Positions 1 through 53,933 of a DNA stretch of 53,933 nucleotides are shown here, in pieces. Source of the stretch: Rickettsiales bacterium (GTDB lineage: Bacteria; Pseudomonadota; Alphaproteobacteria; Rickettsiales; UBA8987); assembly GCA_033762595.1 (NCBI GenBank), contig JANRLM010000031.1, positions 1 to 53,933 on the forward strand, written 5' to 3'. The translations under genes and the position numbers were made by a program. Each line of letters starts with the position of its first letter. Position 1 is the first letter of the stretch. The notes beneath the pieces were generated by a model. It ran no database searches. It saw only the letters and a program-made list of their open reading frames with translations, and had not been told where the DNA came from.

Positions 1-342
1 ACAGGACAGGGGGCTGAGGCTTGGCTTAAGTACTTTAAGTCTTCAATTGCGAATTTAGCTTTGATACCTTGGCTTGTAATTTCCATGGTTTTAATAACAA
101 AAGGTTTTTATAAAGGCGTTGATGAGTGGCTCAAACAGCCAATTAACGCTTTGTTACTGGTTTTGTTTTTTGCTAATAATTTGTCTCATAGCACACATGC
201 AATTAAAGTTATTTTTGAAGATTACATTCACTGCGAGAAATCTAAATTAATCTTAATTACCATAATTGAATTTTTGGCAGTAGCATTATTTGTTGCTGTG
301 ATTTTTGCAATAGCAAATATTTATTTTAATTTTAGTGTTTAG
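1..342 (+). CDS. sdhD: Succinate dehydrogenase membrane anchor subunit (partial, 5' end outside window)
   Basis: The reading frame is open from base 1, so the start lies upstream; about 113 residues are visible. The protein is one of the two small membrane subunits of complex II, which bind haem b and ubiquinone and hold SdhA/SdhB at the inner membrane. Hydrophobic segments surround a motif of the SdhD type: two histidines (SHSTHA) precede FEDYIH, and the first lies 11 residues before the Asp of the Asp-Tyr pair, as the haem-ligand His does in the family. The next gene is sdhA, separated by a palindromic repeat. Sequence identity to well-studied SdhD appears low, but position and motif agree. 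Confidence 0.85.
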   Translation, partial: TGQGAEAWLKYFKSSIANLALIPWLVISMVLITKGFYKGVDEWLKQPINALLLVLFFANNLSHSTHAIKVIFEDYIHCEKSKLILITIIEFLAVALFVAVIFAIANIYFNFSV

Positions 343-375
343 CCACATAAGATTGAAAATTAGAAATATAAAATA

Positions 376-487
376 CCCTCTCCCGTTTACGGGGGAGGGT
401 TAGGGTGGGGGCTATACTTGCTTAAAAAGAAATAAATATGGTTTTCTGTTTAGCCCCCCTCTTAATCTCCCCCCTTAAAATGGGGAA
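376..487. repeat. Dispersed inverted repeat, copy 1 (C/G-block element)
   Basis: This non-coding element has two G/C-rich arms. The left arm starts CCCTCTCCCG and runs into GGGAGGGTTAGGGTGGGGGC. The right arm starts AGCCCCCCTCTTAATC. The outer parts are roughly complementary, and each arm also holds a small palindrome. A second copy with the same arms and a different centre lies at 40567-40717. It sits between sdhD and sdhA, so it would be transcribed inside that operon. I see no coding capacity. Confidence 0.75.
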
Positions 488-520
488 GAAAAAATATAAA
501 AACCCTAATAAAAATTGATT

Positions 521-2314
521 ATGAAATCTTATAATATAGTTAATCACGAATATGATGCAGTTGTTGTTGGTGCTGGCGGTGCTGGCCTTAGGGCAACGCT
601 TGGGCTTGTTGAAAAAGGCCTTAAAACAGCTTGTATCACTAAAGTTTTTCCAACTCGTTCACACACGGTGGCCGCGCAAGGTGGCATTTCAGCAGCACTT
701 GGCAATATGACAAAAGATGATTGGCGTTGGCACTATTACGATACCATAAAAGGTTCTGACTGGCTTGGCGATCAAGATGCAATAGAATATATGTGCAAAA
801 ACGCGGTGCAGGCGGTTATAGAACTTGAGCATTATGGCGTTCCATTCTCAAGAACTCCAGAAGGTAAGATATATCAACGACCATTCGGGGGTATGACAAC
901 TGAATTTGGTGAAGGGCCAGCGGCGGTTCGCACTTGCGCGGCGGCAGATAGAACTGGTCATTCAATTTTGCATACGCTTTATCAGCAATCTTTGAAGCAT
1001 AAAGCAGAGTTTTTTGTTGAATATTTTGCTCTTGATTTAATTATGGACGAGACAGATGGAAGTTGCAAAGGCGTTGTAGCTTGGAATTTAGATGATGGTT
1101 CTATCCACATTTTCCGTGCCCATATGGTGATTTTAGCCACTGGTGGCTATGGCAGGGCTTATTTTTCTGCAACTTCAGCCCACACTTGCACTGGTGATGG
1201 CGGTGGAATGGCTATCCGTGCGGGGCTTCCAATGCAAGATATGGAATTTACTCAATTCCACCCAACTGGTATTTATGGTTCTGGCTGTTTAATTACTGAG
1301 GGTGCTAGAGGTGAAGGTGGAATTCTACGTAATTCAGAAGGTGAAGCCTTTATGGAAAGATATGCCCCTAAAGCTAAAAACCTTGCTTCTCGTGATGTTG
1401 TATCTCGTGCGATGACCATTGAAATTATGGAAGGCAGAGGCGTTGGCCCGAATAAAGATCACATCTATCTTCATCTTGATCACTTAGATCCTGAAATTCT
1501 GCATAAGCGTTTACCCGGTATTTCAGAAACTGCAAAAATTTTCGCTGGCGTTGATGTTACTAAAGAGCCAATTCCTGTGCTTCCAACGGTGCATTATAAT
1601 ATGGGTGGCATTCCTACAAATTATCATTGTGAAGTTGTAACGCTTGAAGGCAACAACCCTAACCATATTATTGGTGGATTAATGGCGATAGGTGAAGCTG
1701 GTTGTATTTCAGTGCATGGGGCGAATCGCCTAGGTTCAAATTCCCTTCTTGACTTAGTTGTATTTGGCAGGGCGGCGGCTTTGAGATGTGCTGAAGTTGT
1801 GAAGCCAAATTCTCCTCACAAAAGAATATCAGCAAGTGTGGTTGATAAAATTTTAGCTCGCTTTGATGCTATAAGAAATTCAAATGGCAATGTTAAAACT
1901 TCAGAAATTAGATTGATGATGCAAAAAACAATGCAGGAAAAAGCAGCGGTTTTCCGCACTGAAGAAACAATGCTTGAAGGTATTGATCAAATGCAAAAAA
2001 TTTATGAGGCTAATAAAAACCTTGTTGTTAAGGATAAAGGTTTAATCTGGAATTCTGATTTAGTTGAGGCTTTGGAGCTTCAAAATTTAATTCCGCAAGC
2101 TATGGTTTCAATCGCATCTGCATTGAATAGAAAAGAGAGTCGTGGTGCCCACGCAAGGGAAGATTTCAAAGAGAGAGATGACACAAACTGGCTAAAACAT
2201 ACGCTCGCCTGGGTTGATGATAACGGCACAGTTAGCATTGATTACCGCCCAGTTAATATGTTCACCCTTACTGATGAGGTTGATGTTGTGCCTCTCAAGA
2301 AAAGGGTTTATTAG
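521..2314 (+). CDS. sdhA: Succinate dehydrogenase flavoprotein subunit
   Basis: This is the catalytic subunit of complex II, oxidising succinate to fumarate in the TCA cycle with covalently bound FAD. The product has 597 residues, the usual length. An N-terminal Rossmann motif ([12 protein letters not shown]) is followed by the flavinylation region with SHTVAAQGG, whose His carries FAD. Later come the substrate-site segments HPTGI and TEGARGEGG, then RDVVSRA and HYNMGG. I chose the ATG at 521; an in-frame TTG six bases upstream is unlikely. No ribosome-binding site is obvious. The gene follows sdhD, but sdhB is not downstream: a minus-strand small gene and rpmH come next. Confidence 0.97.
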
Positions 2315-2406
2315 GTATTATATCTTATATAATTTATTTGTAGTTTTTATTAAGGATAATGTAATTATTTTTGTCCATTTGAATGGAATAAAAGATCTAA
2401 TTAAAA

Positions 2407-2440
2407 ATTGTATTCCCTGCTCGTTTGCAGGGAATACAAT
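2407..2440 (-). terminator. Perfect 14-bp stem terminator after the 53-codon gene
   Basis: The arms ATTGTATTCCCTGC (2407-2420) and GCAGGGAATACAAT (2427-2440) are perfectly complementary around a 6-nt loop. Read on the minus strand, the hairpin begins immediately after the stop codon of the small gene at 2441-2602 and is followed by TTTTTAATT. The pattern is that of an intrinsic terminator. It may also stop sdhA transcripts arriving on the plus strand, although the T-run on that side is displaced by about 10 nt. Confidence 0.7.
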
Positions 2441-2602
2441 TCACCAGACATTTTTTTCACCTGCGGCTCCGAAGAGACCTGCAAGCATGAATGCTCCGAG
2501 TGCTGGTCCCCATGCCTGAAGGCATAGGAATACTACCATGGCTATCAAACAGATAACCATGCAAAAAAAAGTTAAGTCGAAACTTTTTTTTCCTTTTTTC
2601 AT
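2441..2602 (-). CDS. Small membrane protein, 53 residues, function unknown
   Basis: ATG at 2602, TGA ending at 2441. A lysine-rich start (MKKGKKSFDL) leads into a long hydrophobic stretch with three cysteines (FFCMVICLIAMVVFLC), then a second moderately hydrophobic, Gly/Ala-rich segment (ALGAFMLAGLFGAAG). The topology looks like one or two membrane helices with a basic cytoplasmic N-terminus. The main evidence that it is a real gene is a perfect 14-bp hairpin with a U-rich tail immediately after its stop. I do not recognise the family. It is convergent with sdhA. No strong ribosome-binding site is visible upstream. Confidence 0.6.
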   Translation of the reverse strand: MKKGKKSFDLTFFCMVICLIAMVVFLCLQAWGPALGAFMLAGLFGAAGEKNVW

Positions 2603-3176
2603 TAATATTTTAATTTTAGTTAAAGAATATTTTTAACTCTTTTCACTATACTGAAATTCTATGAGTAAATAAAGAATTCAGATAAAAAAAGAGAAATTCT
2701 CTGTAAGTTTTCTTTTATATTGATAAAACGAGGTATCAAAAGGCTTAAAATGTAATGTAATCTAATTGGAAAATCCAAAAGGAAAACAAAAACAAAAAGC
2801 AAAAAAAGAAAAATAAGGTACACCCTTAGTGTATCAAAAAAAAAACAACTAGCAAGAAATATATAAAATTTAGTTAATTTTATTGCATTGTTTGGTATAT
2901 AGATATAGGCTACTTAACCATAAATTGTCACCCCGCACTTGTTGCGGGGTTAATGGTTGAAGCTATTGCTAAATCTAAGTTTTGAGCTTATCTTATGGTT
3001 AACCCCGCAATAGATGCGGGGTGACACTATAGAGGAAAAAAAGCAAAAAATTTATTAAAATCTACCTTTACCTAACGATACCTAATTTAGTGCCAAAATT
3101 CAAATTCACTTATTCTAATGATATTAAAGTAATATCTATAAAATTCAATATGTTAAAAAAATTTGAGTTTTAGGGT
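2603..3176. other. Gene-poor A/T-rich interval between the small gene and rpmH
   Basis: I find no convincing coding frame here. The interval holds the paired palindromic repeat at 2927-3025. It also holds a 7-bp hairpin (GGTACAC at 2817-2823 with GTGTATC at 2829-2835) flanked by long A-runs. Read on the minus strand, that hairpin is followed by a U-rich tract and could be a weak terminator. Confidence 0.5.
2927..3025. repeat. Pair of GTCACCCCGC palindromes in inverted orientation (R1 family)
   Basis: The left unit (2927-2952) starts GTCACCCCGC and the right unit (2995-3025) ends GCGGGGTGAC. Each is itself a palindrome (CCCCGCA...TGCGGGG), and together they are inverted copies separated by about 40 nt. 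Single copies of the same unit occur at 24581-24606, 35842-35865 and 46196-46222, and a split copy at 50400-50565. All are intergenic. Confidence 0.8.
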
Positions 3177-3205
3177 TTGACAATCTAGTCTTGAACCCTT
3201 AAATA
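3177..3205 (+). promoter_or_regulatory. Candidate rpmH promoter
   Basis: A perfect TTGACA (3177-3182) is followed after 17 bp by TAAATA (3200-3205), a weak match to the -10 consensus, about 27 nt upstream of the rpmH ATG. Spacing and position fit a sigma-70 promoter, but the -10 match is poor. Confidence 0.4.
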
Positions 3206-3231
3206 AAACTCAAAATATAAGTATTTCGTAT

Positions 3232-3366
3232 ATGAAACGCACATATCAACCTAGTAATTTAGTTAGAAAAAGAAGGCACGGCTTTCGTGCTAGAATGGAA
3301 ACTTTAGGTGGCAGAAAAGTTATAGCTGCTCGCAGAGCTAGAGGCAGAAAACGCCTTAGTGCTTAA
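3232..3366 (+). CDS. rpmH: 50S ribosomal protein L34
   Basis: This 44-residue, very basic protein of the large ribosomal subunit has the family signature from start to end: it opens [19 protein letters not shown], continues with RMET and GRKV, and ends in an Arg/Lys-rich tail finishing RKRLSA. Length is typical. It is followed by rnpA, yidD and yidC, the classical bacterial order. Confidence 0.97.
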
Positions 3367-3496
3367 TTATCCTGATGCAATCAATCTCACTTGGTAGGTG
3401 TTGAGCAGTAGCTCTTAGATTGAAAGTTCTGAAAAATAATTCTTACAAGATAAGTATGTTTTGCTTGGCTTTCTCTTCATTTTTACAAACGCTAAA

Positions 3497-3961
3497 ATGG
3501 AGCTACCAATGTTCGAAGATGAAGATTTTGAAGAAACGCAATCGCCTAAAATTCGCACTCTAAAAAATAGAAAGCAATTTTTACTATTAAGTAAAAAAGG
3601 CAATAGAATCTCTACAAGTGGCTTAGTTCTTGAGTTTGCAAAAAGGGAAATTTTTGAAGTAGAAGAAAGTGAAGCAAAAAAAATCGCAAATGACTTAACG
3701 CTAAACACTTTGCTTGATTTGAAAAACTCTAAAAATTCGCCTGAAATTGGTTTCACTGCATCTAAAAAAGTTGGCAGTGCGGTTTATAGAAATAAAGCAA
3801 AAAGAAGGCTTAGAGAGGCTGCAAGGGAAGTTCTAAAACACAATCCAAAATTATTTAAGAAGAATTATAAGTTTAATATAATCGCAAGGCACTCTGCGAT
3901 TGATAGAGAATTCACAAGCCTAGTTAGAGACTTAAAATACGCATTACATAATGTTGGTTAG
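3497..3961 (+). CDS. rnpA: Ribonuclease P protein component
   Basis: This is the protein cofactor of RNase P, which helps the catalytic RNA remove 5' leaders from pre-tRNAs. The RNR signature is present (RNKAKRRLREAAR), preceded by GFTASKKVGSAVYRN and by the N-terminal substrate-contact region starting LKNRKQFLLLSKKG. I chose the ATG at 3497 (154 residues); the ATG at 3509 is also possible. An acidic N-terminal extension (EDEDFEE) precedes the conserved core. It lies about 130 nt after rpmH, in the usual rpmH-rnpA-yidD-yidC order. Confidence 0.92.
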   Translation: MELPMFEDEDFEETQSPKIRTLKNRKQFLLLSKKGNRISTSGLVLEFAKREIFEVEESEAKKIANDLTLNTLLDLKNSKNSPEIGFTASKKVGSAVYRNKAKRRLREAAREVLKHNPKLFKKNYKFNIIARHSAIDREFTSLVRDLKYALHNVG

Positions 3962-4097
3962 TCGTGTTATCATAAGCAAAAAGTTTTAATTTTGAACGAT
4001 GTGATCTTGAAATTTTAATTTTCTAGATTGCTTCGCTCGCTATTGCTCTCTCGCTATGACTAGGATTGAAAAAAATATTTTCACAAATTTTCTTCTG

Positions 4098-4319
4098 ATG
4101 AAATATCTTTTCAAATTCTATAAAATTTTTATTTCGCCTTTATTTCCGCCCAGTTGTAGGTTTCATCCAACCTGCTCAGAATATGCATCGGAATCTATTG
4201 AAAAGCATGGAATAATTAAAGGTGGAATTTTAGCAATTTATCGTATATTGAGGTGCAACCCTTGGGGTGGTTCTGGCTATAATCCGGTGCCGGAAAAAAC
4301 ATCAAAAAACGATAAATAA
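4098..4319 (+). CDS. yidD: Membrane protein insertion efficiency factor YidD
   Basis: This small membrane-associated protein is thought to help YidC-dependent membrane protein insertion. The YidD core is complete: FYKIFISPL, then [11 protein letters not shown], then [15 protein letters not shown], ending near NPVPEK. The family's three conserved cysteines are present. I chose the ATG at 4098 (73 residues), which puts the start a normal distance before the FYK segment. The in-frame ATG at 4056 would add 14 residues and is an acceptable alternative; neither has a clear ribosome-binding site. It ends 7 nt before the yidC start. Confidence 0.88.
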
Positions 4320-4326
4320 AATCAAT

Positions 4327-6123
4327 ATGGAATCAACTGCAAGATTGCTACTAGCCCTGTTTCTCTCAATGTCAGCGATATATTTGTGGAATCACTATTA
4401 TGTAAATCCCAAAATAGAAAAAGCTGAAATTGCCCTCAAACAGAAACAAAAAGAGTTAATTGAACAGGAAAAATTAGATTCGCTTGACATTAATTCAGCG
4501 AATTCATTAGATAGCCTAAGCGGAGATTTTCAAGTATCCGAAGGTTTGGCAATTAAAAAAACATCTAGCAAAATTATCTCTAGAACGAAACTTATTAAAA
4601 ATGATTTTTCTAAAAATTTACGAGTTAAAATTTCAACTAAAGATGTTGAAGGCTCAATAAATCTACAGGGTCTATTGCTAGATGATTTAACCTTAAAAAA
4701 TTATAATGAAACTCTAAAAAATGATTCTGGAAAAGTAGTTTTGCTTTCTCCTAAAAATACTAAAGAATTGTATTTTTTAAGGTCTGGCTGGGTTTCAAAG
4801 GGTAAAGCAAATGTTAAAACGCCTGATGAAAATTCTCTCTGGAAAATTATTTCAAAAAATAAAATCCTCACTGAAAATAATCCCATAGAACTAGCTTGGG
4901 ATAATGGAGAAGGCTTTATTTTTAAGCAAAAAATTTCACTAAATGAAAAATATTTGTTTGAAATTCAGCAATCAGTTTCCAATAATTCTGGGGTTAATGT
5001 TAGTCTCTCGCCATTTGCCTTAAGCAACAGAGCGGTTGAAGAAAGGGAGAATGTTTTTATATCTCACGAAGGTGCTATTGCTTATGCCGAAGACGAAATT
5101 AAGGAAGTAAAATATTCAACGCTCGCTGAAGAAGGCAAGCAGGAATTTAAGAAAACTAAGGGCTGGGCTGGTATTAGTGATAAATATTGGTTAACTTCTA
5201 TCTTGCCTCAAGATAGCTCAAAAGGGCTTTTTGATATTAGGTTTAATCATTATCGCTCAAACCAAAAAGATAGATATCAAGTTGATATCTTAGGTGAAAA
5301 TTTTACCTTAAAAAATGGTGAGGAACTGAACTATAAATTTAACTTTTTTGCAGGTTCAAAAAAACTTAAACTTCTTGAAAAATATTCTAAAGAGCTTGAT
5401 ATAAAACTCTTTGATAGGGCGATAGATTTTGGCATTTACTACATAATTACCAAGCCGATTATGGAGGCTTTGTATTTCTTCAATAAATATTTTAATAATC
5501 TTGGGCTTGCGATAATGGCACTAACAATTTGCGTTCGCTTGCTTCTATTTCCGGTTGCGAATAAGGCTTATAATTCAATGGCTAGAATGCGTAAGCACAT
5601 GCCAGAAATTCAACGCATGAAAGAAAAGTATAAAAAAGATAGTCAAAAACTTGGCGTTGAGATGATGAAATATTATAAGGAGCATAAAATAAACCCTTTA
5701 AGTGGCTGTTTTCCTCTGTTTATACAAATTCCTATTTTCTTCTCACTTTATAAAGTTTTATATGTAACAATTGAAATGCGTCACGCACCTTTTTTTGGTT
5801 GGATAAAAGATTTATCTGAAAAAGACCCAACTAATATTCTGAATTTCTTTGGTTTACTGCCTTATGATGTTCCAGCTTGGCTGCCAGCGATTGGCATTCT
5901 GCCCATTTTATATACGCTAACAATGATTTTACAGCAGAAATTAAACCCACCACCAAGTGATGAAACGCAAAGAATTGTTATGGCTTGGATGCCTTGGATT
6001 TTCTTATTTGTATTTGCAAGTTTTGCTTCTGGGCTTGTGATTTATTGGATTTGGAATAATATTCTTTCCATCTTACAGCAATGGATTATTACCAAAAGAG
6101 TTGAAGAAGATAAAAAGGCTTAA
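4327..6123 (+). CDS. yidC: Membrane protein insertase YidC
   Basis: This inner-membrane insertase folds and inserts membrane proteins alone or with SecYEG. The product has 598 residues in the usual Gram-negative order. An N-terminal membrane anchor (residues about 5-25) comes first, then a large periplasmic domain to about residue 370. The conserved five-helix core follows, with the essential groove arginine in ICVRLLLFP. The cytoplasmic hairpin MRKHMPEIQRMKEKYKKD, the segment PLSGCFPLFIQIPIFFSLYK and a basic C-terminus complete it. The ATG at 4327 begins with the expected anchor; the frame is open further upstream, but only through the end of yidD. Confidence 0.96.
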   Translation: MESTARLLLALFLSMSAIYLWNHYYVNPKIEKAEIALKQKQKELIEQEKLDSLDINSANSLDSLSGDFQVSEGLAIKKTSSKIISRTKLIKNDFSKNLRVKISTKDVEGSINLQGLLLDDLTLKNYNETLKNDSGKVVLLSPKNTKELYFLRSGWVSKGKANVKTPDENSLWKIISKNKILTENNPIELAWDNGEGFIFKQKISLNEKYLFEIQQSVSNNSGVNVSLSPFALSNRAVEERENVFISHEGAIAYAEDEIKEVKYSTLAEEGKQEFKKTKGWAGISDKYWLTSILPQDSSKGLFDIRFNHYRSNQKDRYQVDILGENFTLKNGEELNYKFNFFAGSKKLKLLEKYSKELDIKLFDRAIDFGIYYIITKPIMEALYFFNKYFNNLGLAIMALTICVRLLLFPVANKAYNSMARMRKHMPEIQRMKEKYKKDSQKLGVEMMKYYKEHKINPLSGCFPLFIQIPIFFSLYKVLYVTIEMRHAPFFGWIKDLSEKDPTNILNFFGLLPYDVPAWLPAIGILPILYTLTMILQQKLNPPPSDETQRIVMAWMPWIFLFVFASFASGLVIYWIWNNILSILQQWIITKRVEEDKKA

Positions 6124-6134
6124 TATATTTTTAT

Positions 6135-7415
6135 ATGAAAAACATTCTTGTGATTGGATCTGGCGGTAGGGAACACGCCTTTGTAAAAACTCTAAAAAAA
6201 TCTAAAAATATTGGTAAAATTTATGCACTGCCGAGTAATGCAGGCATTTCAGAAGATGCGATTGGCGTTGCAAATATCAAGCAAAGTGATTTTGTATCAA
6301 TAGAAAATTTTTGTAAAGAATTCAGCATTGATTATGTTCTAGTTGGCCCTGAACAGCCACTTGTTGATGGTATTGTTGATTATCTTTCCGCAAGAAATAT
6401 TAAAGTTTTTGGTGCGGATAAAAGTGGGGCTAGGCTTGAAGGTTCAAAAGATTTTATGAAATTTATTGCGACAAAATATAATGTTCCAACGGCGGAATAT
6501 CAAACTTTTGATGATAAAGAAAAAGCTCTTGAGTTTGTTCGCAATAAAGGCGTGCCAATTGTTATAAAAGCTGATGGTTTAGCGGCTGGCAAGGGTGTTT
6601 GCGTTGCAATGAACTTGAGAGAAGCCGAAGCTGCAATCTCTGATGCGTTTGCAGGTAAATTTGGCTCTGCTGGAAATAAACTCGTTATTGAAGAATTTTT
6701 AGAAGGTGAAGAAGCAAGTTTTTTTGTAGTTACTGATGGTAAAACTGCTTTAGAATTTGGCTTCGCACAAGATCACAAAAGGGCGTTTGATGGTGATAAA
6801 GGGCCAAATACTGGCGGAATGGGAACTTACAGCCCTGCACCAATAGTTACTGACTCAGTAAAAGAAAAAATCTTCAACCAAATTATTTACCCAACTTTGA
6901 AGGGCTTGCAGGCGGAAGGCATAATTTATAAAGGTTTTTTATTCGCAGGGCTTATGATTGATAATCTCGGAAACCCTAAGTTAATTGAGTATAATATCAG
7001 AATGGGAGACCCTGAGACGCAAGTTATTTTGCCACGCCTAAAAACTGATTTGCTTGAAATTATTGAAGCAGTTTGCGATGGAAATTTAGCGGAAATCGGC
7101 AAAATAGAGTTTGAAAATAATCACGCTTTATGTGTTGTTATGGCTGCTAATGGTTATCCTGAAGTTTATGAAAAAAATTGCCCGATTGATTTATCGGATG
7201 CAAAAAATTTGAGCGATGTAACTATCTTCCACGCTGGCACTGCCCTTGATGAAAATGGTAATTTAATCTCAATTGGTGGCAGAGTGCTTGGTGTTACGGC
7301 ACTTGGTGATAATATTTCAGATGCACAAAAAAAGGCTTACGAGGCTGTTAAAAAAATCAAATTTCAAAAGGGGTTTTATCGCAAAGATATTGGCTTTCGT
7401 GCTGTTAATAAATGA
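6135..7415 (+). CDS. purD: Phosphoribosylamine-glycine ligase (GARS)
   Basis: This cytosolic enzyme joins 5-phosphoribosylamine to glycine using ATP, the second step of de novo purine synthesis. It is a 426-residue ATP-grasp enzyme of normal length. Visible motifs are the N-terminal VIGSGGREHA, then GPEQPLVDGI, the ATP-binding KADGLAAGKGV, EGEEASFFVVTDG, KGPNTGGMGTYSP and the metal-binding YNIRMGDPETQ. It lies 11 nt after yidC and is probably cotranscribed with it. It converges on the next minus-strand gene with only 4 nt between stops. Confidence 0.96.
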   Translation: MKNILVIGSGGREHAFVKTLKKSKNIGKIYALPSNAGISEDAIGVANIKQSDFVSIENFCKEFSIDYVLVGPEQPLVDGIVDYLSARNIKVFGADKSGARLEGSKDFMKFIATKYNVPTAEYQTFDDKEKALEFVRNKGVPIVIKADGLAAGKGVCVAMNLREAEAAISDAFAGKFGSAGNKLVIEEFLEGEEASFFVVTDGKTALEFGFAQDHKRAFDGDKGPNTGGMGTYSPAPIVTDSVKEKIFNQIIYPTLKGLQAEGIIYKGFLFAGLMIDNLGNPKLIEYNIRMGDPETQVILPRLKTDLLEIIEAVCDGNLAEIGKIEFENNHALCVVMAANGYPEVYEKNCPIDLSDAKNLSDVTIFHAGTALDENGNLISIGGRVLGVTALGDNISDAQKKAYEAVKKIKFQKGFYRKDIGFRAVNK

Positions 7416-7419
7416 TTAA

Positions 7420-8343
7420 TTATTGTCTAGAGTTTGAAGTTTTATTTTCTAAATTTATTGGTGTTGGAATAAAATAATTTTCAGGTTTTTCATCTTTGAT
7501 GGAATCTAAAACTAAAGGTAGCATAGCGTCTACAGCATTAGCGTAAATATTTATCATATTTTCATAATCATTGTCTTTCTTAGCCTTAACAGAGGCATTT
7601 TGGTAGGCTTCTTCTTCAATAATTTCTGTTTCAGCTAAACATAAAAAATATTGCTGCTTTAGATCGTCGTCTAAACATTTATTTGCAATAATAGGCAATT
7701 CATCAGCGTATAAATCTTGATTGTTTTGTTCAAGTTCTGTCTGTTCAGTATAAATTCTATATAAATCACTATATTTAATTAAAAGAGTTTTATATTCTTT
7801 ATTATTATCAAGAGTTTCTAAGCCAATTTCATCTATCAAATTGGGTGATAAAAAATCATAAAAGTGAAGAAAAATAAAATTATCTTTATAATCTCCGCCT
7901 CTATTGCTCATATAAAGTGCTGCAGAGTAATGAATAGCATTACAAGAACCATCATCGTCATTTTGGCTTATTTCAAATTCAATTTTGTTATCTTTGCAAT
8001 ATTTTTGAAAGATATTCAAAACCTCTATTTTATTAAAGCTGTAAAAGCAGTTTTTACTATCATCTGATTCGTAAACAGATTCTTCAAAAGCGATTGAGGG
8101 ATTTTCACTTGTTATATTCGATTCGCCTAAAGATATAATAAAATCTGGCTGAAATTCATTGGTGGCATTAAAAAACTCATTTATTTCTCTAGTTTTATCA
8201 TCTGTTACTGGAAGAATAACAAATTTTATCTCGCATATATTAGTATCATACCCAATTTTTTTTATGATATCTTCGGTTATATTAATCTTGTCGTCAAAAG
8301 GTTCAAAGGCGGTAATTAATATTTTTTTCTTGGTTTCTTCCAT
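7420..8343 (-). CDS. Pyroglutamyl-peptidase-I-like protein with C-terminal extension
   Basis: The 307-residue product resembles family C15 (pyrrolidone-carboxylate peptidase) over its first 170 or so residues. It opens with ILITAFEPFDDK, close to the family's opening TGFEPFGG. IISLGE matches the strand before the active site. A Glu in IAFEESV (about residue 87), the Cys in GSCNAIHY (about 134) and the His in FIFLHF (about 160) stand where the Glu/Cys/His triad is expected. The last 130 or so residues are acidic, helical and unlike the family, which is normally near 215 residues. No signal peptide is seen. Substrate is unknown. It is likely cotranscribed with the gene at 8349-8948, 5 nt away. 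Confidence 0.5.
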   Translation of the reverse strand: MEETKKKILITAFEPFDDKINITEDIIKKIGYDTNICEIKFVILPVTDDKTREINEFFNATNEFQPDFIISLGESNITSENPSIAFEESVYESDDSKNCFYSFNKIEVLNIFQKYCKDNKIEFEISQNDDDGSCNAIHYSAALYMSNRGGDYKDNFIFLHFYDFLSPNLIDEIGLETLDNNKEYKTLLIKYSDLYRIYTEQTELEQNNQDLYADELPIIANKCLDDDLKQQYFLCLAETEIIEEEAYQNASVKAKKDNDYENMINIYANAVDAMLPLVLDSIKDEKPENYFIPTPINLENKTSNSRQ

Positions 8344-8348
8344 TAATT

Positions 8349-8948
8349 TTATGAAATTACATTTTCTTTGCTTTTATTGAATAATCCAGGAATTAGAGGG
8401 TTTTTAAGCATATCTGCTGCGAAATTATGGCATTCTTCGCAATTTGAAAGTGCGTTGCCGGCAAGGATTAAACCAGTTGAGGCGAGCATTAAACCACCTA
8501 TCATTTTTGCAGCTTCAGCTGCGGCTTTTGCATCTTCTTCTGCTTTTTTGGCAGATTCTTGTTTAAGTTGTTCTTGATTAACATTTACAGCATAACCTGC
8601 TGAATAAATATGCTCTTTAATTTGTGTGATGCTAAGGTTTGGAAATTGAGCCTGCAATTTTGAAACCCAATCATCATAGAGTTCTTTAAGTTCTTTTACA
8701 TTGCTTGCAACGCCTGTTTTTAGGGCATCATTATCATCAGTTTTACCATTTGTAAGTTTAGTTAAAAAATAATCAGCTACATCACTTGGTGCTTGAATTA
8801 GAGCTTTATAAAAATCAATCCCAGCTTTAGTTAGGGTTGGGTTTTGCTTCATAATTTCAATAGGGCTAATTACTTCAAGAATTGAAGTCATTTGGTTTAT
8901 TCGCGAAGCGGTAAGTTCATCAAATTCAAATTTATCTTCTTTTGTCAT
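8349..8948 (-). CDS. Hypothetical protein, coiled coil plus hydrophobic segment
   Basis: I do not recognise this 199-residue protein. The N-terminal 120 residues look soluble and helical. A Lys/Ala/Glu-rich stretch follows (QLKQESAKKAEEDAKAAAEA, about residues 126-145) that could form a coiled coil. Next come a Gly/Leu-rich hydrophobic segment (IGGLMLASTGLILAG, about 150-164) and a CEEC motif. One membrane helix or hairpin is plausible. It starts with ATG at 8948 and is the first gene of a two-gene minus-strand unit with the peptidase-like gene. It is divergent from sucA across about 145 nt that could hold both promoters. Confidence 0.6.
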   Translation of the reverse strand: MTKEDKFEFDELTASRINQMTSILEVISPIEIMKQNPTLTKAGIDFYKALIQAPSDVADYFLTKLTNGKTDDNDALKTGVASNVKELKELYDDWVSKLQAQFPNLSITQIKEHIYSAGYAVNVNQEQLKQESAKKAEEDAKAAAEAAKMIGGLMLASTGLILAGNALSNCEECHNFAADMLKNPLIPGLFNKSKENVIS

Positions 8949-9023
8949 TTAGTAATTAAATTATTCCTATTATCATAATAACACAAAATTGTTAAAATTT
9001 CGTTAAGGTTTTATGAAAATTTC

Positions 9024-9052
9024 TTGCGTTAATCATACTAGGTTTGTATAGA
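9024..9052 (+). promoter_or_regulatory. Candidate sucA promoter
   Basis: TTGCGT (9024-9029) and TATAGA (9047-9052) are separated by 17 bp and lie 41 nt before the sucA ATG. The match to sigma-70 consensus is moderate, with good spacing. No operator-like palindrome is seen next to it. Confidence 0.4.
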
Positions 9053-9092
9053 ATGAGAGCTGAAATTTTACTAAATTAATTGTAGGTTCAAA

Positions 9093-11975
9093 ATGTCTGC
9101 GGAGCAAAATCTCAAGAAAAATACTTATGAATATGGTGCAAATGCTGCCTATATTGCTGAAATGTATGAGCTTTATTTGAAAAATCCTTCCTCAGTTTCA
9201 GCTGATTGGCAACAATATTTCTCTAGCTTCGGTGATTCCATCGCTGATTTAACCTATGATTTTATTGAAAACCCTTGGGGTAAAGATAGAACCCAAATTG
9301 TAGGTTTTACTCCTAAAAGTTTTTCCTACGATAGAAGAAGATCTGGAAAAGGCAGAAGAACGGAAGATAAGCTTGGTAAAGGTGGTGTTCCGCAAGAAGT
9401 TTTGGATTCAATCAACGCACAAATGCTTATTTCAGCTTATAGGGCGAGAGGGCATTTGATTGCAAATCTTGATCCGCTCGGGCTTAAAGTTAATCACTCC
9501 CACCCAGAGCTTGACCCTGCACGATATGGCTTCACTGATGCTGATTATAATCGTCAAATTGCAGTTGGTGGCTGGCTTGGTTATGACAAGCTTACACTTA
9601 ATGAAATACTTTCAATTTTGAAGTCAACCTATTGTAATACATTTGCTATTGAATATGTGCATATTCAAAGTGAGGAAAAGAGAAAATGGCTTGAGGAAAG
9701 AATTGAAACTTCACTTGGTAAACCAAATTTATCTAAAGAGCAGAAAAAACATATTCTGAAGCTTCTTGTTGAAACGGTTGGTTTTGAGGAATTTCTTCAC
9801 AAAAAATATCCCGGCACTAAACGCTTTTCATCTGAAGGTGGTGATGCATTGATGCCAGCTTGTGATGCCGTTGTAACACGAGCAGCGGAGCTTGGAGTTG
9901 AGGAAGTTGTTCTTGGAATGCCCCATCGTGGTCGTTTGAATGTTCTAACTGGCTTTATGGGTAAGCCTTATGTTGCAATGCTTTCAGAGTTTAATGGTAA
10001 TCTTGCAATGCCTGATAATATTAATTCATCAGGCGATGTTAAATATCACCAAGGTTTTTCTAGTGATAAAGAATTCGGTGGCAGAAAAGTTCACCTTTCA
10101 CTAACTTCAAACCCTTCACATTTAGAGGCTGTAAACCCTGTTGTTACTGGTAAAGTGAGGGCTAAACAAGATCAGAAAAAAGATAAAAATCGTGAAAAAG
10201 TTCTTGGGCTTTTACTTCACGGCGATGCAGCTTTCTGTGGGCAGGGTATTGTTGCTGAAACTTTCGCTATGTCTGAGCTTGAGGCTTATAAAACTGGCGG
10301 AACGTTCCATATTGTTGTAAATAACCAAGTTGGTTTTACAACTTCACCTGAATATGGTCATAAATCGCCATATCCAACAGATTTCGCGATGATTGTGCAA
10401 GCACCAATCTTCCACGTGAATGGTGATGATCCTGAAGCCGTAGTTCACGCTTGTTTTATCGGTGCGGAATATCGTGCGAAATTCCAGCAAGATGTTGTGC
10501 TTGATGTTTGGTGCTATCGTAAGCACGGCCATAATGAAGGCGATGAGCCTCGTTGGACGCAACCAAAAATGTATAAAGTTATTGATTCAAAAGAAACGCC
10601 TCGTGAAGTTTATGCTCAGCGTTTAATTTCAGAAGGAACTATTACATCGCAGGAATTTGAAGCGATGAAGCAAGCCTTTTATGATAGGTTGGAAACAGCT
10701 TATCAAGGTTCAAACTCATATAAGCCTGAAAAAGCCGATATGTTGGAAGGTAAGTGGAGTGGCTTAACTCAAAAATTTGGTGAAGCCGCAAAAATTGAAA
10801 CAGGTGTAAATATTGAAACGCTTAGAAAAATTGGCAAAAAGCTCTCTGAAGTTCCGCAAGGTTTTAATGTTCATAAAGGCGTTGAAAGAGTTTTATCGGC
10901 CAGAAAACAAATGGCTGAAACTGGCGAAAATCTTGATTGGGCTATGGGTGAATTGCTCGCTTTTGGTTCAATTTTGCTTGATGGAAAAAATATTCGTTTC
11001 ACGGGTCAAGATGTAATTCGTGGCACATTCTCTCATCGTCATTCTGGTGCTTGGGATACGCAAACGGAAGAAATTTTCTTCCCACTTAATAATATTGAGC
11101 CTAATCAAAAAGCTAAAGCTGAGATTGTTAACAGCTTACTTTCAGAATTTGCAGTGCTTGGCTATGAATATGGATATTCTCAAGCTGAGCCAAATTCCTT
11201 AGTTTTATGGGAAGCTCAATTCGGTGATTTCGTTAATGGTGCTCAGGTAATGATTGATCAATTCATCACTTCTGCTGAAATTAAATGGTTAAGAATGAGT
11301 GGCTTGGTGATGCTTCTTCCGCACGCGTATGAAGGGCAGGGGCCTGAGCATTCTTCGGCTCGCTTAGAGCGTTTCTTGCAACAATGTGCTGAGGAAAATA
11401 TCATCGTTGCAAACTGCACAACGCCGGCGAATTACTTTCATATTTTGCGTCGTCAAGTTTGTAGGGATTTCCGTAAGCCATTAATTATGATGTCGCCAAA
11501 ATCTTTACTTCGTCATAAACTTGCAGTTTCTAAATTGGAAGAAATGGCGGAAGGCTCAACTTTCAAGCGTGTTCTTCCTGAAATTGATAGTTTGAAAGCG
11601 GATTCTAAAATCAGAAAATTATTAATCTGTTCGGGCAAAGTTTATTATGATTTGCTTGAGGAAAGAAGAAACAAAAAGATTGATGATGTTGCAATTATCC
11701 GTTTGGAACAATTCTATCCATTCCCTGATCAATCTTTAGCGGAAGAAATTTCTAAATATAAAAATGCGGAAATTTTCTGGGTGCAAGAAGAGCCTGAGAA
11801 CATGGGCGGTTGGCAGTTTGTTGATAGAAAATTGGAAAAAGTTTTGGTTGATTGCAAATCAAAATCTTCTCGCCCTCGTTACATCGGAAGGCCAGCAGCA
11901 GCTGCAACAGCTTGTGGATATATGAAAGTTCACAAACATCAGCAAGATTTACTTATAAAAGAAGCGTTGGGTTAG
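9093..11975 (+). CDS. sucA: 2-oxoglutarate dehydrogenase E1 component
   Basis: This thiamine-diphosphate enzyme decarboxylates 2-oxoglutarate and passes the succinyl group to E2 (SucB) in the TCA cycle. The product has 960 residues, usual for SucA. The N-terminal E2-binding segment begins near YIAEMYELYLKNP. The thiamine-diphosphate region has HGDAAFCGQGIVAE and later VVNNQVGFTTSP. The C-terminal transketolase-like half has RHSGAWDTQ, EAQFGDFVNGAQ and LLPHAYEGQGPEHSSAR. The E2 gene sucB is not next to it; an E3 gene (lpdA) lies at 26321-27730. The stop codon falls in the left arm of an inverted repeat. Confidence 0.97.
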   Translation: MSAEQNLKKNTYEYGANAAYIAEMYELYLKNPSSVSADWQQYFSSFGDSIADLTYDFIENPWGKDRTQIVGFTPKSFSYDRRRSGKGRRTEDKLGKGGVPQEVLDSINAQMLISAYRARGHLIANLDPLGLKVNHSHPELDPARYGFTDADYNRQIAVGGWLGYDKLTLNEILSILKSTYCNTFAIEYVHIQSEEKRKWLEERIETSLGKPNLSKEQKKHILKLLVETVGFEEFLHKKYPGTKRFSSEGGDALMPACDAVVTRAAELGVEEVVLGMPHRGRLNVLTGFMGKPYVAMLSEFNGNLAMPDNINSSGDVKYHQGFSSDKEFGGRKVHLSLTSNPSHLEAVNPVVTGKVRAKQDQKKDKNREKVLGLLLHGDAAFCGQGIVAETFAMSELEAYKTGGTFHIVVNNQVGFTTSPEYGHKSPYPTDFAMIVQAPIFHVNGDDPEAVVHACFIGAEYRAKFQQDVVLDVWCYRKHGHNEGDEPRWTQPKMYKVIDSKETPREVYAQRLISEGTITSQEFEAMKQAFYDRLETAYQGSNSYKPEKADMLEGKWSGLTQKFGEAAKIETGVNIETLRKIGKKLSEVPQGFNVHKGVERVLSARKQMAETGENLDWAMGELLAFGSILLDGKNIRFTGQDVIRGTFSHRHSGAWDTQTEEIFFPLNNIEPNQKAKAEIVNSLLSEFAVLGYEYGYSQAEPNSLVLWEAQFGDFVNGAQVMIDQFITSAEIKWLRMSGLVMLLPHAYEGQGPEHSSARLERFLQQCAEENIIVANCTTPANYFHILRRQVCRDFRKPLIMMSPKSLLRHKLAVSKLEEMAEGSTFKRVLPEIDSLKADSKIRKLLICSGKVYYDLLEERRNKKIDDVAIIRLEQFYPFPDQSLAEEISKYKNAEIFWVQEEPENMGGWQFVDRKLEKVLVDCKSKSSRPRYIGRPAAAATACGYMKVHKHQQDLLIKEALG

Positions 11976-12042
11976 GAATTGGGCGTTGGGATTTAGGATT
12001 TGGGTATTGGTTAAACTTAAATTTCCTATCTCCCAATTCCTA
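11973..12042. repeat. Inverted repeat overlapping the sucA stop codon
   Basis: TAGGAATTGGG (11973-11983) and CCCAATTCCTA (12032-12042) are perfect 11-bp inverted copies. The first three bases of the left arm are the sucA stop codon TAG. The interior repeats the motif TTGGG several times. It lies between the convergent genes sucA and tsaC and could act as a long-looped terminator, but it lacks a clear T-run. Confidence 0.55.
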
Positions 12043-12057
12043 ATAATACCCTACTCC

Positions 12058-12639
12058 CTAAATAACCAAATCTCCTTGCCTGATAATTCTAATTTCTTTT
12101 GAGGTAAAATCAGCAACGGTGGAAGGCTTAGAAAATATGCATTTTCCGCCATCAAGGGCGTTTTGAATTTCTGTATCTTTTAGGGCTTCCATCGCTTCCT
12201 CGCAGCTAGTATTATCCTTGCCACCTGATAAATTTGCACTGGTTGCAGCAATCGGAAAATCAATCAAATCAAGCATTTCAAGTAGAGTTTTATGATTTGG
12301 GATTCTTAAACCTAGCGTGTCATTATTATTATTCAAAAAAGGTGATAAGTTAGAATTTTCCTTCTTTTTCAATACCATAGTTAAAGCTCCCGGAAGATAT
12401 TTTTTTGCATATTCTTTCGCCCTTTCATCAAACTCTAAAAAATTTTCAGCAGTTTCTAGCCTTGAAACCATCACTTGCAAGGGCTTATCAAAATTTCTGC
12501 CCTTAATTTGATAGATTTTTTTCACAGCTTCGTTATTTCTTGCATCGCAAGCTATCCCATATACAGTTTCTGTTGGAATTATTATAACTTCTCCGTTATA
12601 CAAACACTCAGCAATTTTATTAGGTGCAAGAATTTTCAT
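12058..12639 (-). CDS. tsaC: L-threonylcarbamoyladenylate synthase (TsaC/Sua5/YrdC family)
   Basis: This enzyme makes threonylcarbamoyl-AMP from threonine, bicarbonate and ATP, the first step of the t6A37 modification of ANN-decoding tRNAs. The 193-residue product is a single YrdC domain without the Sua5 C-terminal domain. Family motifs are PTETVYGIACDA, KIYQIKGRNFDKPLQVMV, LPGALTMVL, LGLRIPNH and AATSANLSGG, ending IIRQGDL. The start is the ATG at 12639, which overlaps the pyrD start on the other strand within a single CATG. Confidence 0.92.
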   Translation of the reverse strand: MKILAPNKIAECLYNGEVIIIPTETVYGIACDARNNEAVKKIYQIKGRNFDKPLQVMVSRLETAENFLEFDERAKEYAKKYLPGALTMVLKKKENSNLSPFLNNNNDTLGLRIPNHKTLLEMLDLIDFPIAATSANLSGGKDNTSCEEAMEALKDTEIQNALDGGKCIFSKPSTVADFTSKEIRIIRQGDLVI

Positions 12640-13726
12640 GACTGATTATTATAAATATTTAAGAAAAATTTTGTTTTTATTTCCGGCAGAATTTGCTCAT
12701 AATTTGGCAATTTTTGCCCTTGAGAATGAGTTAGTGCCTGATCAAGCGAAATATTGCAACAAAAAATTAGAGATTTCAATAGCTGGATTAAACTTTAGAA
12801 ACCCTGTTGGTTTGTCAGCAGGTTTTGATAAAAATGCAAATTGTATTGGCAATTTAATGAGGCAAAATTTCGGCTTTGTAGAGGTTGGAACAACAACGCC
12901 ACTTCCGCAAGAGGGCAATCCAAAGCCAAGATTGTTCAGGCTTACAGAAGATGAAGCGATTATTAATCGCTTAGGCTTTAATAATAAAGGTGTTGAAATT
13001 TTTTCTCAGAGACTAAGGCAGTGGAAATTCGGCAATTTCCTTGCAAATGATTTTTTAGTTGGTGCGAATATAGGTAAAAATAAAAATTCCCCCAATGATG
13101 CATCAGATTATCTAACTTGCTTAGAAAAAGTTTGTGGATTATGCGATTATATTACGATAAATATTTCATCTCCAAACACACCAAATCTGCGTGAGATGCA
13201 GAAGAAGGAAAATCTTGAAAGCCTTGTTAAGCCTCTGATTGCTAGAAGGAATGAAATAGTTAAAAAACTCTCTGTTAAGTCTCCGATTTTTATAAAAATT
13301 TCACCTGATGAAGATGATGAAGGGCTTGAAAATATTGCTCAAATCTGCCTTGAAAACCAAGTTGATGGCGTGATTATTAGCAATACTACAATCAAAAGAA
13401 ATCTTGGAAAAAACAAAGCTTTTGCCGATAAGCACCAGCAAGGTGGTTTGAGTGGCAGGCCTTTGTTTAATCTTTCCAACAAAACGCTTGGAAAATTTTA
13501 TAAAATTTCGAATGGTAAAATTCCAATTATTGGAGTTGGCGGAATTTCTACTACGGAAGATGCTTACAAAAAAATTAGGCTTGGTGCATCAGCAGTCCAG
13601 CTTTATACAAGTCTTATTTATAAGGGTTTTTCAGTGGTTAATGAAATTAATCGTGGCCTTGTTGAGTTGCTTGAAAAAGATGGTTTTAGATCCATCAAAG
13701 ATGCCGTTGGTGTTGATAGTTTATAA
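12638..13726 (+). CDS. pyrD: Dihydroorotate dehydrogenase (quinone), class 2
   Basis: This FMN enzyme oxidises dihydroorotate to orotate and passes electrons to the quinone pool, the fourth step of pyrimidine synthesis. The 362 residues fit membrane-associated class 2, with the N-terminal helix pair YKYLRKILFLFPAEFAHN. Next come NPVGLSAGFDKN, VEVGTTTPLPQEGNPKPRLF and NRLGFNNKG. The catalytic-Ser region is ITINISSPNTPNLRE, and the FMN phosphate site lies near GVGGIST. The start at 12638 matches the expected family start. It is divergent from tsaC with no intergenic space; the promoter must lie inside tsaC. Confidence 0.95.
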   Translation: MTDYYKYLRKILFLFPAEFAHNLAIFALENELVPDQAKYCNKKLEISIAGLNFRNPVGLSAGFDKNANCIGNLMRQNFGFVEVGTTTPLPQEGNPKPRLFRLTEDEAIINRLGFNNKGVEIFSQRLRQWKFGNFLANDFLVGANIGKNKNSPNDASDYLTCLEKVCGLCDYITINISSPNTPNLREMQKKENLESLVKPLIARRNEIVKKLSVKSPIFIKISPDEDDEGLENIAQICLENQVDGVIISNTTIKRNLGKNKAFADKHQQGGLSGRPLFNLSNKTLGKFYKISNGKIPIIGVGGISTTEDAYKKIRLGASAVQLYTSLIYKGFSVVNEINRGLVELLEKDGFRSIKDAVGVDSL

Positions 13727-13747
13727 TATTTACATTAATTTAGTTTT

Positions 13748-15781
13748 ATGAAAAATAATCCATTAATGCAAATTCCTTTTGAGAATAATGGTGTGCCACC
13801 TTTTGATAAAATTAAGGCGGAGCATTTTTTGCCAGCTCTTAATGAAGCAATGAAAATTGGCAAAGCGGAGATTGAAGAAATCAAAAAAATTCCTAATCCA
13901 AATTTTGAAAATGTAATTGAAGCAATGGAAAAGTCAGGTGAGTTGCTCAATTATGTTTCCTCAGTTTTTTATCATTATGATAGTGCGGTTAATAATGATG
14001 AAATTCAAAAAATTGCTCTGGAGTTCAAAACAAATTTAACAAAACACTATAGCGATATTTCTCTGGATTCCCTGCTTTTTAAGCAAATTAAAGCGGTTTA
14101 TGATAAGAAAAATGAATATAATTTAAGAGAAGAAGAAGAAATTTTGCTTGATGATTCTTACAAATCTTTTGTTAGAAATGGGGCGTTACTAAATGATAAT
14201 GATAAGGAAATCCTCAGAAAAATTGATGAAAACCTTGCGGAGCTAACTAACAAATTTGGTGAAAATTTATTAGCTGAAACTAATAAGTTTAAGCTATTTA
14301 TTAATGATGAATCTGAGCTTACAGGCCTGCCAGAAGGTGCAAAAACTCAAGCAAAAGAGGCCGCTGATGAAGAAGAAAATGCGGAAGGAAAATATCTTTT
14401 TACCCTTCACGCACCAAGTGTTGTGCCAGTTTTAACCTATGCTGAAAATCGTTCTTTACGAGAAAAAATCTGGCGAGCTTTTTCTACAAGGTGTAAATCA
14501 GGTGAGTTTGATAATAAGCCTGTATTGCTTGAAATTGTTAGGCTTCGCGATAAGAGGGCAAAACTTTTAGGCTATAAAAATCACGCAGAATATGTTTTGG
14601 AAGAAAGAATGGCAAAAAATTCTGCAAATGTCATTTCAATGATAGAAAATTACAAAAATATTGTTAGGAAGCCTGCCGAAAAAGAACTTGCAGAGCTTAA
14701 AGAATTCGCAAAATTAAAATATAATGCTGATGAGATAAAACCTTGGGATATCGGCTTTTACGCTGAAAAACTTAAAGCAGAAAAATATGGTTTTAATGGC
14801 GAAATGCTAAGGCCATATTTTCAATTTGAAAAGGTTAGAAATGGTGCTTTTGAAGTCGCTTCAAAACTTTATAATTTAGAAATTTCTCAAGCAAAAAATT
14901 ATCCAATATACAATGATGATGTTGAGGTTTTTGAGGTAAAAGACGCTGAAACTAAGGATTTAATAGGAATTATTTACACTGATTACTTCCCTCGTAAAAC
15001 CAAGCGTGGCGGTGCTTGGATGGATAATTATATAACGCAAGGCAGGCTTGAAAACGGCAAAAGAAAGCCACCAGTGATTGGTAATCACGGCAATTTCACC
15101 AAGCCTACAAAAGATAAGCCTTCACTGCTAACAATGGAAGAGGTACTTACGCTTTTTCACGAGTTCGGACACGGGCTTCACGGGTTGCTTTCAAACACGA
15201 AATATAAATCACAAGCTGGAACTTCTGTTAAGTGGGATTTTGTTGAGCTTCCCTCGCAAATTATGGAAAACTGGGTTAAAGAAAAGGAAGTGTTGGATTT
15301 ATTTGCAAGGCATTATGAAAGCGGTGAGCTAATTCCTGTGGATTTAGTGCAGAAAATGAAAGATGCTGATAATTTTAGGGCAGCAAGTGCATTTTTAAGG
15401 CAGATGCAACTCTCTCAATTAGATATGGCTTGGCATATGGTATCGCCTGAAAATATTTCTGATGTAGAAAAATTTGAATATGAAACTTGTAAAGATTTTT
15501 ATTTACTAAATCCTGAAGGCTCGCTTAATTCAACCAATTTTTCCCATATTTTTGATGGTGGATATTCCGCAGGATATTATAGTTACAAATGGGCGGAAAT
15601 ACTAGATGCTGATGCGTTTGAAGCCTTCAAAGAAAATGGCTTATTTAACAAAGAAATCGCAAAAAAATTTAGGCAATTACTTGCAAGTGGTGGCTCAAAA
15701 GACCCAGAAAAATTATACATATTATTCAGGGGTAAAAAGCCAGACCCGAACGCTTTACTAAGAAGGGAAGGGTTGGTTTAG
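13748..15781 (+). CDS. M3 family metallopeptidase (peptidyl-dipeptidase Dcp / oligopeptidase A type)
   Basis: This cytosolic zinc peptidase degrades short peptides, probably products of larger proteases. It has 677 residues, close to Dcp (about 680). The zinc site is HEFGHGLHGLLS at about residues 472-483, where the two His and the Glu after the first His follow the HExxH rule. Downstream DFVELPSQIMENW supplies the third ligand region and resembles Dcp. The C-terminal segment FDGGYSAGYYSYKWAEILDADAF is typical of the family. Dcp and oligopeptidase A cannot be separated with certainty by eye. Its end overlaps the glpK end by 24 nt, tail to tail. Confidence 0.9.
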   Translation: MKNNPLMQIPFENNGVPPFDKIKAEHFLPALNEAMKIGKAEIEEIKKIPNPNFENVIEAMEKSGELLNYVSSVFYHYDSAVNNDEIQKIALEFKTNLTKHYSDISLDSLLFKQIKAVYDKKNEYNLREEEEILLDDSYKSFVRNGALLNDNDKEILRKIDENLAELTNKFGENLLAETNKFKLFINDESELTGLPEGAKTQAKEAADEEENAEGKYLFTLHAPSVVPVLTYAENRSLREKIWRAFSTRCKSGEFDNKPVLLEIVRLRDKRAKLLGYKNHAEYVLEERMAKNSANVISMIENYKNIVRKPAEKELAELKEFAKLKYNADEIKPWDIGFYAEKLKAEKYGFNGEMLRPYFQFEKVRNGAFEVASKLYNLEISQAKNYPIYNDDVEVFEVKDAETKDLIGIIYTDYFPRKTKRGGAWMDNYITQGRLENGKRKPPVIGNHGNFTKPTKDKPSLLTMEEVLTLFHEFGHGLHGLLSNTKYKSQAGTSVKWDFVELPSQIMENWVKEKEVLDLFARHYESGELIPVDLVQKMKDADNFRAASAFLRQMQLSQLDMAWHMVSPENISDVEKFEYETCKDFYLLNPEGSLNSTNFSHIFDGGYSAGYYSYKWAEILDADAFEAFKENGLFNKEIAKKFRQLLASGGSKDPEKLYILFRGKKPDPNALLRREGLV

Positions 15782-17110
15782 CCTAGCTAGTTTTGCGATG
15801 CCAAGTGCGGTGAGTTCCTTTTCTTTGCTGATTTTAATTTTGTGTTGCAGGTAAGATTTTTGCATCTGCATTAAGATTTTACTTGCGGAAACTCCGCCAT
15901 CAATTTTTATTTCATTTATTTTAATTTTTGTATCTTTCTCAACCAAATTAATCATATTTTTTACTTGTAAACATAGTGCTTCATAGGCAGCAAAGGCTAC
16001 ATCAGCCCTCGTATTTGCAAGGCTAATTCCTGAAATTGAAGCTCTTTTATGCATATCCCAACTTGGGCTTGCCTCTCCAGAAAAACAATTTTCAAATTTA
16101 ATACCAGAAGAATTTTTTACAGAAGAAACCAATTTATCAAGCTCTTTCGGGTTTTCTGCGATGGCTAGATTTTTTACCAACCAATTAATCATTGAGGCAC
16201 AATCATAAATACAGCCTTCTAAAGCGTAAGTAATTTTATTATCAATCCCCCAGCCGATAGTAGTTAAAAAACCATTTTTAGAGTGAATTATTTTTGAGCC
16301 AATATTTGCTAACAAAAAACAACCAGTGCCGTAAGTGATTTTTGTATTGCCAGCTTTCAAACAATTATGGCCATATAAAGAGGCTTGCTGATCCCCTAAA
16401 ATAGCAGTAATTGGTATTTCTGAGCCAAAAAATTTCTTGTCTATATTGCCAAAATGATGGGAGGAATTTTTAACCTCTGGTAGAATTTCTTTTGGAATGG
16501 CAAAAATTTTTAGCAATTCACTATCCCATTCAAGGGTTTTGATATTGAATAAAAGCGTTCTTGAGGCATTGGAATAGTCAGTAAAGTGAGATTTTCCATT
16601 AGTTAACTTCCATAAAAGCCAACTATCAACTGTTCCGAATAAAATATTTTTTGTCTTAGGTTTTAGCTTTTGTAAAAGCCAATTTATTTTTGTAGCAGAA
16701 AAATAAGGCTCAATTTTTAGACCTGTTTTTTCATTTATAATTTTAGAAAAACCTTTATTTACAAGAGTATTACAAAGTTTTTCAGTTCGTCTATCTTGCC
16801 AAACTATCGCATTATAGATAGGTTTTTGGGTGTATTTATCCCAAATTATTGTGGTTTCTCGTTGGTTGGTAATTCCAATTATTGAGATATCTTGTGCTGA
16901 TAAATTTTCTTTATTCAAAACATCTTTAATGGCTTTAATGGTGTTTTGGAAGATTTCATCTGCGTTTTGTTCAACTAGATTTTCATCAGGGTAAATTTGC
17001 GTTATAGGATATTGTGAGTAAGAAATTTTTTGATTTTTTGAATTAAATAATATTGCTCGCAAGCTAGAAGTTCCGATATCTAAAGCAATTACATAATTTT
17101 CTTTTTTCAT
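15758..17110 (-). CDS. glpK: Glycerol kinase, short C-terminus
   Basis: This FGGY-family kinase phosphorylates glycerol to glycerol 3-phosphate. Motifs are ALDIGTSSLRAI (phosphate loop), ITNQRETTIIWD with the glycerol-binding Arg-Glu pair, YFSATKINWLL with the substrate Tyr, and ILGDQQASLYGH with the catalytic Asp. The second ATPase half is marked by KITYGTGCFLL and KIDGGVSASKILMQ. The product is 450 residues; the family is near 500, and it stops soon after the TALGIAKLA segment, so about 50 C-terminal residues are missing. It is the last gene of the tight fabF-MNIO-DUF2063-glpK run (6-nt gap). Its end overlaps the M3 peptidase gene. Confidence 0.85.
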   Translation of the reverse strand: MKKENYVIALDIGTSSLRAILFNSKNQKISYSQYPITQIYPDENLVEQNADEIFQNTIKAIKDVLNKENLSAQDISIIGITNQRETTIIWDKYTQKPIYNAIVWQDRRTEKLCNTLVNKGFSKIINEKTGLKIEPYFSATKINWLLQKLKPKTKNILFGTVDSWLLWKLTNGKSHFTDYSNASRTLLFNIKTLEWDSELLKIFAIPKEILPEVKNSSHHFGNIDKKFFGSEIPITAILGDQQASLYGHNCLKAGNTKITYGTGCFLLANIGSKIIHSKNGFLTTIGWGIDNKITYALEGCIYDCASMINWLVKNLAIAENPKELDKLVSSVKNSSGIKFENCFSGEASPSWDMHKRASISGISLANTRADVAFAAYEALCLQVKNMINLVEKDTKIKINEIKIDGGVSASKILMQMQKSYLQHKIKISKEKELTALGIAKLARLNQPFPS

Positions 17111-17116
17111 AAAATA

Positions 17117-17884
17117 TCAATTGTTTTTGAAAAAGCCATTTTGGCAAAATTTTATAAAGTAATCTTGGATTTTTTTTGCTAAAATTTCTTCTTCAAAATT
17201 AAATTTTTTTCTAAGTAAATCTATCGCTTGATTTAGATCTTCTGATTTTTGCAAAAATTTTAGAAAATAAAACTCGTCTTTTGTAAGATTATGGCGTTTT
17301 ACCTCATTATTATCACGCACAATAAAAATATATGAAGTAATTTTTTTAACCTCTGATTGATTATTTTTCCTAAATTCACTCAAATAATTTTCAACATTAT
17401 AAATATATTTTTTTATAGAATGTGCAGTTCTTAAAGAAAACTTATTTTCTAAAAATGCGTCATCTGAAAATTTTGCTAAATCTTGAAGTGTAAGGGCAGG
17501 GCTATCTTCAGCTTGAAAAACCTTTATAATTTCTGATTCTAAATCTGCAATTTCTGAAACAATTTTATCAGGGTAGTTTTTCTTAATAAAATTTGCAAAT
17601 TTGACTGGGTAAAAATCCAAATTATAAGATTTTGAGGGCGTTTTTCTTATATAAGAATTAACTAATTGGTGAAAATCGGATAATTTATTTTGCTGAACAA
17701 AATAATTTTCTGTTGTTGGATAATCATCAATAATTGCTTTGCTAAGCCTTTCTTTGTAGCCGTAAATATAAATATCAAGATGTTTTGACGCTTGATTTGA
17801 GCTGCTTTTAAGGTTTTTGGTTATCAAATCTTTATCATTATTGATAACTGCCTCAACCAAATTTTTTAGAATTTTTTTATTCAT
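17117..17884 (-). CDS. DUF2063 protein, HvfC/BufC-like partner of an MNIO enzyme
   Basis: The 255-residue product matches the DUF2063 (HvfC/BufC) pattern. An N-terminal helical domain has the motif HLDIYIYGYKERLSKAIIDDYPTT in context, a form of the family's Y-Y-R-L..L-DYP signature, followed by a C-terminal winged-helix-like half. Family members bind the leader or core peptide for the adjacent DUF692 iron oxidase and work with it to modify cysteines. It begins 10 nt after the MNIO gene, which supports that pairing. No membrane segment or signal peptide is seen. The exact substrate cannot be named, because no precursor gene is visible here. Confidence 0.72.
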   Translation of the reverse strand: MNKKILKNLVEAVINNDKDLITKNLKSSSNQASKHLDIYIYGYKERLSKAIIDDYPTTENYFVQQNKLSDFHQLVNSYIRKTPSKSYNLDFYPVKFANFIKKNYPDKIVSEIADLESEIIKVFQAEDSPALTLQDLAKFSDDAFLENKFSLRTAHSIKKYIYNVENYLSEFRKNNQSEVKKITSYIFIVRDNNEVKRHNLTKDEFYFLKFLQKSEDLNQAIDLLRKKFNFEEEILAKKIQDYFIKFCQNGFFKNN

Positions 17885-17894
17885 ATTTTTTTAA

Positions 17895-18713
17895 TCAAAG
17901 GCAAAGTTTTTTGGCTTTTAATAATTCACTTTCTAAAACCTCAAACAAAGGAATGTTGTTATCCCACTCTATCATTGTTGAAATTCTGCCCTTTTGATGG
18001 GTGGCGTATTGATATAAATCCCAAACTTTATCAATCACAAAATTATCGTGAGTATCAATAATCACATCACCTTTATTTGTGTGTCCAGCTAGGTGAATTT
18101 GAACAATTCTCTCAGCGGGAATAAAATCTATATATTTTTTTGCATCAAATTTATGATTAAAACTGCTAACGAAAACATTATTCACATCAAGCAATAAGCC
18201 ACAATCTGCTTTTTCTGCAAGTTCTGCTAAAAATTGATGCTCACTCATTGTTGAATTTTCAAACTCAATATAACTTGAAGGGTTTTCAAGAATTATATTT
18301 CGCTCAAGATAATCTTGCACAATTTTAATTCGCTCAGCAATATGCGATAACATCTGCTTATTATAAGGGATTGGGAGTAAATCGTGGGTGTTAATATTAT
18401 TAAAACCAGTATAGCATAAATGATCTGAAATCCATTCGGGGTTGATTTTTTCAGCGAGGTTTTTTACTTTTTTTAGATATTCAAAATTGATTTTATCAAA
18501 GCCACCTATAGAAAGAGAAACTCCGTGCATTACAAGCGGATACAACTCCCTAATGTCCTGTAGAAATTCAATATAACCTGAATGCGAATCGATATAATTT
18601 TCAGTTATAATTTCAAACCAATCAATTTTAGGCTTGTTTTGCAAGATGTAATCGTAGTGGCTAGCCCTTAAACCAAGCCCAAAACCTAGAAATTTATAAC
18701 CAAATTTATTCAC
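17895..18713 (-). CDS. DUF692 multinuclear iron oxidase (MNIO, UPF0276, BufB-like)
   Basis: The 272-residue TIM-barrel protein belongs to UPF0276/DUF692. Characterised members use two or three iron ions to oxidise cysteine or nearby residues in small peptides, as in the copper-binding bufferins. Visible family motifs are FGLGLRASHYD, DWFEIITENYID, LVMHGVSLSIGG, WISDHLCYTG, NIILENPSSYIEF, LLLDVNNVFVSSFNH and QIHLAGHTNKGD, ending near MIEWDNNIP. These supply the His/Asp/Glu ligands of the iron site. The start is GTG at 18713, 5 nt after the fabF stop; no in-frame ATG is upstream. It is followed by its usual partner DUF2063. No precursor peptide gene lies in this run. Confidence 0.85.
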   Translation of the reverse strand: MNKFGYKFLGFGLGLRASHYDYILQNKPKIDWFEIITENYIDSHSGYIEFLQDIRELYPLVMHGVSLSIGGFDKINFEYLKKVKNLAEKINPEWISDHLCYTGFNNINTHDLLPIPYNKQMLSHIAERIKIVQDYLERNIILENPSSYIEFENSTMSEHQFLAELAEKADCGLLLDVNNVFVSSFNHKFDAKKYIDFIPAERIVQIHLAGHTNKGDVIIDTHDNFVIDKVWDLYQYATHQKGRISTMIEWDNNIPLFEVLESELLKAKKLCL

Positions 18714-18718
18714 ACATA

Positions 18719-19981
18719 TTATGAAAATTTTTTCATCACTAAACTTACATTTGTGCCACCAAAACCGAATGAATTGCTAACCACGCAATTAACTTTTCGC
18801 TCTTTAGCTTTATGTGGAACTAAATCAACGCCAGCCGTTGCATCTTCAGGGTTTTCAAGGTTTAGAGTAGGCGGGCAAATTTGATCCCTCATCGCAAGGA
18901 TTGAGAAAATTGCCTCTACTGAGCCAGCAGCACCAAGTAAATGCCCAATCGCCGATTTAGTTGAAGACATTGAAACATTGCTGATATGAGATCCGAGAAG
19001 CCTTTTAACAGCACCAAATTCAATTAAATCACCCATAGGTGTTGATGTGCCGTGAGCGTTGATATAGTCAATCTCCTCAGGATTGATTTTTGCACTGCGA
19101 ACTGCATTTTCCATCGCATCAAAAGCACCCCTGCCTTCTGGGTGTGGTGAAGTGATGTGATATGCATCGCCGGATAAGCCATATCCAATCACTTCTGCGT
19201 AAATTTTTGCACCTCTTTTTTTCGCATGTTCTAATTCTTCAAGAACAACAATTCCAGCACCTTCACCCATTACAAAGCCGTCTCTGCCTTTATCCCATGG
19301 CCTTGAGGCTTTTTCTGGGGTTTCATTGTAAGAAGTTGATAACGCCCTTGCAGCTGAAAATCCCGCTATACCAACAGGGCAGATTGTAGCTTCAGATGAG
19401 CCAGCTATCATAACTTCGGCATCACCATACGCAATTAACCTTGCTGCATCACCGATTGCGTGGCCGCCTGTTGAGCAAGCCGTTACAACTGAGTGATTTG
19501 GCCCTCTAAAGCCGTATTTCATTGATACATGGCCAGAGGTTAAATTAATTAATGTTGATGGAATGAAAAATGGGCTTAGCCTTTTCCAGCTTGATTCCTT
19601 AACAATCTGCACGCCCCTTTCAATTTCAGGCAAACCACCAATGCCAGAGCCAATCATAACGCCAGTTCTTTTTTGAGAATATTCATCTTCAGGCTTCCAA
19701 TTTGCATCTTCGATAGCTTGAATAGCAGCGGAAATTCCATAGATTATGAAATCATCCATCATTTTTTGATCTTTTTTAGAAACCCATTTTTCAGCAGAAA
19801 ATTCTCCTTCATTTTCACCAAGCGGAACTTCAGCGGCAACTTGGCACGGCATTGAAGTTGCATCAAATCTAGTGATTTTTTTTAGTGCAGATTTTCCAGC
19901 GATAAGCGATTTCCAAGTTTCTTCAACACCACAAGCAAGTGGAGTAACCATTCCAAGACCAGTAACAACAACTCTTCTCAT
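18719..19981 (-). CDS. fabF: 3-oxoacyl-[ACP] synthase II
   Basis: This condensing enzyme elongates acyl-ACP in type II fatty acid synthesis. The 420-residue product starts RRVVVTGLGMVTPL and has the full catalytic set. The nucleophilic Cys is in VVTACSTGGHAIGDA, the first His in NAHGTSTPMGD and the second in KSAIGHLLGAAGSVEA, with the closing FGFGGTNVSLV. It lies downstream of acpP on the same strand, separated by a terminator-like hairpin, and is followed with minimal gaps by the MNIO/DUF2063/glpK genes. Confidence 0.96.
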   Translation of the reverse strand: MRRVVVTGLGMVTPLACGVEETWKSLIAGKSALKKITRFDATSMPCQVAAEVPLGENEGEFSAEKWVSKKDQKMMDDFIIYGISAAIQAIEDANWKPEDEYSQKRTGVMIGSGIGGLPEIERGVQIVKESSWKRLSPFFIPSTLINLTSGHVSMKYGFRGPNHSVVTACSTGGHAIGDAARLIAYGDAEVMIAGSSEATICPVGIAGFSAARALSTSYNETPEKASRPWDKGRDGFVMGEGAGIVVLEELEHAKKRGAKIYAEVIGYGLSGDAYHITSPHPEGRGAFDAMENAVRSAKINPEEIDYINAHGTSTPMGDLIEFGAVKRLLGSHISNVSMSSTKSAIGHLLGAAGSVEAIFSILAMRDQICPPTLNLENPEDATAGVDLVPHKAKERKVNCVVSNSFGFGGTNVSLVMKKFS

Positions 19982-20010
19982 AAAAAATAATATTAGTTAA
20001 TAATCAAAAA

Positions 20011-20037
20011 AAAACCCCGCATTTTAAGCGAGGTTTT
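20011..20037 (-). terminator. Terminator-like hairpin between acpP and fabF
   Basis: On the minus strand the stem AAAACCTCGC/GCGGGGTTTT (one G-T pair, 7-nt loop) is followed by a run of T. It lies just after the acpP stop and before fabF. It probably limits readthrough, so that the carrier protein is made in excess of the synthase and downstream genes. Confidence 0.7.
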
Positions 20038-20065
20038 TCTAAAATATATTCATCAAAAAGACAAA

Positions 20066-20302
20066 TTATTTTGTAGCCTGTTCAATGAAGCTAACAGCGT
20101 CATTAACGGTTGCGATTTTTTCAGCAGCTTCATCAGGAATTTCAATATTAAATTCTTCTTCAAAAGCCATAACTAACTCAACTTGATCAAGGCTATCAGC
20201 ACCTAAATCATCAACGAATGAAGAAGTATCTGTAACTTTCTCTTCATTAACATCTAAGTGTTCAGCAACAATCTTGATTACTTTAGCTCTAATATCGCTC
20301 AT
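20066..20302 (-). CDS. acpP: Acyl carrier protein
   Basis: This 78-residue acidic carrier holds growing fatty acyl chains on a 4'-phosphopantetheine arm. The attachment Ser is in [18 protein letters not shown], and the overall pattern from [16 protein letters not shown] to the end fits the family. A clear AGGAG lies 7 nt before the ATG, one of the better ribosome-binding sites in the window. It is preceded by a strong promoter candidate and followed by a terminator, then fabF. Confidence 0.97.
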
Positions 20303-20381
20303 AAAATCTCCTTTTTGTTCGTAATATATTCAACCTTAATTTAGTTGAAATTAGTTAAACTAATAAGTTAAATCCAAATGG

Positions 20382-20409
20382 ATATTATTTACATCGTTTA
20401 TGTTGTCAA
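20382..20409 (-). promoter_or_regulatory. Promoter candidate for acpP
   Basis: On the minus strand a perfect TTGACA (20404-20409) is followed after 16 bp by TAATAT (20382-20387), about 80 nt upstream of the acpP ATG. This is among the best sigma-70-like matches in the window. The leader between it and the gene is long and A/T-rich. Confidence 0.6.
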
Positions 20410-20473
20410 GCTAGTAATAGATAAAATAAAAATCAACAAGTTTTTTTGTGTAAATTTTACAACAAATAATTTT

Positions 20474-21934
20474 CTAATAAAAATAATAATAATTTTGATC
20501 GTTATCTCCAGCTTCAACTGAGGGTGTTGGGGTTGGAATATCTTCTAATGCACCTTCCTCTTCAGCGGGAGAAATATATTGCTGAGTAGGAAATCCGTTT
20601 GGGTTGTATGAATTCAAGGGGCGATAATATTCGTCATAGTCTGAAACAACAGAAGGTGTTGGAACGGGAATATACATTTCTGAAGCAGGTGCGGTATATT
20701 GAATTTTGCCTTCAGGAGCGTATGAGCCAAGCGGACGATATGAAGAATCATAATCCTCAGTGATGCTTGGGGTTGGAATAGGAATATCATCAATGGATTT
20801 TTGATTTTTCTTAGAATTTCTATCTACAAAATTTTTTGGCATTATATATTGCTCATCATTATCTTGAAGCCCTGAGCTTGACGGAACTTGAAGGTTTTTT
20901 AATGATTTTCTTTCGTAAATTTGATTAACTTTATTTAGAACGCTTGGTGGATATTTAGTGTAAGTTGAATCATTATCTTGATAAAACTCAACTTGGTTTT
21001 GAGGCATTATAGAAGGTTGTTGATAATTTTGGTTTTGATAATTTGGTGGTGCTTGCTGATTTTGATAATTTACCGCGTTTATGTAAGGATTTTGATTGTT
21101 AGGATAATAATTTGCGGGTCGTCTTAAATTTTTTTTTTCTTCAGAAAAATTTTCAGCAGAATTTAGGCTTTTTTTTTCCGTCGGGAAGTTTTGATAGTAA
21201 CCCTGCGGTTGCCCTTGATATGGTGGATATTGCATTTGCTGAGGTTGCTGTTGAAATTGCTGAGGAAATTGTTGTTGCGGTTGCTGAAATTGTTGAGGTT
21301 GAATCATTTGAGGTTGAAATTGTGGTGCAATCTGCTGTTGAGGTTGCATAGGAATTTGATATTGCTGTGGTTGAGGTTGAGGCTGATAATATTGAATTTG
21401 CTGTGCTGGCATTACAGGTTGTTGTGGCTGAATAATTTGTTGTTGATATTGCGGTGGCATTGCAATTTGTCCACCAAGCTTTTGCTGTGAGGCAATCTGC
21501 CTATTAATTTGTGCTTGATCAACAATTACTAAGTTTGAAATTATTCGGCTAACCCCAGGTGATTGCCTTGTGCTTTGGATTATTTTATCTGCTGTTTTAG
21601 CATCTGGAACTCTACCATGAAGAATTACAACACCATTTTTAACTTCGGGATAAACCGCTAATTGTTGATCTACCGCTCCAGCTATAAGCCTCTGATTGAT
21701 TTCGTTAGCAACATTTTTATCTGCTTCGTTAGTGGCTTTTTGTTTTTCTTCCATTTCTCTGCGAACTTCAACAAGTGCTTCATTTTTTATTCTAGCTTCA
21801 CTACGTTGACCAGCTTTATTGCCAAAAAAATATGCGAAGGTTCCAGCTAAGCCACCCACTGCGGCTGCTACGCAACCTTGAAGGTATAGGCAAATAATGA
21901 ATATAGAAATTATTTTTGATAAACTCTTCTTCAC
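20474..21934 (-). CDS. BON-domain lipoprotein with Gln/Pro-rich linker and tandem C-terminal repeats
   Basis: The 486-residue envelope protein has a lipoprotein signal (MKKSLSKII... to LQGC, Cys at residue 21). A glycine/alanine segment and a helical stretch follow, then one BON domain (about residues 85-145, with NGVVILHGRVPDA and ISNLVIVDQ). A long Gln/Pro/Tyr-rich low-complexity linker covers about residues 150-330. The C-terminal 105 or so residues contain repeats: IP(I/V)PTPS, then DYD..YRPL.SY.P.G, twice in full, and a third partial copy near the end. BON proteins bind membranes or lipids; the role of the tail is unknown. It is divergent from glpX and ends upstream of the acpP promoter. 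Confidence 0.8.
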   Translation of the reverse strand: MKKSLSKIISIFIICLYLQGCVAAAVGGLAGTFAYFFGNKAGQRSEARIKNEALVEVRREMEEKQKATNEADKNVANEINQRLIAGAVDQQLAVYPEVKNGVVILHGRVPDAKTADKIIQSTRQSPGVSRIISNLVIVDQAQINRQIASQQKLGGQIAMPPQYQQQIIQPQQPVMPAQQIQYYQPQPQPQQYQIPMQPQQQIAPQFQPQMIQPQQFQQPQQQFPQQFQQQPQQMQYPPYQGQPQGYYQNFPTEKKSLNSAENFSEEKKNLRRPANYYPNNQNPYINAVNYQNQQAPPNYQNQNYQQPSIMPQNQVEFYQDNDSTYTKYPPSVLNKVNQIYERKSLKNLQVPSSSGLQDNDEQYIMPKNFVDRNSKKNQKSIDDIPIPTPSITEDYDSSYRPLGSYAPEGKIQYTAPASEMYIPVPTPSVVSDYDEYYRPLNSYNPNGFPTQQYISPAEEEGALEDIPTPTPSVEAGDNDQNYYYFY

Positions 21935-22039
21935 AACAAACTATTCTTAAACTATTCTTTACAAGATTAAATTTAATTAATATGAGTGAATTATAACCTA
22001 GAAAGTGTTAATAACAAGTTAAAGAAACAAAATATTTTT

Positions 22040-23053
22040 ATGACAAAAGCAAAAATTCAGGACTTTCCATCAAATGCTCCAGTTTTAGAGAGAAACTTAG
22101 CTCTTGAAACCGTTAGGGTTACTGAAGCTGCAGCCCTTGCATCAGCAAAGTGGACAGGGCTTGGAAGTGAAGATAATGCTGATCAAGCGGCCGTTGATGC
22201 AATGCGAAAAGCCCTCAACACTATAAATATACAAGGCACTATCGTTATTGGTGAAGGCGAAAGGGATAAAGCTCCAATGTTATATATTGGTGAAAAAGTT
22301 GGCACTGGAACTGGGCCAGAGGTTGATATTGCACTTGATCCACTAGAAGGCACAACAATTTGTGCGACAGGAACGCCAAATGCTTTGTCAGTAATAGCAA
22401 TCGCTGAAAAAGGCGGTTTCCTTAATGCTCCTGATGTTTATATGGAAAAAATTGCAGTAGGTGGTGGGCTTCCTAAAAATGTTATAAATTTAGATGATAA
22501 AATTGAAACTAACCTCAAAAACCTTGCAAAAGCAAAGGGTTGCGATGTTTCTGAATTAATGGTGGTAATTCTTGATAGGCCTAGGCACGAGGAATTAATT
22601 GCTAGAGTGAGAGAGCAAAAAGCTAGAATACAACTTATTGGTGATGGTGATGTGGCTGGAATTATCGCAACTACTCGCTCTGAAAGTGGTGTTGATATGT
22701 ATGTTGGTATTGGTGGTGCGCCGGAAGGTGTTTTAGCTGCTGCTGCACTCAAATGTGTTGATGGGCAAATGCACGGCAGGCTTTACTTTAAGGGGGAAAA
22801 GGTATCAGATGAACAAGTTGAAAGAGCAAAATTAATGGGTATCAAAGATTTGAATAAAATCTATACAATAGATGAAATGGCTAAGGGTGATGTTATGTTC
22901 TCCGCAACTGGTGTTACAACAGGCTGGATGTTACAAGGCGTTAGAAGAATTGGTGCAAGTTCGGCACTAACTCATTCTTTAGTTATGCGTTCTCGCACTG
23001 GAACTATAAGATTTGTTCAAACCGAGCATAATTTCGCTAGAAAGAAATTGTAA
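22040..23053 (+). CDS. glpX: Fructose-1,6-bisphosphatase, class II
   Basis: This metal-dependent phosphatase converts fructose 1,6-bisphosphate to fructose 6-phosphate in gluconeogenesis. The 337-residue product is of normal length. Motifs are VRVTEAAALASAKWTGLG, TIVIGEGERDKAPML with the metal ligands, the GPEVDIALDPLEGTT metal site and GIGGAPEGVLAAAALKC. I chose the ATG at 22040, which matches the family start; the ATG upstream would add 18 unrelated residues. It is divergent from the BON lipoprotein gene. With glpK also present, glycerol could feed gluconeogenesis. Confidence 0.93.
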   Translation: MTKAKIQDFPSNAPVLERNLALETVRVTEAAALASAKWTGLGSEDNADQAAVDAMRKALNTINIQGTIVIGEGERDKAPMLYIGEKVGTGTGPEVDIALDPLEGTTICATGTPNALSVIAIAEKGGFLNAPDVYMEKIAVGGGLPKNVINLDDKIETNLKNLAKAKGCDVSELMVVILDRPRHEELIARVREQKARIQLIGDGDVAGIIATTRSESGVDMYVGIGGAPEGVLAAAALKCVDGQMHGRLYFKGEKVSDEQVERAKLMGIKDLNKIYTIDEMAKGDVMFSATGVTTGWMLQGVRRIGASSALTHSLVMRSRTGTIRFVQTEHNFARKKL

Positions 23054-23069
23054 GCTAACAAATTATAAT

Positions 23070-23140
23070 GTCATTTCGAGCTTAGCGAAAAATCTAGTTC
23101 AGGTTTAGTAATTACTAGATATCTCACTTTGATCGATATA
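23070..23140. repeat. Degenerate dispersed palindrome (R3 family)
   Basis: GTCATTTCGAGCTTAGCG at the left is followed by AAAATCTAG and a decayed right half (TAGATATCTCACTTTGATCG). The unit resembles the copy at 48469-48531, with GTCAT...GAGCGAAGC and GCTTCGC...GAATGAC-like ends. It lies between glpX and the rimK fusion gene. Confidence 0.5.
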
Positions 23141-23172
23141 ACAAAATCAAATTCTAAAACAAAAAAATCATT

Positions 23173-24531
23173 ATGGAAAATAAAACAATTATTGGTGCTG
23201 AGGAATGGGTTTCCTTTCCTTCGCTTAATATTCCTGCAGTAAAAGCAAGAATTGACTCAGGTGCAAAAACTTCTTCTCTGCACGCTTATAATATTGAAAT
23301 TAAACAGGTTGAAGGCAAGAATTTTGCCTTTTTTGATATACACCCATTACAAGCAAGTAAGGCTGTTACAATAAAATGTAAGGCGGAATTAGTTGGTGAA
23401 AGAAGTGTAAAAAGCTCAAGTGGTCATTCTGAAAAAAGATATGTAATTAAAATTCCAATCAAACTTGGTGCTGATGTTTGGGAAGCTGAAATAACCCTCA
23501 CAAACCGCGATAATATGGGTTACAGAATGTTACTTGGGCGTGAGGCTATGCGAGGTAAATTGCTCGTTGATCCTGACAAACATTTTGAGCTTGGTAATTA
23601 CTCAGATGACCAAATGGGTAAGTTTTACAACCATATTAGAAGAACCGATCAAAAACTAAAAATAGTGGTTTTAGCTTCTAACCCTGAATTATATTCTAAC
23701 AAAAGAATTATGGAAGCTGGCCTTCAAAGAGGTCACGAGATGATTTTTGTGAATATAGCTCAGTGTTATATGAATGTTAGCTCAAATGGCTCAGTGCATA
23801 TTAGGGGTGGTGAGGCAATTACTGATGTTGACGCGGTAATTCCAAGGATAAAGCCAGCGATGACCGCTTATGGTTGCTCAGTTTTAAGGCATTTTGAAAC
23901 TCTTGGTGCTTATTGCCTTAATGACGCAATTTCAATTACTAGGGCGAGAGATAAACTTCGTGCTTTGCAATTAATGGTATGGAAGGGTATTAACATTCCA
24001 ACTACTGGTTTTGCGGATTCCCCAACTGATACCAAAGATTTAATTAAAATAGTAGGTGGTGCGCCGCTTGTAATCAAGCTATTAGAAGGAACGCAGGGCA
24101 GGGGAGTTGTGCTTGCTGAAACCAGTAAAGCGGCGGAATCCGTTATAAATGCATTCAAATCAGTTAATGCTTCAATTTTAGTGCAAGAATTTATTAAAGA
24201 AGCTGGCGGAACTGACCTTAGATTATTCGTTGTTGATGGTAAAATCGTAGGTGCAATGCAGAGGAAAGCTGCCGAAGGTGAGTTTAGAGCAAATGTACAT
24301 TTAGGTGCTTCAGTAATGGAAATTAAGCCAACTCTAGAAGAAAGAAAAATGGCTAAAAAGGCGGCTAAAGTTTTAGGTTTGCAAGTTGCTGGCGTTGATA
24401 TAATACGCTCGTCTAAAGGGCCAAAAATCCTAGAAGTAAACTCCTCTCCGGGGTTACAGGGTATTGAAAAGGCAACTGGCGTTGATATCGCCTCAACTAT
24501 GATAGAAGCCATTGAGAAGAAATTGTTGTAA
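23173..24531 (+). CDS. rimK: Fusion of retropepsin-like zinc-protease domain (RimB type) and RimK ATP-grasp ligase
   Basis: The 452 residues contain two domains. Residues about 1-140 match the RimK-associated ATP-dependent zinc protease/retropepsin-like family, with the Asp motif ARIDSGAKTSSLHA and later YRMLLGREAM. Residues about 160-452 match RimK, which adds glutamates to the C-terminus of ribosomal protein S6 or makes related glutamate ligations. ATP-grasp features are VIKLLEGTQGRGVVLAE, VQEFIKEAGGTDLRLFVVDG and KILEVNSSPGLQGIE. In many bacteria these are separate adjacent genes; here they are one chain. The exact acceptor is unknown. It is convergent with the CorB/CorC-like gene. Confidence 0.85.
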   Translation: MENKTIIGAEEWVSFPSLNIPAVKARIDSGAKTSSLHAYNIEIKQVEGKNFAFFDIHPLQASKAVTIKCKAELVGERSVKSSSGHSEKRYVIKIPIKLGADVWEAEITLTNRDNMGYRMLLGREAMRGKLLVDPDKHFELGNYSDDQMGKFYNHIRRTDQKLKIVVLASNPELYSNKRIMEAGLQRGHEMIFVNIAQCYMNVSSNGSVHIRGGEAITDVDAVIPRIKPAMTAYGCSVLRHFETLGAYCLNDAISITRARDKLRALQLMVWKGINIPTTGFADSPTDTKDLIKIVGGAPLVIKLLEGTQGRGVVLAETSKAAESVINAFKSVNASILVQEFIKEAGGTDLRLFVVDGKIVGAMQRKAAEGEFRANVHLGASVMEIKPTLEERKMAKKAAKVLGLQVAGVDIIRSSKGPKILEVNSSPGLQGIEKATGVDIASTMIEAIEKKLL

Positions 24532-24580
24532 AATTGGCATTGCTAACGAAGTATATATTTAAGCTCCATAATCGATAATT

Positions 24581-24606
24581 GTCACCCCGACTTGTTGTGG
24601 GGTGAT
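24581..24606. repeat. GTCACCCCGA palindrome, degenerate R1 copy
   Basis: GTCACCCCGACTTGTTGTGG continues into GGTGAT, a slightly decayed copy of the unit at 46196-46222. It lies between the convergent stop codons of the rimK fusion gene and the CorB/CorC-like gene, where its hairpin could end transcription from either side. Confidence 0.65.
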
Positions 24607-24620
24607 ATTTTTTAGAAAAA

Positions 24621-25892
24621 CTACCTAATTTTCTGTATTTTAATTTTAGTTAGCTGGTTTTTTCTTTTCTTAATAATCTCAAATCTATAGCCATAAAAAT
24701 TGAAGGCCTTTCCAACTGAAGGTATGGTTTCCGCCTTATTAATAACAATCCCTGCAATCGTATTCGCTTCATCAACTGGGAGTTTCAAATCAAGCTCGCG
24801 ATTCAAATCTCTAATTGGCATAATACCATCAACTATGTAAGATCCATCAGGTGTTTCCTCAATTTTGCCGAATTTTTTATCGTGTTCATCTTCAATATTT
24901 CCAACGATTTCCTCTAAAATATCTTCTAAAGTTATATGGCCAAGTAGCGTTCCATATTCATCAACTACAAGAGCAAAATGGCTCTTTTTCTGGCGGAAAG
25001 CTATTAGCTGTTCTTTTAGCGATGTTGAATCAGGGATAAACCAAGCCGGAATTAAAGTTGATTTTACATCAAGCTGGGTAATATCCCCATTAGCTTGCTC
25101 ATGCAGGGCTTTCATAAAGCTTTTATTATGTATAATGCCGATGATATTATCAGCATCATTTTCATAAACTGGAATTCTAGTAAACTGGCTTTCAGTAACA
25201 AATTTTAAGATTTCCTGATTTGAAAGATTTATATCAATTGCCTCAATATATTTGCGGTGCTTCATTATTTCTGAAACGGTGATATGCTCTAAATCAAGCA
25301 ATCCACCAAGCATATCCCTATCTTCCTTGATTACATCGCCTTGGCTGTGATGAAGCTCAACTGCACCTCTTATAGCATCAAGCCCTCTTACAATTTGCGA
25401 CATTGAATGAGATTTTACGCCGATTAATTTCATTAAAATGCTAACTGCCCTCTCAATAAAGACAGAAATTGGTGATAAAATTTTTGTTAGAAAATAAATT
25501 ATTGGGGAAACTGCAAGTGCTACTTTTTCCGCGTTCATAAGAGCATAAGTTTTTGGCAAAACTTCTGAAAAAATTATAATAGCAAGCGTAAGTAAGATTG
25601 TTACAATAATTACTGCATTACTTTCAGTATCTTCCCCTACTAATTGTATTGTGAAGGCAGCTGCAAAGGCTGAGGCACAGCTATTTGCAAAATTATTTCC
25701 AAGAAGAATTGTGCTAATTAACCTATCTTTCTTAGAAAGTAGTTTTTCTAGCAATTTTGCACGGCTACTCCCTTCAATTTTTAGAGTATGAATTTTTGCT
25801 TTACTCGCTGCTGTAATTCCTGTTTCGGAAATTGAAAAAAAAGCCGACAAAGCTAATAAAGCAAATAAAATTAGAAAACTTACTAAAATCAT
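24621..25892 (-). CDS. CNNM/CorB-CorC family membrane protein (DUF21, CBS pair, CorC_HlyC domain)
   Basis: The 423 residues carry the standard architecture. An N-terminal DUF21 transmembrane domain (about 1-190) has SAFFSISETGITAAS and IIFSEVLPKTYAL. Two CBS domains follow (about 205-335, including VSEIMKHRKYIEA and HFALVVDEYGTLLGHITLEDILEEIVG). The C-terminal CorC_HlyC domain (about 345-420) has DGIMPIRDLNREL. Relatives (CorB, CNNM) are linked to magnesium homeostasis; some are labelled haemolysins without good reason. It starts with ATG at 25892 and follows a terminator, so it is probably transcribed separately from lpdA. Confidence 0.9.
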   Translation of the reverse strand: MILVSFLILFALLALSAFFSISETGITAASKAKIHTLKIEGSSRAKLLEKLLSKKDRLISTILLGNNFANSCASAFAAAFTIQLVGEDTESNAVIIVTILLTLAIIIFSEVLPKTYALMNAEKVALAVSPIIYFLTKILSPISVFIERAVSILMKLIGVKSHSMSQIVRGLDAIRGAVELHHSQGDVIKEDRDMLGGLLDLEHITVSEIMKHRKYIEAIDINLSNQEILKFVTESQFTRIPVYENDADNIIGIIHNKSFMKALHEQANGDITQLDVKSTLIPAWFIPDSTSLKEQLIAFRQKKSHFALVVDEYGTLLGHITLEDILEEIVGNIEDEHDKKFGKIEETPDGSYIVDGIMPIRDLNRELDLKLPVDEANTIAGIVINKAETIPSVGKAFNFYGYRFEIIKKRKNQLTKIKIQKIR

Positions 25893-25914
25893 AAATAAAA
25901 ATTTCTTAAAATAA

Positions 25915-25940
25915 AAAAGGGCATCAAAAGATGCCCTTTT
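25915..25940 (-). terminator. Intrinsic terminator after the 86-residue gene
   Basis: The 11-bp perfect stem AAAAGGGCATC/GATGCCCTTTT (loop of 4) is followed on the minus strand by a T-rich stretch. It lies 22 nt after the stop of the gene at 25962-26222 and before the CorB/CorC-like gene. Confidence 0.75.
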
Positions 25941-25961
25941 AATATATCTATTTTCTAAAAA

Positions 25962-26222
25962 TTAGAAAGTTTTAACTAGAGAATTTCTAACGTAAGAAAC
26001 CGCAACTATTGCTAAAACGCCAACATAGAAGAAGCAAGGTTCAAATGAGTGAAATTCAAAACCGCTATCCATAAGGTGAGATGCAATTCCAAATGTTGCA
26101 AAGCTTGCAATATATTTTTTATATTCAGAAAACTTACCAGAAAATACCGCGAGTAAAACCGCTGCAATAGTTAGAATCATTGGTAAATAGTGAATTGTGT
26201 GCCAGAAAATAGAATGTTGCAT
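25962..26222 (-). CDS. Small membrane protein, 86 residues, unknown
   Basis: I do not recognise this protein. It has three hydrophobic segments (about residues 12-28, 36-50 and 63-79) joined by short loops. Several histidines and aromatic residues lie near the ends (HSIFWHTIHYLP, HLMDSGFEFHSFEPCFFY). A GGAG ribosome-binding site lies 7 nt before the ATG and a strong terminator follows, so expression is credible. It lies about 98 nt after lpdA on the same strand. Confidence 0.7.
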   Translation of the reverse strand: MQHSIFWHTIHYLPMILTIAAVLLAVFSGKFSEYKKYIASFATFGIASHLMDSGFEFHSFEPCFFYVGVLAIVAVSYVRNSLVKTF

Positions 26223-26320
26223 AAATCTCCAAAAATTAAATGTTATTGAATTTATATAATTAGTAATAAAAAATAATCAAGCAGTTATGTTATAACTTAA
26301 CCCTTATTTATAAATTATTA

Positions 26321-27730
26321 TTACACATGAATTGTTCTGCCTAGAACTGCAAGGGCTGCTTCTTTAACTGCCTCATTGAGATCTGGGTGAGAATGGCAAG
26401 TGCGAGCAATATCTTCAGATGAAGCACCATACTCCATCGCAGTTACTGCCTCAGCAATTATAGTTCCAGCTTGCGGGCCAATAATATGAACCCCAAGAAC
26501 TTTATCAGTTTTCTTGCAAGCAAGAATTTTAACAAAACCCTCAACATCGCCAACGGCTTTAGCGCGAGAGTTCGCAGAAAATGGGAATTTTCCTTTATTA
26601 TATTCAATACCCTGCTGTTGCAATTTTTCTTCAGTTGCACCAACTGAAGCAACCTCAGGGTGAGTATAAATTACTGAAGGGATTAAATCATAATTAACGT
26701 GTCCGTGTTGCCCTGCAATAATTTCAACGGCTGCAACTGCATCTTCCTCAGCTTTGTGAGCAAGCATAGGCCCCGGAATAACATCACCCACCGCATAAAC
26801 GCCTTTTTGATTGGTTTGGAAGTGAGAATCAACTATAATTCTGCCCTTTTCATCAACATTTACGCCAGCTTCTTTAAGGCCAAGATTTTTTGTATTAGGT
26901 TTTCTGCCAACTGCAACTAGCACTATATCAGAGTTAATTTTTTCAGCATTTCCGCCATTTGCTGACTCAACAGAGAGTGTAACGCCTTTTTTATCTTTAG
27001 TTGCGCCAGTAACTTTTGTTGAAGTTCTGAATTTTATACCCTGTTTTTCTAGAATTTTTCTGAACGCTTTACGAACTTCTCCATCTTGTCCGGGGATAAT
27101 TTCATCAAGGTATTCAACCACTTCAACTTCAGCGCCGAGCCTACGCCATACAGAGCCCATCTCTAAGCCAATAACACCGCCCCCAATAACGATTAGTTTA
27201 TTAGGAACTGACTTCAAAGATAACGCCCCAGTTGATGAAACAATTTGCTGTTCATCAATATCAACATTAGGGATTTCAACAACCTCAGAGCCAGTTGCGA
27301 TAAGAATATTTTTCGCCCTTAATGATTCAGGCTCACCTTCATCTTTTTTAACTGCAACAACGCCATTGCCCATTATTACGCCGTGTCCAATGAATCTGGT
27401 GATTTTATTTTTCTTGAAAAGATAATCAATGCCTTGTGTAAGGCTTACAACAACATCATCTTTTCGTTTTATCATAGCTTGCAAATCAAGTTTTACATCT
27501 TTTGCAACTATGCCGTGCTCAGCAAGGTGATGTTTAGTTTTTTCATAAATTTCAGAGGAATGAAGCAATGCTTTTGATGGAATACAACCAACATTAAGGC
27601 AAGTTCCACCTAGCGTTTTGCGTTTTTCAATGCAGGCAACTTTCATACCAAGCTGTGCAGCCCTTATTGCCCCAACATAACCAGCTGGGCCACCACCAAT
27701 TACAATTAAATCAAATGCTTCTGCGTTCAT
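26321..27730 (-). CDS. lpdA: Dihydrolipoyl dehydrogenase (E3)
   Basis: This FAD enzyme reoxidises lipoyl groups of the 2-oxo acid dehydrogenase complexes with NAD+. The 469-residue product is of usual length. The FAD site IVIGGGPAGYVGAIRAAQ is followed by the redox disulfide in GGTCLNVGCIPSKALLHS, the NAD site VIGGGVIGLEMGSVWRRLGA and YAVGDVIPGPMLAHKAEE. The C-terminal catalytic His-Glu pair is in HSHPDLNEA. It is the E3 partner expected for SucA in this window, although the two genes are far apart. Confidence 0.97.
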   Translation of the reverse strand: MNAEAFDLIVIGGGPAGYVGAIRAAQLGMKVACIEKRKTLGGTCLNVGCIPSKALLHSSEIYEKTKHHLAEHGIVAKDVKLDLQAMIKRKDDVVVSLTQGIDYLFKKNKITRFIGHGVIMGNGVVAVKKDEGEPESLRAKNILIATGSEVVEIPNVDIDEQQIVSSTGALSLKSVPNKLIVIGGGVIGLEMGSVWRRLGAEVEVVEYLDEIIPGQDGEVRKAFRKILEKQGIKFRTSTKVTGATKDKKGVTLSVESANGGNAEKINSDIVLVAVGRKPNTKNLGLKEAGVNVDEKGRIIVDSHFQTNQKGVYAVGDVIPGPMLAHKAEEDAVAAVEIIAGQHGHVNYDLIPSVIYTHPEVASVGATEEKLQQQGIEYNKGKFPFSANSRAKAVGDVEGFVKILACKKTDKVLGVHIIGPQAGTIIAEAVTAMEYGASSEDIARTCHSHPDLNEAVKEAALAVLGRTIHV

Positions 27731-27798
27731 AAATGAATAATTTTAGATTTAATAATAGAACGCTTTATAAGAAAATTTTATTTTATGGCAAGTTATAG

Positions 27799-28386
27799 TT
27801 ATTCAGCTTTTTTGTAAAAGCAAAATGGAAATGAAATAAGAAAGAAGAATATTAAGTTTATAGTTGCATAGGCGGAAACTTGAGGTGCAGAATATGAAAT
27901 TATAAAATCTATATTTTCATTGCCTGCAAATGCATCAAATATAATCGTAAAACTAATTATAAATGAAGAAAGGCAGGAGGCCGAAACAATACGCATCGCA
28001 CTTAAATAAGTTGAAAGTGATAATATAATCAGAAAAGCTAGTAAATAAGGAAGCAACAATATAGTAGATGTAGTAAAAAAAGATGGTTTTTTAACAATTT
28101 CTTTGAACATAATTTGAGTAAAACTGGCGACTTTACCATAAATTATAGCGACACCAGATGATACAAATTCGTAAGATTTTATAAAAACTCTCTTAGCTTC
28201 GCTATGGCTGTTTAAGAATGCAACATTATTTGTTGAAGTGCCATAATCTCTGACTTTTGAGTAATCATATTCAAAAAAAGTTTTATTGACAGTGTAAAGC
28301 ACTAGGCAGGCACAAAACCAAAAGACAAAAATAGCTAAAAAAGCCTGTTTTTTAATGAATTTTGAGTCTATGCCGTTGTTATACAT
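27799..28386 (-). CDS. Hypothetical multi-pass membrane protein
   Basis: The 195-residue protein is unknown to me. One N-terminal hydrophobic helix (about residues 14-32) is followed by a soluble loop of about 60 residues. Three or four further hydrophobic segments cover about residues 105-190, including ILLLPYLLAFLIILSLSTYL and a closing INLIFFFLISFPFCFY. No enzyme motif is visible. It starts 56 nt downstream of the addB stop on the same strand and may be cotranscribed. Confidence 0.65.
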   Translation of the reverse strand: MYNNGIDSKFIKKQAFLAIFVFWFCACLVLYTVNKTFFEYDYSKVRDYGTSTNNVAFLNSHSEAKRVFIKSYEFVSSGVAIIYGKVASFTQIMFKEIVKKPSFFTTSTILLLPYLLAFLIILSLSTYLSAMRIVSASCLSSFIISFTIIFDAFAGNENIDFIISYSAPQVSAYATINLIFFFLISFPFCFYKKAE

Positions 28387-28441
28387 TTTGAAATATATTT
28401 TTTCTTATTATAAACCAAAAAATTATCTTTGAAAATAAAAT

Positions 28442-31303
28442 CTATATTCTCTCTAGGTGAAAATAATTTCTGTGTGATGGTTTTATATCATTTCTTGGGC
28501 ACACTAAAAAGGGCTTTTGAGGGTTAAAAAAATCCTCTAACAAATTGTTTAAGTTTGCTATTATCATTTCATAAATAGGCAAATTATATTCTTTTCTTAC
28601 TGGATATTCGCTAGATTTAGAGAGTTTGTAATAATAAATTTTATCTAAATTTATTTCTTCTGTTGGGCTTTCTTTTTGGAAATCAAAACCATTATTTTTT
28701 AGAACAACAGCTTCTATCAAAATTTGTGGCTTTTTATGGTTTTTAAAGTCTTTTCCGTTTGGAATATTGCCAGTTTTATAATCAGCTATTGAATAATTAT
28801 TTTCCTCTAAAATTTCAATTCTATCAGCTTTGCATTTTATTAAAACTTCAAAATTACCGATGTTTATTGTGGTTTTACCGCTATTTTCATTGATTATTTT
28901 TTCAATACAAACACAAATATTTCTCTCAATTTTAACAATTTCTTTAGCCATTATTGATGTTTTTAGCAGCCAAGTTTCATTCGCAAGATTTTTTGCTAAA
29001 AAATCATTATAAATTTTCGCTATGATATTGTTAAAATTTTCTAAGGTAATTTTTTCAATTTCTAGTTGATGAAAATTAGAAAATTCCTCCATTATTTTAT
29101 GTATAAAATTTCCATATTCTTTAGCATCTGATTCTCTCTCAAGTTCATCAAGTTGTTTTAATTTTAAGATTTTTTTTGCATAAAATTCGTAAGGATTTGC
29201 GATTAAAGTCTCAAACTCAGTTGCGGAAATTACTCTTGGGCGATATGAAATATCTGGCTTAGGATATGGCTTGTTTTGTGTTTTAGGAGATTTTTCCAAA
29301 TGAATGTTTTCAAATTCATTCAGTAAATTTTTATAATATTTATCTGAAAAATTTATATTATTAGCTTCAGCGAAGGCTTTGATTCTTGTTACTAGAGGGG
29401 ATTCCGTGTTAAGCTCCCCATTTTCTTTTTGGCTGAAGCTTAAAAAAACTTTTTTAGAGTGCAGTAAATTTGCAAAATCGTGATTAGCAAGTGAGGCAAA
29501 AAAATCAGAATTTGGAAGTGCTGCATCAGATTTCATTTTATCTGTAAGCCATACTGAAAACCTTTCTCTAGGCCAGCTTCCCTGAGTTAAACCGCCTAAA
29601 ATATAACAATCATAATTGGTTAAGCGGGCCTCAATAGGGCTTAAAATTGCTATTTTTGAAGTAACGCCATATTTGGCACGGATTTTTATTCCAGAGAAAA
29701 AACTTTCCGCTAGATTGCTTAAAAAATCCAACTCAGCGAGTGGAAAATCAAGGCTGGATTTCTTGATAAATTCAATAATCTCATAGGATTCTATAAAGTT
29801 TTCCTCACCAAAAATCATTTCATTTTGAGAGAATTTTTTTATTAAAGTTTCTAAATCCGCAAAAATTTCATCGATTTTATAATTAAATTTATCTCTGTAT
29901 TTTTCAATTATTTCAAAAGCCTCAAAGAAAATAATTTTTGCTTCTTCCTCTAAAAAATTTCTTAAATCAAAAATATTTTTTATATTGCTTTTACGAGATG
30001 CTTCCTCAATTTGACTGATTAAAAAATCTTTTTTTGATTTTGAAATTTCTTGCAAAGATAAATCATTTTTAAGAAGTGAAAGAAATGAAATTATATTTTT
30101 TTTAGAAATTAAATTAAGGGTTGAAATTAGAAAATTCCCTTCATTACTATCAAGAAAATTTTTGCCCGCTGAATCATCAATATTTATATTCCATTTTTTT
30201 AGATATAAACTTACGAATCGTGCTAAATTTCTATTGTTAGTAACTAGTGCTGAGCTTTTATTCTGAGACAGGTTTTCTAGTAAAATTATAGCGAGAATTT
30301 TTGCTTCTTCCGATAAATTTTCAGCCTCAATAATTTTTACAAAATTTTCGGCATTTTCAATTTTATTATTTTCTGAAAAAATTTTATTAATAATAGCTGA
30401 TTTGTCATTTTTATTTGAGCCTAAAATTTCTATCTCAGCTGCAGAAACATTAAGCTGTTCTAGGTTTTTATAAACTAAGAATTGATGGTGCGTTTTATTA
30501 TCAGAGTTTTCATTGAAATTAAAATCCAAATCAATGAAGGGCAAGAAGTAATATCCATTTTTTAGTGTGAGAGTTTTTTTTATTAATTCTCTTGTGTTGC
30601 TTAAAGTTCCTAAAGTTCCTGCGATAATAATTTTATCATCTGTTTTTATATTTTTTGTAAAATTATCTAATATTTGGTTTCTTTTATCAATAGCCGTTGT
30701 GAAGCCCTTATTTTCTAAAATTTTTGGATATTCATCTCTGATAAAATTTACAAAATTAACACTGATTTGCTTGTGTTTTGAGAGTTCTGCAAAGTAGTCT
30801 TCAACTAAATTATCATTTATCGATTTATATCTTTTTAGATCATCAAGAATCTCAAGGAGTGATTCCGCTAATTTTAACGCTTGATGCATTGAAATATTTC
30901 TTGCGTTATTAAGCCCACCTGCTCCAAACTCCCTAGATTTTCTGATTATATCAGTTAAAATTAAAATTTCTTGATGTCTTGAAATTACTCTTAATTTTTT
31001 TGCTTTTTGGTTGATTAAATTCTCAATATTTTCAGAATTATTAAGTGTTTCAAGGCTTGTTTCAAGCTCGTCAATATCGCCAATAGCCTGTATTTTAGGC
31101 AGTATTATTGATTTATTGCCTGATTGCTTAACAAATTCATTTTTTAAAATTGCGACTGAACGCCTTGATGGTAAGAAAATCCTTGTTTTTGCCAGATTAT
31201 TAACTCCAAATATTTCAAGTGCTTTGCTCGCCAAAATCTCGCAATAATTATCTTGCGGATTTATCGCAAAAATATTTCTTTTATGCACTTTATTAACGCT
31301 CAT
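28442..31303 (-). CDS. addB: Double-strand break repair protein AddB (alphaproteobacterial type)
   Basis: AddB and AddA form a helicase-nuclease that processes DNA ends for RecA-dependent repair. The 953-residue product fits the alphaproteobacterial family. An inactivated-helicase N-terminal half contains IFLPSRRSVAILKNEF and LPKIQAIGDIDELE. A central part has LGGLTQGSWPRERFSVWLTD. The C-terminal PD-(D/E)XK nuclease begins near SATEFETLIANPYEFYAK, with GNFIHKIMEEF, KADRIEI and SIADYKTG. I see no Walker A motif, as expected for this subgroup. addA, normally next, is not adjacent. Confidence 0.87.
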   Translation of the reverse strand: MSVNKVHKRNIFAINPQDNYCEILASKALEIFGVNNLAKTRIFLPSRRSVAILKNEFVKQSGNKSIILPKIQAIGDIDELETSLETLNNSENIENLINQKAKKLRVISRHQEILILTDIIRKSREFGAGGLNNARNISMHQALKLAESLLEILDDLKRYKSINDNLVEDYFAELSKHKQISVNFVNFIRDEYPKILENKGFTTAIDKRNQILDNFTKNIKTDDKIIIAGTLGTLSNTRELIKKTLTLKNGYYFLPFIDLDFNFNENSDNKTHHQFLVYKNLEQLNVSAAEIEILGSNKNDKSAIINKIFSENNKIENAENFVKIIEAENLSEEAKILAIILLENLSQNKSSALVTNNRNLARFVSLYLKKWNINIDDSAGKNFLDSNEGNFLISTLNLISKKNIISFLSLLKNDLSLQEISKSKKDFLISQIEEASRKSNIKNIFDLRNFLEEEAKIIFFEAFEIIEKYRDKFNYKIDEIFADLETLIKKFSQNEMIFGEENFIESYEIIEFIKKSSLDFPLAELDFLSNLAESFFSGIKIRAKYGVTSKIAILSPIEARLTNYDCYILGGLTQGSWPRERFSVWLTDKMKSDAALPNSDFFASLANHDFANLLHSKKVFLSFSQKENGELNTESPLVTRIKAFAEANNINFSDKYYKNLLNEFENIHLEKSPKTQNKPYPKPDISYRPRVISATEFETLIANPYEFYAKKILKLKQLDELERESDAKEYGNFIHKIMEEFSNFHQLEIEKITLENFNNIIAKIYNDFLAKNLANETWLLKTSIMAKEIVKIERNICVCIEKIINENSGKTTINIGNFEVLIKCKADRIEILEENNYSIADYKTGNIPNGKDFKNHKKPQILIEAVVLKNNGFDFQKESPTEEINLDKIYYYKLSKSSEYPVRKEYNLPIYEMIIANLNNLLEDFFNPQKPFLVCPRNDIKPSHRNYFHLERI

Positions 31304-31368
31304 TTTGATTTTTTAGTTTTTATTATTTTAGTCTAAACTAAAATAATTCAAAACAAATTAAATATTTT

Positions 31369-32121
31369 ATGAGAAGAAAAGCCCATGAAATTGATTATGA
31401 GATAAAAGGTGCAGATTTGCAGTATGTTGAGGTTATTCTTGACCCTAAAGAGGTTGTGATTGCTGAACCCGGAACGCTTATGTATATGCAGGAAGGTATT
31501 CAGTTTGATACTAAACTTGGTGATGGCAGTGAGAAACATTCTGGTGTTATTGGCACATTAGTGGGGCTTGGAAAGCGTGCATTTTCTGATGAAAATTTAT
31601 TCGTAACTTTTTATACAAATAATTCTAATTCTAGAAAATCTGTGGCTTTTGCAGGGGCTTATCCGGGAAGAATTTCAGCTATTGATTTGCAGGAAATTGG
31701 TGGAAAGTTACTCTGTCAAAGGGGCAGTTTTCTGTGCGGTGCGAAGGGTGTTGCAGTTGAATTTGGTTTCAGTAAAAAAATTGGTTTCGGATTATTTGGC
31801 GGTGAAGGTTTTGTTCTGCAAAAACTTTCTGGTGATGGAATGGTTTTTATCCACGCAGCAGGTGGCGTTGAAGAAAAAACTCTCGCAAAAGATGAGCTTA
31901 TTTATATTGATACTGGCTCTTTGGTTGGTTTTTCCGCTGATATGGATTTTGATATAAAACTAATCAAGGGTTTCAAAAATATTTTTTTTGGCGGTGAGGA
32001 TTTATTTTTAACCAGCATCAAAGGCCCCGGAAAAGTCTGGATTCAATCCACACCTTTTACAAGATTTGTTGGAAATATCGTTAAAAATGTTATGGATTCA
32101 ACTGCCCCAAAGGGTAGATAG
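31369..32121 (+). CDS. AIM24 / TIGR00266 family protein
   Basis: The 250-residue protein matches the AIM24 beta-rich family (TIGR00266), whose function is poorly known. Typical parts are YEIKGADLQYVEVILDP, the segment EPGTLMYMQEGI, GRISAIDL, LCQRGSFLCGAKGV, GGEGFVLQKLSGDGMVFIHA and VGFSADMDFD, with a closing segment containing GPGKVWIQSTPF. No signal peptide or membrane helix is seen. It is divergent from addB and convergent with the next unknown genes. Confidence 0.83.
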   Translation: MRRKAHEIDYEIKGADLQYVEVILDPKEVVIAEPGTLMYMQEGIQFDTKLGDGSEKHSGVIGTLVGLGKRAFSDENLFVTFYTNNSNSRKSVAFAGAYPGRISAIDLQEIGGKLLCQRGSFLCGAKGVAVEFGFSKKIGFGLFGGEGFVLQKLSGDGMVFIHAAGGVEEKTLAKDELIYIDTGSLVGFSADMDFDIKLIKGFKNIFFGGEDLFLTSIKGPGKVWIQSTPFTRFVGNIVKNVMDSTAPKGR

Positions 32122-32131
32122 TAAGTTTGTT

Positions 32132-32611
32132 TTAACCAATTTCTCTTGAGGATGGGTTATTATTTAATCCTTTGTGTGTTAACCAATCTGATGAGAGTGT
32201 TATACCATCAAGATTTAATTTATTATTTAATGAAAGAATTTGTTTTTCTTGACAGTCACAACTCTTAAATTGTTGAATTCTCATTTTAATATTACTCTTG
32301 ATATAATTCTTATCGGTGCTTTCTAAAAAATCTTTTATATATTTCTGTTCTGGTGTCATTTTATCTTCTTCTATATTTTTAATTTTATCTTCAAGAAATT
32401 TTTTAGGGTCTCCATTATTTTTTTTGGGGTCCAGAGCATCTTTAAATATTATTTCTAAAAGTTTAAAATCTAATTGCTCTATATTTTGTAAGGAATTTTG
32501 GTGTTGAGTTTGTCTTAACATAGAATTTAAGCGGTTTTCATTCTCTAGTAGAACCACTATTTTTTGTATTGCATAAATTTTTTCTTTCAAAAGTATTGCA
32601 AACGCAAGCAT
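32132..32611 (-). CDS. Hypothetical protein, possibly the C-terminal part of a frameshifted gene
   Basis: The 159-residue frame begins with an ATG inside the end of the upstream gene and overlaps it by 74 nt in a different frame. The sequence is charged and helical, with Lys/Asn-rich stretches (DPKKNNGDPKKFLEDKIKN) and a CDC motif near the end. No family is recognised. One reading is a separate, translationally coupled gene. Another is that one base in an A6 run (complement of 32578-32583 or 32560-32565) split a longer gene: removing one A joins the upstream frame to this one as ERKIYAIQKIVV. Confidence 0.5.
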   Translation of the reverse strand: MLAFAILLKEKIYAIQKIVVLLENENRLNSMLRQTQHQNSLQNIEQLDFKLLEIIFKDALDPKKNNGDPKKFLEDKIKNIEEDKMTPEQKYIKDFLESTDKNYIKSNIKMRIQQFKSCDCQEKQILSLNNKLNLDGITLSSDWLTHKGLNNNPSSREIG

Positions 32612-33287
32612 CTTCTAATGCTTCGTTAAGTGTCTTTAAATAATTATTACCATTTTTATTAGATAGATTTATCAAGCTAATGAGAGGATCTTGTTGCCTT
32701 AGCTCATTTATTAGACTTTTGTCATTTTCTTTACTTTCTATAAAATCCCAAATTGCAGAAGATAATTCTGGCGTCATCTTAAATTCTTTATTAACCGATT
32801 CACTAGCGCCAAGATATTTTAATAATGCTTCAATATCCTTAAATTCCTTATTATCAATTTTTATTCCTTGTGTATTTATGCGATCTTCAAATTCTGGCGA
32901 TATTATTATTATGGAACCAGTTTGTAAATTTTGTTTTAATGCTCCTAGATTAGTTTTTACATTCCCATCACTTTCAATTAATTCACTTTCTAAATTTATT
33001 ACTGGCATACTATCAGTAGATTTTTCTAAAAATTGTGTAACTAAATTTTGATATTTCTTTGCTTGATTTTCTGAAATGTTCACTAGGTTTTCTGTTTGAT
33101 TATCCGTAAGCCATTTTGTATCAATTCTATAAACATAGGCTGGTGCATCGCTTTCAGAGTTTCTATCATTATTCATTTTATCTAAAAAATTTTTAACCTC
33201 ACATTTTAGTTTATCTAAAATAGGGTCATTAGATTCTTCAAAGAATTTGGAAAATTGGCTTTTGATAATTTCTAGTTCATTTGTCAT
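32538..33287 (-). CDS. Hypothetical protein, possibly the N-terminal part of a frameshifted gene
   Basis: The 249-residue acidic, soluble protein is not recognised. It is mostly helical by eye, without signal peptide or membrane segment. Its last 25 or so residues (including CVCNTFERKN) overlap the next frame and contain two A6 runs, so the natural end is uncertain. It starts with ATG at 33287 in an A/T-rich region. See the downstream frame at 32132-32611. Confidence 0.5.
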   Translation of the reverse strand: MTNELEIIKSQFSKFFEESNDPILDKLKCEVKNFLDKMNNDRNSESDAPAYVYRIDTKWLTDNQTENLVNISENQAKKYQNLVTQFLEKSTDSMPVINLESELIESDGNVKTNLGALKQNLQTGSIIIISPEFEDRINTQGIKIDNKEFKDIEALLKYLGASESVNKEFKMTPELSSAIWDFIESKENDKSLINELRQQDPLISLINLSNKNGNNYLKTLNEALEDACVCNTFERKNLCNTKNSGSTRE

Positions 33288-33391
33288 AACTTTTACTTAT
33301 AGATTAATTAAAAACTATAATTATTATACAAATAAATTATTAACAAAAGGTTAACAAAACTATAAAATTTTAATTAAATTTTATATATCTC

Positions 33392-33433
33392 AACTTAGGG
33401 TATATCTGGATTTACTGCTTTTAACCCTAAGTT
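33392..33433. repeat. 10-bp inverted repeat at the end of the secreted protein gene
   Basis: AACTTAGGGT (33392-33401) and ACCCTAAGTT (33424-33433) are perfect inverted copies with a 22-nt loop. The right arm reaches the stop codon of the gene at 33432-33842. It could form a hairpin in that mRNA; there is no adjacent T-run. Confidence 0.5.
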
Positions 33434-33842
33434 AATAAGCATCTTTTGGGGAGTATTTTTCTGATGGTTTTTTATCGGTATTTAGTAATTCTTGCATCTG
33501 CCTAGCTTTAGGGGATTTATATTCAAACCCACAATTATTTTTAAGATAAGTTCTGCCTTTGCTTAAATTTTCAACTAATTCAAGCATTCTTGGCCTTAAA
33601 GATTCACCATATTCTTTTAGTTTTTTTTGGTCTGGATTTTGTTTAGCTGCCTCAATAATTTTGCTAGTAATATCAGAAAATTGGTTGCTATAAATATCAA
33701 GCTCTTTAACCCTTCTATTGATTTCATCTTGGTTGCAGACAATTTTTTGATCTTTTGATAAGATTTTTTCATCTTTCACAAATTGAGCATTTGCTGAAAT
33801 GCTAAAAAAAGCTATCGCAATTAATAAAATGTAATTATGCAT
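33432..33842 (-). CDS. Small secreted/periplasmic protein, unknown
   Basis: The 136 residues begin with a Sec signal (YILLIAIAFFSISANA, cleavage likely after NAQ or ANA). A helical, charged mature part with two cysteines follows (VCNQDE and NNCGFEY) that could form a disulfide. The C-terminal tail is Lys/Pro-rich. No family is recognised. It is divergent from the folate genes across about 60 nt. Confidence 0.65.
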   Translation of the reverse strand: MHNYILLIAIAFFSISANAQFVKDEKILSKDQKIVCNQDEINRRVKELDIYSNQFSDITSKIIEAAKQNPDQKKLKEYGESLRPRMLELVENLSKGRTYLKNNCGFEYKSPKARQMQELLNTDKKPSEKYSPKDAY

Positions 33843-33905
33843 TTGTTTATATGTTTCTATTTACATTTCATTATAACAAAAAAAAATAAAACTCTAAGTT
33901 AATTT

Positions 33906-34628
33906 ATGAAAAAATTTGCGATAATTACAGGTGGTGCAATTAGGGTTGGTAAGGCAATTAGTATTAGGCTTGCGGAAGAAGGTTATAATATAATTTTACT
34001 CTATAAAAATTCCGCTGAGGAAGCTAAAAACACTGCAAAAATAATTGAAGGGCAGGGTAGGGAATGTATTTTGGTTAAATGCGATTTATCTGAAATTAAA
34101 AATTTAGACTCTCTTAATAAAATTTTTTCTGATTATAAAAACATAAATTTATTGGTGAATAATTCCTCTATTTTTGAGAAGTTCTCATTCGCTGAAACTG
34201 ATGAGGAAAATTTTGATAAACATTTTGCAATTAACTTCAAAGCTCCATTTTTTTTGACGCAAAAATATTATAATTACTGCAAAAATAATAATCAAAATGG
34301 GCATGTTATCAATATTCTGGATAGCTACATAAAAACCAACTCTAACGCCTATTTCGCATATCTTTTAAGTAAAAAATCTCTTGCGAATTTTACTGAAATG
34401 GTTGCTAAAGAAATTGGCGATTTTGTAAGGGTTAATGCGGTTTCTATTGGGCTTCTTCTGCCCTCAAAATTTTGGGATATCAATAAGATAAATGAAAAGG
34501 CTAAAACTTTGCCACTTAAAAGAAAACCAGAAATTGAAGATGTTTTAGAGGCGATTTTATATCTTGATAAAGCCAAAAATATAACTGGTGCTAATATTTT
34601 TGTAGATAGTGGCCAACATTTAATGTAA
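33906..34628 (+). CDS. SDR oxidoreductase, pteridine reductase / FolM-like
   Basis: The 240-residue short-chain dehydrogenase has TGGAIRVGKA near its start, which fits the TGxxxRxG variant of the NADP site typical of pteridine reductases and FolM rather than the usual TGxxxGxG. LLVNNSSIFE follows, and the catalytic Tyr and Lys are in AYLLSKKSL. The end (GANIFVDSGQHLM) is typical. It is followed 24 nt later by folB and then by folE, so a role in reducing dihydropterins or dihydrofolate is likely. The precise substrate is inferred from motif and neighbours. Confidence 0.8.
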   Translation: MKKFAIITGGAIRVGKAISIRLAEEGYNIILLYKNSAEEAKNTAKIIEGQGRECILVKCDLSEIKNLDSLNKIFSDYKNINLLVNNSSIFEKFSFAETDEENFDKHFAINFKAPFFLTQKYYNYCKNNNQNGHVINILDSYIKTNSNAYFAYLLSKKSLANFTEMVAKEIGDFVRVNAVSIGLLLPSKFWDINKINEKAKTLPLKRKPEIEDVLEAILYLDKAKNITGANIFVDSGQHLM

Positions 34629-34652
34629 TAAGGCAAAAAACTACTAATTCCG

Positions 34653-35006
34653 ATGTTATTAAAAATAAAAGATTTAACTGCAAAAACTACAATCGGCGTT
34701 TATGATAATGAAAAATTGCGTCAGCAGAGACTGGTTGTAAATATTGAAATGGATTATGACGAGGGAAATTCTTGCAACTCTGATAATATTAATGATACGA
34801 TGAATTACCACCCGATTTGCGATGAAATAACCGCTTTGCTCGAAAATGGTGATAACCATTTAATTGAATTTGTTTGTGAGAAAATCGGTAAAATCTGCCT
34901 TTCTTATCAACAGGTTAGAAGTGCAAAAGTTGAAGTGGATAAGCCTGAAGTTCCGCTTAAATCAGTTCGCAGTATTTCTGTTACAAAACAATTTTTTCGC
35001 GAATAA
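34653..35006 (+). CDS. folB: Dihydroneopterin aldolase family protein
   Basis: The 117-residue product has the small FolB fold pattern. It opens with IKDLTAKTTIGVYDNEKLRQQ, where the Gly-Val-Tyr-Glu-type motif is GVYDNE. NDTMNYHPICDEITALLENGDNHLIEFVCEKI matches the D-Y...I....HLIE region, with the catalytic Lys expected near VEVDKPEVPL. It catalyses conversion of dihydroneopterin to 6-hydroxymethyldihydropterin in folate synthesis. It lies between the FolM-like gene and folE. Confidence 0.85.
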   Translation: MLLKIKDLTAKTTIGVYDNEKLRQQRLVVNIEMDYDEGNSCNSDNINDTMNYHPICDEITALLENGDNHLIEFVCEKIGKICLSYQQVRSAKVEVDKPEVPLKSVRSISVTKQFFRE

Positions 35007-35010
35007 ATTT

Positions 35011-35090
35011 AACCAACCACTTTCATTCCCGCGAAGGCGGGAATCTTGCTATAGATACCCGCTTTCGCGGGTATGAAGTCAAGGTGGTTT
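35011..35090. repeat. Dispersed double palindrome (R2 family), copy 1
   Basis: ATTCCCGCGAAGGCGGGAAT and, further on, ATACCCGCTTTCGCGGGTAT are each palindromic. They are inverted relative to each other, with outer flanks AACCAACCAC and AAGGTGGTTT also roughly complementary. A second copy lies at about 50436-50521. This copy lies between folB and folE. Confidence 0.75.
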
Positions 35091-35196
35091 GGCTTGATGT
35101 TTTTTCACGAATAATTAAACTTTAGTAACTAAGGCTTTATAGCCTTGAAGATATTTGAAAAAAGACTATTTGAATAGTAACAAAATGTAAAACTAA

Positions 35197-35799
35197 ATGG
35201 CAAAAAATCAGAAAAATAAAACTCAGAAAATTTCTAGGCCTTCTAAAGATGAGGCAATGGAAGCGGTAAAAACTCTTCTTCGCTGGGCAGGTGATAACCC
35301 TAATCGCGAGGGTTTAATTGATACGCCAAAAAGGGTTGTTGATGCTTATGAGGAATGGTTTTCTGGCTATCAGGAAGATCCTGAAGAAATTTTATCCCGC
35401 ACTTTTGAGGAAGTTGAAGGCTATGATGAAATGGTTTTGCTTAAGAATATGAGGTTAGAATCTCATTGTGAGCATCATATCGCACCAATTTTAGGTGTTG
35501 CACATATTGCTTATATTCCTAATAAAAAAGTGGTTGGGATTAGCAAAATCGCTAGGCTTTTAGATTGTTATGCAAAACGCTTGCAAACTCAAGAAACTCT
35601 AACGGCACAAATCGCAGATTCTATTCAAAAAGCTCTTAACCCTAAGGGAGTTGCGGTTGTAATTGATGCAAAACACCAATGTATGACAACTCGTGGCGTG
35701 CATAAAACTGAAACAAGCACCGTTACAAGCCAAGTGCGTGGGTTGTTCAAAACTAACGACAAAACTAGATCAGAATTCCTCAGTTTGATTAAGATGTAG
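35197..35799 (+). CDS. folE: GTP cyclohydrolase I
   Basis: This enzyme converts GTP to dihydroneopterin triphosphate, the first step of folate synthesis. The 200-residue product has the usual core. Zinc ligands are in [11 protein letters not shown] and in HQCMTTRGV, and [18 protein letters not shown] and GVHKTETS are further family segments. The N-terminus is Lys-rich and variable. It lies 190 nt after folB, with a palindromic repeat between them, so it may have its own promoter. Confidence 0.95.
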
Positions 35800-35841
35800 A
35801 TTTTACTAAATCTAAAATTAAGCTATTAAAACACAAATCTA

Positions 35842-35865
35842 AACCCCGCAATAAATGCGGGGTGA
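35842..35865. repeat. GTCACCCCGC palindrome, R1 copy
   Basis: AACCCCGCAATAAATGCGGG is followed by GTGAC, the reverse orientation of the unit at 46196-46222. It lies between the convergent genes folE and trcR and could end both transcripts. Confidence 0.75.
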
Positions 35866-35895
35866 CATTCAGAAGGTAAAGTAAGTTAGAACAAA

Positions 35896-36474
35896 CTAAC
35901 CAGCTACTTTCTTTTCTTGCTTGGTGTTAGCCTCTAAATTTTCATTTCCAGCTTTTGATTTAGCGTTGAAGATTGCGGCTTCAAGGGCGGTTTGCGTGCA
36001 AATACCAAGTAAAACTGGGTCTCTTGGTTTAAGGTTTGCCATATTCCAGTGAGTTCTATTTCGGATATCTTCAATGGTTTTTTTAGTAGTTCCAATAAGT
36101 TTTGAAATCTGCATATCAGTAAGTTCTGGGTGGGTTTTAACCAACCAAGCGATTGCATCTGGCTTATCTTGTCTTCTTGCAACTGGAGTATATTTGCTCT
36201 TTTTGCGTTTCTTTTCAACGCTGATATAATCTTTATAATCGCTTACAAACTCAACTTTCGCATCAGGGTTTTTCTCAGCGATTGCAATAGATTCACGGCT
36301 TGTGATGCCTTTGAGAACTGGATCCATACCAATAACTCCATTTGCAACATCACCATCTGCGATGCCCTGCACTTCAAGTGGGTGCAAACCACAAAAATCA
36401 GCGATCTGATCAAAGGTAAGTTGCGTGTTTTCAATCAACCAAACGGCGGTTGCTTTAGGCATTAAAGGCTGCAT
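35896..36474 (-). CDS. trcR: TrcR / DUF1013 cell-cycle transcriptional regulator
   Basis: The 192-residue protein matches the alphaproteobacterial DUF1013 family, known as TrcR in the Caulobacter field. Two similar helix-turn-helix-like halves are visible: MPKATAVWLIENTQLTFDQIADFCGLHPLEV in context, and later DAIAWLVKTHPELTDMQISKLIGTT. VIGMDPVLKGI and LKPRDPVLLGIC recur at matching places after each half. It is divergent from rpsD. The family is conserved across alphaproteobacteria and thus supports the lineage call. Confidence 0.85.
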   Translation of the reverse strand: MQPLMPKATAVWLIENTQLTFDQIADFCGLHPLEVQGIADGDVANGVIGMDPVLKGITSRESIAIAEKNPDAKVEFVSDYKDYISVEKKRKKSKYTPVARRQDKPDAIAWLVKTHPELTDMQISKLIGTTKKTIEDIRNRTHWNMANLKPRDPVLLGICTQTALEAAIFNAKSKAGNENLEANTKQEKKVAG

Positions 36475-36536
36475 ATTTTTTAGGTATTAGAGGTTTGGGG
36501 CTAGGGCTTAGAAAGCCTAACCATATTTTTGCTATT

Positions 36537-36566
36537 TGTATAACTATATTATTATTTACAAGTCAA
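36537..36566 (-). promoter_or_regulatory. Promoter candidate for trcR
   Basis: On the minus strand TTGACT (36561-36566) is followed after 18 bp by TATACA (36537-36542), about 63 nt before the trcR ATG. It lies in the divergent trcR-rpsD region, which must also hold the rpsD promoter. Confidence 0.45.
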
Positions 36567-36717
36567 GGTTAAATTGCTTGACAGGGTGAAAAATATAATT
36601 AAGAAAGCTAGGCATTCTTTGCCTGCTTGCAGGATACTTAATTGAGCATTCTATATAAATATTTAGAACTAAGCCTTGATGAAGTAAGAAGGTTATTAAC
36701 CCAAAAAGATTATTAAA

Positions 36718-37338
36718 ATGTCAAAAAGATTATCAGCAAAATATAAAATTTCTCGTCGTTTAGGCGTAAATTTATGGGGTAGAGAAAAAGACCCTTATGA
36801 GAGAAGAAACTTCGTTCCGGGTCAACACGGGCCAGTTATTGGAAAAAGAATGAGTTCTGACTTCGGTAAGCAGCTTAACGCAAAACAACAATTGAAAGGC
36901 TATTACGGAAATATCGGTGAAAAACAATTTAGAAAAATCTTTAAAGAAGCTCTTAGACAAAAAGGTGATACGGGTGAAAACTTCATAGCGCTTCTTGAAA
37001 GAAGGCTTGATGCTGTTATTTATAGAATGAATTTTGTTCCAACTGTTTTCGCTGCTCGCCAGTTTGTAAATCATAAGCATATTTTAGTTAACGGCAAATG
37101 TGTTAATATTCCAAGTTATCAAGTTAAAGCTGGTGATGTTATTGAAGTTAAAGAATCTTCAAAAAACATTCCAATTGTAGTTGAAGCGACTGAAACTCCT
37201 GAGAGAAATATCCCTGAATATCTTGAAGTTGATTTGAAAGCTAAAAAAGGAACTTTCTTAAGAAATCCAGCTTCTCACGAAGTGCCTTACCCTGTTAAGA
37301 TGGAAGTTAACCTCGTAACAGAATTCTTCTCAAGGTAA
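36718..37338 (+). CDS. rpsD: 30S ribosomal protein S4
   Basis: This 206-residue protein is a primary 16S rRNA-binding protein that starts small-subunit assembly. It begins [20 protein letters not shown], followed by [10 protein letters not shown]. The S4 RNA-binding domain has [18 protein letters not shown] and [22 protein letters not shown]. It ends [19 protein letters not shown], typical of the family. It stands alone rather than in the alpha operon, as is common in alphaproteobacteria, and is followed by a terminator. Confidence 0.97.
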
Positions 37339-37366
37339 TGTTAAATTTACATTATGTTTTTACATT

Positions 37367-37393
37367 AAGGCCCTGTTTTATCAGGGCTTTTTT
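37367..37393 (+). terminator. rpsD terminator
   Basis: The stem AAGGCCCTG/CAGGGCTTT (one G-T pair, loop of 6) is followed by TTTTTCTTT. It lies about 30 nt after the rpsD stop and before rnhB. Confidence 0.75.
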
Positions 37394-37415
37394 CTTTGCG
37401 ATTTGAGCTTATACT

Positions 37416-38018
37416 ATGCCTAATTTAGAATTTGAAAATAATTACAGCGGAATTATCGCCGGGGTTGATGAAGCGGGCAGGGGGCCTTTAGCTGGGCCTG
37501 TGGTGGCTTGTGCGTTAATCCTAAATAGATCACAAATTCCAGAGGGGTTAGATGATTCCAAAAAGCTCTCCAAAAAAAGGCGAGATTATTTATTTAACCA
37601 TCTGATTGATAATCATAATTTTGGTTTAGGTATAATTCAAGAATCAGTTATTGATCAAGTAAATATTTTGCAGGCAACAATTCTTGCTATGAAGCAAGCA
37701 ATCTCAAACCTCAGAGAATCCCCGAATATTGTTTTGGTTGATGGAAATAAAGGGTTTGATTATCCAAATGCAAATATTGTTCCAATAGTAAAAGGTGATT
37801 CAAAATCGCTCTCAATTGCAGGGGCTTCAATAATTGCGAAGGTTACTCGTGATAAAATTATGGAAGATTTAGATATAGAATTTCCGCAATATAATTGGCT
37901 AAAAAACGCAGGTTACGGAACTAAAGAACATCTGGACGCAATAGAAAAATATGGCATCTGCAAATATCACCGCACTAGCTTTGAACCAATAAAATCAAAA
38001 TTATTAAACTCTAAATAA
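37416..38018 (+). CDS. rnhB: Ribonuclease HII
   Basis: This enzyme removes ribonucleotides from DNA and RNA from hybrids. The 200-residue product has the type 2 signature AGVDEAGRGPLAGPVVACA with the catalytic Asp-Glu pair, then GLDDSKKLSKKRR, VDGNKGF and SIAGASIIAKVTRDK. The C-terminal YGTKEHLDAIEKYGICKYHRTSF is typical. It ends with an 8-nt tail-to-tail overlap with the large unknown gene on the minus strand. Confidence 0.96.
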   Translation: MPNLEFENNYSGIIAGVDEAGRGPLAGPVVACALILNRSQIPEGLDDSKKLSKKRRDYLFNHLIDNHNFGLGIIQESVIDQVNILQATILAMKQAISNLRESPNIVLVDGNKGFDYPNANIVPIVKGDSKSLSIAGASIIAKVTRDKIMEDLDIEFPQYNWLKNAGYGTKEHLDAIEKYGICKYHRTSFEPIKSKLLNSK

Positions 38019-39465
38019 AAGCATCGCCATTAAAAATTCTACCCTTAATATTAATTTTTGATTTTTGAAGATTTTGAATTTGTTCTAATTCTCTTTGTTC
38101 AATTTCACCAATTTGGCTCATTATTTCAGATTCATGATTTCTATAATTTATTCTTTCATGATCCTGAAGTTTCTGGCTGTGATTAAATTTATTAATTTTA
38201 TCTTTTTGATTATCCAAAGAAATTTTTTGCTGAGAAATTACTGAATTTTGCTGAAATATCTTTATTTGCTCTTTTAGGGTTTGCCTTGTTTTAGAGAGTT
38301 TTTGTCTTTCAAATTCTACTAATTTTTTTTCCTCATCACTAAGTGAATTAAAATCAAAGTTTTTCCAATAACCGCGATTTATAACTTCAACTAGTCGTAA
38401 CGCCCATTTTTCCTCAATTTCAGGCTCTTTCACATCTTGATCGTTGAATGTTTTGCCTTTTCTTTCTCTCCTGCGATTATCCTTTTTTCTGCTATTAATA
38501 TTTTCCAAAATAGAAGGGTCAACAATTTCGCTCATATCTTCAATCAGTCCAAGATTTTTAAGTGCAAAAGCAAGGCCATAACTGCTTAAAACGAATATCG
38601 TATTATTACTTCTTCTGCGTAAATCTTGGATTTTTTTTCTAGCACCAACATCTTCAGAAATTACAAGCGTTACAAGGCCTTTGTTGGTTTCACGACGCTT
38701 AGAAAGTAAGAAATTTTCAATAGCTTCCTCACCTTTATCAAGCCTAAAAATTGTAAATTCATCATCGTTTTTTAGGCTGTTTGAAGTAATTACGCTGGTG
38801 TAAATTGCCTGTAAAATAAAAGGAGTTGATTCTGGTAAAGCCTTCATAGTTTTTTGAAAGGTTCTTGATAATTTAAGCCTTTCGGCCTGTTTGAAATCTT
38901 CAACAATAAGTCTATCATCAAGGCCTCTAATTCTATCCTGAAATTCAATGGTTTGATAGACTCTCTGCAATTCTTTTTGATAAAATTTATAGGCTGTTTC
39001 AAGCTGAAGCCTAATTAATCTATAATCATCTCTAACTCTTTCATAAGTAAGCGATGAAAGTCTTTCTGGATAATATTTTTCAGTAAATTTTTGTAATTCA
39101 TTAAAAACTTTTTCTTTCAAATTATTTTCGTCAATAATTTTGAAGGCACGCATCATAAAATAGAATTTATAGGCCTGAGAAATATCAGTTTCTACGAAAT
39201 ATATTTTATCTTTATTGCGTCTATAAAATTCGTGGAAGGCGCCATTTTTGTCAAAGTTTGAAAGTTCAGTTTCAAGGAAATCTATAAAAATTTTTCTTTT
39301 TGTTTCTATGCCAACTTGAAGTGGGATAAGGAAGTAGCTACCATCAAATATAGGGCCTCTGCGGGTTTCATGGGTGAGAAGTTCAAGCCCCCTAAGAACA
39401 TTCTTCCCTGAGCTACAACTATCAAAGATAATCTCTAAAAAACTACGCTTTTTGTAAGTACTCAT
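38011..39465 (-). CDS. Large unknown protein with PIN-like motifs and C-terminal coiled coil
   Basis: The 484-residue protein is not a clear member of any family I know. Two parts resemble a PIN nuclease fold. One is PIFDGSYFLIPLQVGIETKRK (about residues 39-58), recalling the first strand and Asp of PIN domains. The other is VISEDVGARKKI with VLSSYGLAFALKNLGLI (about 268-308), recalling the later acidic site and last strand. Between them is a long helical insert. Residues about 370-484 are Gln/Lys/Glu-rich and probably coiled coil. I chose the ATG at 39465; a TTG lies one codon upstream. A structured leader precedes it. Nuclease activity is only a hypothesis. Confidence 0.6.
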   Translation of the reverse strand: MSTYKKRSFLEIIFDSCSSGKNVLRGLELLTHETRRGPIFDGSYFLIPLQVGIETKRKIFIDFLETELSNFDKNGAFHEFYRRNKDKIYFVETDISQAYKFYFMMRAFKIIDENNLKEKVFNELQKFTEKYYPERLSSLTYERVRDDYRLIRLQLETAYKFYQKELQRVYQTIEFQDRIRGLDDRLIVEDFKQAERLKLSRTFQKTMKALPESTPFILQAIYTSVITSNSLKNDDEFTIFRLDKGEEAIENFLLSKRRETNKGLVTLVISEDVGARKKIQDLRRRSNNTIFVLSSYGLAFALKNLGLIEDMSEIVDPSILENINSRKKDNRRRERKGKTFNDQDVKEPEIEEKWALRLVEVINRGYWKNFDFNSLSDEEKKLVEFERQKLSKTRQTLKEQIKIFQQNSVISQQKISLDNQKDKINKFNHSQKLQDHERINYRNHESEIMSQIGEIEQRELEQIQNLQKSKINIKGRIFNGDAFI

Positions 39466-39480
39466 CAATAGAGCCTGTTT

Positions 39481-39573
39481 CAGATTAATTTAGGTAATCA
39501 ACCTAGAATTAAAAACTAATTTGGGTTAAATACCTAAATTAACTCTGAACAAAGCTTCTATACAGTCTGTATA
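39481..39573 (-). promoter_or_regulatory. Structured upstream region of the PIN-like gene
   Basis: CAGATTAATTTAGGTA (39481-39496) and TACCTAAATTAACTCTG (39531-39547) form a long near-perfect inverted repeat. A weaker inner stem (AACCTAG.../...TTGGGTT) lies in the loop. Next to it TATACAGTCTGTATA (39559-39573) is a perfect 15-bp palindrome. Read on the minus strand, the palindrome comes first, like an operator at a promoter. The hairpin would form the leader, ending about 16 nt before the ATG at 39465. Confidence 0.45.
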
Positions 39574-39582
39574 ATACCACAA

Positions 39583-39607
39583 AAAACCTCTATTTGGAAG
39601 GGGTTTT
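39583..39607 (-). terminator. Terminator after the glutamine-synthetase-like gene
   Basis: On the minus strand AAAACCCC and GAGGTTTTTT pair around a 9-nt loop with one G-T pair, with the T-run in the right arm. It lies about 65 nt after the stop of the gene at 39672-40529. Confidence 0.6.
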
Positions 39608-39671
39608 GGCAAGATTTGTTATAAATAAAATTAAATATTGAAAGAATGTGGTTTTTTCGTTGCTAATAATC

Positions 39672-40529
39672 TCAATTCATAAATTTTTTGCTTAATTTTA
39701 ATGCTTCAGAAAGGGTTTTAGGAAAGGGTTGAAGCTCAGCTTGATATTGCTTATCATAAGCATTGCCATATATTTTTTGAGGTGGAATAATTTTTTCTTT
39801 AAGCCCTAAATAAACACCTTCTAAAATTTTATTTATAACATCTGCGGGGTTTGCATCGGCGCCTGCAACTCTGTGTTCAATGTGCCGAGAGTTTTCATCG
39901 ATAGTGCTGGCTGGAATTCTGATAGCAGTAGTGCGATTATTCCCGCCCCAGCTTACATTAACTGGTGCGTTATTGTGTGAAACCATTGGGTTTGCTTGCT
40001 TATGATTGTTTCTATCAGAAGTAAATCTTAAATAGGAATTTTCGTTAGGTGCAAAATAAATGAAGTTTTTGAGCATTGTATCGCATAATCCACCAATTGC
40101 ATAAAGCATTGTTTCGCTTTCAGTTTTTTCATCAATTCTTTTAAGGGCGGAAATGCCAGAATTATCAACCAATGAAATATGTATATGAAGCCCAGAGCCC
40201 GGCAAATCTTGAAGTGGTTTTGCCTCAAAAATAGCTTGGTATCCTTCATCTTTAGCGGTTTTAGAAATAAATTCTTTTGTCCAATTAATCTCATTAATTG
40301 CGATATTTGGCTTTTGTGGGGTTAGAGAAATTTCAAACTGCCCTTCGGTAACTTCTTTATCCAAACGATGAATTTTTATATTAGTTTTAGAAAATTCTAG
40401 CAGTAATTTTGCAAGGAAATCTTTTTCTTGATCGGAATTTCTGGTTGGGCAGGGTTCAAGATAAAACTCAATTTCACAGGCGATTAGAGCGTTTAATTCA
40501 AATTCTTGTAAAATTAAATTTTCATACAT
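39672..40529 (-). CDS. Glutamine-synthetase-like catalytic domain protein, short
   Basis: The 285-residue protein carries core motifs of glutamine synthetase and its gamma-glutamyl-ligase relatives. CEIEFYLEPC has the first metal Glu, GLHIHISL the metal His, and NNAPVNVSWGGNNRTTAIRIP the Arg/Asn region that binds glutamate and phosphate. RHIEHRVAGADANPADVI is the last metal site. The N-terminal beta-grasp domain of about 100 residues is absent and the C-terminus is also short; full-length enzymes have 430-470 residues. Upstream is a repeat element, so truncation is possible, but the frame is intact and a terminator follows. Substrate is unknown. A dodecamer could not form as usual. Confidence 0.7.
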   Translation of the reverse strand: MYENLILQEFELNALIACEIEFYLEPCPTRNSDQEKDFLAKLLLEFSKTNIKIHRLDKEVTEGQFEISLTPQKPNIAINEINWTKEFISKTAKDEGYQAIFEAKPLQDLPGSGLHIHISLVDNSGISALKRIDEKTESETMLYAIGGLCDTMLKNFIYFAPNENSYLRFTSDRNNHKQANPMVSHNNAPVNVSWGGNNRTTAIRIPASTIDENSRHIEHRVAGADANPADVINKILEGVYLGLKEKIIPPQKIYGNAYDKQYQAELQPFPKTLSEALKLSKKFMN

Positions 40530-40566
40530 AGTGGTGGTATTTGGGTGTTGAGAGTTGCTTTTAATT

Positions 40567-40717
40567 CCCTCCCCTGTTTACGGGGGAGGGTTAGGGTGGG
40601 GGCATTATTTATAAAATATTAGTGAAGGGTTATGACTTGGCTTACTTTTTCCTAACCTAAGTTTTTTATTTTATGTTTAGCCCCCCTCTTAATCTCCCGC
40701 CGCAAGCAGGGGGAGAA
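40567..40717. repeat. Dispersed inverted repeat, copy 2 (C/G-block element)
   Basis: This copy has the same arms as at 376-487. CCCTCCCCTGTTTACGGGGG continues into AGGGTTAGGGTGGGGGC, and the right arm contains AGCCCCCCTCTTAATCTCCC. The central part differs in length and sequence between the copies, so the arms are conserved and the centre is not. It lies between iscR and the glutamine-synthetase-like gene. Confidence 0.75.
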
Positions 40718-40742
40718 ATTTTTTATGGATTAATCCTAAACC

Positions 40743-41186
40743 CTACCCACAATTTCCAAATCTTTTTTCAATAACGTCAGTAAGAGAGATTTTTTGAAAA
40801 AAACCATCAACATAATTTTCTAAATTATCCCATAAATCGTGAGTTGCACATTTTGCCTTAGTTGCAAGGCAGCCAGAATTTTCTTCGCTGTTACAACGAA
40901 CCATTTTTATTTTGTCATCAACTGCATTTATAATTTCAGAAATATGGATTTCATTTGCGGGTTTTGCAAGGCTATAGCCGCCGCCAGGGCCTCTTGAGGA
41001 TTTAACTATTCCAGCATTTTTTAGCTTGGAAAAAATTTGTTCAAGATAAGGAATTGTAATATTTTGGCGTTCGGAAATATCGGCTAGACTGATAATTTTA
41101 GAAAAATCATTATCAGATTGCTTAACCTGCATCGCAATATCTACAAGTGCCATAACGGCGTATCTTCCTTTAGAAGTTAGGAGCAT
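40743..41186 (-). CDS. iscR: Rrf2-family regulator, IscR-like
   Basis: The 147-residue regulator starts MLLTSKGRYAVMALVDIAMQ, has the winged helix with the turn PYLEQIFSKLKNAGIV and the wing SSRGPGGGYSLAKP. It carries three cysteines at about residues 98, 106 and 113 with a His three positions after the last (CATHDLW). The arrangement fits an Fe-S cluster as in IscR; spacing is slightly wider than in E. coli. It probably senses Fe-S status. It follows cysE on the same strand; the iscS/iscU genes are not nearby. Confidence 0.85.
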   Translation of the reverse strand: MLLTSKGRYAVMALVDIAMQVKQSDNDFSKIISLADISERQNITIPYLEQIFSKLKNAGIVKSSRGPGGGYSLAKPANEIHISEIINAVDDKIKMVRCNSEENSGCLATKAKCATHDLWDNLENYVDGFFQKISLTDVIEKRFGNCG

Positions 41187-41192
41187 AATTTT

Positions 41193-41245
41193 GTTGATGG
41201 TTTATGGTTGATAGTTGATTATAAAAATTACCATAAACTATCAAC
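41193..41245. repeat. 16-bp inverted repeat between cysE and iscR
   Basis: GTTGATGGTTTATGGT (41193-41208) and ACCATAAACTATCAAC (41230-41245) pair at 15 of 16 positions. They surround a 21-nt loop that contains further TTGATAGTTGAT copies. It lies just upstream of the iscR start and after the cysE stop. It could attenuate or mark the boundary of the transcript; it does not resemble the known type 1 IscR box. Confidence 0.55.
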
Positions 41246-41258
41246 AATTAACCAGTAG

Positions 41259-41969
41259 CTAGTTGGAAACCCAACCCTTAGCGGTTTTTTCGGCTTCTTT
41301 GTTGTTTTTTTCAATTTCTTCTAAGCGTTTAGATAATTGCAGAACTTGTTTAGAAAGCTCATCAATTAATAATTGCCTTGAATCTATATCGCCAGCCGAA
41401 GTTGCTGCATAAGCAGAAAATTTTTCTGAGTTTATAATTTCAGATTTCTTAACAACTTTTCTAGCTGGAATTCCGACCATTATGGCGTTTTCCTCAACAT
41501 CAGAAATAACCACCGCATTTGAGCCAATTTTTGAACCTTCACGAACATTAATTGCACCAAGTAATTGAGCACCAGAGCCAATTATAACATTATTGCCGAT
41601 AGTTGGGTGGCGTTTTGCACCTTTTGCGATATCTTGCGGGGAAACTCCGCCTAAAGTTACGCCATGATATATGGTTACATTATCGCCAATTTCTGCGGTT
41701 TCACCAATCACAACGCCCATTCCGTGATCAATAAATAGGTTTTTGCCAAGTGTTGCACCAGGGTGAATTTCAATACCTGTAAGAAATCTTGAAAATGCAG
41801 AGATAAATCTTGCAAGGGTTTTGAAGTTTTTTTTCCAAAACCAATGTGCAAGACGATGAAATATAATTGCGTGAAAGCCGGGATAGCACAAAATAACCTC
41901 AAGCCTGCTTCTTGCGGCGGGGTCTCTTGAGAAAAATGAATCTACTTCTTCTATAATTTTTTTGAACAT
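41259..41969 (-). CDS. cysE: Serine O-acetyltransferase
   Basis: This enzyme acetylates serine with acetyl-CoA, the committed step of cysteine synthesis. The 236-residue product has an N-terminal helical part ([25 protein letters not shown]) and the left-handed beta-helix of hexapeptide repeats. The catalytic His-Asp pair lies in [33 protein letters not shown] in context, followed by GVTLGG and [20 protein letters not shown]. The C-terminal tail is charged and partly coiled. Cysteine supply and IscR next door suggest a link to Fe-S cluster assembly. It is divergent from the hydrolase gene. Confidence 0.95.
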
Positions 41970-42130
41970 TAGTTGTAAGATTAGCTCTAATTTTTAGAGT
42001 TATATTTCTTTTTGAATTTATTTCAATAATTTAACTTGATTAAGAGGCAACCTTATTATTTACAAAATGTAATAAAGTAGTTATAGCACAATCCATATAT
42101 TATAAATCGCAAATTTTTTGAGGTATTAAT

Positions 42131-42832
42131 ATGCCTGAAGTTATTATACCAGGCCCAGCGGGCAGAATTGAAGGAAGATATCATCATAATGATGATGGAA
42201 ATTCCCCAGTAGCGTTAGTGTTACACCCACATCCAAAACATGGTGGCACAATGAACAATAAGGTTGCGTATAGCATTTATAAGGCTTTTGCGGTGAATGG
42301 TTTTTCTGTTTTGCGTTTTAATTTTCGTGGGGTTGGAAAATCTGAAGGCACTTTTGATAATGGAATTGGTGAGCTTACAGATGCGGCTGCTTGCTTGGAT
42401 TGGCTTCAAAAAATGAACCCTGACGCTTCAACTTTTTGGATATCTGGATTTTCTTTCGGTGCGTGGATTTCCTTTCAGTTACTTATGAGAAGGCCAGAGC
42501 TTGAAAGCTTTGTATGCGTTTCTCCGCCAGCTAATATGTATGATTTTGGTTTCCTCTCTCCTTGTCCTCGCTCTGGTTTAATAGTGCAGGGTGATGAAGA
42601 TAGTATTGTTGATGAGCCTGCCGTTCGCAAACTTGCTGATAAATTAAATTCGCAAAAAGATATAGAAGTTGATTATCGTATTATTAGAGGTGGTGATCAC
42701 TTTTTTAGAGGGCTTGGCGATAATTTAGATGATGCTTTAAGGCAATATGTGAAGGTTTATTCTGAGCCTCTTAAAAAGAGGGGAAGAATTAAGCTGGACA
42801 AAAAACGCCGCCAACTGCCGAAGACAAGCTAA
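42131..42832 (+). CDS. Alpha/beta hydrolase
   Basis: The 233-residue serine hydrolase begins PEVIIPGPAGRIEGRY and has VLHPHPKHGGTMNNKV, NFRGVGKSEG and the nucleophile elbow SGFSFGAW (GxSxG). The acid is probably in QGDEDSIVD and the His in RGGDHFFRG. The family is widespread in proteobacteria and often adjacent to Fe-S or cysteine genes; substrate is unknown. A GAGG lies about 8 nt before the ATG. Its 3' end overlaps the anmK 3' end by 44 nt. Confidence 0.88.
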   Translation: MPEVIIPGPAGRIEGRYHHNDDGNSPVALVLHPHPKHGGTMNNKVAYSIYKAFAVNGFSVLRFNFRGVGKSEGTFDNGIGELTDAAACLDWLQKMNPDASTFWISGFSFGAWISFQLLMRRPELESFVCVSPPANMYDFGFLSPCPRSGLIVQGDEDSIVDEPAVRKLADKLNSQKDIEVDYRIIRGGDHFFRGLGDNLDDALRQYVKVYSEPLKKRGRIKLDKKRRQLPKTS

Positions 42833-43901
42833 CACCAGTTGTTGAGCTAAAAGTTATTGGCTTATTTAGCATTGAGCGAACTGCCAAAAATCCAAACCCT
42901 TGTGATTCTATATAATCTGTATCCAGCCTTTCATTTACAATGCTGATTGGCTCAACTTTTGTATTTTCTAAAATTTCAGATAATCTTTTTAGGAAGTAGA
43001 AATTTTTAGCACCACCGCCGCAGAAAAATAAATATTTTGGTTTTTGAGGAAGTAATTTAATCCCTTCTAACACTGATTGCACAGTTATTTCAGCTATGGT
43101 CGCAACTTTATCGTAAAAAATTTGTGTATTATTTTTTTGTAAAATATCAAAAACTTTTTGCCTAAATTCATTTCTATCTAAAGATTTTGGATAAGGTTTT
43201 TTGAAGAAATCATCTTGCAAAATTTCAGAAATTACTGAAAAATTTGGGCTACCTTGTAGGGCAAATCTGCCCCCTTCATCATATTGAAACCTGCCTTCTT
43301 GACGCAAAAAATCATCAATCAAAGCGTTTCCGGCACCTACATCAAACGCAATTAAATTTTTATCATCAATATAAGTTATGTTTGAAACGCCACCCACATT
43401 AAGCACTATCGCTGGATAGTATTTTTCATCAATTATCGCTTTATGATATATTGGAATTACAGGTGCACCTTGACCGCCATTTGCGATATCATTAGCCCTA
43501 AAATTATAGATTACATTTATGCCAGTTTTTTTGGCAAGCAAATTGCCATCGCCAATTTGCCAAGTGAATTTTCTTTGCGGTTGGTGATCAATTGTATGCC
43601 CGTGAAAGCCAATAATTTCAGGCTTTACATCGTCTTTGTCAAGTAATTCAAGAAGCTCAAAAACAGCCTTGATATGCTGATAGGTTATTTCTTCCTCAAC
43701 TTGTTTTATAAAATTTTTATCAGCTTTTTCTTTGAGATTATATAGTGAATGAATTTTTGATTTTAACTCATACTCATAAGGCAAATAATAATTTTGCCCA
43801 AAGGAAATAACTTTTTCGCCATCAGATGAAATAATTGAAGCATCAACTCCATCAGCGGAAGTGCCACTCATCAGGCCAATTGCGGTAATTACATTTTTCA
43901 C
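42789..43901 (-). CDS. anmK: Anhydro-N-acetylmuramic acid kinase
   Basis: This kinase opens the 1,6-anhydro ring and phosphorylates anhydroMurNAc released from peptidoglycan, giving MurNAc 6-phosphate for recycling. Motifs are IGLMSGTSADGVDASI (phosphate loop), IGFHGHTIDHQP, GGQGAPVIPIYHKAI, NVGGVSNITYI, FDVGAGNALID and FFCGGGAKNFYFLKRLSE. I chose GTG at 43901, which overlaps the receiver stop as GTGA (4 nt) and gives 370 residues; an upstream TTG at 43910 is less likely. The overlap indicates translational coupling with the response regulator. Confidence 0.93.
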   Translation of the reverse strand: MKNVITAIGLMSGTSADGVDASIISSDGEKVISFGQNYYLPYEYELKSKIHSLYNLKEKADKNFIKQVEEEITYQHIKAVFELLELLDKDDVKPEIIGFHGHTIDHQPQRKFTWQIGDGNLLAKKTGINVIYNFRANDIANGGQGAPVIPIYHKAIIDEKYYPAIVLNVGGVSNITYIDDKNLIAFDVGAGNALIDDFLRQEGRFQYDEGGRFALQGSPNFSVISEILQDDFFKKPYPKSLDRNEFRQKVFDILQKNNTQIFYDKVATIAEITVQSVLEGIKLLPQKPKYLFFCGGGAKNFYFLKRLSEILENTKVEPISIVNERLDTDYIESQGFGFLAVRSMLNKPITFSSTTGVSLSSAVGGVFCPA

Positions 43902-44263
43902 AGCATACAAAGTTTAGTAACGGCATTTTGTAGAACATCAGGTTGGAAAGGTTTTACTATCCAGCCAGAAGCCCCAGCTTGCTTGCCTTGCGTTTTAATA
44001 TCGTTATTACCTTCCGTTGAAATAACCAGAATTGGTGTGTATTGAGAATTTTTTTGCTTTCTGAGCTCTTTTATCAAAGTAATACCATCCATATTAGGCA
44101 TATTTATATCAGTAATTATTATATCAACTACCTGCTCACCTAATATTTTTATGGCTTTCTGGCCATCTTGTGCAGTTATGCATTCAAAACCCATTCCGTC
44201 CATAGTAGATTTTATAATTGCTCTAACCGTTGGTGAATCATCTACAATTAATGCTCTTTTCAT
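43898..44263 (-). CDS. CheY-like single-domain response regulator
   Basis: The 121-residue receiver has the acidic pair in IVDDSPTVR, the phosphoacceptor Asp in IIITDINMPNMDG, the switch Ser/Thr in LVISTEG and the Lys in WIVKPFQP. There is no output domain. DSPTVR and the overall pattern resemble chemotaxis-type receivers (CheY). No chemotaxis gene is in the window. It lies between a glycosyltransferase gene (42-nt gap) and anmK (4-nt overlap) on the same strand, so it may control envelope polysaccharide synthesis or recycling. Confidence 0.9.
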   Translation of the reverse strand: MKRALIVDDSPTVRAIIKSTMDGMGFECITAQDGQKAIKILGEQVVDIIITDINMPNMDGITLIKELRKQKNSQYTPILVISTEGNNDIKTQGKQAGASGWIVKPFQPDVLQNAVTKLCML

Positions 44264-44305
44264 AAGTTTTATTTTTTGATTTTACTTAAAAATAACTCAA
44301 AAAAA

Positions 44306-46156
44306 TTATTTTAATATATCTGGCGTTAGGGAAGAAAGGCCGTGTTCAGTTTTATTCCAATGATGTGGCTTTCTAATCAATTCGATTAGTGCAAAGTAGG
44401 AAGTTAGGCAATGTAACGCCCAGTAAAATGGAAAATAAAGCGTTGAGATAATATTGCTCCACCATTTATTTTTTGCAATAATAAATACACCCAATGCAAA
44501 ATGTATCAGCACGCCGAAATATAGGTTGAACAAGCAAAAATCTATAAGTGAATCAGGCAGACCATCACTAAAAGTTAGTGAAATTAAGCTGGTTAAAATC
44601 GTGAAAGGAATTAGCAAATAAACTAAAAAAGGTGCGGCGATAAAATAAAACAAACCAAAAATCCCTTTATTTCCAATGTTTTTTTGTAGAACTTTATAAT
44701 TTTTTATATTTACTAAAAATGTTTGCAGATGACCTTTAAGCCAGCGTGTTCTTTGCTTTATCCAATTATTCAGCGTTATGGGTGCTTCTTCATAAGTAGT
44801 GCTGTTTATTAGGTTGGTTTCTAGGCCTGAAACTGCAATTCTAACGCCAAGATCCGCATCTTCGGTAACATTGTAAGCATCCCAAGCATATAATGTTTTC
44901 AAGGTATTAGTAGGAAAGTGATTACTCGTTCCGCCAAGTGGAATTGGTAAACCTAGAGATTTCAAGCCATATAGAAGATATTCAAACCAAGTTGCATATT
45001 CCATTGCAAAAAGAGAGGTTAAAAGATTTTCATCTTTATTATAAAAATTCAATCTCGCTTGAATTGAGGCCAATTTGCCGTTGTTTTTTTCTAGATTCAT
45101 CAAGGCCTTTTTGATTTGGTAAATATCAGGTTGGTCTTCCGCATCATAGATTGTTACGAACTCACCTTTGCAATATTTTAAGGCGTAATTACAGGCTTTT
45201 GGCTTGGTCTTCGGCAGAGAATGAGGAACTCTAATAATCTGAAAATTCGCTGAAGGTTTGAGGGATTTTATTACTTCAATTGTTTCAATATCATCAATTT
45301 CAACGATCAATTTTACATCTAGTTTTTCCTGCGGATAATCAATTTTCTTAATTCCTTTAATTAGCTGATTTATCGTTAATTCCTTTTCCTTAAAAAGTGG
45401 CACTAATATTGAGTAAACAGGGAAATATTCAGAATTATTTTTGTATTCAGAGAAGTTTTTTTCTTCAATTTCTGAGTGAGTTTTTTCAAATTTATAGCCC
45501 TTATAAATAAAGTAAAATTTTGAAGCAATAACGCTTAGGAAAAAAATATTTACTAAAAATATAAAGCTATAAAAAACAATTTTATATTGAAGTGAAAATA
45601 AAAACGCTGCAAAAATAATTGCTGAAATTACGCCATTAAAACCACTAAAAAAACTCTTTTTGCTAGAGAAATTTGGTAAGTTTTTACTCACCATTTCAGC
45701 GGCCTCTAAACTATCTTTTTGTGAAAATCTTTTTTGTAAAGTCCACAAAATATCATAAGGGGAGGTTAGAAAAATATCGCAATCACCGAATTTATTTCTT
45801 AAATATTCATCTTGTTTTTCATCGGCGTCTGAGGTTGCAATCATCAGTCTCCCATCAGCTTGATCAAACGGAACATATTGTTTTTCAATGTATTCTGCCT
45901 GTAATTCTTCCTCAATAATATCTAAATTTATTGAATATTTATCAAGATCAATAAATGGCATTTTTTTAAGATCTGCTAATTCTCTGTAAAATTTGAAGGC
46001 GGAAAGCTTGCCATCTGCAAGTAAAATCTCTCCAAGTTTTGCCTTGGTTTTGAGCTGTCTTTCTAAGGCTTGCAGAATGTCATTTTCTTTGATTTGGCCT
46101 TTTTCAATAAGGTGCTCGCCAATTTTTTTAGTTTTATTTATTGAGTTTATTGGCAT
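44306..46156 (-). CDS. Processive family 2 glycosyltransferase with N-terminal MshEN domain
   Basis: The 616-residue inner-membrane protein starts with an MshEN/GspE-N type domain (about residues 8-140). It carries two related motifs, KIGEHLIEKGQIKENDILQA and KLGEILLADGKLSAF; such domains in some proteins bind cyclic di-GMP. Two membrane helices (about 175-215) precede a cellulose-synthase-like GT2 domain, with DAED (about 338-341), TEDADLG (about 431-437) and QRTRW (about 468-472). More membrane helices follow. It should use a nucleotide sugar to extrude a polysaccharide, of unknown kind. I start at the ATG at 46156; upstream in-frame codons run into a palindromic repeat. Confidence 0.82.
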   Translation of the reverse strand: MPINSINKTKKIGEHLIEKGQIKENDILQALERQLKTKAKLGEILLADGKLSAFKFYRELADLKKMPFIDLDKYSINLDIIEEELQAEYIEKQYVPFDQADGRLMIATSDADEKQDEYLRNKFGDCDIFLTSPYDILWTLQKRFSQKDSLEAAEMVSKNLPNFSSKKSFFSGFNGVISAIIFAAFLFSLQYKIVFYSFIFLVNIFFLSVIASKFYFIYKGYKFEKTHSEIEEKNFSEYKNNSEYFPVYSILVPLFKEKELTINQLIKGIKKIDYPQEKLDVKLIVEIDDIETIEVIKSLKPSANFQIIRVPHSLPKTKPKACNYALKYCKGEFVTIYDAEDQPDIYQIKKALMNLEKNNGKLASIQARLNFYNKDENLLTSLFAMEYATWFEYLLYGLKSLGLPIPLGGTSNHFPTNTLKTLYAWDAYNVTEDADLGVRIAVSGLETNLINSTTYEEAPITLNNWIKQRTRWLKGHLQTFLVNIKNYKVLQKNIGNKGIFGLFYFIAAPFLVYLLIPFTILTSLISLTFSDGLPDSLIDFCLFNLYFGVLIHFALGVFIIAKNKWWSNIISTLYFPFYWALHCLTSYFALIELIRKPHHWNKTEHGLSSLTPDILK

Positions 46157-46195
46157 AGAAAAATCTATTTTAAGAAATATTTTACAAGCGATATT

Positions 46196-46222
46196 GTCAC
46201 CCCGCATTTATTGCGGGGTGAC
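46196..46222. repeat. Perfect GTCACCCCGC palindrome, R1 reference copy
   Basis: GTCACCCCGCA and TGCGGGGTGAC are 11-bp perfect arms around a 5-nt centre. This is the cleanest copy of the R1 family. It lies between the outer-membrane protein gene and the glycosyltransferase gene, both on the minus strand, where it could act as a transcription stop or a processing site. Confidence 0.8.
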
Positions 46223-46268
46223 ATTGATAGAGTTTCACTAATGTAAAATAGCAAAATAAAATTATATT

Positions 46269-47090
46269 TCAAAAACTTTTACGAAGTGAAAGCATTGTAA
46301 TTCTGCTTTTTCCAACATTTCTGCCTTCAATATCCCGCATAAAGCCAATTACAACTTCACTCTGACCGATTTTTTTAATTAGATTTATCTCACTTCTTGT
46401 TACATCAAAGCCATATCTGGCGGTGTTGGTAAATCTGGCGTAATTACTCAAGGATTTTGTATGCATAACGCCAAGCTCAACTTTATATTCTTGCTTGTAA
46501 TCAAGGCCTATTTTTGCTGTATTTATTGATTGCACGCCTGCTCTTTCATCTCTAAAATCAAGATTATCGTAAGGGCGATTTCTGATAGCAGTATCTAAAT
46601 TGAGAAAGTAAAAACTTCCGCCTAAACCATAAGAAATTTTTGCGGAAGTAAAGAAATCTTTTGTGCCAAATTCTGGCGTTTCTCTTGATGAATAAAAGCC
46701 GGGAAGTTCAAATCCTAATTCAGTTGAAATAATATGATTATTTTCTCTTAGCAAATTTATTCTGCCAAAAAACTCTGTAAAAACTAAGCCGTAATTGGAA
46801 TCTGTAAAATCTCCAAAGATAGTTTTAGCTTGAACCATTTGCATTGAGGGCGAAAAGCCAATTGTTAAATCTTCTAAAATTCCATATCCTAAATAGGGCT
46901 TATATTCATATTTTAGAAAATCACCTTGAGGTCGTTTTATGCCCTCTCTATCATAAAGTTGGGTGATTTTATTATAATAAAAGGAATGTATAGTTTGGAT
47001 TTTCCCTTTTGGTAAATTCCAAGCTGATGCGAAGATATTAAGTGGATAGAAAAAAATAATTACTAAAATTATTTTGAATGCAAAACGCAC
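46269..47090 (-). CDS. Probable outer-membrane beta-barrel protein
   Basis: The 273 residues start with a Sec signal (FKIILVIIFFYPLNIFASA, cleavage after about residue 22). The mature part is rich in alternating aromatic and polar stretches and ends in Phe (ITMLSLRKSF), as outer-membrane barrels do. Several strand-like segments are visible, such as LGYGILEDLTIGFSPSM and IGLDYKQEYKVELGVMHT. No specific transporter motif is seen. The start is GTG at 47090; no in-frame ATG is near. It follows atpF by 17 nt on the same strand but is probably unrelated in function. Confidence 0.7.
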   Translation of the reverse strand: MRFAFKIILVIIFFYPLNIFASAWNLPKGKIQTIHSFYYNKITQLYDREGIKRPQGDFLKYEYKPYLGYGILEDLTIGFSPSMQMVQAKTIFGDFTDSNYGLVFTEFFGRINLLRENNHIISTELGFELPGFYSSRETPEFGTKDFFTSAKISYGLGGSFYFLNLDTAIRNRPYDNLDFRDERAGVQSINTAKIGLDYKQEYKVELGVMHTKSLSNYARFTNTARYGFDVTRSEINLIKKIGQSEVVIGFMRDIEGRNVGKSRITMLSLRKSF

Positions 47091-47107
47091 AAATCTTAGC
47101 CAATCTT

Positions 47108-47602
47108 TTAATGAAGCGTAACTTTAGTAAGCTTTTGCGTAGAATCATCTATTAAATTAATAGAGTCGTTATCGGAAAGATTTTCTTCAATAACCGTATG
47201 GGCAGTCATTATTGTAAGTGCAGATACATTTTTTTTAATTTCATCTAAGCTAGTTTCCTCAAGGCTTTTAATTTTAGAAATCACGATATTTTTACGATTT
47301 TGAATATCTTTTTCTAATTTTACTTTAGTGCGATTAATGATGTCTTCAGCTTGAGATTTCGCAAAGGATATAATGTTATTAGCTTCAATTTCACTTTGTG
47401 ATAATTTTGCTTGAGCTTCTTTCAAAATATCTTCAGCCTCTTTTTTAAGCCTTTCAGCATCTTCTATGGCTTTTTTAATATTTGAAATTTTGCTATCAAC
47501 GCCGTTAAAAAAGGCGTTTTTCATAGGCTTGAAAGCTAAAGCAAAAAAACTAAATGTTGCTATTGCAACCCAAAATGTAGGATCACTAAAGATTTTCACC
47601 AT
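47108..47602 (-). CDS. atpF: ATP synthase F0 subunit b
   Basis: The 164-residue stator protein has one N-terminal membrane helix (PTFWVAIATFSFFALAF). A long charged coiled coil follows (SKISNIKKAIEDAERLKKEA in context) that reaches the F1 head. It is 11 nt after the b' gene in the same operon. The pair of b-type genes is normal in alphaproteobacteria. The F1 genes are not in this window. Confidence 0.92.
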   Translation of the reverse strand: MVKIFSDPTFWVAIATFSFFALAFKPMKNAFFNGVDSKISNIKKAIEDAERLKKEAEDILKEAQAKLSQSEIEANNIISFAKSQAEDIINRTKVKLEKDIQNRKNIVISKIKSLEETSLDEIKKNVSALTIMTAHTVIEENLSDNDSINLIDDSTQKLTKVTLH

Positions 47603-47613
47603 AAATAAAAGCC

Positions 47614-48096
47614 TTAATTTTTAATAGAGAGAGCTTTTTCAATAAGTTGTTTTTCAACTTTCAAATTAGCAAATTTACCAATTACATCTTCAACAAATGA
47701 AGCACTTTCTTTTTTTAAGATTTCAAGAGCTTCTTCTTTTGCTTGTAATATTTCTTTTTCAGCTTTGGTAAATTCTAAAACTAAATTTTGTTCAGCTGAA
47801 TTAATTTCATCATTATAAAATTTATTCGCTTGATTACTAGCTTTTGAAACCATTTCAAAAGATTCATTTCTTGCTAAATTGAGCTTTTTGCTTAAGGTTT
47901 CAAATAGAGTTTTAGCCTCATCTTTAGCTTTTGATGCAGTTTCAATATTGCCAGAAATCATTGTTTCTCTAGTGTCAACAATATTTGTAATTTTTGGTGC
48001 AACCATTTTTGCGATAAAAAAATATATCAAGCCAAAAAAGGCGAACAGCCAAAAAATCTGTGAGGTAAAACTATCAATTTGCTCAAGCTGAGGCAT
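47614..48096 (-). CDS. atpG: ATP synthase F0 subunit b'
   Basis: The 160-residue second b-type stator subunit has a membrane helix (FTSQIFWLFAFFGLIYFFIA) and a coiled coil with KMVAPKITNIVDTRETMISG, typical of b'. It forms a heterodimer with b. It lies between atpE and atpF. The gene is called atpF2, atpG or atpX in different genomes. Confidence 0.9.
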   Translation of the reverse strand: MPQLEQIDSFTSQIFWLFAFFGLIYFFIAKMVAPKITNIVDTRETMISGNIETASKAKDEAKTLFETLSKKLNLARNESFEMVSKASNQANKFYNDEINSAEQNLVLEFTKAEKEILQAKEEALEILKKESASFVEDVIGKFANLKVEKQLIEKALSIKN

Positions 48097-48133
48097 AAAC
48101 TAAATTATATTATAATATTGGTTAAACCAAAAA

Positions 48134-48370
<237 letters not shown>

Positions 48371-48468
48371 TTATTAAGTTAATTTTGAAAATTAGATGAT
48401 TTTTGCCATCTTCAAAACCCTGACTTATATAATAATCAGAACATTGGAGAGTGCAAAGTTGTCTTTGC

Positions 48469-48531
48469 GTCATCTTGAGCGAAGCTAAATATCTAAATTA
48501 AAAGCTAGATTCTTCGCTATGTAAGAATGAC
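48469..48531. repeat. Dispersed palindrome (R3 family) within the F0 operon
   Basis: GTCATCTTGAGCGAAGC at the left and ATTCTTCGCTATG...GAATGAC at the right are roughly complementary, around a short centre. It lies in the unusually long atpB-atpE gap (187 nt). A more decayed copy is at 23070-23140. Confidence 0.6.
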
Positions 48532-48545
48532 ATTTAGGGAAAATT

Positions 48546-49283
48546 TCAGTGCATATTTACAGCATCGTTAAGATAAATGCAAATAAGAATTGAAAAAATA
48601 AATGCTTGTATAAAACCAACTAATAATTCTAAACCAACAAGTGCAATTGCAAATGCAAATGGCACAACACCTAATACTAAGGTTATTGATGCGAGGCTGA
48701 TTATAAACCCTGCAAAAATCTTCATCACGATGTGTCCAGCTGTCATTGCTGCGGCTAACCTAATCCCTAAACTTACAGGGCGGATTAAATATGAAATTAA
48801 TTCAATCGGAGTAATTAAAGGTAGCATATAAGCTGGAACGCCTTGCGGAACAAAAAGATGAAAATAATGTAAGCCGTGCCTTGCGAAGCCAATAATATTT
48901 ACAATTATAAATGCGAATAAAGCGAGTGCAAAAGTAGCAATGATATGGCTTGTAACGGTGAAGGAATAAGGGAGCATTCCAACTAGATTGCAGCCTAAAA
49001 CTAGCAAGAAAATACTAAACACGAAAGGGAAGTATTTTTTGCCGGCATCACCAACATTTTCTTTCAGCATATTTGCGATAAAATCATATGCGAGCTCAAT
49101 TGTAGCTTGGAAACGATTTGGAATAAGTGAGGTTTTTCTTAGCCCAAATGTGAAGAAAAATGTTACAAAACCAAAAACTAATAAAAGCATTAAAGATGAG
49201 TTTGTAAAGCTGATGTCAAACCCTGCAACATCTAGCTTTACCAATGGTTTTACCTTAAATTGTTCTAGTGGGCTGTGTGCCAT
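48546..49283 (-). CDS. atpB: ATP synthase F0 subunit a
   Basis: The 245-residue membrane protein forms the proton half-channels against the c ring. The essential Arg is in LGIRLAAAMTAGHIVMKIF, and the rest shows the usual five or six helices, with PYSFTVTSHIIATFALALFAF and the C-terminal VGLELLVGFIQAFIFSILICIYL. I start at ATG 49283 (MAHSPLEQFKVKPL); a TTG upstream at 49301 is less likely. It is preceded by atpI with a 14-nt gap. Confidence 0.95.
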   Translation of the reverse strand: MAHSPLEQFKVKPLVKLDVAGFDISFTNSSLMLLLVFGFVTFFFTFGLRKTSLIPNRFQATIELAYDFIANMLKENVGDAGKKYFPFVFSIFLLVLGCNLVGMLPYSFTVTSHIIATFALALFAFIIVNIIGFARHGLHYFHLFVPQGVPAYMLPLITPIELISYLIRPVSLGIRLAAAMTAGHIVMKIFAGFIISLASITLVLGVVPFAFAIALVGLELLVGFIQAFIFSILICIYLNDAVNMH

Positions 49284-49297
49284 AAAAATATAAAATG

Positions 49298-49561
49298 TCA
49301 ATTTTTTGAGACTTGCTTATAAATATTATAAAATGATCCTGCAAGACCTAAAATTATTAAAATTATTAAAAATAATGGTTTTGTTTCAAAATATTTATCT
49401 AATTGATAGCCAACAAAAACTCCAAAAATTAAGCCAGCAACTAATTCTGCAAGAACTCTTTCTGCTCTAAGTGCTTCATTATTTTGTTTGGTTTTTGGAG
49501 CGGAAAATTTTTCTAAATCCTTGTTAAGGTTTTCAATTTTTTCCTTCAGGTTTTTTTCCAT
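49298..49561 (-). CDS. atpI: ATP synthase assembly protein AtpI
   Basis: The 87-residue product has a charged N-terminal helix (MEKNLKEKIENLNKDLEKF) and two membrane helices (LAELVAGLIFGVFVGYQLD and PLFLIILIILGLAGSFY). This matches alphaproteobacterial AtpI, which helps assemble the c ring. I start at ATG 49561; the longer frame upstream lies within the DsbA-like gene. Its start overlaps that gene by 29 nt, which suggests coupling. Confidence 0.85.
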   Translation of the reverse strand: MEKNLKEKIENLNKDLEKFSAPKTKQNNEALRAERVLAELVAGLIFGVFVGYQLDKYFETKPLFLIILIILGLAGSFYNIYKQVSKN

Positions 49562-50351
49562 CAGATTTTGTTTTTTTAACTTTCTTCTTTGCTTTCTTTT
49601 TTGGCTGATTTGCAAGTTTTTCTTCAAGCATTTTTTTGAAATCTTCATAATTGCGAGAGCCTAAATATCTATTGCCATCAACAAAAATAGTAGGTGTTGA
49701 TTCAATTCCAAGCCCATCAATTGCTTCTTTCTGGCGAGCTAGAAGTTTTTTGATATCTTCCTCATTATTATAGCACTTCTCAAATTGCTCAGAAGATAAA
49801 CCGCCGATTTTAGAAATAGTTTTTAATCTATCAATTAAACCGGATTCATTTTTCGTGTAAGCCCATTGGCTTTGGCTTTTGAACAACGCCCCAACAAACG
49901 CCGCGCGAGAGGCTTCAGGTGCACAATTAGCAAGCAATGTTGCTTTAACTGCTGGTGCGTTTAGAGGGAAATTTCTGAATTTATAATAAACTTTGCCACT
50001 ATCTATAAAATCTTTTTTTAGATTGTAATAAACTTTATCGTGAAATTCTTTGCAGTGAACGCAAGAAAGTGAAGCATATTCAACTATTTTTATTGGTGCA
50101 TTTTTTTTGCCAACGGAAATATCTTCCGCAAAATCAGTTGTAAGCAAATCTTTTTTGAATTTATCTGATTTTTCAAACTCCTCAATTTTCTTGAGGTATC
50201 CTTGATAAGCCTCAACTTGTGCTGCTAATTTTTTTTGATAATCAGCTTGCTCTGTAGTAGCCTTTTTTTCTTCCTTTTTTTTACTTTCTTCAGCAAAAGC
50301 AATATTTGCAAAGCTTAAGGTTACAGACAATATTAATGTGATAAATTTCAT
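49533..50351 (-). CDS. DsbA-family thiol-disulfide oxidoreductase
   Basis: The 272-residue periplasmic protein starts with a Sec signal (FITLILSVTLSFANIAFA). A Lys/Glu/Gln-rich linker (about residues 20-75) and a DsbA-like thioredoxin domain follow. The active site is CVHC (SLSCVHCKEFHDKV) and the cis-Pro loop is ESTPTIFVDG. The C-terminal tail is strongly Lys-rich (about residues 248-272). It probably forms or isomerises disulfides in exported proteins. It lies between DUF721 and the atp genes, overlapping atpI. Confidence 0.9.
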   Translation of the reverse strand: MKFITLILSVTLSFANIAFAEESKKKEEKKATTEQADYQKKLAAQVEAYQGYLKKIEEFEKSDKFKKDLLTTDFAEDISVGKKNAPIKIVEYASLSCVHCKEFHDKVYYNLKKDFIDSGKVYYKFRNFPLNAPAVKATLLANCAPEASRAAFVGALFKSQSQWAYTKNESGLIDRLKTISKIGGLSSEQFEKCYNNEEDIKKLLARQKEAIDGLGIESTPTIFVDGNRYLGSRNYEDFKKMLEEKLANQPKKKAKKKVKKTKSDGKKPEGKN

Positions 50352-50399
50352 AATAAAAAATTTTGTTATTTGTTATTATTTTTAATAAAAACCAAATTT

Positions 50400-50565
50400 G
50401 TCACCCCGCATTTATTGCTGGGTTAAGAGATGATACAACTTAAACCGAACCAACTTAACTTCATACCAGCGAAAGCGGGTATCCATTGTTGACTAGATTC
50501 CCGCTTTCGCGGGAATGAAACATCGTATTAATTTTTTTAACCCCTCTAACCAAGTTCGGCGTGAC
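50400..50565. repeat. Composite repeat: R2 double palindrome nested in a split R1 unit
   Basis: The outer ends are GTCACCCCGCATTTATTGC (50400 on) and TTCGGCGTGAC (to 50565), an R1-like pair. Between them lies a full R2 element: CATACCAGCGAAAGCGGGTA, then ATTCCCGCTTTCGCGGGAAT, with flanks as at 35011-35090. The arrangement looks like one repeat inserted into another. It lies between DUF721 and the DsbA-like gene. Confidence 0.65.
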
Positions 50566-50605
50566 ATTTTGAGTTTAGGCTTAACATAAATATCAAACCT
50601 AAATA

Positions 50606-50944
50606 TTAATTCAAATTTTTTCTAAAAATTATTTCATCAATAGCCTGATAGCCGAAATAGGTTTTAATTCTCTCAAGGAGTGTATCTTTCATATGTGAAG
50701 CCTCAAGCATAAAGCTCGGTTGCACGGAGAGATAGAGGATATTTTTATTATTTTTTCCGATAGAAATTTTTGTAAGAGAAATTTTTTTGGCAATTTCTTC
50801 ACCAAAAATTTTTGCCCAAGAGGTGATGAAAACTGCTTCCAGCTTGTTTTTTCCTTTAAGGTGCGGTTTTATAAGCTCAGAAATTATGGAAGATAAATCA
50901 TTCTCATAATTTTTTCTTTTATTTTCAAGCCAATCTTCTCGCAT
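50606..50944 (-). CDS. DUF721 protein, DciA-like
   Basis: The 112-residue product fits DUF721/DciA. The conserved part is FITSWAKIFGEEIAKKISLTKI (a W....G..I....P-type pattern), then ILYLSVQPSFMLEASHMKDTLLERI and a final INXY-like segment (FGYQAIDEIIFRK). DciA proteins help load the replicative helicase DnaB. In alphaproteobacteria a DUF721 gene next to a DsbA-like gene is common, as here. It is divergent from gltX across about 70 nt. Confidence 0.8.
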   Translation of the reverse strand: MREDWLENKRKNYENDLSSIISELIKPHLKGKNKLEAVFITSWAKIFGEEIAKKISLTKISIGKNNKNILYLSVQPSFMLEASHMKDTLLERIKTYFGYQAIDEIIFRKNLN

Positions 50945-51014
50945 TTTATAAAATTTGTTAATATGATTGATTTAGCCATAGAAATTCTTATTTTGCATCA
51001 AAAATTATAAAATT

Positions 51015-52337
51015 ATGTTAACACGCTTTGCACCCAGCCCAACGGGCTTTCTTCACATTGGAAACATCAGAACGGCTCTGATTTGCTGGCTTTATGCTCG
51101 CAAATCTGGCGGAAAGTTTATGCTTCGCATTGATGACACTGATAGAGAAAGAAGTAGAGAGGAATTTGTTGAGGCAATCCGAGAGGATTTAGCTTGGCTT
51201 GGTATTTCACCTGATATGGAAATGAGGCAATCTGAAAGATTTCCAAGATATAACGTGGTTATTGAAAAATTAAAATCAATCGGTAGGCTATATCCTTGTT
51301 ATGAAACCGCTGAGGAGCTTGATTTTAAGCGAAAAATCCAACTTGGGCGAGGAATGCCACCTGTTTATGATAGGGCTTCTCTCAAACTTTCTGATGCTGA
51401 AAAAGCGAAATTGGAAAGTGAAGGCAAAAAGCCGCATTATCGCTTTCTACTTGAAGATAAGGAAATAGAATGGGTTGATGAGATTAGGGGTGCTATAAAA
51501 ATTTCTCCAACTTCAATGTCTGATCCTATAGTAATTCGTGGAAATGGTGATTATACTTATATGTTGCCTTCTTCAGTTGATGATATTGATTTCTCTGTAA
51601 CGCATATTTTGCGTGGTGAGGATCACATTTCTAACACTGCAATTCAAATTCAAATTATGCAAGCTTTGGGGGCGAAAATTCCAAATTTTGCTCACAATTC
51701 TTTGATAAAAAATCGTGAAGGAAAATTATCCAAAAGAACTGGAAAGGCTGGTGTTGCAGAGCTAAGAGGGCAAGGCGTTCTGCCGATTGCTTTATGTTCA
51801 TTTTTAGCAAAACTTGGTACTTCAGATAATGTTGAGCTTAAAGAAAATCTTCAGCAATTAGTAGATGAGTTTGATATTCATAAATTTTCAAAAGCCCCAA
51901 CGCAATATGATTTTGAAGATATGCTGAGGCTTAATTCTAAGGCTTTGCACATCACAAAATTCGCTGATGTTAAAGCGAGTCTTCCAGCTCAAATGACGGA
52001 GGAATTTTGGAATTCCGTTCGGTCAAATGTTGAAAATATTGAAACCGCAAAACTTTGGTGGGATATTTGCACTGGTGAAGTTAAGGCAGAAATTGCCGCT
52101 GAGGATATTGATTTTCTTAAAGAATCAGCAAATTTATTGCCTCAAGGTGAAATTAATTCTACCACTTGGGATATTTGGGTTGCGGAGCTAAAAGATAAAA
52201 CTTCTAGAAAAGGAAAGCAATTATTTATGCCACTTCGTAAAGCTCTAACAGGGCTTGAACACGGCCCCGAGCTTAAAGATTTACTGCCACTTCTCGGTAG
52301 AGAAGTTATTTTGAAGCGTCTTAACGGCACTAATTAA
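51015..52337 (+). CDS. gltX: Glutamyl-tRNA synthetase
   Basis: This class I synthetase charges tRNA(Glu). The 440-residue product has the HIGH motif in APSPTGFLHIGNIRTAL and the KMSKS motif as KLSKR in NREGKLSKRTGKAG. MLRIDDTDRERS and HILRGEDHISNTAIQIQI are further family segments. It is slightly shorter than the usual 460-490 residues. Alphaproteobacteria often have two GltX paralogues; this could be the one that also charges tRNA(Gln), but I cannot tell by eye. Confidence 0.94.
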   Translation: MLTRFAPSPTGFLHIGNIRTALICWLYARKSGGKFMLRIDDTDRERSREEFVEAIREDLAWLGISPDMEMRQSERFPRYNVVIEKLKSIGRLYPCYETAEELDFKRKIQLGRGMPPVYDRASLKLSDAEKAKLESEGKKPHYRFLLEDKEIEWVDEIRGAIKISPTSMSDPIVIRGNGDYTYMLPSSVDDIDFSVTHILRGEDHISNTAIQIQIMQALGAKIPNFAHNSLIKNREGKLSKRTGKAGVAELRGQGVLPIALCSFLAKLGTSDNVELKENLQQLVDEFDIHKFSKAPTQYDFEDMLRLNSKALHITKFADVKASLPAQMTEEFWNSVRSNVENIETAKLWWDICTGEVKAEIAAEDIDFLKESANLLPQGEINSTTWDIWVAELKDKTSRKGKQLFMPLRKALTGLEHGPELKDLLPLLGREVILKRLNGTN

Positions 52338-52402
52338 ATTTTACAACAAATAAATACAGCAAAATGTTGTTTTGATTGTTTTTCTAAATAAAATAAACTA
52401 TA

Positions 52403-52657
52403 ATGTTTAATGTAGAGTTCACAAAAAGAGCTATTAAGGATTTTCAAAAACTAGATTCTTCAACTCAATCTAGGGTATTGAAATCGCTAAATATTCTAGC
52501 GGAATCACCTTATACAAATCCTAATGTTAAAAAGTTAACTAACAGAGAGGGTTATAGGTTAAGAGTTGGTGATTACAGAGTTATTTTTGAAATTAAAAAC
52601 AAAGAATTAATAATTTTAGTTTTAGAAACGGGTCATAGAAAAAATATATATCATTAA
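52403..52657 (+). CDS. RelE/ParE-family toxin
   Basis: The 84-residue protein has the RelE-type pattern: FNVEFTKRAIKDFQKLD, the central segment NPNVKKLTNREGYRLRVGDYRVIFEI, and the closing IILVLETGHRKNIYH. Family toxins cleave mRNA on the ribosome, or inhibit gyrase in the ParE branch. The Arg/Lys/His-rich end and RLRVGDYRV favour the RelE branch. The antitoxin gene follows 2 nt later. Confidence 0.88.
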   Translation: MFNVEFTKRAIKDFQKLDSSTQSRVLKSLNILAESPYTNPNVKKLTNREGYRLRVGDYRVIFEIKNKELIILVLETGHRKNIYH

Positions 52658-52659
52658 AG

Positions 52660-53025
52660 ATGAAAAACATTGTTGAAATAGAGGGTAAGGAATTTATTTT
52701 TATTCCTAAAGAATATTATCAAGAGCTAACTCAAGGTGCGGAAATGCTTGCGGATATAATTGCTTACGATAAAGCTAAATCAAAATTTTTTGAAGATGAG
52801 GAAACTTTTCCATTAAGTTTACTTGAAAGAAAATTTATAAATAAGGAAAACCCTATACTTATTTATCGCGAGCATCGCAATATTAGTCAATCTCAGCTTG
52901 CAAAAAAAGCTAGTGTTTCACAACAATATATTCAGCAATTAGAATCTGGAAAAAGAAAGGGAACAACGCAAATATTGAAAAAAATCGCTAAAGCTCTTAA
53001 CGTTGATATTGAAAATCTTATATAA
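52660..53025 (+). CDS. XRE-family antitoxin
   Basis: The 121-residue protein has an N-terminal toxin-binding part (VEIEGKEFIFIPKEYYQEL, recalling antitoxin Phd-like starts). Its C-terminal helix-turn-helix is ISQSQLAKKASVSQQYIQQL followed by ESGKRKGTT. It should neutralise the RelE-type toxin just upstream and repress the pair. The toxin-first order is of the HigBA type. Its stop overlaps the cysS start by one base (TAATG). Confidence 0.88.
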   Translation: MKNIVEIEGKEFIFIPKEYYQELTQGAEMLADIIAYDKAKSKFFEDEETFPLSLLERKFINKENPILIYREHRNISQSQLAKKASVSQQYIQQLESGKRKGTTQILKKIAKALNVDIENLI

Positions 53026-53933
53026 TGAAACTTCATCTCCACAACTCGCTTTCAGATAGGAAAGAGGAATTTATTCCGCATAACCCAAGTAAAATCGGAA
53101 TGTATGTTTGCGGGCCAACCGTTTATGATTTTCCTCATATTGGCAATGCGAGGGCGGTGGTGGTGTATGATATTTTGTATCGCATTTTGCTTCTCAAATA
53201 TGATGCGGAAAATTTTTCTGAGGTGATTTCTGGCAAGAAAACCTCGCAAAAAGTAACTTATGTTCGCAATATCACGGATGTTGATGATAAAATAAATAAA
53301 GCAGCGATTGAAAATAAAGAATCTATCCAAAATTTAACTGCTAGAATTACCAAGTTTTTTCAAGAGGATATGGCGGAATTAAATAATCTTGAGCCAAGTT
53401 TTCAGCCAAAAGTTACTGAGAATATACCTGAAATTATCGCAACTATTGAGAGAATTCTGCAAAATAAAAACGCTTATATATCGGAAGGGCATATTTTGCT
53501 TGATGTTAAATCAATAAAGCCTGATGAAACCTATCATTACGGAGTTCTTTCAGGCAAGCAGATTGAGCAAAATATTGCTGGGGCTAGGGTTCAGGTGGAA
53601 TCTTACAAGAAAAACCCAGAAGATTTCGTTCTTTGGAAGCCTGCCGATGCGGAAGATGATATTTCCAGCGTGTTTGAAAGCCCTTGGGGCAAGGGCAGGC
53701 CGGGTTGGCACATTGAATGCACTGCGATGTCTAACAAAATTCTCGGCTCTGATTTTGATATTCATGGTGGCGGAGCGGATCTCAAATTTCCGCATCACGA
53801 GAATGAAATTGCCCAGAACAAATGTGCAAATCCGCACTCTCATTATGCAAAATACTGGGTTCATAATGGTTTTGTTACCATTAATGGTGAAAAAATGAGT
53901 AAATCTCTTGGTAATTTCACTAGCGTTAGAAAT
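53025..53933 (+). CDS. cysS: Cysteinyl-tRNA synthetase (partial, 3' end outside window)
   Basis: 303 residues are visible of the class I enzyme that charges tRNA(Cys). Motifs are GMYVCGPTVYDFPHIGNARA (zinc Cys and HIGH-like site), YVRNITDVDDKINKAA, GRPGWHIECTAMS, GGGADLKFPHHENEIAQ with zinc ligands, and the KMSKS segment EKMSKSLGNF. A short insertion (about residues 65-77, SGKKTSQKVT region) precedes the YVRNITD segment. The ATG at 53025 overlaps the antitoxin stop by one base, so it may be partly translated from the toxin-antitoxin transcript. Confidence 0.95.
   Translation, partial: MKLHLHNSLSDRKEEFIPHNPSKIGMYVCGPTVYDFPHIGNARAVVVYDILYRILLLKYDAENFSEVISGKKTSQKVTYVRNITDVDDKINKAAIENKESIQNLTARITKFFQEDMAELNNLEPSFQPKVTENIPEIIATIERILQNKNAYISEGHILLDVKSIKPDETYHYGVLSGKQIEQNIAGARVQVESYKKNPEDFVLWKPADAEDDISSVFESPWGKGRPGWHIECTAMSNKILGSDFDIHGGGADLKFPHHENEIAQNKCANPHSHYAKYWVHNGFVTINGEKMSKSLGNFTSVRN

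Follow-up and report, generated by a model that had tools for sequence, protein, structure and literature searches.

The analysed window, a stretch of 53,933 nucleotides from a Rickettsiales bacterium (contig JANRLM010000031.1 of assembly GCA_033762595.1, the genome referred to below as G000), carries on its minus strand, according to open reading frame (ORF) calls, the gene order acpP, fabF, MNIO/DUF692, DUF2063 and glpK. The acpP gene (20066-20302) precedes fabF (18719-19981), which encodes ketoacyl-ACP synthase II (TIGR03150, 629 bits). The MNIO gene (bufB, 17895-18713) has a GTG start and encodes a DUF692 protein of 272 aa assigned here as a bufferin maturase, and the DUF2063 gene (bufC, 17117-17884) encodes a partner protein of 255 aa with a predicted C-terminal RRE-like domain, while glpK (15758-17110; NF000756, 548 bits) encodes a C-terminally short glycerol kinase. 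Both fabF and glpK were regarded as neighbours and not judged to be part of the system. The ORF coordinates bear out the tight packing described in the initial annotation, with gaps of 5, 10 and 6 nt from fabF through the MNIO and DUF2063 genes to glpK. A hairpin of 13 pairs followed by a T run, terminator-like by consensus match only, lies on the same strand between acpP and fabF (20008-20040), and a terminator scan found no hairpin as strong as this one from fabF to the start of glpK, a pattern that, together with the gene spacing, makes it likely that fabF, bufB, bufC and glpK form one transcript. No small Cys-rich ORF with a convincing signal peptide is found between or near these four genes, and none stands out in the window, in agreement with the earlier statement that the pair has no precursor gene nearby. 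At the end of the gene string, GlpK has 450 aa and covers only positions 2-452 of the 502 of the glycerol kinase profile, and its gene end overlaps a convergent M3-type peptidase gene (13748-15781, plus strand); the enzyme may have a shortened C-terminus or be decaying.

The MNIO, the only one encoded in the genome, matched the Pfam family PF05114 with 353 bits and passed the cut-off of the NCBIfam equivalog model NF050167 (MNIO_BufB; 358 bits, cut-off 310), whereas it stayed under the cut-offs of the NCBIfam models for HvfB, ApyH, MbnB and ChrH. In an alignment of 27 sequences, comprising the window MNIO and 26 relatives, residues H63, H98, E143, D176, N178, N179, H207, D220, H222, E249 and D251 are invariant or differ in a single row, and the solved homologue 3BWW contains the same metal-site motifs. 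With these residues conserved and the motifs shared, the sequence gives no sign that BufB has been inactivated; loss of the iron ligands, which had been put forward as what would make the enzyme inactive, was not seen in the alignment. The HvfABC/oxazolin system of Haemophilus influenzae has a related MNIO and partner with the same iron-site motifs, and HvfB cannot do without the N, D and H residues at a predicted third iron site (PMC13419390). Mapping by motif indicates that equivalents of this third site are present in the window MNIO. Unlike HvfB, however, this protein scored 263 bits against the HvfB model NF003818, below its cut-off of 360, and no EGKCG-type precursor was seen. As for descent, the resolution of the BufB tree within the G000 clade is too weak to separate vertical descent from transfer. 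Within the same family, genomes G002 and G004 (L061, L062) have a BufB lineage well separated from the one found in G000 and its relative G001, which suggests replacement or transfer of bufB.

The DUF2063 protein, likewise encoded by a single gene in the genome, passed the cut-off of PF09836 (31 bits, cut-off 27.2). In structure searches, its AlphaFold model (mean pLDDT 92.9) matched TglI (8hci, 8hi7) and NGO1945 (3dee) at E-values of about 2e-5, and weaker matches (E above 0.6) were to leader-peptide-binding domains from other RiPP systems. As modelled, the protein is a normal BufC/TglI/NGO1945-type partner with an RRE-like domain. Moreover, six relatives (L065, L069, L070, L073, L080 and L084) naturally have BufB and BufC fused into a single chain of 515-581 aa, which supports a joint action of both proteins. 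The model of such a fusion (mean pLDDT 83.5) matched 3BWW and TglH. The TglH-TglI system of Pseudomonas syringae (8hci, 8hi7) thus shares the fold of both the MNIO domain and the partner, but identity in the structural alignment is about 11-22% and its precursor is of another type.

We then considered whether the position of the pair behind fabF carries functional meaning, as the initial annotation had pointed to an unusual coupling to fatty acid synthesis and had proposed comparing the DUF692-DUF2063-fabF order in relatives. The short gaps of the gene string and its probable shared transcript could be taken to mean that MNIO and DUF2063 have taken on a lipid- or glycerol-linked function, or that they modify a fatty acid synthesis protein, for example ACP. 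Against this, not one of the 27 other bufB-bearing relatives has fabF next to bufB, neither FabF nor AcpP was matched within 6 kb of bufB in any of 80 named genome loci, where the flank extends that far, and the genes that follow fabF vary from relative to relative. In addition, a standard BufA1 precursor is present in the genome, as described below. We therefore rejected the link to fatty acid synthesis, since the adjacency was seen in this genome only, and hold a recruitment of this kind to be very improbable. Gene-order comparison instead indicates that fabF-bufBC-glpK is a local arrangement of this genome, one that provides no evidence of function, and that bufBC was placed behind fabF by a local, lineage-specific rearrangement. 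BufC itself was detected together with BufB in 77 of the 80 named loci.

A whole-genome search for DUF2282-like peptides, as had been advised, returned a single gene, located in the same assembly but on a different contig (C75, positions 4739-5050). The encoded protein, a textbook BufA1 precursor, has 103 aa and an ATG start behind GAGG, and it matched PF10048 with 88-89 bits (cut-off 22.4). Judged by eye, its N-terminus is Sec-like (MSNKKLIYLSGLLFLASNSSSLAQ), and its core carries four Cys that are conserved in the alignment. The gene adjoins flagellar genes, being divergent from fliO-fliP. As MNIO, DUF2063 and DUF2282 genes occur in a ratio of 1:1:1, the three can be paired one to one. Between the two options originally entertained, a substrate encoded elsewhere in the genome has thus been borne out, and there is no need to invoke a target that is not a dedicated peptide. 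It had also been argued that a precursor gene cotranscribed or coregulated from elsewhere would turn the pair into an ordinary bufferin-type system; a precursor gene elsewhere is indeed present, while its co-transcription with the pair is, within the limits of the draft assembly, excluded by its placement on a different contig. One may ask whether C75 belongs to this organism at all: the draft assembly comprises 124 contigs and has an estimated contamination of 1%, and were the contig foreign, the pair would truly be without a precursor. In the same-family genome G001, however, a bufA1 copy occupies the same fliO-fliP position, with BufA and FliP being 66% and 73% identical to those of G000, and the GC content of C75 (33.4%) agrees with that of the window (33.9%). 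The shared gene order and matching GC make misbinning of C75 unlikely, and we would give next to no credence to a contaminant origin that leaves the pair without a substrate.

Among 55 relatives, BufB was found in 28 (25 over the cut-off) and BufA1 in 25, and none of the 25 genomes with BufA1 is without a match to BufB (p = 1.2e-12 in a Fisher test that takes no account of kinship). In 17 of these 25, bufA1 lies within about 2 kb of bufB, and in the remaining eight (G000, G013, G022, G024, G036, G041, G046 and G052) it lies away from it. Since about 250 kb of a single contig separate the two genes in G036, and the genome of G022 consists of only 6 contigs, separation of bufA1 and bufB is no general assembly artefact. 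This agrees with a bufferin survey in which the bufABC order is the rule, yet considerable fractions of the precursors are encoded away from MNIO genes (PMC12452194). Variation in the locus was also observed in G001 (L060 5937-8670, L095 and L099), which has three bufA1-type genes, among them the copy at fliO and one linked to bufB, and in which argG directly follows bufB, with no bufC in between.

In four of the genomes with unlinked bufA1 (G013, G024, G041 and G052), another secreted Cys-rich peptide is encoded just before the MNIO gene. In the relatives with fused BufB-BufC, this position is taken by a secreted peptide with CKG repeats or another Cys-rich sequence (L065 9026-9280, L084 15691-16050, L069 9682-9906 and L073 10500-10811); two of the peptides before MNIO genes are BufA2-like below the cut-off, and the others match no family over the cut-off. 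Hence BufBC in G000 might also, or even mainly, modify a second, unrecognised Cys-rich secreted peptide encoded elsewhere in the genome, a reading that draws on the BufA2-like CKG-repeat peptides beside the MNIO gene in G013, G024, G029, G052 and other relatives, and on the suggestion that one BufBC may serve several precursors (PMC12452194). On the other side, searches of the genome with the BufA2 model (NF050166) and with a CKG-repeat peptide profile (A5) gave no match, which is weak negative evidence with limited controls, as the control genomes were also without a BufA2 match and the A5 profile picks up few relatives other than the rows it was built from. On these family and profile searches, we regard a second substrate as unlikely.

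Overall, it is very likely that the pair in the window and the BufA1 on C75 make up a bufferin-1 system with its genes divided between two loci. This assignment is based on the MNIO passing the BufB cut-off and that of no other MNIO type; on the single MNIO, DUF2063 and DUF2282 genes, the latter with leader and four conserved Cys; on the C75 gene order shared with G001; on the presence of BufB in every relative with BufA1, including those with bufA1 at a distance; on the fold of BufC, which resembles that of known MNIO partners and, to a weak degree, that of leader-binding domains; on the natural BufB-BufC fusions; and on the thiooxazoles, signal-peptide recognition and unlinked precursors reported for Buf1 (PMC12452194). 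All three core proteins of bufferin-1 (BufA1-BufB1-BufC1) of Caulobacter vibrioides and its relatives, including the gig operons (PMC12452194), are represented here, namely a DUF2282 precursor with leader and four Cys, a BufB-type MNIO and a DUF2063-RRE partner (PME-type 1). Unlike in those systems, the precursor gene sits at a second locus and bufBC lies inside the fabF-glpK gene string. The departure from the usual bufABC order is a point against the assignment; a single bufA-bufB-bufC operon is usual but not defining, and it is absent from seven other relatives as well. Also in contrast to bufferin-1, neither DoxX nor NrsF was found in the genome, so that the system appears reduced as well as split. 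Contigs C112 and C45 each carry, at one end, a partial copper P-type ATPase match below the cut-off; the two possibly represent one gene cut by the assembly.

In characterised Buf1, the central Cys are modified whereas the outer two form a disulphide, the Cys-derived thiooxazoles bind copper, and recognition seems to involve the signal peptide (PMC12452194). Judging by the gene spacing, bufB and bufC are probably transcribed with fabF and glpK as passengers. By analogy with Buf1, the RRE-like domain of BufC would probably bind the Sec-type leader of BufA1, the product of the separate gene by fliO-fliP. The iron centre of BufB would then oxidise the two central Cys of BufA1, most likely to 5-thiooxazoles, and the modified peptide would be exported to the periplasm, where it would chelate excess copper. 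A more speculative view, which we consider rather improbable, is that this lineage has uncoupled a constitutive maturase, made from the fabF transcript, from a separately regulated precursor with its own promoter by the flagellar genes, such that one BufBC could serve any precursor in trans. Altogether, these results indicate that the lack of a precursor gene next to an MNIO-DUF2063 pair does not in itself imply an exotic substrate, and that DUF2282 and BufA2 should be sought throughout the genome before a new one is claimed. Furthermore, they add a lineage in which BufB would have to act in trans on a BufA1 encoded far away, a situation that the bufferin literature had left open (PMC12452194).
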